32,002 nucleotides of DNA from the NCBI GenBank assembly GCA_026395955.1, contig JAPLXR010000003.1, positions 1-32,002 on the forward strand, in the 5' to 3' direction. Of the stretch, positions 1-32,002 are shown piece after piece. This stretch comes from Candidatus Nomurabacteria bacterium (lineage in GTDB: Bacteria > Patescibacteriota > Minisyncoccia > Phycocordibacterales > UBA9973). The notes under the pieces are model-generated. The model did no database searches, was not told the origin of the DNA, and was given only the letters and a program-made list of their open reading frames with translations. Numbering within the stretch: the stretch's first letter is position 1; every line of letters starts with the position of its first letter. A program made the translations under genes and the position numbers.

Positions 1-2
1 CA

Positions 3-176
3 GAACTAGTACACAAGACAACAAATGCCTTAGGTAAATATTATTGTTTAATATCTAATGGTACATATTACGTAAAGATTGAGAAACACAATGCAGATGA
101 TACGTATACATTGGTGTATACCAGTGGGGAGTTTGAGGTGACTAATGGATTTGTTGATTCAAATATTAAAATTTAA
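3..176 (+). CDS. C-terminal fragment of a probable surface protein
   Basis: An open frame enters from the left edge and stops with TAA at 174-176, giving 57 visible residues. The fragment contains NGTYYVKIEK and ends GEFEVTNGFV...IKI. This beta-rich pattern, with an aromatic-Val-Lys-Ile-Glu strand after a Gly turn, looks like carboxypeptidase-regulatory or Cna-B-like repeats of exported proteins. That is a resemblance from memory, not a domain hit. The start and any signal peptide lie outside the window. It is followed after 45 nt by lepA, which has its own -10-like box (TAAGAT at 204-209 with TG one base before it), so the two need not be co-transcribed. Confidence 0.55.
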   Translation, partial: ELVHKTTNALGKYYCLISNGTYYVKIEKHNADDTYTLVYTSGEFEVTNGFVDSNIKI

Positions 177-221
177 AAAGCTGAAATTTTTTGTTTTTTC
201 TGCTAAGATAGAGTTTATATT

Positions 222-2024
222 ATGGATTTAAAGAAAATCAGAAATTTTAGTATTATAGCGCATATTGACCACGGGAAATCTACCTTGGCTGATAGAATGC
301 TCGAAATAACTCACACTATTGAGACTCGTAAAATGCGTGATCAAGTTCTCGATTCTATGGAGCTAGAACGTGAAAGAGGAATAACTATTAAGATGCAGCC
401 GGTACGTATGGAATTCAAGTCTGGTGGCGAAAATTATATTTTAAACCTTATTGATACTCCAGGGCATATAGATTTTTCTTATGAAGTTTCTCGTGCCTTA
501 AAGGCCGTAGAAGGGTCTATTTTGCTGGTTGATTCAACTCAGGGAGTACAGGCTCAAACACTCACTACGCTCGCTATGGCTCGTGAGGGAGGACTTAAAA
601 TCATTCCTGTATTATCAAAAATAGACTCACCATTATCTCGTGTAGAAGATGTAAAAGAAGAAGTTATAAAGCTATTGGATTGTGATCCAGATGAAATTCT
701 TCTCGTTTCTGGACGTACTGGTGAAGGAGTAGAGAATCTTTTAAATGAAGTTATAAAAAGAGTACCACCACCAGTGGAAACTTTTGTAGATACAAATAGT
801 TGTCGTGCACTTATTTTTGATTTTAAATATTCAAACCATAAAGGTGTCATAGTCTATGTTCGAGTTTTGGATGGAAAAATTTCTAAAAATGAAAATCTAC
901 TTTTCTCTGTTTCAAAAGAAAAATTTACTTCACTCGAAGTGGGAACTTTTTCTCCAGAAGAAACTCCTTGTGAATTTTTAAAAGCAGGAGAGACTGGTTA
1001 TATAGTTACAGGAATTAAAAAGCCAGGTATTGCGTCTGTCGGAGATACTATTACATTGTTAAAAAATCCATTACCAGAACTTCCAGGATATATGCAACCA
1101 CGCCCTGTCGTTTGGGCTTCTGTTTTTCCGGAAGACGCAGATCAATTCAATGATTTGAAAGCAGCCCTCGGTAAACTTCGTCTTTCTGATTCGTCTTTTT
1201 CTTATGAAGAAGAATCTAGTGGGTCACTAGGTCGTGGTTTTCGTTGTGGTTTTCTAGGAATGCTTCATTTAGAAATCGTTACAGAAAGATTAAAGAGAGA
1301 ATTTGATTTGGATTTAGTTATTACTACACCATCTATTACTTATGAAGTTACATTAAATAATGGTAAAAAAGAAAAAATATATTCTCCATACTTCTTCCCA
1401 GAAGAAGGAAATATAAAAGAAGTTTTTGAACCATGGGTTTTTGTAAAAATTATTACACCATCTATTTACCTCGGACCGATAATGCAATTACTTTTTGTTC
1501 ACGAAGCAGAAGTCGGTGAGACAGAAAGTTTTGGAGACAATCGTTCATCTCTTTCTTTGAAGATGCCACTTCGTGAACTTATGAGAAACTTTTTTGATGA
1601 ATTGAAATCAGTGTCTTCTGGTTATGGATCTATTTCTTATGAAATAGCTGAAATGCGTGAAGCGAATGTAACACGTTTGGATTTATTAGTAGCAGAGGAA
1701 ATCGTTCCAGCATTTTCTCGCGTTGTATCTAGAAAGAGGGTTCAAGAAGATGCCGAAGAGGCAGTAGAAAAATTGCATAAACTTTTACCTCGCCAAATGT
1801 TTGCGACAAAAATACAAGGTAAAGCCCTCGGTAAAATTATCTCATCTCGAACTACTCAAGCCTTTATGAAAGATGTGACTCAACATATGTATGGTGGAGA
1901 TATAACTCGTAAAATGAAACTACGTGAGAAACAGAAAAAAGGTAAAAAGAAAATGAAAGAACGCGGAAGAGTGAATATTCCGCAAGAAGTTTTCCTCAAA
2001 ATGATGAGGAGTGGAGATAATTAA
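222..2024 (+). CDS. lepA: Elongation factor 4 (LepA), back-translocating ribosomal GTPase
   Basis: A 600-residue protein, the usual LepA length. The GTPase domain comes first: P-loop AHIDHGKSTL near residues 13-22, switch region with RGITIK, DTPGHIDF near 78-85, and a guanine-specificity element given as SKID (LepA-type variant of NKxD). EF-G-like domains and the LepA-specific C-terminal domain follow; its basic tail (KMKLREKQKKGKKKMK) is typical of the family. LepA binds stalled or mistranslocated 70S ribosomes in the cytoplasm and affects translation under ionic stress and 30S biogenesis. The ATG at 222 lies just before the family's conserved MDLKKIRNFSIIAHIDHG start. No Shine-Dalgarno is visible. 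A second translational GTPase, typA, lies at 24939. Confidence 0.97.
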   Translation: MDLKKIRNFSIIAHIDHGKSTLADRMLEITHTIETRKMRDQVLDSMELERERGITIKMQPVRMEFKSGGENYILNLIDTPGHIDFSYEVSRALKAVEGSILLVDSTQGVQAQTLTTLAMAREGGLKIIPVLSKIDSPLSRVEDVKEEVIKLLDCDPDEILLVSGRTGEGVENLLNEVIKRVPPPVETFVDTNSCRALIFDFKYSNHKGVIVYVRVLDGKISKNENLLFSVSKEKFTSLEVGTFSPEETPCEFLKAGETGYIVTGIKKPGIASVGDTITLLKNPLPELPGYMQPRPVVWASVFPEDADQFNDLKAALGKLRLSDSSFSYEEESSGSLGRGFRCGFLGMLHLEIVTERLKREFDLDLVITTPSITYEVTLNNGKKEKIYSPYFFPEEGNIKEVFEPWVFVKIITPSIYLGPIMQLLFVHEAEVGETESFGDNRSSLSLKMPLRELMRNFFDELKSVSSGYGSISYEIAEMREANVTRLDLLVAEEIVPAFSRVVSRKRVQEDAEEAVEKLHKLLPRQMFATKIQGKALGKIISSRTTQAFMKDVTQHMYGGDITRKMKLREKQKKGKKKMKERGRVNIPQEVFLKMMRSGDN

Positions 2025-2234
2025 ATTCTCTTAATTATGGAAGAAAGGAGTATATAGTAATATCATACTAACTATGATAAAAACGCATAATACTGTCCAG
2101 ATTATTTGAATTTTCTTTTTGTGTTTTTTGTGTAAAAGCATATATAGATTACTATATAGCAATTTCACTCGGACAGCAAACAAATAAATTTGTTTCTGCT
2201 CCTCGTTTATTGCTATACTTAATATTAGCAGATT

Positions 2235-2612
2235 ATGAAGAATTCTCAAGAGCAAAACATATTTCAAAAAATTGTTCATTCAAAATTGGGTTTGATAATC
2301 TTTGGTATTTTTGTTGTATTTTTTGGTTGGAGTATTATAAAATTTGCTGGGAAATATCAAGATATTGTGAAAAATAGAAAAATCTCTGAAGATAAAATCA
2401 CCCAATTACAACAAGAAAAAGATCGACTTACAAAAGATATAAATACTTTAAATACTCAAAGTGGAGTCGAAGCTACAATACGTGAAAAATATGGTTTAGC
2501 AAAAGACGGAGAGGGGATGATTGTTATTACAGACAATCAAGATAAAAAAACTGATACAAATACTCAAACAGATAATAGTATTTTGTCTAAAATAAAAGGG
2601 TGGTTTAAATAA
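2235..2612 (+). CDS. FtsB/DivIC-like septum formation initiator protein
   Basis: A 125-residue single-pass membrane protein. A short N-terminal cytoplasmic part precedes a hydrophobic helix at about residues 17-35. A coiled-coil-prone stretch rich in K, E, Q and L follows (about 42-80), then the segment TIREKYGLAKDGEGMIVI, which matches the end of the FtsB/DivIC core. The tail is polar. These proteins link FtsL and FtsQ in the divisome. Length and topology fit the family, but the family is short and poorly conserved, so the exact orthologue is open. A -10 box TATACT at 2214-2219 lies 15 nt before the ATG. The 210-nt gap from lepA holds no convincing gene, only AT-rich sequence and a small AACAAAT/ATTTGTT hairpin near the promoter. 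Confidence 0.75.
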   Translation: MKNSQEQNIFQKIVHSKLGLIIFGIFVVFFGWSIIKFAGKYQDIVKNRKISEDKITQLQQEKDRLTKDINTLNTQSGVEATIREKYGLAKDGEGMIVITDNQDKKTDTNTQTDNSILSKIKGWFK

Positions 2613-2661
2613 AATACTTTATGATATAATAAAAGTCTTAACAATTAATTTATATAAAAAT

Positions 2662-2901
2662 ATGAAAGAAGTAAAAATATATTCAACACCGACATGTCAT
2701 TTCTGTCACTTGGCAAAAGATTTTTTTAAGGCAAATAACATTGCTTATACAGAATACGATGTAGCTGCAGACATGGAAAAAAGGAAGGAACTCGTTGAAA
2801 AAAGTGGCCAAATGGGTGTGCCAGTTATAATAATAGGGGAAGACCTAGTTGTAGGCTTTAACAAGCCAAAAGTAGCTGAATTGCTAGGAGTAGCCATATA
2901 A
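2662..2901 (+). CDS. Glutaredoxin-like thiol-disulfide protein
   Basis: A 79-residue thioredoxin-fold protein of the compact glutaredoxin/NrdH class. The redox motif CHFC sits at residues 12-15 after the strand VKIYSTPT. GVPVIIIGED near 52-61 carries the cis-proline of the fold, and VVGFNKPKVAELLG matches the C-terminal helix. CPYC is the common glutaredoxin motif; CHFC is an accepted variant. The likely role is cytosolic thiol reduction, for example as a reductant partner for TrxB at 13514, but no ribonucleotide reductase is in the window to test a NrdH role. A TATAAT box lies at about 2626, in the short gap after the FtsB-like gene. The ATG has an A-rich upstream stretch and no Shine-Dalgarno. 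Confidence 0.88.
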   Translation: MKEVKIYSTPTCHFCHLAKDFFKANNIAYTEYDVAADMEKRKELVEKSGQMGVPVIIIGEDLVVGFNKPKVAELLGVAI

Positions 2902-2911
2902 AAGGGCTATT

Positions 2912-2983
2912 GCCCTCGTAGTTCAATGGATAGAACAGTTCCGTCCTAAGGAATAGATGCACGTTCGATTCGTACCGAGGGCA
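2912..2983 (+). tRNA. tRNA-Arg(CCT)
   Basis: A full 72-nt cloverleaf. Acceptor GCCCTCG pairs with CGAGGGC, the discriminator is A, the D arm is GTTC...GAAC, and the anticodon stem GTTCC/GGAAT encloses loop GTCCTAA with anticodon CCT. The T arm has loop TTCGATT with one C-A mismatch in the stem. It decodes AGG. The next bases are CC rather than a complete encoded CCA. It follows the glutaredoxin stop by 10 nt and is probably co-transcribed with it. Confidence 0.96.
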
Positions 2984-3038
2984 CCGGAATTTGATTTAAA
3001 ATATTTGATTTTAGGTGCATTTATGATAATATAGTCTT

Positions 3039-3299
3039 ATGAATCCAGAAGAGAAACAAATGTTGCAAGAAGCGTTATCTTTAGCAAAAGATAATAATTC
3101 TATGCTTCATAGTATGAGACGTGCCCAAATGTGGGCATCTATCATGCGTGTTATTTATTGGATTTTGATTATAGGTATTTCTTATGGTGCGTACATATAC
3201 ACACAACCATATTTAGATAAGGCCGTTAATCTTTTTAAATCTTCTCAAGCTCAGCTTGATAGTTTAAAGAGTGTAACAAATCAGTTCAAATTAAAATAA
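3039..3299 (+). CDS. Small single-pass membrane protein, unknown function
   Basis: An 86-residue protein. The N-terminal third is polar (EEKQMLQEALSLAKDN), a hydrophobic helix runs from about residue 31 to 55 (including IYWILIIGISYGAYIY), and the tail is amphipathic and lysine-containing (LFKSSQAQLDSLKSV), possibly a short coiled coil. I recognise the type from CPR genomes but know of no function. TAATAT at 3027-3032, preceded by TG one base upstream, lies exactly six nt before the ATG, so the message is predicted to be leaderless. The stop codon overlaps the first of the decayed tRNA-Phe-like repeats. Confidence 0.7.
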   Translation: MNPEEKQMLQEALSLAKDNNSMLHSMRRAQMWASIMRVIYWILIIGISYGAYIYTQPYLDKAVNLFKSSQAQLDSLKSVTNQFKLK

Positions 3300-3445
3300 G
3301 CCAAGATGGCTGTTTTTATAGATAACGCAGTTAGTAAGATATAAAATAGTTAAAAGTTTAAAAGTAGAATATTGCTAAGATCGCTGTTTTGGTAGGTATA
3401 CGCAAATTAGCAAAATTATAGTAATATTAAAAAATAAAATATATT
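3300..3445 (+). repeat. Two degenerate tandem tRNA-Phe-like units
   Basis: Units starting at 3300 (GCCAAGATGGCTG) and 3374 (GCTAAGATCGCTG) resemble the first bases of the intact tRNA-Phe at 3446 (GCCAAGATAGCTC). The second unit also keeps TTTTGGTAGG opposite CAGTTGGTAG of the D arm. Spacing is 74 and 72 nt, close to the 73-nt tRNA length. The 3' halves are AT-rich and do not form an anticodon stem or T arm, so neither is a functional tRNA. I read them as decayed tandem tRNA copies. Confidence 0.5.
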
Positions 3446-3518
3446 GCCAAGATAGCTCAGTTGGTAGAGCGCTCCCCTGAAGAGGGAGATGTCCCCAGTT
3501 CAAATCTGGGTCTTGGCA
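3446..3518 (+). tRNA. tRNA-Phe(GAA)
   Basis: A 73-nt cloverleaf. Acceptor GCCAAGA pairs with TCTTGGC, the discriminator is A, and the D arm is GCTC...GAGC with loop AGTTGGTA. The anticodon stem CTCCC/GGGAG encloses CTGAAGA with anticodon GAA, and the T arm is CCCAG TTCAAAT CTGGG. CCA is not encoded. An intrinsic terminator follows within 5 nt. Two decayed look-alikes lie directly upstream. Confidence 0.97.
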
Positions 3519-3522
3519 CACT

Positions 3523-3555
3523 AAAACAAAAACCGCTTATAGCGGTTTTTGTTTT
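3523..3555. terminator. Bidirectional terminator between tRNA-Phe and hsp20
   Basis: A perfect inverted repeat: arm AAAACAAAAACCGCT, loop TAT, complementary arm ending in GGTTTTTGTTTT. T-runs are present on both strands, so it can end tRNA-Phe transcription from the left and the minus-strand valS-prsW-hsp20 run from the right. The hsp20 stop codon abuts it. Confidence 0.9.
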
Positions 3556-4056
3556 TTATATAGATTTTACTTTTACACTTTTCTTCTTTTCTTTATCTAT
3601 CTTTGGAAGTTTGAGAGTTAGGAGACCATGTTTTTCTACAGCCTCAGCATCGTCTGGTTCCACTTCAGCTGGAAGGGAAATAGTACGAGAAAATGTACCC
3701 CAATAGAGTTCTTTTGCAAAATAATTTTCTTCATTGATTGTGCGAGATTCTTCACGTTTACCACGGATAGTAACCATATCACGAGCAATAGTGATCTCAA
3801 GGTCTTCAGGACGTACTCCTGCTACCATTGTCTGTATAACTATATCAGAAGGAGTTTGATATACATCGACTGTGAGTTCTGCTTCTTCTGTTTCTTCTTC
3901 CATCCAAGCTGGTGTAGAATTTACTTTTCCACTTTTGCTTTGAACAGAGAGTTTCTTAATATCTCGAGGGTTCATTTCTTCCTCTTCTTCGACATATTCT
4001 TCTTCTCTACCTCTACCTGTTAACTTCTCAAAAAATGATCTTTTTTTATTAAACAT
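3556..4056 (-). CDS. Hsp20-family small heat shock protein
   Basis: A 166-residue protein. The N-terminal arm is charged (EEEYVEEEEEMN). The alpha-crystallin domain starts at about residue 60 with AELTVDVYQTPSDIVIQTMVAGV and runs through DLEITIARDMVTIRGKRE to the signature HGLLTLKLPK near 143-152, the GxLxxxxPK motif. The tail VKVKSI carries the IxI/V-type motif that docks into neighbouring dimers. Small heat shock proteins are ATP-independent holdases of the cytoplasm. It is the last gene of a minus-strand run, 22 nt after the prsW-like gene, and a strong terminator sits at its stop. No CIRCE-like or other heat-shock operator was seen upstream. Confidence 0.93.
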   Translation of the reverse strand: MFNKKRSFFEKLTGRGREEEYVEEEEEMNPRDIKKLSVQSKSGKVNSTPAWMEEETEEAELTVDVYQTPSDIVIQTMVAGVRPEDLEITIARDMVTIRGKREESRTINEENYFAKELYWGTFSRTISLPAEVEPDDAEAVEKHGLLTLKLPKIDKEKKKSVKVKSI

Positions 4057-4078
4057 AATTTATTTTATTTAAAGTGAA

Positions 4079-4771
4079 TTAATATTCACCACTCATTCTT
4101 CTTAATTTTTCAATAAGAAGCATATTGATAATAGTTACAACCCAAAGAAAACCAAAAACTCTTAAAAAATTATTTCCACTACTATTCATTATAAAAAAAT
4201 TAAAGGTACTATGCAAGGTGATAGCTACTATTATTCCTATTAATAAATAAAGTTTCTTTGCAAATACATTCATATAGAAAGAAAGACCTATGGAAATACC
4301 TATTAAACCACTAGAAACAGCATGTAGTAGGGTAGAACCAAGGAACCGCAATTGAGTTGTTAGTAGATTTACGGTGGAATGGTCTAATGATAATGGCTTT
4401 ATTAAAAATAAAGTATTTTCAAGTGCCGCGAATCCTAATGCTCCAGTTATCATGTATATAGCGAAATCTTTCGGTTCTTTTATCAAAGAAGTTCTACCTA
4501 CTATTAATAGAACAACTAAATATTTTATTAATTCTTCTGCTCCTGCCCAAGATATTATTTGATATTGAGGAGATGATATATTTGATTGAAGGAATTTTTC
4601 AACAGGAAGAACAAATATTACAGCTATCATTCCTAAAATAAAACACATAAAAATCAAACCTCTAGGTTCAGATTTATTTTCATCTTCACGAAGCCAAAAC
4701 CAAAGCCAAATAAGAGCAGGCAAGACTCCTGCAGTTAGTGCTAATCCTAAAATTTTTGGATCAGTTGGCAT
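4079..4771 (-). CDS. PrsW-family intramembrane metalloprotease
   Basis: A 230-residue protein with about seven hydrophobic helices. Family motifs are visible: AGAEELIKYLVV with the EExxK signature near residues 76-87, ALGFAALEN near 110-118, and LLHAVSSGLIG with a conserved His near 148. In Bacillus, PrsW makes the first cut in the anti-sigma factor RsiW. Whether this protein does so is unknown, and no anti-sigma factor is visible here. In many genomes the family is simply a CPBP/PrsW-like membrane protease of unknown substrate. It starts 11 nt after the valS stop and ends 22 nt before hsp20, so it is probably co-transcribed with both. Confidence 0.82.
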   Translation of the reverse strand: MPTDPKILGLALTAGVLPALIWLWFWLREDENKSEPRGLIFMCFILGMIAVIFVLPVEKFLQSNISSPQYQIISWAGAEELIKYLVVLLIVGRTSLIKEPKDFAIYMITGALGFAALENTLFLIKPLSLDHSTVNLLTTQLRFLGSTLLHAVSSGLIGISIGLSFYMNVFAKKLYLLIGIIVAITLHSTFNFFIMNSSGNNFLRVFGFLWVVTIINMLLIEKLRRMSGEY

Positions 4772-4782
4772 TGTTATAATTT

Positions 4783-6912
4783 TTATTTTGGCCAGTTTTC
4801 AACTATTAAAAGATTTTTATTTGGTATTGGTAGCATTGACCATATTTCTTCTGTAACGAAAGGCATAAAAGGGTGGAGGACTTTCAAGCAGTCAGTCCAG
4901 ATAGATACTAACGCTGTTTTTCTTTCCTCTGCTTTTTCATCACCTTCTAATATTATTTTTTTACTTTCTTCTATTATTTCATCAGCAAATCTGTGCCAAA
5001 TATAATGATATATTTTTTCTGATGCTAAATGGAAACGAAAATTATCCATATCAGATGTTATATCTTCGTAAACTTTTTTAAATTCTAAAGTTAATTCATT
5101 TTCAATTTTATTTGCAAAGTTTTTTTCATCAACATTGTCTAGAACAAAACGAGTAATGTTCCAGATTTTATTTGCAAAGTTTTTGTAACCTTTTATTTTA
5201 TCTTCTGAAACTTTACTATCAGTACCAGGTGCAGTACCTACAACGAGTGCTATACGTCCGGCATCCATTCCAAATTTGTTTGCTATATCTATCGGATCTA
5301 TACCATTACCTAGAGATTTTGAAAATTTTTGACCTTTTGCATCACGGACTATACCAGTTAGATATAGTGTATGGTATGGATTTACATCTAAAACATAATT
5401 ACTCATCATTATCATTCTTGCTGTCCAAGGAAATAGAATTTCGTATGCATGTACCATTACACTTGTAGGATGATAAGTTTTTAAATCTTCTGTTTGTTCT
5501 GGCCATCCGAGTGTAGAGAATGTCCACATTCCAGAAGAAAACCAAGTATCAAGAGTGTCTTCATCTTGTTTCCAGCCTTCGTCTGTAGGAGCTTCTACTC
5601 CACAGTAAATCTCTTCACCTTTGTACCAAACAGGAACTCTGTGTCCGTACCAAATTTGGCGAGAAATACACCAGTCACGCAGATTGTCTATCCAATGAAA
5701 ATAAGTTTTTTCAAAAAAGTCAGGAATTATTCTTACAGATTTTGATTCTACTGACTCACGAAGAATATTTTTAAAAGTTCTATTTTGTCCAGGAATTTCT
5801 TTGTTTACATTTATAAACCATTGTAATTTTGGAAGTGGTTCTACAATTCCGCCAGTTCTCTCTGCTGTAGAAACATTTTGTTTTATGTCTTCTTCTTTTT
5901 CTAAAAGATTATTTTCACGGAGCCAAGATACTATGACTTCTCTCGCATCAGTAACTTTTTTACCGAGTAAATTTTCTCCACCAACTGTCATCTTTGCATA
6001 TTCATTAATAACTTGTATGCGAGGGAGGTCATGTCTATCAGCTATTTCCCAGTCGATCATAGAGTGCGCGGGAGTTACACCGAGGGCTCCAGTACCAAAA
6101 GCAGGATCAACTTCTTTGTCAGCAATTATTTTTATATGTATTGGAACACCAGCAAACTCTAAATCATATTCTTTACCAATGTATTCCGTATAACGAACAT
6201 CGTCTGGGTGTACAGCTACAGCTACGTCACCGACTTTTGTTTCTGGACGACTTGTAGAAATAGAAATAGGGAAGTCTGCGCTATATTTAAAAGTATAGAG
6301 TTTTGAAGTTCTTTCTTCGTAAACTATTTCATCATCAGAGATTGTTGTTTGTCCTTTTGGATCCCAGTTTACAATTCTGTTTCCACGATAAATAAGACCA
6401 TCGTCATACATTTTTTTGAAAACAGTATTGACTGCGCGATTACGTTTATCATCTAGAGTAAATGCTTCACGAGACCAATCACAAGATGTACCGAGTACTC
6501 GCATTTGTTGTGTCATTGTGTGACGATTTTCTTCTACAAAAGAATCAATACGTTTTAACATTTCGTCACGACCCAAGTCATGACGAGTCTTTCCTTCTTT
6601 CTTTTGAATTTCTTTTTCAACTTTTGATTGGGTGGCAATAGAAGCATGGTCTGTACCCGGTAAATATAATGTTTTAAAACCTTGCATTCTTTTATAACGA
6701 GTCAGTATATCTTGAATAGTTCCACCTAAGGCATGTCCCATGTGAAGTACTCCTGTAGCATTTGGTGGAGGCATCATTATTGTAAAAACCTCTTTTCTCT
6801 CACCAGGTAAATTATCTGGATTAAAAAAACCAGACTCTTCCCAGAGCTTGTAAATTTTAGATTCTGTATTGGCCGGATCGTACGGCTTTAAAAATTTTTC
6901 GTTGATTTCCAT
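4783..6912 (-). CDS. valS: Valyl-tRNA synthetase, short form
   Basis: A 709-residue class I synthetase that charges tRNA-Val in the cytoplasm. The catalytic motifs are HMGH at residues 57-60 (HIGH) and KFSKS at about 529-533 (KMSKS). The CP1 editing domain is present with TSRPET near 220 and FGTGALGVTPAHS near 272-284. WCISRQIWYGHRVPVWY near 414-430 matches the core after editing. It is much shorter than the about 950 residues of E. coli ValRS. The sequence ends at VENWPK just after the anticodon-binding domain, so the C-terminal coiled-coil tRNA-binding arm is absent. The region after PVWY is also short and lacks a cysteine cluster. The start is supported by TATATT exactly six nt upstream, just downstream of the tsaD stop. 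Confidence 0.96.
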   Translation of the reverse strand: MEINEKFLKPYDPANTESKIYKLWEESGFFNPDNLPGERKEVFTIMMPPPNATGVLHMGHALGGTIQDILTRYKRMQGFKTLYLPGTDHASIATQSKVEKEIQKKEGKTRHDLGRDEMLKRIDSFVEENRHTMTQQMRVLGTSCDWSREAFTLDDKRNRAVNTVFKKMYDDGLIYRGNRIVNWDPKGQTTISDDEIVYEERTSKLYTFKYSADFPISISTSRPETKVGDVAVAVHPDDVRYTEYIGKEYDLEFAGVPIHIKIIADKEVDPAFGTGALGVTPAHSMIDWEIADRHDLPRIQVINEYAKMTVGGENLLGKKVTDAREVIVSWLRENNLLEKEEDIKQNVSTAERTGGIVEPLPKLQWFINVNKEIPGQNRTFKNILRESVESKSVRIIPDFFEKTYFHWIDNLRDWCISRQIWYGHRVPVWYKGEEIYCGVEAPTDEGWKQDEDTLDTWFSSGMWTFSTLGWPEQTEDLKTYHPTSVMVHAYEILFPWTARMIMMSNYVLDVNPYHTLYLTGIVRDAKGQKFSKSLGNGIDPIDIANKFGMDAGRIALVVGTAPGTDSKVSEDKIKGYKNFANKIWNITRFVLDNVDEKNFANKIENELTLEFKKVYEDITSDMDNFRFHLASEKIYHYIWHRFADEIIEESKKIILEGDEKAEERKTALVSIWTDCLKVLHPFMPFVTEEIWSMLPIPNKNLLIVENWPK

Positions 6913-6918
6913 GCTTAT

Positions 6919-6927
6919 AATATAGCA
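6919..6927 (-). promoter_or_regulatory. Extended -10 box for leaderless valS
   Basis: On the minus strand the sequence reads TGC TATATT, then six nt, then the valS ATG. An extended -10 (TG one base before the hexamer) with a start six to seven nt downstream would make the ATG the first codon of the RNA. It falls in the 15-nt gap after the tsaD stop, so valS can be transcribed independently of tsaD. Confidence 0.6.
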
Positions 6928-6928
6928 T

Positions 6929-8089
6929 TTATAAGCTTAATCCGCCAACTGCCTTGATTTTGTCAAAACCTTTTTTTGTTGCTTTATTTCTGCGGAAGTA
7001 GCCGACGAGGGCGATCATAACAGCATTATCCATTGATAGTTTTTTACCAGGGAATAATACTTTGATTTTAGGATTTTCAGCTTTTATTTTTTGAGTTAAT
7101 ATTTTTTTAAGTCTTTTGTTTGCAGATACACCACCACCGACGATGAGTGTTTTTACTTTGTGTTCTTTTATAGCTTTGAGAGTTTTGTATGTGAGTACAT
7201 CGACGACAGCATCTTCGAATTCTCGCGCAATAGATTCTTTCATCCCTACAAACTGGAGTTTGTCAGGATGTTCTTTTTCTAAATCTCTTATCAAATATAA
7301 TACTGCAGTTTTTAAACCAGAAAAAGAAAAATCATAATTTTTTGTATACATCATTGGGCGGGGGAGATAAATTTCTGCAGAATTAGTGTTTTGAAGAGTA
7401 CGGATATTTTTCTGCTGAAAAATTCCTCGTGCTCGCGCCGTCGCGCTCCCAAGTCTCTTCAAATTACTAATTCTGCTCACTTCTGCTAATCGTGAAATTT
7501 CTGGTCCTCCAGGGTATGGTAATCCCATCATACGAGCAACTTTATCGAAAGCTTCACCTGCAGCATCATCGACAGTTTCACCTATAGTTTTGTATTTCAT
7601 CCAATCTTTTGCGAGAACTAATTCTGTATGTCCACCAGAAACTAATAGGGAAAGAATAGGGAATTCAATTTTTGGTATTTTAAAACTTCCAGAATTTTTT
7701 CCAAATACTGAGAGAGTATGACCTTCCATATGGTTTACTGGTAGAAGTGGTACGTCCCATTTTTTTGAAAGTTCTTTTGCAAAGACTATTCCAGTCCAAA
7801 GTGCTGGTTCGAGTCCTGGGCCATATGTCACAGCTATCATATCTACAGGTTTTTTATTTTTTTCTAATTTTGCTTTCTTTAATATTTTTTCTAAAAGTAT
7901 TGGTAGATTTTTTATATGTTCACGTTTTGCAAGAGCAGGAAAAACACCTCCATATGGTGCATGGATTTTTATTTGAGAAGATATGCCTTCAGCCAAGATT
8001 TTAAAAGTAGGATTTTTTTCTCCACCTTTTACTTCTAATATAGCTATACCTGTATCATCACAGCTTGTTTCAATGGATAAAATTTTCAT
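6929..8089 (-). CDS. tsaD: tRNA t6A-modification ATPase TsaD, with an internal repeat-derived insertion
   Basis: A 386-residue member of the ASKHA/Kae1 family that transfers threonylcarbamoyl to A37 of ANN-decoding tRNAs together with TsaB and TsaE. Motifs are MKILSIETSCDDT at the N-terminus, metal-binding NHMEGH (His 120 and 124), SLLVSGGHTEL near 148-157, and YDFSFSGLKTA near 252-262. The start at 8089 is chosen because the family begins MKILSIETSCDD; the longer frame upstream would read into the element next to tRNA-Val. The family is usually about 340 residues. The excess is explained by about 36 residues near 204-239 (EVSRISNLKR...NTNSA) encoded by a palindromic element, between the LAxx helix and the LPRPM strand. 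The gene lies downstream of tRNA-Val and upstream of valS. Confidence 0.95.
   Translation of the reverse strand: MKILSIETSCDDTGIAILEVKGGEKNPTFKILAEGISSQIKIHAPYGGVFPALAKREHIKNLPILLEKILKKAKLEKNKKPVDMIAVTYGPGLEPALWTGIVFAKELSKKWDVPLLPVNHMEGHTLSVFGKNSGSFKIPKIEFPILSLLVSGGHTELVLAKDWMKYKTIGETVDDAAGEAFDKVARMMGLPYPGGPEISRLAEVSRISNLKRLGSATARARGIFQQKNIRTLQNTNSAEIYLPRPMMYTKNYDFSFSGLKTAVLYLIRDLEKEHPDKLQFVGMKESIAREFEDAVVDVLTYKTLKAIKEHKVKTLIVGGGVSANKRLKKILTQKIKAENPKIKVLFPGKKLSMDNAVMIALVGYFRRNKATKKGFDKIKAVGGLSL
7377..7476. repeat. Inverted-arm element, in frame inside tsaD
   Basis: Arms at 7377-7398 and 7455-7476 are reverse complements at 20 of 22 positions. They enclose a 56-nt core containing the hairpin TTTTCTGCTGAAAA and the GC-rich stretch GTGCTCGCGCCGTCGCG. 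The same core, with different arms, lies at 30787-30891. The reading frame stays open through it, adding about 36 residues to TsaD. The hexamer GCAGAA (minus strand) occurs on both sides 108 nt apart, a possible target duplication. Confidence 0.8.
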
Positions 8090-8100
8090 AAATAATACTG

Positions 8101-8238
8101 TGGTCAGGAATAATTTTGTTTTCGTCAAAACAAAATTTTCACGACCCTGGCTCACTTATTTTTTCTGTTGAAAAAATATAGTTCCGCCTCGCACAAGGCG
8201 CGAAAAGCAGAGCAGTCTGCTTTTCTTCCCTTTGTGCG
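8101..8238 (-). repeat. tRNA-abutting structured element A (behind tRNA-Val)
   Basis: In minus-strand order it starts at the end of tRNA-Val. Stem 1 has arms at 8229-8238 and 8190-8198 (CGCACAAAGG with CCTTGTGCG) and includes the last four tRNA nucleotides. Inside is a second 10-bp hairpin (GAAAAGCAGA / TCTGCTTTTC) around ACTGCTCT. An AT hairpin follows (TTTTTTCAACAGAAAAAA), then AATTTTGTTTT-GACG-AAAACAAAATT. The order and several sequence blocks match the element behind tRNA-Glu (10975-11127). It fills the gap between tRNA-Val and tsaD and may be transcribed with both. Confidence 0.7.
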
Positions 8239-8306
8239 CGATGAGGGGATTGAACCCCCGGCCTACCCCACGTCAAGGGGTCGCTCTACCACTGAGCTAA
8301 TCGCGC
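8235..8306 (-). tRNA. tRNA-Val(GAC)
   Basis: A 72-nt cloverleaf on the minus strand. Acceptor GCGCGAT pairs with ATCGCGC, the discriminator is A, and the D arm is GCTC...GAGC. The anticodon stem ACCCC/GGGGT encloses TTGACGT with anticodon GAC, and the T loop is TTCAATC. CCA is not encoded. It reads GUC and GUU codons. A structured repeat element begins at its last nucleotides. The same-strand genes downstream are tsaD and then valS, the cognate synthetase. Confidence 0.96.
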
Positions 8307-8315
8307 ATTGCTTGA

Positions 8316-8343
8316 TTATTACCTATTTTCCTTAATTTTTCAA
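8316..8343 (-). promoter_or_regulatory. Promoter of tRNA-Val
   Basis: On the minus strand, -35 TTGAAA (8338-8343) and -10 TAATAA (8316-8321) are separated by 16 nt. The mature tRNA starts 9 nt after the -10 box, a normal distance. Confidence 0.6.
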
Positions 8344-8356
8344 GTGATTTTTAATC

Positions 8357-8385
8357 TTGATAAATAAAACATTTTATGATATTGT
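8357..8385 (+). promoter_or_regulatory. Probable promoter of the nitronate monooxygenase-like gene
   Basis: TTGATA (8357-8362) and TATTGT (8380-8385) are spaced by 17 nt, upstream of the ATG at 8422. An ATATTGT/ACAATAT hairpin overlaps the -10 region and could be regulatory or chance in AT-rich sequence. Confidence 0.45.
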
Positions 8386-8421
8386 AATTTAAAACAATAT
8401 TGAACCTTAAAAATAATAGTT

Positions 8422-9819
8422 ATGGAAATAGATATAAAATATCCACGAATTATCCAGGGTGGTATGGGAATTAATATTTCCAACTATCATTTGGCGAGCT
8501 CTGTCTCAATGTTAGGACAACAGGGAACAATCTCTGGGGTCACATTAGAAAGAGTACTTATTAGAATTTTACAAAATGGTGATTTGGATGGAGACATTCG
8601 AAGAGCACTTTCATTTTTCCCTTTTCCAAAAATTTCTGAAAAAATTCTACAGAAATATTTTATAGAGGGAGGAATAAAAAAATTAACCCCATTTAAAGGA
8701 GTACCATTTTTTAGTATCAATCCACCTGCAAGTTTGATTGAATTAGTAATAGCTGCAAATTTTTGTATGGTATGGTTAGCAAAAGAAGAACATAATAATC
8801 CAGTTAGTATTAACTACTTGGAAAAAGTTTCAATGCCACATATCTATGCTATTACTGGTGCTATGTTAGCCGGTGTAGATTTTATTACAATGGGTGCAGG
8901 TATACCTATAAAAATTCCTCCAGTAATTGAGGCAATATCAAAATGGGAAACAGCTTCTTATCCTATACCTGTTGATGATAAAGATAGAAAAAGATTTAAT
9001 CATATAATGAGCTTTGATCCAAAAAGTTTTTTAGGAGAGAAGCCGTTTGAAATTAAAAAGCCAGGATTTATTCCTATAATTTCTTCTAACATTTTAGCTC
9101 AAAAACTTTTAAAAGAATTACCTGTAGGTGATGTTTATGGTTTTGTTGTTGAAGAATATTTTGCAGGTGGACACAACGCTCCACCGAGAAATAAAATCGA
9201 TTATGGTGAGAAGGATTTTGTGAATTATGAAAAGCTAGCTGAAATGGGTTTACCTTTTTGGATTGGTGGAAAATATGCTTCACCAGAAAAATTAGAGTGG
9301 GCACTTTCTATTGGTGCAAAAGGAATTCAGGCTGGGTCAATTTTTGCACTTTGTGAAGATTCCGGTATGGACATTATGATTCGCAGGTCTTTGCGTAGGC
9401 TTGGATATAATCAAGAATTAAATGTCAAAACTGACTTTAGAGTTTCACCTACTGACTATCCATTTAAGGTGGCTCAGTTACCTGAAACACTTTCAGAAGA
9501 AAATGTTTATAATTCAAGAGAACGTGTTTGTTCTCAAGGCGGATTAATAGTTCTTTATGAAAAGGAAAATGGATCTATCGGATACCGATGTCCTTCTGAA
9601 CCTATTGATAAATACCTCTCTAAGGGTGGAAAAATAGAAGAAACTGTAGGTAGAGGTTGTTTATGTAACGGACTTCTGTCTACTGCTGGTTTAGGTGATT
9701 TTGGTGAACCTCCTATAGTTACTATGGGAGATGAAACAATTTTTCTAAAACGACTCATGTTAAATGAAAGAGATTGGTATGGGGCCAGAGAAGCTATAGA
9801 CTATTTGTTGTCTTTTTAA
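8422..9819 (+). CDS. Nitronate monooxygenase / 2-nitropropane dioxygenase-like FMN enzyme
   Basis: A 465-residue TIM-barrel flavoprotein. PRIIQGGMGI near residues 8-17 is the family N-terminus. GFVVEEYFAGGHNAPPRN near 241-258 matches the active-site segment, with the His of GGH in the position of the catalytic base. LSIGAKGIQAGSIFALCEDSGM near 303-324 is the phosphate-binding end of the barrel. It is longer than the usual 320-360 residues. The extra C-terminus contains cysteines (ERVCSQGG, GYRCPSEP, GRGCLCNGL) that could bind metal or a cluster; this is inference only. Substrate is unknown: the family oxidises alkyl nitronates and also includes FabK-like enoyl reductases. It is a monocistron with its own promoter and terminator. 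Confidence 0.82.
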   Translation: MEIDIKYPRIIQGGMGINISNYHLASSVSMLGQQGTISGVTLERVLIRILQNGDLDGDIRRALSFFPFPKISEKILQKYFIEGGIKKLTPFKGVPFFSINPPASLIELVIAANFCMVWLAKEEHNNPVSINYLEKVSMPHIYAITGAMLAGVDFITMGAGIPIKIPPVIEAISKWETASYPIPVDDKDRKRFNHIMSFDPKSFLGEKPFEIKKPGFIPIISSNILAQKLLKELPVGDVYGFVVEEYFAGGHNAPPRNKIDYGEKDFVNYEKLAEMGLPFWIGGKYASPEKLEWALSIGAKGIQAGSIFALCEDSGMDIMIRRSLRRLGYNQELNVKTDFRVSPTDYPFKVAQLPETLSEENVYNSRERVCSQGGLIVLYEKENGSIGYRCPSEPIDKYLSKGGKIEETVGRGCLCNGLLSTAGLGDFGEPPIVTMGDETIFLKRLMLNERDWYGAREAIDYLLSF

Positions 9820-9822
9820 AAC

Positions 9823-9852
9823 AAAAGCCCTCAGTATATACTGAGGGCTTTT
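9823..9852. terminator. Bidirectional terminator
   Basis: A perfect inverted repeat with arm AAAAGCCCTCAGTA and a 2-nt centre, followed by T-rich sequence. It lies 3 nt after the 8422-9819 stop and serves convergent transcription with the membrane gene pair at 9876-10820. Confidence 0.9.
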
Positions 9853-9875
9853 AATTTTTTTCTTTTATGAAATGA

Positions 9876-10373
9876 TTAATTCATCATCATAGGTGTAGAT
9901 GAAGTTTTTACAGAATATATCTCTGGATTTACCATTCCAAATATCATAGCGATATGGGCTACTACAAGGAAGATAGCTACAAAAATAACATGCAATTTTA
10001 ATTTTTCTTCTACATTTGCATTCTTTTTAATAAAGCCTAATTCAAGAAGTGAGATTCCAAACAGAGGAATAACACCTAATAAATAACATCCGACAGCAAT
10101 AACGTCAGCAAAACCTCTCCATTCTCCGGTCATTGTTAGTGGTATTACAGCTGTTTTAAATAAGTAGAAAAAGATTCCAAGGAAATATAATCCTACGATT
10201 ATTCCAGCATATTTGCTGATTGTTTTTGCTGTACTGTTAAAGTTTCTAGTAAACAATAAATATAATTCTGTTATAGCTATAGTCTCAGCGAGTATCACTG
10301 GTACTGCCATAAAGATTATTAAATTCCAAGGTTGATTTGAAGCTAAAAGCCCCATATAGTGTGTCATTGACAT
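9876..10373 (-). CDS. Four-helix membrane protein, unknown function
   Basis: A 165-residue protein with about four membrane segments, near residues 16-40, 53-78, 88-112 and 124-147. Features that could matter are an N-terminal MSMTHYM, a Glu within the first helix (LAETIAITELYLL), a His pair in the last helix region (KLHVIFVAIFLVVAHIAMIFGM), and a methionine-rich end (TPMMMN). It resembles, from memory, small permease-like DUF proteins (possibly DUF6803), but I cannot confirm this. It is second in a two-gene minus-strand operon 42 nt behind a His/Met/Cys-rich membrane protein. That makes a role in handling copper or another soft metal a reasonable but unproven guess. Confidence 0.6.
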   Translation of the reverse strand: MSMTHYMGLLASNQPWNLIIFMAVPVILAETIAITELYLLFTRNFNSTAKTISKYAGIIVGLYFLGIFFYLFKTAVIPLTMTGEWRGFADVIAVGCYLLGVIPLFGISLLELGFIKKNANVEEKLKLHVIFVAIFLVVAHIAMIFGMVNPEIYSVKTSSTPMMMN

Positions 10374-10415
10374 AAATATAAATAGTTAAAATTAATAAAT
10401 AAAAATTTCTATTTA

Positions 10416-10820
10416 TTAATGAGTTTTTGGATTAAGAATTCCACGAGAAAAAAGGCTTTGATATAAGTTATCAATAAATTTAATTTTCTGTCTTTTTATA
10501 TAAAGTAAAAACCTTACCAGAGGTGGCGAAGTATAAAGTAAATTTGAAACAATAAAAACTATAATTAATAGAAATATAATTTTAAAAGAATGGAAGACAA
10601 GTATTAGATTTTTTTGTAAAGTATTTAAATGTCCAAAAAAATCTATTGGGCAAACTGCTGACTGGCCGTCCATATATGGGCAATCCGTCGGTGCCATCGG
10701 AGCCATGTGGTCGTGTCCCATGCTCATCATATGTTGGAATATATAAAGAGGTAGTAGTAAGTATAAAGCTAATACTCCGAAAGCTATGAATTTTTTAGTA
10801 TTTGAAAGCTTTAATTTCAT
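10416..10820 (-). CDS. Membrane protein with a His/Met/Cys-rich external loop
   Basis: A 134-residue protein. A hydrophobic helix near residues 11-30 (signal anchor) leads into a loop with HMMSMGHDHMAPMAPTDCPY, followed by a second Cys (AVCP). A second membrane helix lies near 72-97, and the tail is basic and cytoplasmic by the positive-inside rule. Dense His, Met and paired Cys between two helices resemble metal-binding, often copper, sites. No family is recognised. TGC TATAAT lies exactly six nt before the ATG, predicting a leaderless mRNA that also carries the downstream four-helix membrane gene. Confidence 0.65.
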   Translation of the reverse strand: MKLKLSNTKKFIAFGVLALYLLLPLYIFQHMMSMGHDHMAPMAPTDCPYMDGQSAVCPIDFFGHLNTLQKNLILVFHSFKIIFLLIIVFIVSNLLYTSPPLVRFLLYIKRQKIKFIDNLYQSLFSRGILNPKTH

Positions 10821-10826
10821 AAGGAT

Positions 10827-10835
10827 ATTATAGCA
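10827..10835 (-). promoter_or_regulatory. Extended -10 box for the leaderless membrane gene pair
   Basis: The minus strand reads TGC TATAAT, six nt, then the ATG of the 10416-10820 gene. It is a perfect consensus extended -10 at the same distance seen at six other genes here. Confidence 0.65.
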
Positions 10836-10868
10836 CTTAGAGTATAATAATTAAATCCTCAATAATTT

Positions 10869-10896
10869 TTGCCTTTTTTATAAATTATGCTATTAT
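10869..10896 (+). promoter_or_regulatory. Promoter of tRNA-Glu
   Basis: TTGCCT (10869-10874) and TATTAT (10891-10896, with TGC before it) are separated by 16 nt. The mature tRNA begins 9 nt after the -10 box. Confidence 0.65.
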
Positions 10897-10905
10897 ATTC
10901 CCATT

Positions 10906-10977
10906 GGCCCTATCGTCTAACGGTTAGGACATCGCCTTTTCAAGGCGGTAATCAGAGTTCGATTCTCTGTAGGGTCA
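10906..10977 (+). tRNA. tRNA-Glu(TTC)
   Basis: A 72-nt cloverleaf. Acceptor GGCCCTA pairs with TAGGGTC with one G-T wobble, the discriminator is A, and the D arm is GTCT...GGAC. The anticodon stem TCGCC/GGCGG encloses TTTTCAA with anticodon TTC, and the T arm is CAGAG TTCGATT CTCTG. CCA is not encoded. A structured repeat begins at its last three nucleotides. tRNA-Glu(UUC) is a substrate of MnmA, encoded at 30893. Confidence 0.97.
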
Positions 10978-11127
10978 CAAAAGCGCGAATGCAAACAGGC
11001 TAGACTGCTCTAGTCTATTTCGCTTTTGTGAAGACGGAAGCATATTTTTCTAGTAAGAAAAATAGCTGAGTCCGGGGCTGGAAAATTTGTGAGTGACGAC
11101 GAGCAAATTATTGTGGCTCACATAGAT
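10975..11127 (+). repeat. tRNA-abutting structured element B (behind tRNA-Glu)
   Basis: Stem 1 is TCACAAAAGCG (10975-10985) with CGCTTTTGTGA (11021-11031), 11 perfect base pairs that use the last three nucleotides of tRNA-Glu. The loop carries AGACTGCTCT within an inner hairpin AGACT/AGTCT. Next come GACGGAAGC, the AT hairpin ATTTTTCT-AGTA-AGAAAAAT, the block TGAGTCCGGGG, and AATTTG...TGACGA...CAAATTATT. Element A behind tRNA-Val has the same blocks in the same order and orientation. B ends about 28 nt before the -10 box of the next gene. Confidence 0.7.
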
Positions 11128-11151
11128 TATGAATGCGAAGCGTACAAATTA

Positions 11152-11160
11152 TGTTATAAT
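11152..11160 (+). promoter_or_regulatory. Extended -10 box for the leaderless 11167 gene
   Basis: TGT TATAAT is followed by AGTCTT and the ATG at 11167, so transcription is expected to start at the codon itself. The same AGTCTT-ATG junction occurs at the 3039 gene. Confidence 0.65.
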
Positions 11161-11166
11161 AGTCTT

Positions 11167-11592
11167 ATGAATTTTGATCAAATACCGCCGATAGAAAATA
11201 AACAATATACTACTCCAACAAAAGAACAAATGGAATTTTTAGATGCTTGGTTAAAAAATCATCCTGATGAAGTTATTCCAATGGAAATGCGTCGTGATTG
11301 TGAAAAAGAAAAAGATGAATTAATATCTTTATTTAATAAATTTGAAGAAATCCACTCCTTAAAAGATTTAACTGCTCTTGATATTTTTCCACCTAAAACA
11401 GAAGATATAGAAAAATATCAAATTAGAATAGCTGCTAAAAATGATCTTATCCCAATTGTTGCTTTATTAAACGCTTTAAAAGATAAAACAAATATTCCTG
11501 ATTCAGAATATAATAAACTAAAAGAAGGTTATAAAATATTATCTCGTGCTGTCGGAATGGTAAATGGAGGAAAAATAGACCATACCCGTTAA
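11167..11592 (+). CDS. Unknown soluble protein, 141 residues
   Basis: No family is recognised. The protein is charged, with no membrane segment or signal peptide. It starts MNFDQIPPIENKQY, has acidic-basic helical stretches (DCEKEKDELISLFNKFEEI), and ends GMVNGGKIDHTR. The start at 11167 is chosen over an in-frame ATG 78 nt upstream. The upstream extension would translate the tRNA-linked repeat and the -10 box, and TATAAT lies exactly six nt before 11167. It precedes the PLD-family gene by 8 nt and is probably co-transcribed with it. Confidence 0.7.
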   Translation: MNFDQIPPIENKQYTTPTKEQMEFLDAWLKNHPDEVIPMEMRRDCEKEKDELISLFNKFEEIHSLKDLTALDIFPPKTEDIEKYQIRIAAKNDLIPIVALLNALKDKTNIPDSEYNKLKEGYKILSRAVGMVNGGKIDHTR

Positions 11593-11600
11593 TTTACTTT

Positions 11601-12632
11601 ATGAATTATAAATTTTTTACTAATTCACAAAGGTCATGGAAGGCTATGTTTGAAACAATTTTAAACGCTCAAAAGTCTATTTATCTAGAAATGTATATTT
11701 TTAATGATGATATGGAGCAATATAATTTCTTTTCTTTGGTTAAGAAAAAAGCTGAACAAGGTCTAAAGGTTAAAATAATTCTTGATTCTTTTGGAAGCCA
11801 TGATTTAACTAAAAATAAAATAAATGAATTAAGGAATTCTGGAATAGAATTATTTTTTATAAGTTATTTTTTTCACAGAACACATAGAAAGATTTTAATA
11901 ATTGATGAATCTGTGGCCTTTATTGGTGGAGTGAATTTTCATCAAAATGCAAAACTTTGGAGTGATCTGGTTGTTAGGATTAAGGGTAAAAAAATAGTTG
12001 GAGCTATTATAAAATCTTTTGCAAAAGCTTATATAAATGCTGGCGGTAAGGATGAAAATATTTTAAATAAAAGAGATAAAAAATGGAACAATATTAAAAC
12101 ATGGATAGTGGATCATTTTCCTGTTGCACATAAATACAAATTAAAACTACTTTATATAGAGCATATAAACAATGCACATTCAAATATTACGCTTATAACC
12201 CCATATTTTATGCCAAAACGCTGGCTGTCATCAGTTCTTCATCAAGCTGTCTTGCGCGGTGTATCTGTAGAAATTCTTGTTCCTAAAAAAACGGATCATT
12301 TTATAATTGATCGTATTAATTATTTTTATATATATAAACTTTCAAAAGTTGGTGTAAAATTCTTTCTTAAAGAAAATATGAACCATGCAAAAGCTATGAT
12401 ATTAGACAATAATGAAGCTATGATCGGTTCACAGAATTTAGATTTTCTTTCATTTGGATACAATTCAGAGATCGGAGTATTTTTTAATAATACAAAGATT
12501 GTAACTCAACTTTTAAAAATTTCTGAAAAATGGAAAGGAGATTCAGTCTTTTTTGATTACAAAAATTATAAACCAGAATGGTTCGATTATGTTTTATCTC
12601 CATTTATTAAAATCTTTTTCAAAATTTTTTAG
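11601..12632 (+). CDS. Phospholipase D-family protein, cardiolipin synthase-like
   Basis: A 343-residue protein with two HKD motifs: HRKILIID at about residues 95-102 and HAKAMILD at about 262-269, each followed by the conserved G-G/S-x-N segment (GGVNFH, GSQNLD). This two-motif layout with YxExYIF-like sequence near 29-34 fits the cardiolipin synthase (Cls) branch, which joins two phosphatidylglycerols. It lacks the N-terminal membrane helices of Cls A, more like ClsB/C or other transphosphatidylases, so lipid substrate is inferred. It sits between the 11167 gene and nadK in a co-directional run. Confidence 0.85.
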   Translation: MNYKFFTNSQRSWKAMFETILNAQKSIYLEMYIFNDDMEQYNFFSLVKKKAEQGLKVKIILDSFGSHDLTKNKINELRNSGIELFFISYFFHRTHRKILIIDESVAFIGGVNFHQNAKLWSDLVVRIKGKKIVGAIIKSFAKAYINAGGKDENILNKRDKKWNNIKTWIVDHFPVAHKYKLKLLYIEHINNAHSNITLITPYFMPKRWLSSVLHQAVLRGVSVEILVPKKTDHFIIDRINYFYIYKLSKVGVKFFLKENMNHAKAMILDNNEAMIGSQNLDFLSFGYNSEIGVFFNNTKIVTQLLKISEKWKGDSVFFDYKNYKPEWFDYVLSPFIKIFFKIF

Positions 12633-12674
12633 TATTTGCCTGTTTTTTGTTTTGACGTATACTTACTCTTATAT

Positions 12675-13511
12675 ATGAAGAAAACAAATAAAATAGCTAT
12701 ATATCACAGAGGTGATAACAAAAAAGCCATTCTTTGGGATAAAAAAATAAGAAAATGGCTTAAAATTAAACATCCAGAAATACAAATAGATCAAGAAAAT
12801 CCATCTATTGTTATTGTTCTCGGTGGAGACGGTACTATTCTAGATGCTACTCATATTTATAAAAAAGAAAATCCGATTTTTTTTGGTTTAAATCTTGGTC
12901 ATGTAGGATTTTTGGCATCGGTCCGTTTATCAAAAGATTTTTTAACAGGAATAGATCAATTGCTTTCAGGTAATTATAATTTAACAAATAGAATGATGCT
13001 AAAAGCTAGTGTTTTTAGAGATGGTAAAAAAATTATAGAAAAAAATGCCTTAAACGAAGTTGTAGCTCAAAATGTTTTAAGCGTTTCAAAAATAGAGATT
13101 TGGGTTGATGGACATTTAGTTCAAGAAGTTCGTGGAGGTGGTATTTTGGTTGCGACAGGGACTGGTTCAACTGCTTTTAATCTATCACTTCATGGCCCTA
13201 TTATTATGCCTGATGTGCATTGTTTTGTTGTAACTGAAATATTAGATCACAATACACCGACACCGAGTATGGTTGTAAATAGAAAAAAGAATGTTCGAAT
13301 AGTTATAAAGAATTTTAGAAAAAGGGGTGAATTACTTATGGCAAATACAAAAGAACCAGTAGACATGGTTATGAATATAGACGGAAATTTGATTTGTTCT
13401 TTAGATATAAAAGATGAAATAATTATTTCAGAAGGAAGAACTGTAAATATTGCAGAAATAGACAAAGACTACTTTTTCAAAAGTGTAAAAAGTAAATTCT
13501 CTTTTCATTAA
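12675..13511 (+). CDS. nadK: NAD kinase
   Basis: A 278-residue protein that phosphorylates NAD to NADP in the cytoplasm. The diagnostic GGDGT is at residues 50-54 in VLGGDGTILDA, followed by GLNLGHVGFLA, LNEVVAQN and the glycine-rich GGGILVATGTGSTAFNLS. The start at 12675 is preferred to an in-frame ATG at 12636. The latter lies only 3 nt after the PLD gene stop and would place the promoter TTGCCT-N16-TATACT (-10 at 12657-12662) inside the coding region, and NadK homologues begin near the KIAIYHR strand. It converges with trxB, leaving only 2 nt between stop codons and no terminator. Confidence 0.94.
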   Translation: MKKTNKIAIYHRGDNKKAILWDKKIRKWLKIKHPEIQIDQENPSIVIVLGGDGTILDATHIYKKENPIFFGLNLGHVGFLASVRLSKDFLTGIDQLLSGNYNLTNRMMLKASVFRDGKKIIEKNALNEVVAQNVLSVSKIEIWVDGHLVQEVRGGGILVATGTGSTAFNLSLHGPIIMPDVHCFVVTEILDHNTPTPSMVVNRKKNVRIVIKNFRKRGELLMANTKEPVDMVMNIDGNLICSLDIKDEIIISEGRTVNIAEIDKDYFFKSVKSKFSFH

Positions 13512-13513
13512 AA

Positions 13514-14440
13514 TTACTTAGCGTGAATGTATAGGTAAATATCTTCAAGTGCTTTAACTCCATCACCAGCAGCGATGTTGTTTTGATGATAAAGGATATT
13601 TGTACAATCACCAGCAGCCCAGATACCTGCTACAGATGTGCGGTTGGTCCAAGGGTCGATTTTAACTCTATTTACATCATCTAGGTCTACGAGCCCTTTT
13701 ACGATGTCTGTATTAGGAATTTGTCCTATTTCTACGAAGATACCAGTCACAGGTAATTCTTTTGTTTCTTTTGTTATACGGTTTTGATAGATTAAACCTT
13801 CGACAAATTTTTCACCTTTTACTTCTAAAATGTCAGCATTTTTTATAGCTTTCATTTTTGGATTTGATAAAACTTTTTCAACTGTTATTTCATCTGCACG
13901 AAAAGTATCACTACGATTTATGAGAGTTACAGAATTACAATACGCGAGTAGCTGAGCTGCTGATTCAAAACCAGCATTTCCTCCACCGATAACTACTACG
14001 TCTGCACCAGAGAAAAGTGGTCCATCACAAGATGCACAGTAGGTGATACCTTTGTGCTCTAAAGTATCTGCATTTTTTGCAACCAACTTTCTACGTCCAC
14101 TACCTGTAGAAATTAAAATTGTTTTTGCTTGATATTCTTGATTTGCGTCAGTTTTTACAGTAAATATGTTTTCATTTTTTGAAACATTTAGAGCTTTTTG
14201 TCCTTCTTTAACTTCTAGATAATCACCAGCATTAGCCATAATGTGTTTTTTGAAATTTTCACCGAGTTCCATGCCACCGATTTCAGGACTTCCAATCCAG
14301 TTGTATATTTTTTCAGAAACTGTTGATTGACCTCCGAATTCTGCAGTGATAAAAAGTGTTTTTAGTCTTTTTCTCGCAGCATAAACAGCTGCTGAAGTAC
14401 CAGCAGGACCACCACCCAAAATAATTAAATCGTATATCAT
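13514..14440 (-). CDS. trxB: Thioredoxin reductase
   Basis: A 308-residue flavoprotein disulfide reductase. The FAD Rossmann motif GGGPAGTSAAVYAARK is near residues 9-24. The redox-active pair is CASC (135-138, canonical CATC). The NAD(P)H-binding GGGNAGFES is near 152-160, and the C-terminal FAD motif GIWAAGDC near 268-275. It transfers electrons from NADPH to thioredoxin or glutaredoxin-like partners; the CHFC protein at 2662 is one candidate. TATAAT lies exactly six nt before the ATG (14447-14452), predicting a leaderless mRNA. The ftsZ terminator overlaps the region where its -35 would lie. Confidence 0.96.
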   Translation of the reverse strand: MIYDLIILGGGPAGTSAAVYAARKRLKTLFITAEFGGQSTVSEKIYNWIGSPEIGGMELGENFKKHIMANAGDYLEVKEGQKALNVSKNENIFTVKTDANQEYQAKTILISTGSGRRKLVAKNADTLEHKGITYCASCDGPLFSGADVVVIGGGNAGFESAAQLLAYCNSVTLINRSDTFRADEITVEKVLSNPKMKAIKNADILEVKGEKFVEGLIYQNRITKETKELPVTGIFVEIGQIPNTDIVKGLVDLDDVNRVKIDPWTNRTSVAGIWAAGDCTNILYHQNNIAAGDGVKALEDIYLYIHAK

Positions 14441-14446
14441 TCGTTT

Positions 14447-14452
14447 ATTATA
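14447..14452 (-). promoter_or_regulatory. -10 box for leaderless trxB
   Basis: Minus-strand TATAAT is followed by AAACGA and then the trxB ATG. Here the base pattern before the hexamer is GTC rather than TGN, so it is not an extended -10. Confidence 0.55.
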
Positions 14453-14457
14453 GACTA

Positions 14458-14497
14458 TAAATTAAAAATAGAGAAGTTATTCTCTATTTTTAATTTA
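14458..14497 (-). terminator. Terminator after ftsZ
   Basis: An 18-bp perfect inverted repeat with arm ending AAAAATAGAGAA, loop GTTA and a T-rich tail, placed between the ftsZ stop and the trxB promoter. The stem is AT-rich but long. Confidence 0.75.
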
Positions 14498-14502
14498 TCT
14501 CT

Positions 14503-15789
14503 TTATTTTTTATTTCTTCGGAAGAAAGCAGGAACAGCGCTCCAGTCTTCAGTATCATCATCTATTATAATATCTTCTACTACTGTAGCTTTTGCTGGTG
14601 TAGTATTTGTTGTAGCAGTAACTGTTGGAGTAATAGGTGTATTTGTTGGAGGAACTTCTTTTTTTTCTATTGGCTTAAAAAAGTCATTTTTAGGTTGTTG
14701 TGATATTACTGATGAAACAGCATTATGAATTTCCTTTTTTGCGTTATTTACATTATTAGATGATTTATCTTCTTTAACTGAAATATTTACTATTGGACTA
14801 CTTCCAAAAAGACTTTTTGTTGGACGAGGTACATCAGCAGGAAATGAAGTAGCGATAACTGTAACTTTCACTTCTCCTTTCTTTAATTTTTCATCATGAA
14901 TAGTACCAAATATAACTTTCGCATCTTTGTCTATTGATTCAGTGATAACTTTTGCGGCTTCTTGTATTTCGTGAATTGTAAGATCATCACCACCTGAAAT
15001 AGCAAATAGAACACCCTTTGCTCCATTTATAGAAACTTCGAGAAGAGGGGAATTAATAGCCATAAATGCTGCTTTTTCTGCACGCTTTTCTCCAGAAGCA
15101 GATCCGATACCCATAAGTGCACTACCAGCATCAGACATGATGGCTTTAATATCTGCAAAGTCTACATTTATGATACCTGGTGTAGTAATAAGATCTGAAA
15201 TTCCTTCGACTGCTTGTCTTAAAACTTCATTACATACAGCAAAGCCATCTTTAACATTAGTATTCTTGTCAGATAGTTGTAATAATTTATCGTTTGGAAT
15301 AACTATAATAGCATCAACTTCTTTTGCTAATTCTTCAATTCCTCTTTCAGCAATTTTCATACGAGTAGCTCCTTCGAAAAAAAATGGTTTTGTAACTACT
15401 GCAACAGTTAGTATACCTTGTTCTTTTGCAGATTTTGCAACGATAGGTGCAGCACCAGTACCAGTACCTCCACCCATACCACAAGCGATGAAAACCATAT
15501 CGGCACCTTTGATAGTGTCTTGGATTTCTGCCCTTGTTTCTTCGGCTGCTCTTTTTCCTACATCAGGATTCATTCCAGCTCCTAGGCCTTTTGTTAGATT
15601 TTTACCGATGTGAATTTTTTTTTCTGCGAGGGAATTGTGTAAGTCTTGAGTGTCAGTATTCATTGAAATAAATTCAACGCCTTTAACCTTCGAACTAATC
15701 ATATGATTTAAGGCTCCTTTTCCGGATCCTCCTACTCCTATTACTTTAATTCTGGCAAATGTTTCTATTTCTGGGTTTACTTTTGGCAT
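14503..15789 (-). CDS. ftsZ: Cell division protein FtsZ
   Basis: A 428-residue tubulin homologue that polymerises into the Z ring. GVGGSGKGALNHMI near residues 18-31 is the nucleotide-binding start. The tubulin signature GMGGGTGTGAAP lies near 105-116, and the T7-loop region NVDFADIKAIMSDAG near 207-221. A variable linker rich in T, P, N and K runs from about 340 to 410, and the C-terminal peptide WSAVPAFFRRNKK docks to FtsA-type partners. A -10-like TATGAT on the minus strand at about 15830-15835 suggests a 5' UTR of roughly 35-40 nt. The neighbouring ftsA is separated from it by an opposite-strand gene, an unusual break of the ftsA-ftsZ pair. Confidence 0.97.
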   Translation of the reverse strand: MPKVNPEIETFARIKVIGVGGSGKGALNHMISSKVKGVEFISMNTDTQDLHNSLAEKKIHIGKNLTKGLGAGMNPDVGKRAAEETRAEIQDTIKGADMVFIACGMGGGTGTGAAPIVAKSAKEQGILTVAVVTKPFFFEGATRMKIAERGIEELAKEVDAIIVIPNDKLLQLSDKNTNVKDGFAVCNEVLRQAVEGISDLITTPGIINVDFADIKAIMSDAGSALMGIGSASGEKRAEKAAFMAINSPLLEVSINGAKGVLFAISGGDDLTIHEIQEAAKVITESIDKDAKVIFGTIHDEKLKKGEVKVTVIATSFPADVPRPTKSLFGSSPIVNISVKEDKSSNNVNNAKKEIHNAVSSVISQQPKNDFFKPIEKKEVPPTNTPITPTVTATTNTTPAKATVVEDIIIDDDTEDWSAVPAFFRRNKK

Positions 15790-15880
15790 ATATTTGTTCG
15801 TTTATTTAATAAAATGTTTTTATCTCTCTATCATAACAGAAAATAAAAAAAAGCAAAATTTTAAATTACCTTTATTTTTA

Positions 15881-15908
15881 TTGACTTTTTTGCCTTGTGT
15901 GCTATATT
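15881..15908 (+). promoter_or_regulatory. Promoter of the 15942 gene
   Basis: TTGACT (15881-15886), a 16-nt spacer and TATATT (15903-15908), with TGC directly before the hexamer. It is divergent from ftsZ and predicts a leader of about 27 nt. Confidence 0.7.
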
Positions 15909-15941
15909 CTAGATAGAAATAAACATTTAAAATATAATATT

Positions 15942-16397
15942 ATGAACTATAGAGAAGTTTTCAAAACTGCTGATTTGTTGCTTTCAATTTTTATTGAAAA
16001 TAATAAAGAAAAATTAGATGGACGCAAAGGCATTGTGTTAGTCTTAAAAAATAATTCAGATGATTTCATGATGCATGAAGTTATAGGAGAGATGTCACGT
16101 GAAAAAGAAAAAGAAAAATTTGAATTTGCCTGTGAAAAAATTTCTCGTTTAGTAGAAATTAATAAATATGGCGAGCAACATCTTTCAAGTTTTCAAAGTG
16201 AAGATATACCAAATAAAAAATTTGGTGGCGCGATAAAAACTGCTGATGGATATATTTCAGCAAGTGGTTTTCCACCAGATTTGGATCACAAATTTGTTTT
16301 GCTATTAGCTTTAATGGTAGGAGAAATTGGTTTCAAAACTGCTGCAGCTATCGAAAAGATGTCTTTGGTAAATAAGAAAAAATGGGTAGAAAGCTAA
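15942..16397 (+). CDS. Unknown protein, 151 residues, inserted between ftsA and ftsZ
   Basis: No firm family. It starts MNYREVFKTADLLLSIF and has no membrane segment. A glycine-containing segment, KFGGAIKTADGYISASGFPP, is followed by a hydrophobic helix. This recalls a small CPR protein type with GGAI...GYI...SG-P, and more loosely the GlcG/HbpS fold, but I would not assign either. The start at 15942 is chosen because an earlier in-frame ATG at 15897 would overlap the strong promoter at 15881-15908. It is transcribed opposite to ftsZ and ftsA, and a terminator shared with ftsA follows. Confidence 0.65.
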   Translation: MNYREVFKTADLLLSIFIENNKEKLDGRKGIVLVLKNNSDDFMMHEVIGEMSREKEKEKFEFACEKISRLVEINKYGEQHLSSFQSEDIPNKKFGGAIKTADGYISASGFPPDLDHKFVLLLALMVGEIGFKTAAAIEKMSLVNKKKWVES

Positions 16398-16410
16398 TAA
16401 TTCATAAATT

Positions 16411-16438
16411 AAAAGAGCGTTTAAGAAAACGCTCTTTT
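16411..16438. terminator. Bidirectional terminator between the 15942 gene and ftsA
   Basis: A 12-bp perfect stem AAAAGAGCGTTT with loop AAGA and complement, ending in a T-run. A-run and T-run flanks make it usable from both convergent genes. Confidence 0.9.
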
Positions 16439-16447
16439 TTATTACCT

Positions 16448-17614
16448 TTATGGAAGTAACTGTTTAAATATAGATTTAATTCCACCTTGTATTTCTTTCA
16501 TTAATTCTCCAAAATTTCCAGAAGATTCACGATATGCGGTGTCTTTACTGACCATACATAGTCCTAAAGCGACAAACCATGAAGAATCACGGACTCTCGT
16601 TTTAGTATTTCCAAAAAGTTCTGAACCTCCGATACGAGAAGGGAGTTTGAGTGTTTCTTTGGAAAGTTTTTCAAGCATGGGAGAAGCAGATCCTCCACCA
16701 GTGAAAATAATTCCAGCAGGAAGTAATCCGTTTCTTTTTATTTTCTTTAAATGATTTTCAATTAATTCAAAAATATCAGTGAGGCGTGCCTCGATAATCT
16801 CATCGAGTTTTTTCTTAGAATAATTTTTTATATCATTACCGACTTTGAGCATCTCTGCTTCTTCGAGAGGGATCTTGAGTCCGAGAGCAATGTCATTTGT
16901 AATATCAGATGAACCAATAGAAAAAATGTGCAATGAAATAGGGTTACCGTTTTCAAAAACTACAATAGAGACTGTTTCAGCTCCGATATTTACAAGAGCA
17001 CAACCAACCATTTTTTGTCTGTCTGACAAGGCGACTTCAGCTGCAGCTATAGGAGAGGCAACGGCATCTATAGGTTCTATTCCGGCTTCTACTACGACAG
17101 ACAATAAGTCTTCTAAATGTTGTGCCAAGCTTGTTACGAATAAAGCTTTGATCTCGAGCTTTACACCGTGTAGACCTTCAGGGCGACCATGAACTTCTTT
17201 TTCATCTAGTCTAAAAGAAACAGGGAAGACGTTCATTATTTTTTTGTTACCGAGAGTAAGGTCTGATTCGGATTCTTTGAGTGCTTTTTGTATATCTAGA
17301 GTTGTGACTTCATTATCTGCTTTTGAAATAATTGCAGAACCACTATGGGTTTCAGAAGAAAGGGTAATACCTCCGATAGAAACGAAAGCTCTTTTTATTT
17401 TTATACCAGAAGTATTTTCTGCTTCAGTGATAGCCTTCTTTAAACTCTTAATTGCATCTTCAGATTTAAAAACGTATCCATGACGAATACCTTTTGATTC
17501 AGACAAACCAGTACCTATTATTTTTGGAGTACTCTCACCTTTAAAAAACTCAGCGACAACTACGCGTGTGGTGACAGTACCTATATCAATACCTACAGAA
17601 ATATTTCTGATCAT
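16448..17614 (-). CDS. ftsA: Cell division protein FtsA
   Basis: A 388-residue actin-family ATPase that anchors FtsZ to the membrane. SVGIDIGTVTTRVVVAE near residues 6-22 is the phosphate-1 loop. VHGRPEGLHGVKLE lies in the FtsA-specific 1C subdomain, ALVNIGAETVSIVVFENG is the phosphate-2 loop, and GIIFTGGGSASPMLE is the adenosine motif. The C-terminus IKSIFKQLLP is a plausible amphipathic membrane-targeting helix. It lies 35 nt downstream of ybeY in a minus-strand run priA-rpsU-ybeY-ftsA and has no clear promoter of its own. Confidence 0.95.
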   Translation of the reverse strand: MIRNISVGIDIGTVTTRVVVAEFFKGESTPKIIGTGLSESKGIRHGYVFKSEDAIKSLKKAITEAENTSGIKIKRAFVSIGGITLSSETHSGSAIISKADNEVTTLDIQKALKESESDLTLGNKKIMNVFPVSFRLDEKEVHGRPEGLHGVKLEIKALFVTSLAQHLEDLLSVVVEAGIEPIDAVASPIAAAEVALSDRQKMVGCALVNIGAETVSIVVFENGNPISLHIFSIGSSDITNDIALGLKIPLEEAEMLKVGNDIKNYSKKKLDEIIEARLTDIFELIENHLKKIKRNGLLPAGIIFTGGGSASPMLEKLSKETLKLPSRIGGSELFGNTKTRVRDSSWFVALGLCMVSKDTAYRESSGNFGELMKEIQGGIKSIFKQLLP

Positions 17615-17649
17615 TTTTAAAATGAATTACAACTAATAAAGAGTTTGAG

Positions 17650-18033
17650 TTAACAGTTGAATTTTTTAGATATTTCAACTTCTCTCTTCTCCATTGTACT
17701 ACTATGTTGCATTCCTTTCAAATGTAGCATTCCGTGGATAACTAAAAATCCGATGAATTGGGTCAAAGTACGGTCGAAATCACTGGCTTGTTTTTTTGCT
17801 GTAGCCATACAAATAAAAATTTCTCCATTTTTTTTATCATAAGGGAAAGATAAAATATTTGCTGGTTTATTTTTTTGTCTATAAGTTTTATTTAATTCTC
17901 GAGATCTTTTTTCACTTATAAAAACTATAGAGAGGCAATACTTGGGCCCGAGGACAGTGTCTTTCATGACAGCAAAAGGTAAGCGTGGAAGCTTACCTTT
18001 AGTGAGATTTAGTATGGAAAAGTTTTCTTCCAT
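17650..18033 (-). CDS. ybeY: Endoribonuclease YbeY, 16S rRNA maturation and ribosome quality control
   Basis: A 127-residue metal-dependent RNase. The signature HGMLHLKGMQH near residues 101-111 provides the three zinc-binding histidines (HGxLHLxGxxH; the common form has GYDH, so Met-Gln replaces Tyr-Asp). NILSFPYD near 60-67 is the second conserved block. The start at 18033 is preferred over 18069. It leaves a short gap after rpsU, while the longer frame would overlap rpsU and encodes a low-complexity N-terminus (SNLKQNNLT). The family is usually 140-170 residues, so this is a compact version. It is adjacent to the bS21 gene, fitting a 30S biogenesis pair. Confidence 0.88.
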   Translation of the reverse strand: MEENFSILNLTKGKLPRLPFAVMKDTVLGPKYCLSIVFISEKRSRELNKTYRQKNKPANILSFPYDKKNGEIFICMATAKKQASDFDRTLTQFIGFLVIHGMLHLKGMQHSSTMEKREVEISKKFNC

Positions 18034-18040
18034 AGTTAAA

Positions 18041-18280
18041 TTATTTTGTTTTAAGTTTGAGTTTACCAAGTTTGCGTAATTTTTCGTTTGCTTTTCTTTT
18101 GTTGATTCTCTTGAGTGCAGCCGCTTTTGTCTTTACTTTTGATTCTTCTCTCTCGTTGTAACGATTATTTTTAACTTTATAAATTATGCCAGATTCTTGA
18201 ATCTTGCGAGTAAAACGACGTAGAACACTCGCATTGTTCTCGTTTTGGTTCTTTTTAACTTCTATGATTGTTTTTGCCAT
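18041..18280 (-). CDS. rpsU: 30S ribosomal protein bS21
   Basis: A 79-residue, very basic protein. The core NENNASVLRRFTRKIQESGI near residues 12-31 matches bS21, followed by a long helical tail of Arg, Lys and Ala (AAALKRINKRKANEKLRKLG). bS21 sits near the 3' end of 16S rRNA on the platform and affects start selection. In some bacteria lacking Shine-Dalgarno use, neighbouring S proteins hide the anti-SD; that may be relevant because genes in this window lack obvious SD sites, but it cannot be tested here. It is followed 7 nt later by ybeY. Confidence 0.93.
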   Translation of the reverse strand: MAKTIIEVKKNQNENNASVLRRFTRKIQESGIIYKVKNNRYNEREESKVKTKAAALKRINKRKANEKLRKLGKLKLKTK

Positions 18281-18308
18281 ATAGTATATAGCTTAACATA
18301 AAATAATT

Positions 18309-20300
18309 TTATAGCAAGTCTTCAGGATCTACATTTATATAGAAATCCATAGATAAAGAGGAGAGTTTTTGTGATAATTTCGGATCTATGGTTGAGTCTT
18401 TGTTTATTTCATTTAAAGACCATTTGTTTAAATCTAATTTTATTAATGCATTTGTGACATACAAACCTTTGACCTTAGAAACAAAAGCACTAAAAATTCT
18501 AACGTCATAATCCTTGAATAATTCAGCGAGGTATTTTTTATTTACTATTGTTTGCTCTTTATTTCCTGTATAAGTAACTTTTATAAAACGTTTAAATGGA
18601 GGATATTCTAGGTTTTTTCTATCTTGCAATTCTTCTCGAACGAAGTTCAAGAGATTGTCATTTTTAATTGAAATTAGTGCACCATCTTTTTCATTTTTTG
18701 TTTGAATGATAATTTTATTTTTAGTTATATTAATGAGTGAAAAAATTATATGAATAATTTTTTCACTCATTTTAAAATTCGGTATTGCCCAAAGTGAATC
18801 AAAAGAAGAAATTACAGACAATTCTACTTTTTCTTTCATGTAGAAAAAAGCCATTTCTGTGCCTATAAGCACAGCGCCTTGCTCATTTTTATTTTTGTCT
18901 TCAAAATCAGCTATTATTTTTTCTGCACCCTTTTTTGTTTTAGCGGATTCTTTATCTATTTTAAATATTTTTGTTTCAGGTATGTGTTTTTTTAATTCTT
19001 CATAAACTGTGTCTGTACCTATGCCGAGTGGGGTTAAATTCCAACTTTCACAATGAGGACAAGTCATAAGTGGGTCTTTTTCTGTACCGCAACGATTACA
19101 TATGAACATCCTTTTTTTACCATCAGCTGATAAATATAAAATTATAGGAGCCAAACATTTGTCACACATTATAGGAGTAGAACAATCTCGGCAAACAGTC
19201 ATAGTAGCTAGTCCTTTACGTAATGAAAAAACAAAGACATTTTTTTTGTTTTTGATACTTTCTTTTATTTCTTCTATATTAATGTCAGAGAAGATTTTGA
19301 ATTTTTTATCTTTATCTTCGTTTTGATTTTCTATTTTTATTTCTCCTTCGAAATTTAATCGGAATGAAAGGGGACGAATTTCTGATAATCCCTCACGTCT
19401 ATTTATTGTTTCAAAACGCAAAAGATCATCTGCTAGTATTAATTTTGCTCCTATTTTTTCAGCAAATAATTCCACAAAAACTCTGAGGTCTAAAAATGGC
19501 CGGTTGAACATTTTATAAGAATTAGAACTTTCATGTTCTATTATTATAGTTCCTATATCGTTTCTGGGTATAGATAAAAATTGGGCAGTGCCGAATATTA
19601 GTACAGGATGTTCGGTATTTATTATCTTTTTAAATTGATCAATTTGTTTTTTTGCAGTTAATCCACCATGTACATTAAAGGTAAATTGTTCTATTCCATG
19701 ACTTAATTTTTCTTTAAAATTATTAATATCACTTTCTGTCGGTAAAACTATAAAAATAGATTTTTTTTCTGCAAAACTTTCTCGTACTAATGTTTTATAA
19801 AATCCGAGTCTTTCTTCTGTTGGAGATTGGAAAAGTAATTTTTCGGGTTTTATTGAATTTTTTTCTCCCCTTGATAAAGGGGAGTGGCTGAAAGCCGAGG
19901 GGGTTGTATTTTTACATTTTGCAATTGCATCATATTCTTCACGAAAAGATGCTGGTAATAATGATAATAATGTAGAACCTTTTGTAGAACTAAAATAGCG
20001 ACTTATTTCTATTCCAGATTCTAAAAATTTATTTGAAAAAATACTATGCTCTTTTACATCAGTTATTTTCCTCAGATTAAAAGTCATGTTTTTTATATCT
20101 GATTTTGAAGAAGAAACCTCTTCTGAAGATACAGCAATGCCTAGGATTTCCTTTTTTCTAAATGGAATAGTGACGATACTGCCGTCTGGTACAGGTTTGG
20201 CTGTAAAGTAAGTTAAATCTTCTGAAAAGATTCCTTTTATTAGTGGTATTACTGTAACGACTTTCATCCCATTAGAAATTTTTTCTTTTTCTTTAATCAT
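18309..20300 (-). CDS. priA: PriA-like primosomal protein N', apparently motor-dead
   Basis: A 663-residue PriA homologue. N-terminal 3'-DNA-binding and winged-helix parts span about 1-125. A repeat-derived linker lies at about 128-150, and a degenerate first helicase lobe at about 160-300. Cysteine pairs CRDC, CDKC, CNRC and CPHC near 370-417 would hold two zinc ions, and a second lobe and C-terminal domain follow. The Walker A motif expected around 160-175 (GxGKT) is absent, where the sequence reads SPTEERLGFYKTLV. DEEH is replaced by IEHE near 254-257. LIGTEMAFF replaces LIGTQMxxKGxDF, and AGRAGR of motif VI is missing. It can probably bind forks and partners but not hydrolyse ATP by the known mechanism. 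It is divergent from mreB. Confidence 0.88.
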   Translation of the reverse strand: MIKEKEKISNGMKVVTVIPLIKGIFSEDLTYFTAKPVPDGSIVTIPFRKKEILGIAVSSEEVSSSKSDIKNMTFNLRKITDVKEHSIFSNKFLESGIEISRYFSSTKGSTLLSLLPASFREEYDAIAKCKNTTPSAFSHSPLSRGEKNSIKPEKLLFQSPTEERLGFYKTLVRESFAEKKSIFIVLPTESDINNFKEKLSHGIEQFTFNVHGGLTAKKQIDQFKKIINTEHPVLIFGTAQFLSIPRNDIGTIIIEHESSNSYKMFNRPFLDLRVFVELFAEKIGAKLILADDLLRFETINRREGLSEIRPLSFRLNFEGEIKIENQNEDKDKKFKIFSDINIEEIKESIKNKKNVFVFSLRKGLATMTVCRDCSTPIMCDKCLAPIILYLSADGKKRMFICNRCGTEKDPLMTCPHCESWNLTPLGIGTDTVYEELKKHIPETKIFKIDKESAKTKKGAEKIIADFEDKNKNEQGAVLIGTEMAFFYMKEKVELSVISSFDSLWAIPNFKMSEKIIHIIFSLINITKNKIIIQTKNEKDGALISIKNDNLLNFVREELQDRKNLEYPPFKRFIKVTYTGNKEQTIVNKKYLAELFKDYDVRIFSAFVSKVKGLYVTNALIKLDLNKWSLNEINKDSTIDPKLSQKLSSLSMDFYINVDPEDLL
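19865..19905 (-). repeat. GC-rich palindromic element, in frame inside priA
   Basis: On the minus strand it reads CCCCCTCGGCTTTCAGCCAC, then the hairpin CTCCCCTT-TATC-AAGGGGAG. The same order (C-run, GGCTTTCAGCC, CCCC-stem) occurs in mnmA at 31784-31844. It encodes residues including SPLSRGE, matching SPLAKGE in MnmA, and lies in the linker before the helicase core. Its GC content is far above that of the surrounding gene. Confidence 0.85.
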
Positions 20301-20348
20301 AAGGTTTAATTTGGTGCCAGTTAGTATTTATTTCTAACGGGACACGTA

Positions 20349-20378
20349 TTGTTAGTTTAGCATATACTGTGCTATATT
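20349..20378 (+). promoter_or_regulatory. Promoter of leaderless mreB
   Basis: TTGTTA (20349-20354), an 18-nt spacer, TATATT (20373-20378, with TGC before it), then six nt to the mreB ATG. Transcription would start at the start codon. Confidence 0.65.
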
Positions 20379-20384
20379 TTCTCT

Positions 20385-21398
20385 ATGGGAATATTTTCAA
20401 AAAAATTAGGTATAGACCTTGGAACTGCAAATACATTGGTGTTTGTACCTGGAAAGGGCATAGTTTTAAACGAGCCTTCTGTTGTTGCTGTTTCTGAACA
20501 AGACAATAAAATACTCGCTATTGGTTTTGAAGCAAAAGACATGATCGGTAAAACACCAGATTCTATTATTGCTTATCGTCCGATGAAAGACGGAGTTATA
20601 GCAGATTATAGAGTGACAGAAGCCATGCTTCGTTATTTTATAAATAAAGCGATGGGAAAATTTAATTTATTTAAACCAGATGTGATGGTCTCAGTTCCTG
20701 CTGGTGTGACTAGTACAGAACGTCGTGCAGTTATCGAAGCTGCTATTCGTGCTGGTGCAAAAAATGCTTATGTAGTGAAAGAACCAATTCTCGCAGCTAT
20801 CGGTGCTGGAATTCCTATTTATGAATCAAAGGGTCATATGATTGTCGACATTGGTGGAGGTACGACAGACGTCGCAGTTATTTCTCTGGGAGGAATCGTG
20901 GCTTCTACTTCTGTAAAATGTGCAGGAAATAAAATAGACCAAGCTATCGCAGACTATATAAAGAAAACATTTAATCTAGCTATCGGAGACAGAACTGCTG
21001 AAGAAGTAAAAATAAAAATTGGTGCAGCGATACAACTCGAAGAAGAGCTACGTGTAACCATAAAAGGACGTGATTTTATCCAAGGTCTTCCACGCTCTGC
21101 TCAAGTCGGTACAAATGAAATAGTAAAAGCTATCGATGGAGAATTGAAACAAATGATTAAAGCTATTAAAGATGTCTTGCAAGAAACTCCTCCAGAACTC
21201 GCTTCAGATATTATTGATCACGGTATTATAATGACAGGTGGTTCATCAATGCTTCGCAATTTACCTGATTTGGTTTATAGAAAGACAGGAGTAAAAGCAA
21301 GTCTAGCTGAAGATGCTCTATATTGTGTAGCAAAAGGTACTGGTATTGCACTTGATCACCTAGATGTATACAAGAAAACAGTTTTAAGTAAGAAGTAA
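20385..21398 (+). CDS. mreB: Rod shape-determining protein MreB
   Basis: A 337-residue bacterial actin. KKLGIDLGTANTLVFVPGKG near residues 6-25 is the phosphate-1 loop. RPMKDGVIADY, SVPAGVTSTERRAV, and MIVDIGGGTTDVAVISLGG near 150-168 (phosphate-2) follow, with GIIMTGGSSMLRNL near 284-297 as the adenosine motif. MreB filaments guide lateral wall synthesis at the inner membrane. The start is set by the family N-terminus and by the -10 box six nt upstream. It is followed by a very strong hairpin and then the delta'-like gene, and no mreC, mreD or rodA follows, unlike the classic mre operon. Confidence 0.97.
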   Translation: MGIFSKKLGIDLGTANTLVFVPGKGIVLNEPSVVAVSEQDNKILAIGFEAKDMIGKTPDSIIAYRPMKDGVIADYRVTEAMLRYFINKAMGKFNLFKPDVMVSVPAGVTSTERRAVIEAAIRAGAKNAYVVKEPILAAIGAGIPIYESKGHMIVDIGGGTTDVAVISLGGIVASTSVKCAGNKIDQAIADYIKKTFNLAIGDRTAEEVKIKIGAAIQLEEELRVTIKGRDFIQGLPRSAQVGTNEIVKAIDGELKQMIKAIKDVLQETPPELASDIIDHGIIMTGGSSMLRNLPDLVYRKTGVKASLAEDALYCVAKGTGIALDHLDVYKKTVLSKK

Positions 21399-21400
21399 AA

Positions 21401-21443
21401 AGCTAGGCAAGACCTAGCAATACTTGCTAGGTCTTGCCTAGCT
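21401..21443. other. 20-bp perfect hairpin between mreB and the delta' gene
   Basis: Arm AGCTAGGCAAGACCTAGCAA (21401-21420), loop TAC, perfect complement at 21424-21443. No T-run follows, so it is not a standard terminator. Each arm also contains an internal CTAGG/CCTAG pairing. It ends 7 nt before the delta' start codon and could limit ribosome access, protect mreB mRNA or mark an insertion. Confidence 0.8.
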
Positions 21444-21450
21444 CAGAGCT

Positions 21451-22182
21451 ATGTTAAAAAAGTATTTAAATAAAGAAAATTTACATCATGCGTATTTAAT
21501 AGAAGGGAATAAAGATGAAATCTTACCCAGCCTCTTTTCTATTTTAGAAGAGTTAAAAGTAAAGACTAGTGCTAATCCTGATTTTTACAATATTTCTCTC
21601 GATACTTTTAAAATGGATGACGCTGAAAATTTAAAGTCTTCAGCCAATCAAAAGAGTTTCGGAGATAAAAAAGACACAAAGAGAATTTTTATAATTTCTG
21701 CAAATAATTTTTTACATAATGCGCAGAATACATTACTCAAAATTTTCGAAGAACCAAAGATTGATACACATTTCTTTTTAATAACTCCTGATAAAGAAGT
21801 TTTTTTACCTACTATTATTTCTAGAACTTATTTTATTTCTATAAAATCTGAAACAGGAGATGAAACAAAAGAGGCAGACAAATTCATTAAAATGAATTTG
21901 TCTGCCCGTCTCGAATATATAAAAGATTTAGTAAAAGGGAAGGATGATGAAGAAACCACCACCCCGCCTGAAGGCACCCCTCCTCAAAAAGGAGGGGAGG
22001 AATCGGAATCACCTCGTGCGAAAGCTTTGAAATTCCTTTCAGCTCTGGAGATAGTTGTTTCAAAAAGTGAATATAAAAACAAAGTAGAAGTTGTAGATCA
22101 AATTTTTAAAGTTCGTGAATACCTCCGCCAGCCAGGATCAAGCACTAAAATGCTTATGGAATCTGTGGCGATTTTGCTTTAA
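21451..22182 (+). CDS. holB: DNA polymerase III delta'-like clamp-loader subunit
   Basis: A 243-residue AAA+-like protein. LHHAYLIEGN near residues 11-20 replaces the P-loop region; no GxxGxGK is present, as is normal for non-hydrolysing delta'. RIFIISANNFLHNAQNTLLKIFEEPK near 78-103 carries the clamp-loader NALLKxLEEP signature, and TIISRTYFI near 121-129 follows, with SRT near the SRC-like sensor position. The usual zinc cysteines are missing. A repeat-encoded linker (residues about 168-186, TPPEGTPPQKGGEE) separates the AAA+ part from the shortened C-terminal collar. It is downstream of mreB across a 20-bp hairpin. Symbol given on motif grounds; exact subunit identity is likely but not certain. 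Confidence 0.83.
   Translation: MLKKYLNKENLHHAYLIEGNKDEILPSLFSILEELKVKTSANPDFYNISLDTFKMDDAENLKSSANQKSFGDKKDTKRIFIISANNFLHNAQNTLLKIFEEPKIDTHFFLITPDKEVFLPTIISRTYFISIKSETGDETKEADKFIKMNLSARLEYIKDLVKGKDDEETTTPPEGTPPQKGGEESESPRAKALKFLSALEIVVSKSEYKNKVEVVDQIFKVREYLRQPGSSTKMLMESVAILL
21956..22002 (+). repeat. GC-rich palindromic element, in frame inside holB
   Basis: It reads CCACCCCGCCTGAAGGCACC, then the hairpin CCCCTCCT-CAAAA-AGGAGGGG. The half-element in mnmA at 31329-31373 has the same order, and both encode GTPP-xx-GGEE in the same frame. It lies in an interdomain linker and is strongly GC-rich in an AT-rich gene. Confidence 0.85.
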
Positions 22183-22192
22183 ATATAAGTAC

Positions 22193-22220
22193 TTGACAAA
22201 ATATTTGTATCTGCTATACT
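22193..22220 (+). promoter_or_regulatory. Consensus sigma-70 promoter of the RNA before frr
   Basis: TTGACA (22193-22198), a 16-nt spacer, TATACT (22215-22220) with TGC directly before it. It is the best -35/-10 pair in the window and starts 10 nt after the holB stop. Confidence 0.8.
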
Positions 22221-22226
22221 ATATTT

Positions 22227-22436
22227 ACAATTAAATAAATGTTCAACCCTTTTAAATCTACAGCAAAATGATTAAAAGAAATCAGTTTCCGCCAGGTGTA
22301 AGCTTCACCTCAAATGTTTTGAATTTATTATAAAAAAGCTGCCGGTCCGGTTATTGGCTCCTAAAGTGGAGGCCACAAAACCAGAGGTTTAACCATTATC
22401 CCCCCGCTCGATCATACTGAGCGGGGATTTTTTTTT
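22227..22436 (+). ncRNA. Candidate structured RNA of about 210 nt between holB and frr
   Basis: The stretch runs from a consensus promoter to a strong intrinsic terminator with no credible protein gene. It contains a stem AGGTG/CACCT (22295-22312 region), a longer nested hairpin GGTTATTGGCTCC with GGAGGCCACAAAACC (about 22352-22385), and the terminator stem. Two very short overlapping ORFs (MFNPFKSTAK and MIKRNQFPPG...) are present and could be leader peptides or chance. I do not recognise it as tmRNA, 6S, SRP RNA, RNase P RNA or a common riboswitch. It could be an independent small RNA or an attenuator, but frr has its own -10 box after the terminator, which favours an independent RNA. Confidence 0.6.
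22402..22436 (+). terminator. Intrinsic terminator of the candidate RNA
   Basis: Stem CCCCGCTC (22402-22409) with GAGCGGGG (22419-22426), 9-nt loop GATCATACT, followed by A and a run of nine T. Confidence 0.93.
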
Positions 22437-22460
22437 GCATTTTTTTTATTTTTTAATTAA

Positions 22461-22469
22461 TGCTATAAT
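22461..22469 (+). promoter_or_regulatory. Extended -10 box for leaderless frr
   Basis: TGC TATAAT is followed by ACCGGT and the frr ATG at 22476. This perfect extended -10, six nt from the start codon, lies downstream of the terminator. Confidence 0.7.
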
Positions 22470-22475
22470 ACCGGT

Positions 22476-23027
22476 ATGCAATACAATTTTTCAAATTTTA
22501 AGAATGACTTGAAAAAAGTCGAAGAATTCCTTTCAAAAGAATATACTCAATTAAATACAGGGCGGGCATCACCCTTGGTCCTCGACGGTATCAATGTCGA
22601 AGTTTATGGTGCATTTCAACCTATAAAAAATGTAGCTTCAGTAAATATCGAAGATGCAAAAACTCTACGTGTAGCTCCTTGGGACAAAACACAAATAAAA
22701 TCAATTGAAAAAGCTATCATGGCTGCAAATATCGGTCTCTCTGTTGCGACAGATGAATCAGGTATCAGAGTTATTTTCCCTCAATTAACCCAAGAGACTC
22801 GTCAAAATTTAGTAAAAGTTCTAAAAGAAAGGTTAGAAAACTCTCGCATTACTGTTCGTAAGGAACGTGAAAGAGTTTGGGATGAAGTTCAATCTTTAGA
22901 AAAAGAAGGAAAATTAACAGAAGACGAAAGATTTCGTGCAAAAGATGATTTACAAAAAGTCATCGATGAAACAAACAATAATCTAGAAGCAATTTTTGAA
23001 AAGAAGGAAAAGGAAGTTTTAGGCTAA
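22476..23027 (+). CDS. frr: Ribosome recycling factor
   Basis: A 183-residue protein of standard length that splits the post-termination ribosome together with EF-G. ELNTGRASPLVLDGINVEVYG-type sequence is present near residues 25-45 (here starting QLNTGRASPLVLDG). The helical-bundle domain near the C-terminus contains VKVLKERLENSRITVRKERERVWDE. The start matches the family and a leaderless promoter. The stop is 6 nt before rseP, so they probably form an operon. It lies apart from pyrH/tsf/rpsB, its usual neighbours elsewhere. Confidence 0.97.
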   Translation: MQYNFSNFKNDLKKVEEFLSKEYTQLNTGRASPLVLDGINVEVYGAFQPIKNVASVNIEDAKTLRVAPWDKTQIKSIEKAIMAANIGLSVATDESGIRVIFPQLTQETRQNLVKVLKERLENSRITVRKERERVWDEVQSLEKEGKLTEDERFRAKDDLQKVIDETNNNLEAIFEKKEKEVLG

Positions 23028-23033
23028 AAATAA

Positions 23034-24137
23034 ATGAATATAATAATCTTTATAGTAATGTTACTCGTTTTGGTTCTCGTCCATGAATGGGGACATTTTT
23101 TCTCTGCAAAAAAATTTGGAATTCGTGTAGATGAATTTGGTTTTGGTTTTCCACCAAAAATAGCGAGTTTTAAAAAAGGGGAAACAGAATATAGTCTGAA
23201 TGCTATACCTATCGGTGGCTTCGTAAAAATCTATGGTGAGAATCCGGATGAAGAAAATACAAATGGTGTAGATGCTAGTAGAAGTATTGTAAACAAACCA
23301 CGTTGGCAACAAGCAATAGTTCTCTTTGCTGGTATTTTCATGAACCTTGTTTTAGCATGGTTTTTATTCTCTGTTGGTTTTATGTCAGGACTTCCGACTT
23401 CTACATCAGGAATTCCAGCAGGACAACAACTCACAGATGTACATTTGATGGTAGTAGATGTAATGCCTAAATCTCCAGCACAAATTGCAGGACTCAAAGC
23501 AGGAGATAAAATAGTTTCTTTAGCTAGTGGTACAGATGAACTTTCAAATGTCTCACCAGATAGTATTAAAACTTTTATACAAAATCATGGAACAAATGAA
23601 CTAGAAGTAGATTATCTTCGTGGAAAAAATAATACTTTTAGTTCTGTAAAAATAATTCCTACTATTAGTGCAGGGAATACAAATCCAAGTATCGGTATTG
23701 CTATGGATACTATCGGTATTTTGAAATTACCATTTTTCTCTGCTATTTGGAACGGATTAAAGTTTGATTGTGCAGTAACGAAAGACACTATAGTAGGGTT
23801 ACTCAGTCTTATAAAAAATAGTATCGTTGGTAAAGCGAATTTTTCTGATGTCACTGGTCCTGTCGGGCTCGTTGGTGCAGTAGGGAATGCTTATACTGGT
23901 TTTGGTTTCGCATACCTTATATCTTTTGCTGCGATGATTTCTGTAAACCTTGCTGTTATTAATCTCTTTCCATTTCCAGCTCTCGATGGCGGACGACTAC
24001 TTTTCCTTCTAATAGAAAAAATAAAAGGCTCACGTATCAATCCAAAATATGCAAACTATGCAAATATCACAGGCTTCTGCCTCCTCATGCTTCTCATGCT
24101 CGTAGTTACATATCATGATATTGTAAAGCTTTTCTAA
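23034..24137 (+). CDS. rseP: Site-2 intramembrane zinc protease RseP
   Basis: A 367-residue polytopic protease. The zinc-binding HEWGH is at residues 17-21 within the first membrane helix. A PDZ domain spans about 125-205 with AQIAGLKAGDKIVSLAS. The second metal-ligand motif LFPFPALDGGRLLF is near 315-328, followed by a last helix LLMLLMLVVTYHDI. In E. coli RseP cleaves the anti-sigma factor RseA and clears signal peptides. No RseA-type protein is visible here. It directly follows frr. The PrsW-like protein at 4079 is a second intramembrane protease in the window. Confidence 0.94.
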   Translation: MNIIIFIVMLLVLVLVHEWGHFFSAKKFGIRVDEFGFGFPPKIASFKKGETEYSLNAIPIGGFVKIYGENPDEENTNGVDASRSIVNKPRWQQAIVLFAGIFMNLVLAWFLFSVGFMSGLPTSTSGIPAGQQLTDVHLMVVDVMPKSPAQIAGLKAGDKIVSLASGTDELSNVSPDSIKTFIQNHGTNELEVDYLRGKNNTFSSVKIIPTISAGNTNPSIGIAMDTIGILKLPFFSAIWNGLKFDCAVTKDTIVGLLSLIKNSIVGKANFSDVTGPVGLVGAVGNAYTGFGFAYLISFAAMISVNLAVINLFPFPALDGGRLLFLLIEKIKGSRINPKYANYANITGFCLLMLLMLVVTYHDIVKLF

Positions 24138-24161
24138 TTTTCTACCCTTATTTTATAAGGT

Positions 24162-24204
24162 TATATACCTATTGACAAATAGGTATATAGTATGCTATAC
24201 TATA
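24162..24204 (+). promoter_or_regulatory. Promoter of the 24318 gene with overlapping palindromic operators
   Basis: TTGACA (24172-24177), an 18-nt spacer, TATACT (24196-24201, TGC before it). A 12-bp perfect inverted repeat, TATATACCTATT-GACA-AATAGGTATATA (24162-24189), covers the -35. A second, TATAGTAT-GCT-ATACTATA (24186-24204), covers the -10. Palindromes on both boxes are what a dimeric repressor site would look like. The leader that follows is about 110 nt and contains a GTTA...TCTC / GAGA-TAAC hairpin. Confidence 0.65.
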
Positions 24205-24317
24205 AGAGTATAAGGTTCTTTTATATATTGATTTTTTAGTTGTATTTATTGGGTTATTTTTGTCTCTTTTGGGAGCCAGAGATAACTTAATAAATTCACA
24301 ATTAATTATCTAAAAAT

Positions 24318-24803
24318 ATGGAAAAAATCGAAGAATTATTTAAATCAGAATACATAGATATTCCTGAAATAAATGCTGCAAAAAGTATCAATAAAGCAGA
24401 AGTAAAATTTGCAAACATAAAAATGTTTCTTAAAAAAAGAGAAAAGATTTCCTTTGATCCCAACAAAAAGAAACGTATCGTATTTTGTAAAATAAATGGA
24501 CAAATAAATTTCGAAGAAGCGATCGAATACATTACTTCACGCAAAGGTATTTTTCCTAATGTAGAAGGATTATTTGCTGCTCTTTCTATAATTGATAATA
24601 AAGTTCCATTAAATAAGAATGTTCCTATTTTTGGTTTTGATATTGATGCAAAGCTTTGGGAACCTGACCCTGACAGAAAAGCATTATTTGTTCCGATTAT
24701 AGTTATTAAGAAAGATTGCCTATATTTTGGACTTAGCTCTTTTGGTAGTAGACCAAATATGCCTTGTACAGAAAATATGTATCTTATTTACTTTATAGAG
24801 TAA
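24318..24803 (+). CDS. Unknown soluble protein, 161 residues, with a probably regulated promoter
   Basis: No family is recognised. The N-terminal half is charged and helical (MEKIEELFKSEYIDI, FLKKREKISFDPNKKKR). The C-terminal half is strand-rich and aromatic (VPIFGFDIDAKLWEPD, FVPIIVIKKDCLYFGLS) and ends MYLIYFIE. No membrane helix or signal peptide. It is a single-gene unit: an operator-like promoter and a leader of about 110 nt lie before it, and a terminator follows. The long leader contrasts with the leaderless genes nearby and suggests post-transcriptional or repressor control. Confidence 0.65.
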   Translation: MEKIEELFKSEYIDIPEINAAKSINKAEVKFANIKMFLKKREKISFDPNKKKRIVFCKINGQINFEEAIEYITSRKGIFPNVEGLFAALSIIDNKVPLNKNVPIFGFDIDAKLWEPDPDRKALFVPIIVIKKDCLYFGLSSFGSRPNMPCTENMYLIYFIE

Positions 24804-24821
24804 GTTACTAATATAATCAGT

Positions 24822-24853
24822 AAACCGCCTTTTAATTAAAAGGCGGTTTTTTT
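24822..24853 (+). terminator. Terminator of the 24318 gene
   Basis: A 12-bp perfect stem AAACCGCCTTTT, loop AATT, complement, then a T-run. It lies about 20 nt after the stop. Confidence 0.92.
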
Positions 24854-24855
24854 CT

Positions 24856-24884
24856 TTGCATTTAAAAAGTTTATGTGTTATTAT
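24856..24884 (+). promoter_or_regulatory. Possible typA promoter and short attenuator-like hairpin
   Basis: TTGCAT (24856-24861), a 17-nt spacer, TATTAT (24879-24884). Just downstream AGCC-TGTC-GGCT is followed by seven T, a weak terminator-like hairpin in the typA leader. It may attenuate typA or be chance; the stem is only 4-5 bp. Confidence 0.4.
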
Positions 24885-24938
24885 TATTGCATTAGCCTGT
24901 CGGCTTTTTTTATTTATTTAACTAACTTTTAATACAAA

Positions 24939-26744
24939 ATGGAAATACGAAACATAGCAATCATCGCACACGTCGACCACGGAAAGACAACTCTGACTGA
25001 TGGTTTGATGAAGCAAAACGGAGGCCTTCAAGCAGAAGGTGTTTCAATGGACTCAAACGACATTGAAAAAGAAAGAGGTATTACTATTTACTCAAAAAAT
25101 ACTTCTATCTACTACAAAAATACAAAGATCAACATCGTAGACACACCAGGTCACGCTGACTTCGGTTCTGAAGTTGAACGTGTTTTGCGTGCTATCGACT
25201 CTGTTTTACTCCTCGTGGATGCTGTCGAAGGACCAATGCCACAAACTCGTTTCGTTTTGAAAAAATCTCTCGAACTTGGTTTGAAACCGATAGTAGTAAT
25301 AAATAAAATAGATAAGCCAGCAGCCGACGCTCACCGTGTACATGAAGAAGTTTTAGAACTTTTCTTCGAATTAGGTGCTACAGACGAACAAGCAGATTTT
25401 AAAACTGTTTATGCAGTTGGACGTGAAGGTTGGGCAACTCTCGACCTCGCTTCTCGTGCAGCTGATTTTTCACCACTTCTAGATTTAATTTTAGAAACAG
25501 TTCCACAAGCTTCAGGTCATGATGATAAACCAGCTCTCTCTCAAGTATTCAACCTCGGTTATGATAACTTCCTAGGCCGTATGGCTATCTCTCGTGTTTA
25601 TGGAGGAAAAATAATTTCAGGAAGTACAGTCACTGTAAAAGGTGTTCACGGTACTCGTACAGGAAAAATAACAAAATTATTTTCTTTTGAAGGTATAGCG
25701 AGAAAAGAAATACAAGAAGCAAATTCTGGAGACATTGTAATGCTCTCAGGTATTCCAGACATTTATATCGGAGAAACAATTTGTCTCGATGCAGATACAC
25801 CAGAGCTCCCATCTATCGCTATTGATGAGCCGACAATCTCACTTAACTTTTTAGTTAACGATTCTCCATTCGCAGGTAAAGAAGGAAAATTTGTTACATC
25901 TCGTCAAATAAAAGAACGTCTCGAAAAAGAACTCGAAATCAACGTTGGACTCAAAGTTGATTTTTCTCCTGACCAAGGAGTAAATACTGGCCCATCATTC
26001 TTTAAAGTTTACGGACGTGGAGAACTACACGTAGCTGTGCTTCTAGAAAATATGCGCCGTGAAGGTTTTGAAATGCAAGTTTCTCAGCCAGAAGTAATTA
26101 TCAAAGAAGAAAATGGCCAAAAGACAGAACCATATGAAGAATTAGTTATAGATGTACCAGAAGAATTTTCTGGAAGTGTTATCGAAAAAATCGGTAAGCG
26201 TCGTGGTGTTATGAAAGACATGACATCAAAAGGAAGAATACAAAGAATCACTTTTGAAATACCAACTCGTGGATTGCTCGGCTATCGTGGAGAATTTATT
26301 ATCGATACAAAAGGTGAGGGAATCATGTCTTCACTAGTTATCGGTTTCAAACCATACGCCGGAGAAGTAAAGAAAAGAGAATACGGATCAATGACTTCTA
26401 TGGCGCCTGGAAAGGCTGTTGCTTTCTCACTTGCAAATTTACAAGAACGTGGTATTATGTATATAGATCACGGTACAGAGGTATATGAAGGTATGGTTGT
26501 CGGTAATGTTCTCAAAGGTGAAGACATGGCTGTAAACCCTACAAAAGGAAAACAACTTACAAACATGCGTGCATCAGGAACTGATGAAGCAATAGTTGTT
26601 CGTCCTCCATTTACCCTTAGTATTGAACGTGGTTTGGAAATAATGAGTGATGATGAATATCTAGAAATTACTCCAAAAAGTGTCCGTTTACGTAAAAAAT
26701 GGCTTACTGAATTAGATAGAATCAAGGCAGGTAGAAAAGGATAA
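24939..26744 (+). CDS. typA: Ribosome-associated GTPase TypA/BipA
   Basis: A 601-residue translational GTPase. [17 protein letters not shown] near residues 8-24 is the P-loop, [13 protein letters not shown] the switch region, [16 protein letters not shown] near 68-83 and NKIDKP near 128-133. The BipA C-terminal domain follows with [19 protein letters not shown] near 444-462. BipA binds 70S ribosomes and assists 50S assembly, especially under cold or stress. Codon use is somewhat richer in CTC and CGT than in the neighbouring unknown genes, consistent with high expression. The start is fixed by the family N-terminus [15 protein letters not shown]. The upstream region is A/T-rich without Shine-Dalgarno. 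Confidence 0.97.
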
Positions 26745-26762
26745 ATAGCAATTCAATATACG

Positions 26763-26791
26763 TTTGACTTAAAGTCAAAGGCATGTATAAT
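26763..26791 (+). promoter_or_regulatory. Promoter with palindromic -35 before the sigma4/HARE regulator
   Basis: TTGACT (26764-26769), a 16-nt spacer, TATAAT (26786-26791). The -35 lies in a 17-bp palindrome TTTGACTT-A-AAGTCAAA (26763-26779), a candidate operator, perhaps for autoregulation. Downstream in the leader a 15-nt unit, TATATAAACAATTTT, occurs twice 26 nt apart (26795 and 26821). Confidence 0.6.
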
Positions 26792-26864
26792 GAGTATATA
26801 AACAATTTTATTATTAATAATATATAAACAATTTTTTCAAAAAAATTTTAAAAATTAAAAAAAT

Positions 26865-27893
26865 ATGTCAACAATATCATTTAAACCAAAACAAGTTACA
26901 AAGAAAATCACTTCACATCTTCAAGACAGAGCAAGCGACGTCATCATGAATCGTTTTGGTTTGACTACTGATGCAGAAAAGAAAACTTTGGAAGAAATTG
27001 GAAAAACATATGGCATAACTCGTGAAAGAGTTCGTCAAATAGAAGATGCAGCTTTGAATTCTATAAAGAAAGGAGAAGGTTTCAAATCAGAGCAAGCTGT
27101 TTTTGAAGAATTAAAACAAATTATGAGTTCTTTTGGTTCTATTGTTGCTGAACATGACTTACTTCCTAGTATTTCAAAAGATAAATCAATTCAAAATCAT
27201 ATACATTTCTATTTAGTTCTCGGTGATGCTTTCAAGAAACATCGTGAAGATGATCATTTCCATGTTCGTTGGTCAATTGATGATGAAATAGTTGATAAAG
27301 TTCATGATTCTTTGAAAAAACTTTATTCTACTCTAAATGATCAAGACCTTATTCCTGAAACAGAAATGATTAAAAAATTCTTAGACGGATTAAAAGACGT
27401 TTCAGAAAAATATCGTAACGAAGAAGTTGCTCGTCGTTGGCTTTCAATGTCAAAGAAGATTTCAAAAAATCCATTAGGAGAATGGGGTAAATCAACTTCA
27501 CCAAATGTACGTACACGCGGAGTTAAAGATTATGCTTTTTTGGTTATGAGGAAAAATGGTGAACCTATGCACTTCAAAGAAGTTGCAGATGCTATCACAT
27601 CTACTTTTGGAAAGAAAACTCATTATGCTACTTGTCACAATGAATTAATCAAAGATAATCGTTTTGTGCTTGTTGGACGTGGAATGTACGCATTAGCAGA
27701 ATGGGGATACAAGACAGGCATCGCACGTGATGTTATAAAAGAAATCTTGAAAAAAGACGGACCTCTATCAAAAGAAGACGTAGTAGAAAAAGTGATGAAA
27801 GAAAGATATTTCAAGAAAAATACAATCTTAGTTAACTTACAAAACCCTAAATTCTTTAAAAAGAATAAAAACGGATTATATACTATAGCTTAA
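26865..27893 (+). CDS. Sigma-region-4-like HTH plus HARE-HTH transcription regulator
   Basis: A 342-residue protein with no membrane segment. Near residues 40-62 TLEEIGKTYGITRERVRQIE is a clear sigma-70 region 4.2 helix-turn-helix, which in sigma factors reads the -35. A long helical middle follows (about 80-190). Near 218-282 KDYAFLVMRKNGEPMHFKEVADAI...FVLVGRGMYALAEWG matches the HARE-HTH fold of the RNA polymerase delta subunit. A last winged-helix-like unit lies near 285-342. Region 2, needed for -10 melting, is absent, so it is unlikely to be a stand-alone sigma factor and may instead be a promoter-binding RNAP accessory protein. Its own promoter has a palindromic -35. Confidence 0.78.
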   Translation: MSTISFKPKQVTKKITSHLQDRASDVIMNRFGLTTDAEKKTLEEIGKTYGITRERVRQIEDAALNSIKKGEGFKSEQAVFEELKQIMSSFGSIVAEHDLLPSISKDKSIQNHIHFYLVLGDAFKKHREDDHFHVRWSIDDEIVDKVHDSLKKLYSTLNDQDLIPETEMIKKFLDGLKDVSEKYRNEEVARRWLSMSKKISKNPLGEWGKSTSPNVRTRGVKDYAFLVMRKNGEPMHFKEVADAITSTFGKKTHYATCHNELIKDNRFVLVGRGMYALAEWGYKTGIARDVIKEILKKDGPLSKEDVVEKVMKERYFKKNTILVNLQNPKFFKKNKNGLYTIA

Positions 27894-27896
27894 ATT

Positions 27897-27998
27897 ATGA
27901 AAAATAATTATAACAAGGGTATTATACATATTCTATTTATAATCATCGGTGTACTCATTATTTTAGTCTTATTTGGATTTTTTACTAAATCACACTAA
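27897..27998 (+). CDS. 33-residue single-pass membrane peptide
   Basis: It begins MKNNYNKGIIH, has a hydrophobic helix of about 18-20 residues (ILFIIIGVLIILVLFGFF), and ends TKSH. The ATG is 3 nt after the stop of the sigma4/HARE gene, so translation may be coupled. A terminator follows 14 nt after its stop. No family is known. Size, spacing and clean topology argue that it is real, but there is no homology evidence. Confidence 0.5.
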   Translation: MKNNYNKGIIHILFIIIGVLIILVLFGFFTKSH

Positions 27999-28012
27999 AA
28001 CAATATACACAT

Positions 28013-28047
28013 AAAAAAACCTAAAACCTTTTGTTTTGGGTTTTTTT
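28013..28047 (+). terminator. Intrinsic terminator after the membrane peptide gene
   Basis: A 15-bp stem (AAAAAAACCTAAAAC with GTTTTGGGTTTTTTT, one T-G wobble), 5-nt loop, T-run at the end. It closes the 26865-27998 unit. Confidence 0.85.
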
Positions 28048-28065
28048 ATATTACAATTAGAGATA

Positions 28066-29349
28066 ATGATTACAGATTTATTAAGTGGTTTATTTTTGAA
28101 ACTTTTCATTTTCTTGTGGCCTATTGCAGTTACATTTTTTTTAGGTCACATTGCTTGGACACTTTGGAAACATTATATAAAAACAGAATGGATTTCAGGC
28201 ATTAAATGGATAGTCCTCGAAGTTAAACCACCTCGAGACGTTTTGCGTTCTCCAAAAGCAATGGAGCTATTTTTTACTAATGCTTTGTATCAAATTGCTG
28301 GCAAAGACAAAAAATCAAAATATTGGAAAGGAGCAGTGCGACTTTGGTTCTCTTTGGAAATTATTTCTATTGATGGGCAAGTCCATTTTTATATTCGTAT
28401 TCCGTCTAGATTAAAAGGCCTTGTAGAGACTCAGATGTATGCTCAATATCCTCAAGCTCAAATTGTCGAAGTAGATGATTATACTTTAGCTGTACCTTAC
28501 GTTGGTGGCGATAGTGGCTTTGATTTTTGGGGTTGTGAATGGAAGTTAACAAAGTCCGATGTTTATCCCATAAAAACATATGTAGATTTTGGGCTCGACA
28601 AAGACCCGAAAGAAGAATTTAAAGTTGATCCTATGTCACCACTCATAGAACTTTTTGGTTCAATACAAAAAGGTGAACAAATGTGGTTACAAATAGTTAT
28701 CCGTGCAAATGATAAAAAATATCATACTGCAGGTACATATTTTGATGAACATGATCTTCTCAAAGAGGCTCAAAATGAAATTACTAAAATCACAAAAGAT
28801 TTCACTGGTGTAGATGCTAATAATAAATCAAAAGATATGAAAACTGCTCCATGGCAGAAAGATGTTGTCCCTGCAATTACTTCAAAAGTTACTAAATTAA
28901 CATTTGAGACAGGTATTCGTTTGGCTTATGTTGCAAAAAAAGAAGATAGTAACGGAAACAATAAAAAAAATTTACGTTTAATCTTTCGTCAATATGATAC
29001 TCCTCATTTAAATAGTTTTGCTCGTACAAATGGTTCTGGTTTAGCTACTTTCTTCCAAATATTCCAAGGCAATAGATTTTTTATTAGTAAAAAAACTAGA
29101 CACACTTTCACTAATGCATTTTTCAATGCATATAGAGAAAGAGCTTTCTTCTATATGCCACTTCGTCAAAAGAAATTACCATTTCCTTTTTCTTTGTTTA
29201 CATTTAAATATAATCAACCAAATACTTTTGTTTTAAATACTGAAGAATTAGCTACATTGTGGCACTTCCCAGGACAAATACTCAAAGTTCCAGGCCTCGA
29301 ACGTGTCGAATCAAAACAAGCTTCTCCACCTCCAAATCTACCTATATAA
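28066..29349 (+). CDS. CPR-type membrane-anchored conserved protein (DUF8128-like), no ATPase domain
   Basis: A 427-residue protein. One or two N-terminal membrane helices (about residues 6-33, LKLFIFLWPIAVTFFLGHIAWTL) precede VLEVKPPRDVLRSPKAMELFF, WFSLEIISIDGQVHFYIRIP and AQYPQAQIVEVDDYT. From memory this pattern precedes HerA/VirB4-like conjugation ATPases in CPR genomes (the DUF8128 region). Here the protein ends at about 427 residues with a Pro-rich tail, and no Walker motif is seen, so it is a stand-alone version. Role unknown; an envelope-associated complex is possible. The start at 28066 is preferred to 28036 because the latter lies inside the terminator. It is followed 3 nt later by mltG. 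Confidence 0.7.
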   Translation: MITDLLSGLFLKLFIFLWPIAVTFFLGHIAWTLWKHYIKTEWISGIKWIVLEVKPPRDVLRSPKAMELFFTNALYQIAGKDKKSKYWKGAVRLWFSLEIISIDGQVHFYIRIPSRLKGLVETQMYAQYPQAQIVEVDDYTLAVPYVGGDSGFDFWGCEWKLTKSDVYPIKTYVDFGLDKDPKEEFKVDPMSPLIELFGSIQKGEQMWLQIVIRANDKKYHTAGTYFDEHDLLKEAQNEITKITKDFTGVDANNKSKDMKTAPWQKDVVPAITSKVTKLTFETGIRLAYVAKKEDSNGNNKKNLRLIFRQYDTPHLNSFARTNGSGLATFFQIFQGNRFFISKKTRHTFTNAFFNAYRERAFFYMPLRQKKLPFPFSLFTFKYNQPNTFVLNTEELATLWHFPGQILKVPGLERVESKQASPPPNLPI

Positions 29350-29352
29350 TTT

Positions 29353-30261
29353 ATGGAACCTTTAATATTAGAAGAAAAACAAAAAATACAGTATTTTTAT
29401 TATTACGTTTTTGGAATTGTGTCTTTAATAGTAATAAGTATTTATTTTTTGTTTAGTGCACCAAATAATTTTCCTGTTGGACAAGTAGTTACAATACCTG
29501 CTGGTGCCTCACTTCGTTCTATATCTTTTGAATTAAAGAATATGAATATTATTCGTTCACGAACAGTATTTGAATCTTTGGCAATACTTGATGGGGGTGA
29601 GAAAAGTATAAATGTTGGGGATTATGTTTTTAATCAAAAAACAAATGTATTTGAAGTGGCTCGTCGAATAGTAAATGCTGACAGGGGAATAGATGAAGTT
29701 AAAATAACTATTCCAGAAGGTTTTACTACAGCAGATATTATAAATATAATATCACCAAAATTAAATAATTTTAAGAAAGATGTTTTTATTTCTTTGATTA
29801 AAGATAAAGAAGGATACCTCTTTCCTGATACATATTTTTTCTTTCCAAGCGCCACAGCTGAAGATATTTATAAAATGATGAATGACAATTTTTCTAAGAA
29901 GATAAAACCAATACTTTCAGATATAAATGCTTCTGGAAAAACTTTGAATCAAATTATAACTATGGCATCTATTATAGAAGGTGAAGCAAAAGGAGATAAT
30001 GATCGTAGTGTTATTGCTGGAATTTTATGGAATAGAATAAACAAAGGAATACCTCTACAAGTAGATGCAGATATGTGGACTTATAAAAATAAAGGCTTAC
30101 CCGCAAACCCTATTTCAAATCCTGGAATAGAAACTATTAAATCTGCGATTCATCCAACTCCATCTGTATATCTTTTTTACCTTCATGATAAACAAGGTAA
30201 TATTCACTATGCAAAAACTTTTACTGAACATAAGGCTAATATAGCGAAATATTTAAAATAA
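29353..30261 (+). CDS. mltG: Endolytic murein transglycosylase MltG
   Basis: A 302-residue membrane-anchored enzyme that cleaves nascent glycan strands and helps set their length. A membrane helix is near residues 17-35. A LysM-like part follows (VTIPAGASLRSIS), then the YceG catalytic domain with EGYLFPDTYFF near 153-163 and MASIIEGEA near 204-212, where Glu209 is the expected catalytic acid. LQVDADMWTYKN near 235-246 and PSVYLFYLHDKQGNIHYAKTFTEH near the end are also diagnostic. The stop codon overlaps the start of the next gene by one base (TAATG), giving translational coupling. Confidence 0.95.
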   Translation: MEPLILEEKQKIQYFYYYVFGIVSLIVISIYFLFSAPNNFPVGQVVTIPAGASLRSISFELKNMNIIRSRTVFESLAILDGGEKSINVGDYVFNQKTNVFEVARRIVNADRGIDEVKITIPEGFTTADIINIISPKLNNFKKDVFISLIKDKEGYLFPDTYFFFPSATAEDIYKMMNDNFSKKIKPILSDINASGKTLNQIITMASIIEGEAKGDNDRSVIAGILWNRINKGIPLQVDADMWTYKNKGLPANPISNPGIETIKSAIHPTPSVYLFYLHDKQGNIHYAKTFTEHKANIAKYLK

Positions 30262-30788
30262 TGAGAAAACACGATTTAGCTTTTATCGATATAGAAACTA
30301 CAGGACTCGATGTTACACGTCATGAGATTATTCAGATTGGTTGTGTAATTGTCGCTCCAAATATGGAGGTAGTAGAAGAATTTGAATTGAAAATAAAACC
30401 AGAGCACATAGAAAATGCTGATAAGATAGCACTAAAAGTAAATAAATATAATGAAGAAGATTGGGCTTTCGCTTATACACTACCCGAAGCCTTAAAAATA
30501 CTTTCAGAGAAAGTAAAAGGTTGTATTATGGTAGGGCAAAATGTTTCTTTTGATTCTGCTTTTTTAGGATATAATTTTTTGAAAACAAAAGTAGAAAATA
30601 CTTTTCATTATCATAAGCTCGATACTATATCTATGGCTTGGGAGAAATTTCATGGTGATGAAACTTTTGAACACTTTTCTCTTCGTGAAATGTGTAAATA
30701 TTTTGGAATAATAAATGAGAATGTTCATACTGGACTATCAGATGCCCGTGCAACCTTTGAGCTTTACAAAAAACTTTTAAACAAGTAA
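30261..30788 (+). CDS. DEDDh 3'-5' exonuclease (DnaQ/epsilon family)
   Basis: A 175-residue protein. Exo I FIDIETTGLD at residues 8-17 supplies the first Asp and Glu. Exo II is near GQNVSFDSAFLG (about 92-103), and Exo III HTGLSDARATFELY (about 155-168) gives the His and final Asp of DEDDh. It could be the proofreading epsilon subunit or a stand-alone RNase T/Orn-like exonuclease; no polymerase-binding C-terminal tail is apparent. It overlaps mltG by one base. Its stop codon lies at the edge of the inverted-arm element that separates it from mnmA. Confidence 0.85.
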   Translation: MRKHDLAFIDIETTGLDVTRHEIIQIGCVIVAPNMEVVEEFELKIKPEHIENADKIALKVNKYNEEDWAFAYTLPEALKILSEKVKGCIMVGQNVSFDSAFLGYNFLKTKVENTFHYHKLDTISMAWEKFHGDETFEHFSLREMCKYFGIINENVHTGLSDARATFELYKKLLNK

Positions 30789-30891
30789 AGTGAAAGTATC
30801 TTTTAAAAAGCACAAATAATTTTCTGCTGAAAATTTTATCTGCTCGGCCCAGTCGGCCTGCGCAAGGCTTTTTAAAAGACACTTTCACTTT
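30787..30891. repeat. Inverted-arm element filling the exonuclease-mnmA gap
   Basis: Arms at 30787-30811 and 30867-30891 are reverse complements at 24 of 25 positions. The 55-nt core contains TTTTCTGCTGAAAA, CTGCTCGGCCCAGTCGGCC and GCGCAAG and aligns with the core in tsaD (7399-7454), although the arms share nothing with those in tsaD. The element begins within the exonuclease stop codon and ends one base before the mnmA ATG. No -10 box for mnmA is visible inside. Confidence 0.85.
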
Positions 30892-30892
30892 C

Positions 30893-32002
30893 ATGAAAAA
30901 AAATAAACAAACAGTATTTGTCGGTATGTCTGGAGGGGTAGATAGCTCTGTCACAGCAGCATTACTACAAGAGCAGGGGTATGATGTAGTAGGGGTCTTT
31001 ATAAAGACTTGGCACCCGGATTTTTTGGTGTGCACAGAGGAGGACGAGCGCCGCGACGCTATGCGCGTCGCGGCGCATCTCGATATCCCATTCCTAACTT
31101 TTGATTTTGAAAAAGAATACAAAGAAGGCGTGGCTGACTATATGATTTCTGAATACAAAAAAGGACGAACTCCAAATCCAGATGTGATGTGTAATCGTGA
31201 AGTTAAATTCGGAGCCTTTCTAAAAAAAGCACTTTCTATGGGTGCTGACTTTGTGGCGACAGGACACTATGCGCAATGTACCCCTTCCTTGGTTAAGGAG
31301 GGGGTTGGGGGTGGTAATTCAAAAAATCACCACCTCGCCCTAAAGGGCACTCCTCCTCGACAAGGAGGAGAAGAAATGCAACTCTTGAAAGGAAATGATC
31401 CAGCGAAAGATCAAAGTTATTTTCTTTGGACTTTAACTCCTGAACAAATTAAACATGTTATGTTTCCTGTAGGTCATTTACCGAAACCAGAGGTTCGAAA
31501 ATTAGCAAAGAAATTCAAGCTTCCAGTAGCAGAGAAAAAAGATAGTCAGGGTATTTGTTTCCTCGGTGCAGTAGATATAAAAGTATTTTTGAAACATTAT
31601 ATAAAGTCAGAACAGGGTAAAGTTTTAAATGAAAAAGGAGAGGAAATTGGTTATCATGATGGGGCTGTTTTTTATACCCTCGGTGAAAGGCATGGTTTTA
31701 CAATTACAAAAAAGGGTAATAATGACAGCGCATATTATGTCATTGAAAAGGATATAAAAAATAATATTCTTGTAGTATCTCAGCACCCCCTCCGGCTTTC
31801 AGCCACCTCCCCCTTAGCTAAGGGGGAGGGTTGGGGTGGGGGTGTAAAATTAATTTCAATAAATTGGATTTCACAAATACCAGAAGAAGGTAAAATTTAC
31901 CAAGCTCAAGTCCGCTATCATGGGGAGTTTTTGAATTGTAAATTATCTAATATTAAAAACAGTATAGCTATAGTTTCTTTTGAAAAAGAAATCCTAGTCG
32001 CC
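30893..32002 (+). CDS. mnmA: tRNA-specific 2-thiouridylase MnmA, with two repeat-derived insertions; runs off the window
   Basis: 370 residues are visible with no stop. MnmA adds sulfur to U34 of tRNA-Glu, -Gln and -Lys. The PP-loop is SGGVDSS at residues 13-19. The catalytic cysteines are Cys100 (NPDVMCN) and Cys222 (DSQGICF), and KDQSYFLW near 172-179 is conserved. Two segments are foreign to the family. Residues about 129-161 (from TPSLVKEGVGGG to GTPPRQGGEE) replace a short hairpin between GHYA and LLKGND. Residues about 297-318 (HPLRLSATSPLAKGEGWGGG) lie in the C-terminal beta-barrel region. Both are encoded by GC-rich palindromes and keep frame. All catalytic residues are intact, so activity is probably kept. 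Confidence 0.95.
   Translation, partial: MKKNKQTVFVGMSGGVDSSVTAALLQEQGYDVVGVFIKTWHPDFLVCTEEDERRDAMRVAAHLDIPFLTFDFEKEYKEGVADYMISEYKKGRTPNPDVMCNREVKFGAFLKKALSMGADFVATGHYAQCTPSLVKEGVGGGNSKNHHLALKGTPPRQGGEEMQLLKGNDPAKDQSYFLWTLTPEQIKHVMFPVGHLPKPEVRKLAKKFKLPVAEKKDSQGICFLGAVDIKVFLKHYIKSEQGKVLNEKGEEIGYHDGAVFYTLGERHGFTITKKGNNDSAYYVIEKDIKNNILVVSQHPLRLSATSPLAKGEGWGGGVKLISINWISQIPEEGKIYQAQVRYHGEFLNCKLSNIKNSIAIVSFEKEILVA
31048..31076 (+). other. GC-rich perfect 12-bp palindrome in the mnmA coding sequence
   Basis: GCGCCGCGACGC (31048-31059), loop TATGC, complement GCGTCGCGGCGC (31065-31076). It encodes part of the conserved EED-RRDAMRVAAHL block, so no residues are inserted. The codons are CGC/GCG-rich, unlike the rest of the gene. 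It may reflect a local conversion by GC-rich sequence or chance in conserved Arg/Ala codons. Confidence 0.6.
31281..31373 (+). repeat. GC-rich palindromic element, double (inverted) copy, in frame inside mnmA
   Basis: The left half is CCCCTTCCTT-GGTT-AAGGAGGGGG followed by TTGGGGGTGGT. The right half is ATCACCACCTCGCCC, the mini-hairpin GCCC-TAAA-GGGC, and CTCCTCCT-CGACA-AGGAGGAG. The two halves are inverted relatives of each other, joined by an AT-rich centre. The right half matches the holB copy and encodes the same GTPP-xx-GGEE peptide. Confidence 0.85.
31784..31844 (+). repeat. GC-rich palindromic element, second copy in mnmA
   Basis: Outer arms CACCCCC and GGGGGTG enclose GGCTTTCAGCC and a perfect 24-bp palindrome at 31806-31829 (half-site CCTCCCCCTTAG). 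It shares GGCTTTCAGCCAC plus the CCCC-stem with the priA copy, and both encode SPL-x-x-GE. Confidence 0.87.

Follow-up and report, generated by a model that had tools for sequence, protein, structure and literature searches.

The bacterial mobile elements known so far bring their own ends with them and, as a rule, leave the target directly repeated, and we know of no insertion route for mobile DNA in which the host flank is copied as a mirror image. The closest known kind to the element described here are the Rickettsia palindromic elements (RPE; Ogata et al. 2000), families that, as summarised in PMC2229807, have their own terminal inverted repeats and for which that summary describes no target-copied arms. 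They are alike in being ~100-nt palindromes (100-150 bp) found both in gaps and in frame within conserved enzymes, in having small-genome hosts and in lacking a known transposase. REP sequences of the GTAG and CGTC super-families are 20-40 bp long and terminate on one side in an unpaired GTAG or CGTC tag, and the CGTC REPs are without a dedicated transposase (PMC3733652). REPs, including those mobilised by RAYT, are also short palindromic hairpins at high copy number (PMC3733652), but the Patescibacteria element has a ~54-nt two-hairpin core and long arms specific to each site, and is untagged at its ends; CGTC does occur in it, in the P3 loop rather than at an end, and is variable. A tagged REP/RAYT element is ruled out by the two-hairpin core, the absent end tag and the lack of a Y1 transposase in the source genome (G000), and a MITE by the unconserved termini; visual inspection of pairs of empty and occupied sites showed no clear direct repeat.

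Template switching creates, homogenises and maintains the arms of inverted repeats and inverts their spacers (PMC8794818, PMC8604942); hairpin creation and maintenance are described in PMC8794818, and arm homogenisation in coding genes and spacer inversion were both seen in yeast (PMC8604942). Such mutations share with the present element the copying of a neighbouring stretch as its reverse complement, multibase compensatory changes and spacer inversion. Unlike it, they are sporadic and arise at chance inverted repeats, whereas here a mobile core appears to seed them at nearly every insertion. The coding palindromes of Nematomorpha mitochondria (PMC6649704) are likewise perfect inverted repeats in protein genes with both arms coding, but these are animal mitochondria and the abstract mentions no conserved mobile core.

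The copy upstream of mnmA and its relatives in the source genome

The window, that is the whole 32,002-nt stretch of DNA analysed, carries one copy of the element between an exonuclease-like ORF and mnmA and another within tsaD (Table 1). The original prediction placed 25-nt arms, near-perfect reverse complements of each other, around a conserved core upstream of mnmA, and its coordinates proved exact. It also had the element filling the entire gap from the exonuclease stop to one base before the mnmA ATG; a single base does separate the right arm from the ATG, and the left arm overlaps the exonuclease stop codon (30786-30788) by two bases. Either strand of this copy folds into a long stem closing two hairpins, with a stability 7-9 sd above that of dinucleotide shuffles. 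The gap upstream of mnmA is ~9-24 nt in four relatives (G141, G124, G125 and G119) against 104 nt in the window, so that ~80-94 nt is new DNA, which would fit one unit plus one mirrored outer arm. The window MnmA contains two further in-frame inserts: that at 31277-31381 (CTPSLVKEGVGGG...TPPRQGGEE) is missing in G124, G125 and one G141 copy, and that at 31802-31849 (SPLAKGEGWGGG) is a GC-rich palindrome which recurs within the MnmA loop in several further genomes.

Table 1. Positions of the element copies and adjoining genes in the window, and of hot-spot loci in other genomes
Feature	Position	Strand	Remarks
Left arm, exonuclease-mnmA copy	30787-30811	+	25 nt; outer/inner split by analogy with other copies
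Site-specific outer arm, exonuclease-mnmA copy	30787-30798	+	Placed from the conserved bulge or mismatch in other copies
Inner arm, exonuclease-mnmA copy (TCTTTTAAAAAGC)	30799-30811	+	Placed from the conserved bulge or mismatch in other copies
Conserved core, exonuclease-mnmA copy	30812-30866	+	55 nt; hairpins P2 and P3; covariation seen in the main subfamily
P2 hairpin of this core (TTTTCTGCTGAAAA)	30820-30833, plus its extension	+	
P3 GC hairpin of this core (GGCC-CAGTC-GGCC)	~30846-30858	+	
Right arm, exonuclease-mnmA copy	30867-30891	+	24/25 complementary to left arm
Exonuclease-like ORF, upstream	30261-30788	+	Stop codon overlaps left arm
mnmA	30893-32002	+	Continues beyond window end
Left arm, tsaD copy	7377-7398	+	20/22 complementary to right arm
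Core, tsaD copy	7399-7454	+	56 nt
Right arm, tsaD copy	7455-7476	+	Pairs with left arm
tsaD	6929-8155	-	Element read in frame (...LGSATARARGIFQQKNIR...); lies in the loop flanked by YPGGPEISRLAE and LPRPM
Hot-spot loci	nusG-rplK gap, L283-L302; TsaD loop, L045-L074		Unrelated palindromic families at the same position in different species

As predicted, the core regions of the two window copies align (74% match) while their arms are unrelated. The source genome is ~0.7 Mb in 10 contigs and 94.9% complete, and ~0.4 of the 0.7 Mb was examined. A further copy (G000:C9:95880-95943) is the same as the tsaD copy over 64 nt, comprising the core and 4 nt of arm on each side, and has different outer arms; a fourth core copy lies on contig C7. 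Other core families (B and C) with site-specific arms are present in this genome at G000:C3:157485-157572 (ligA), G000:C2:53263-53350, G000:C7:41002-41093 and G000:C1:42533-42619. Elsewhere in the window, the listed tsaD ORF begins upstream of the usual MKILSIETSCD start, and the extra N-terminal stretch (8090-8155), which in other genomes matches places outside tsaD, is possibly promoter or repeat DNA. The ORF at 21451-22182 has an insert-like stretch, TPPEGTPPQKGGEE, with a hairpin, CCTCCTCAAAAAGGAGG, at 21961-22002. A near-perfect palindrome, AGCTAGGCAAGACCTAGCAATACTTGCTAGGTCTTGCCTAGCT, lies at 21401-21443, 3' of the ORF at 20385-21398, and a CTAGGCAAGACCTAG-like unit also occurs in the MnmA loop of another genome stretch (L231).

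Distribution, core and arms

The core was found in 128/147 genomes of the taxonomic family, with several copies per genome. An exact-pattern search of 84,980 species returned 69 matching stretches, and all those with a group in their title are Patescibacteria (Nomura-, Taylor-, Yonath-, Giovannoni- and Moranii- among the names), several titled just 'bacterium' or 'uncultured bacterium' being left unclassified. Scanning ~0.78 Mb of the source genome and one relative for inverted repeats whose spacers measure 40-110 nt gave 14 in the real sequence and 0 in the shuffled. The density of long inverted repeats per 100 kb, 2.7 in G000 and 1.6 in G124 against 1 in a 100-kb E. coli control, is a small difference that is not relied on here. 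A virus, phage or plasmid is ruled out as carrier by the lack of any match in the viral, phage and plasmid records of IMG/VR and the phage and plasmid collections. Rfam covariance models rule out a known structured RNA family: there is no Rfam family for the element, the window's matches at gathering score are tRNAs only, and two sub-threshold matches on the element are at chance level. Nowhere in the open-licence literature searched was such an element in Patescibacteria described, in keeping with the original statement that no named element bears this signature.

Copies in ORFs of at least 100 aa make up 49/98 and lie in TsaD, RsmE, MnmA, IscS, Dus, PheT and UvrD, the last four (IscS, Dus, PheT and UvrD) named by recognising the sequence rather than by profile search, and genes without obvious signature motifs named by eye. 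The genomes are species representatives, with ~85% DNA identity in the closest fully compared pair, and orthologous copies are non-independent events.

The ~54-nt core folds as two hairpins with meeting ends, closed by the arm stem. Pairing in the two hairpins is 97.6% across 21 distinct 54-nt cores, and 8/14 pairs have changed on both sides, a result that no shuffle reached. In ORFs of at least 250 aa the core direction is the same as that of the gene in 17 cases and opposite in 17, and IscS, RsmE, Dus and PheT each have a site where the core is found either way round; this favours an element that acts as DNA. Clustering of 139 long inverted repeats gave a family A of 85, plus several smaller families whose cores are GC-rich and whose arms, ~20-25 nt long, are unique; the TsaD loop, the MnmA loop and the nusG-rplK gap are hot spots that host several core families in different genomes.

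The original prediction called for a genome search with the core and a test of each hit for inverted flanks. Among 98 distinct copies, complementarity between a copy's own two arms had a median score of 19 (91/98 at 12 or more), whereas left and right flanks taken from different copies gave a median of 2, with 6/300 at 12 or more. RPE copies, going by the summary in PMC2229807, have terminal inverted repeats in common, and it is by this description of RPE, with Rickettsia rather than Patescibacteria as hosts, that the element is set apart from them. Copy pairs with at least 53/54 identical core positions share only ~36% left-arm identity on average. At seven genes, orthologous copies score far higher when an arm is paired with its own partner than with the arm of a sister copy, as in IscS (own 14-29 against a cross mean of 6), and in Dus several stem positions that differ between L018 and L132 are matched on both sides, with amino acids altered on both. 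Since pairing is kept while orthologous copies diverge, copying or selection must act after insertion too.

The arms are layered. In the PMDZ and CAILDB genomes and throughout one sister genus (g24), recent copies have in common a longer unit with fixed ends, for example ATAGCTCTTCCC...GATAAGACTAT, and immediately beyond it lie perfect inverted arms that vary by site, for example AAAAAGCATAA/TTATGCTTTTT and GAGCAGTTCCGA/TCGGAACTGCTC. The outer arms of 26 such layered copies scored a median of 9 with their own partner against 2 across copies, and a further layer (GGTCGTCCAT...ATTTCCTCCC) is common to some of the sister-genus copies. The arm adjacent to the core therefore travels in part with the element and the outer arm does not. 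The prediction that arms are wholly copy-specific thus stands for the outer arms and has to be relaxed for the first ~10 bp beside the core, which are partly common to recent copies; the findings it named as fatal, arm sequences common to copies or the existence of just one or two copies, did not materialise, as copies are many and the outer arms are not shared. Capture of arms from another locus of the genome is ruled out, five arms having no other full match in the examined stretches.

Empty and occupied sites

Where empty and occupied sites could be compared, the informative sites show one arm to be old host sequence, while the other, its reverse complement, is present only with the element. 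In RsmE, the stretch from FDxSGE to GPEGG is 26-28 aa when empty and 47-49 aa when occupied, a net gain of ~60 nt. The SGE codons are conserved, and their mirror stands on the far side of the core in 5/5 occupied genes and 0/6 empty ones. Between the G124 copy and its near relative G125 the flanks on both sides align codon by codon, so that the far flank was rewritten and not extended. The C-terminal loop of MnmA measures 39 aa in clean empty genes and 61 aa with family-A copies, and in the occupied genes the conserved QDKN codons are mirrored by those for NFCL or a similar sequence, a mirror that is missing from the clean empty genes. One MnmA gene with 43 aa at this place (L220) has a weak mirror without a core and is perhaps a deletion scar. 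At both coding hot spots the net gain, ~60-66 nt, is near the length of the core.

In the nusG-rplK gap of one genus, the nusG stop is followed almost at once by the next conserved stretch in three relatives. In a fourth (G047) the element follows directly after the stop, its left arm being the conserved nusG end and its right arm the reverse complement of this, a sequence not present in the empty relatives. An unrelated core in G054 shows the same mirror of the nusG end. Each of these mirrors scores 14, equalled by 2/2000 shuffles (p ~0.001). The mirror at nusG has a 10-nt extra stretch, and these shuffle tests are modest taken singly; what carries the argument is that RsmE, MnmA, nusG and the cross-copy statistics all agree. 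The hallmark of template switching, one arm being the reverse complement of a neighbouring ancestral stretch, is found at RsmE, MnmA and nusG-rplK alike.

These comparisons bear out the proposal that arms are made from local sequence, one as a reverse-complement copy of the other, and answer which arm is ancestral: the conserved host side (RsmE and MnmA codons, nusG end) is old and the mirror is new. The accompanying idea of an inverted target duplication needs revision. The mirror of the local flank is there, but a purely added inverted duplication is rejected at the coding sites, where a net gain of ~60-66 nt means that the flank was mostly overwritten; pure overwriting is in turn rejected for the intergenic gaps (mnmA, tgt). 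The 5' gap of tgt is 0-4 nt in empty relatives and both arms there are new DNA, so any model must also allow for inner layers that were inherited or for a stem that lengthened later. Short imperfect complementarity is already present in the empty RsmE genes of G125 and G000, and pre-existing quasi-palindromes may thus help to pick sites, although arm scores are 4.5-9 at empty sites against 12-25 at occupied ones.

Competing explanations and a fold-back model

The main rival is selection on the arms for pairing, the element needing a long stem in order to move, bind a protein, extrude a cruciform or act as an RNA, with compensatory substitutions keeping drifting arms paired and no local copying. 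Such selection would account for pairing kept across orthologous copies of differing sequence, for the covariation in the core itself and for the near absence of armless copies. It is nevertheless unlikely, as one arm is constrained host code (SGE of RsmE, SQDKN of MnmA, the nusG end) and it is always the free side that follows, near-identical cores have unrelated arms, several unrelated cores behave alike and, against a fixed-strand RNA role, there is no gene-strand preference (17:17). The element serves as a warning not to take covariation by itself as evidence of a functional RNA stem.

An ordinary short palindromic repeat of RPE, REP or MITE type, moving with its own arms and diverging fast afterwards, is improbable. 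Inner arms do travel with recent copies, and both arms at the tgt gap are new DNA, but recent copies in the same genome combine a common unit with unrelated perfect arms beyond it, and host codons lie within the arms. Furthermore, the arms of the C9 copy are identical in G000 and G124 while flank identity is down to 86%, which indicates that arms do not diverge unusually fast.

Insertion into pre-existing palindromes or hairpins, with both arms ancestral target sequence, would fit the net gain of near core length alone in RsmE and MnmA, the weak quasi-palindromes at some empty sites and the precedent of Yersinia YPAL, whose targets lie in or beside dyad symmetry (PMC2229807). The gulf between empty and occupied arm scores, the restriction of the SGE mirror to occupied genes and the absence from empty relatives of the nusG right arm and of most arm DNA in the mnmA and tgt gaps all stand against it; this reading is very improbable overall, and for full-length arms it is largely refuted. 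Fold-back chimeras are a known artefact and the genomes are, judged by titles, mostly metagenome assemblies, but chimeric fold-back reads from assembly or amplification, or chance, are excluded in practice by in-frame copies in housekeeping genes, recurrence at the same sites across many independent assemblies, covarying arms and shuffles that gave 0.

The best explanation, and on balance a somewhat probable one, is that Patescibacteria harbour a mobile palindromic element, dispersed and non-coding, and that its core, once folded, primes template switching by fold-back, either on insertion or afterwards. The core would land on a nascent or broken strand, where its two hairpins would place its 3' end beside its 5' end and let the strand fold back. 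The 3' end would then copy ~10-25 nt of the neighbouring host flank and then go back to its template. At coding sites it would rejoin the template further downstream, the mirror copy replacing the flank, while in intergenic gaps the copy would be added. Later fold-back switching may repair arm mismatches, which would explain the compensatory changes and the two core orientations at one site, and earlier arms carried along would become the inner layers. Copying at insertion and copying soon after are inseparable in these data.

More broadly, and only tentatively, there may be a class of mobile DNA with target-copied inverted repeats, in which a structured core inserts by fold-back synthesis, an inverted copy of the target marks each insertion, several unrelated Patescibacteria cores share the route and old arms pile up as nested layers. 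The element is best placed among the short palindromic elements, as a variant of them, and there is a fair chance that its route of insertion is new. Fold-back priming would make the ends of the element a mirror image of its target, in hundreds of copies and within essential genes of ultra-small bacteria, and would supply many natural cases of a process usually inferred from rare mutations. It would also offer a simple account of the origin and persistence of long perfect hairpins, and the element would explain odd inserted loops in Patescibacterial housekeeping proteins.

Two candidate mobilisers were ruled out, as neither tracks the element: Y1 transposases are present in 95/146 family genomes and do not follow the carriers, G000 itself having none, and reverse transcriptases, present in 78/146, are missing from several carriers. 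The source genome does encode a reverse transcriptase at G000:C2:33610-34743, 1.6 kb beyond the window end, with an insert-like stretch ahead of GLPLGNLTSQ and a small neighbouring ORF that resembles a DGR accessory protein.
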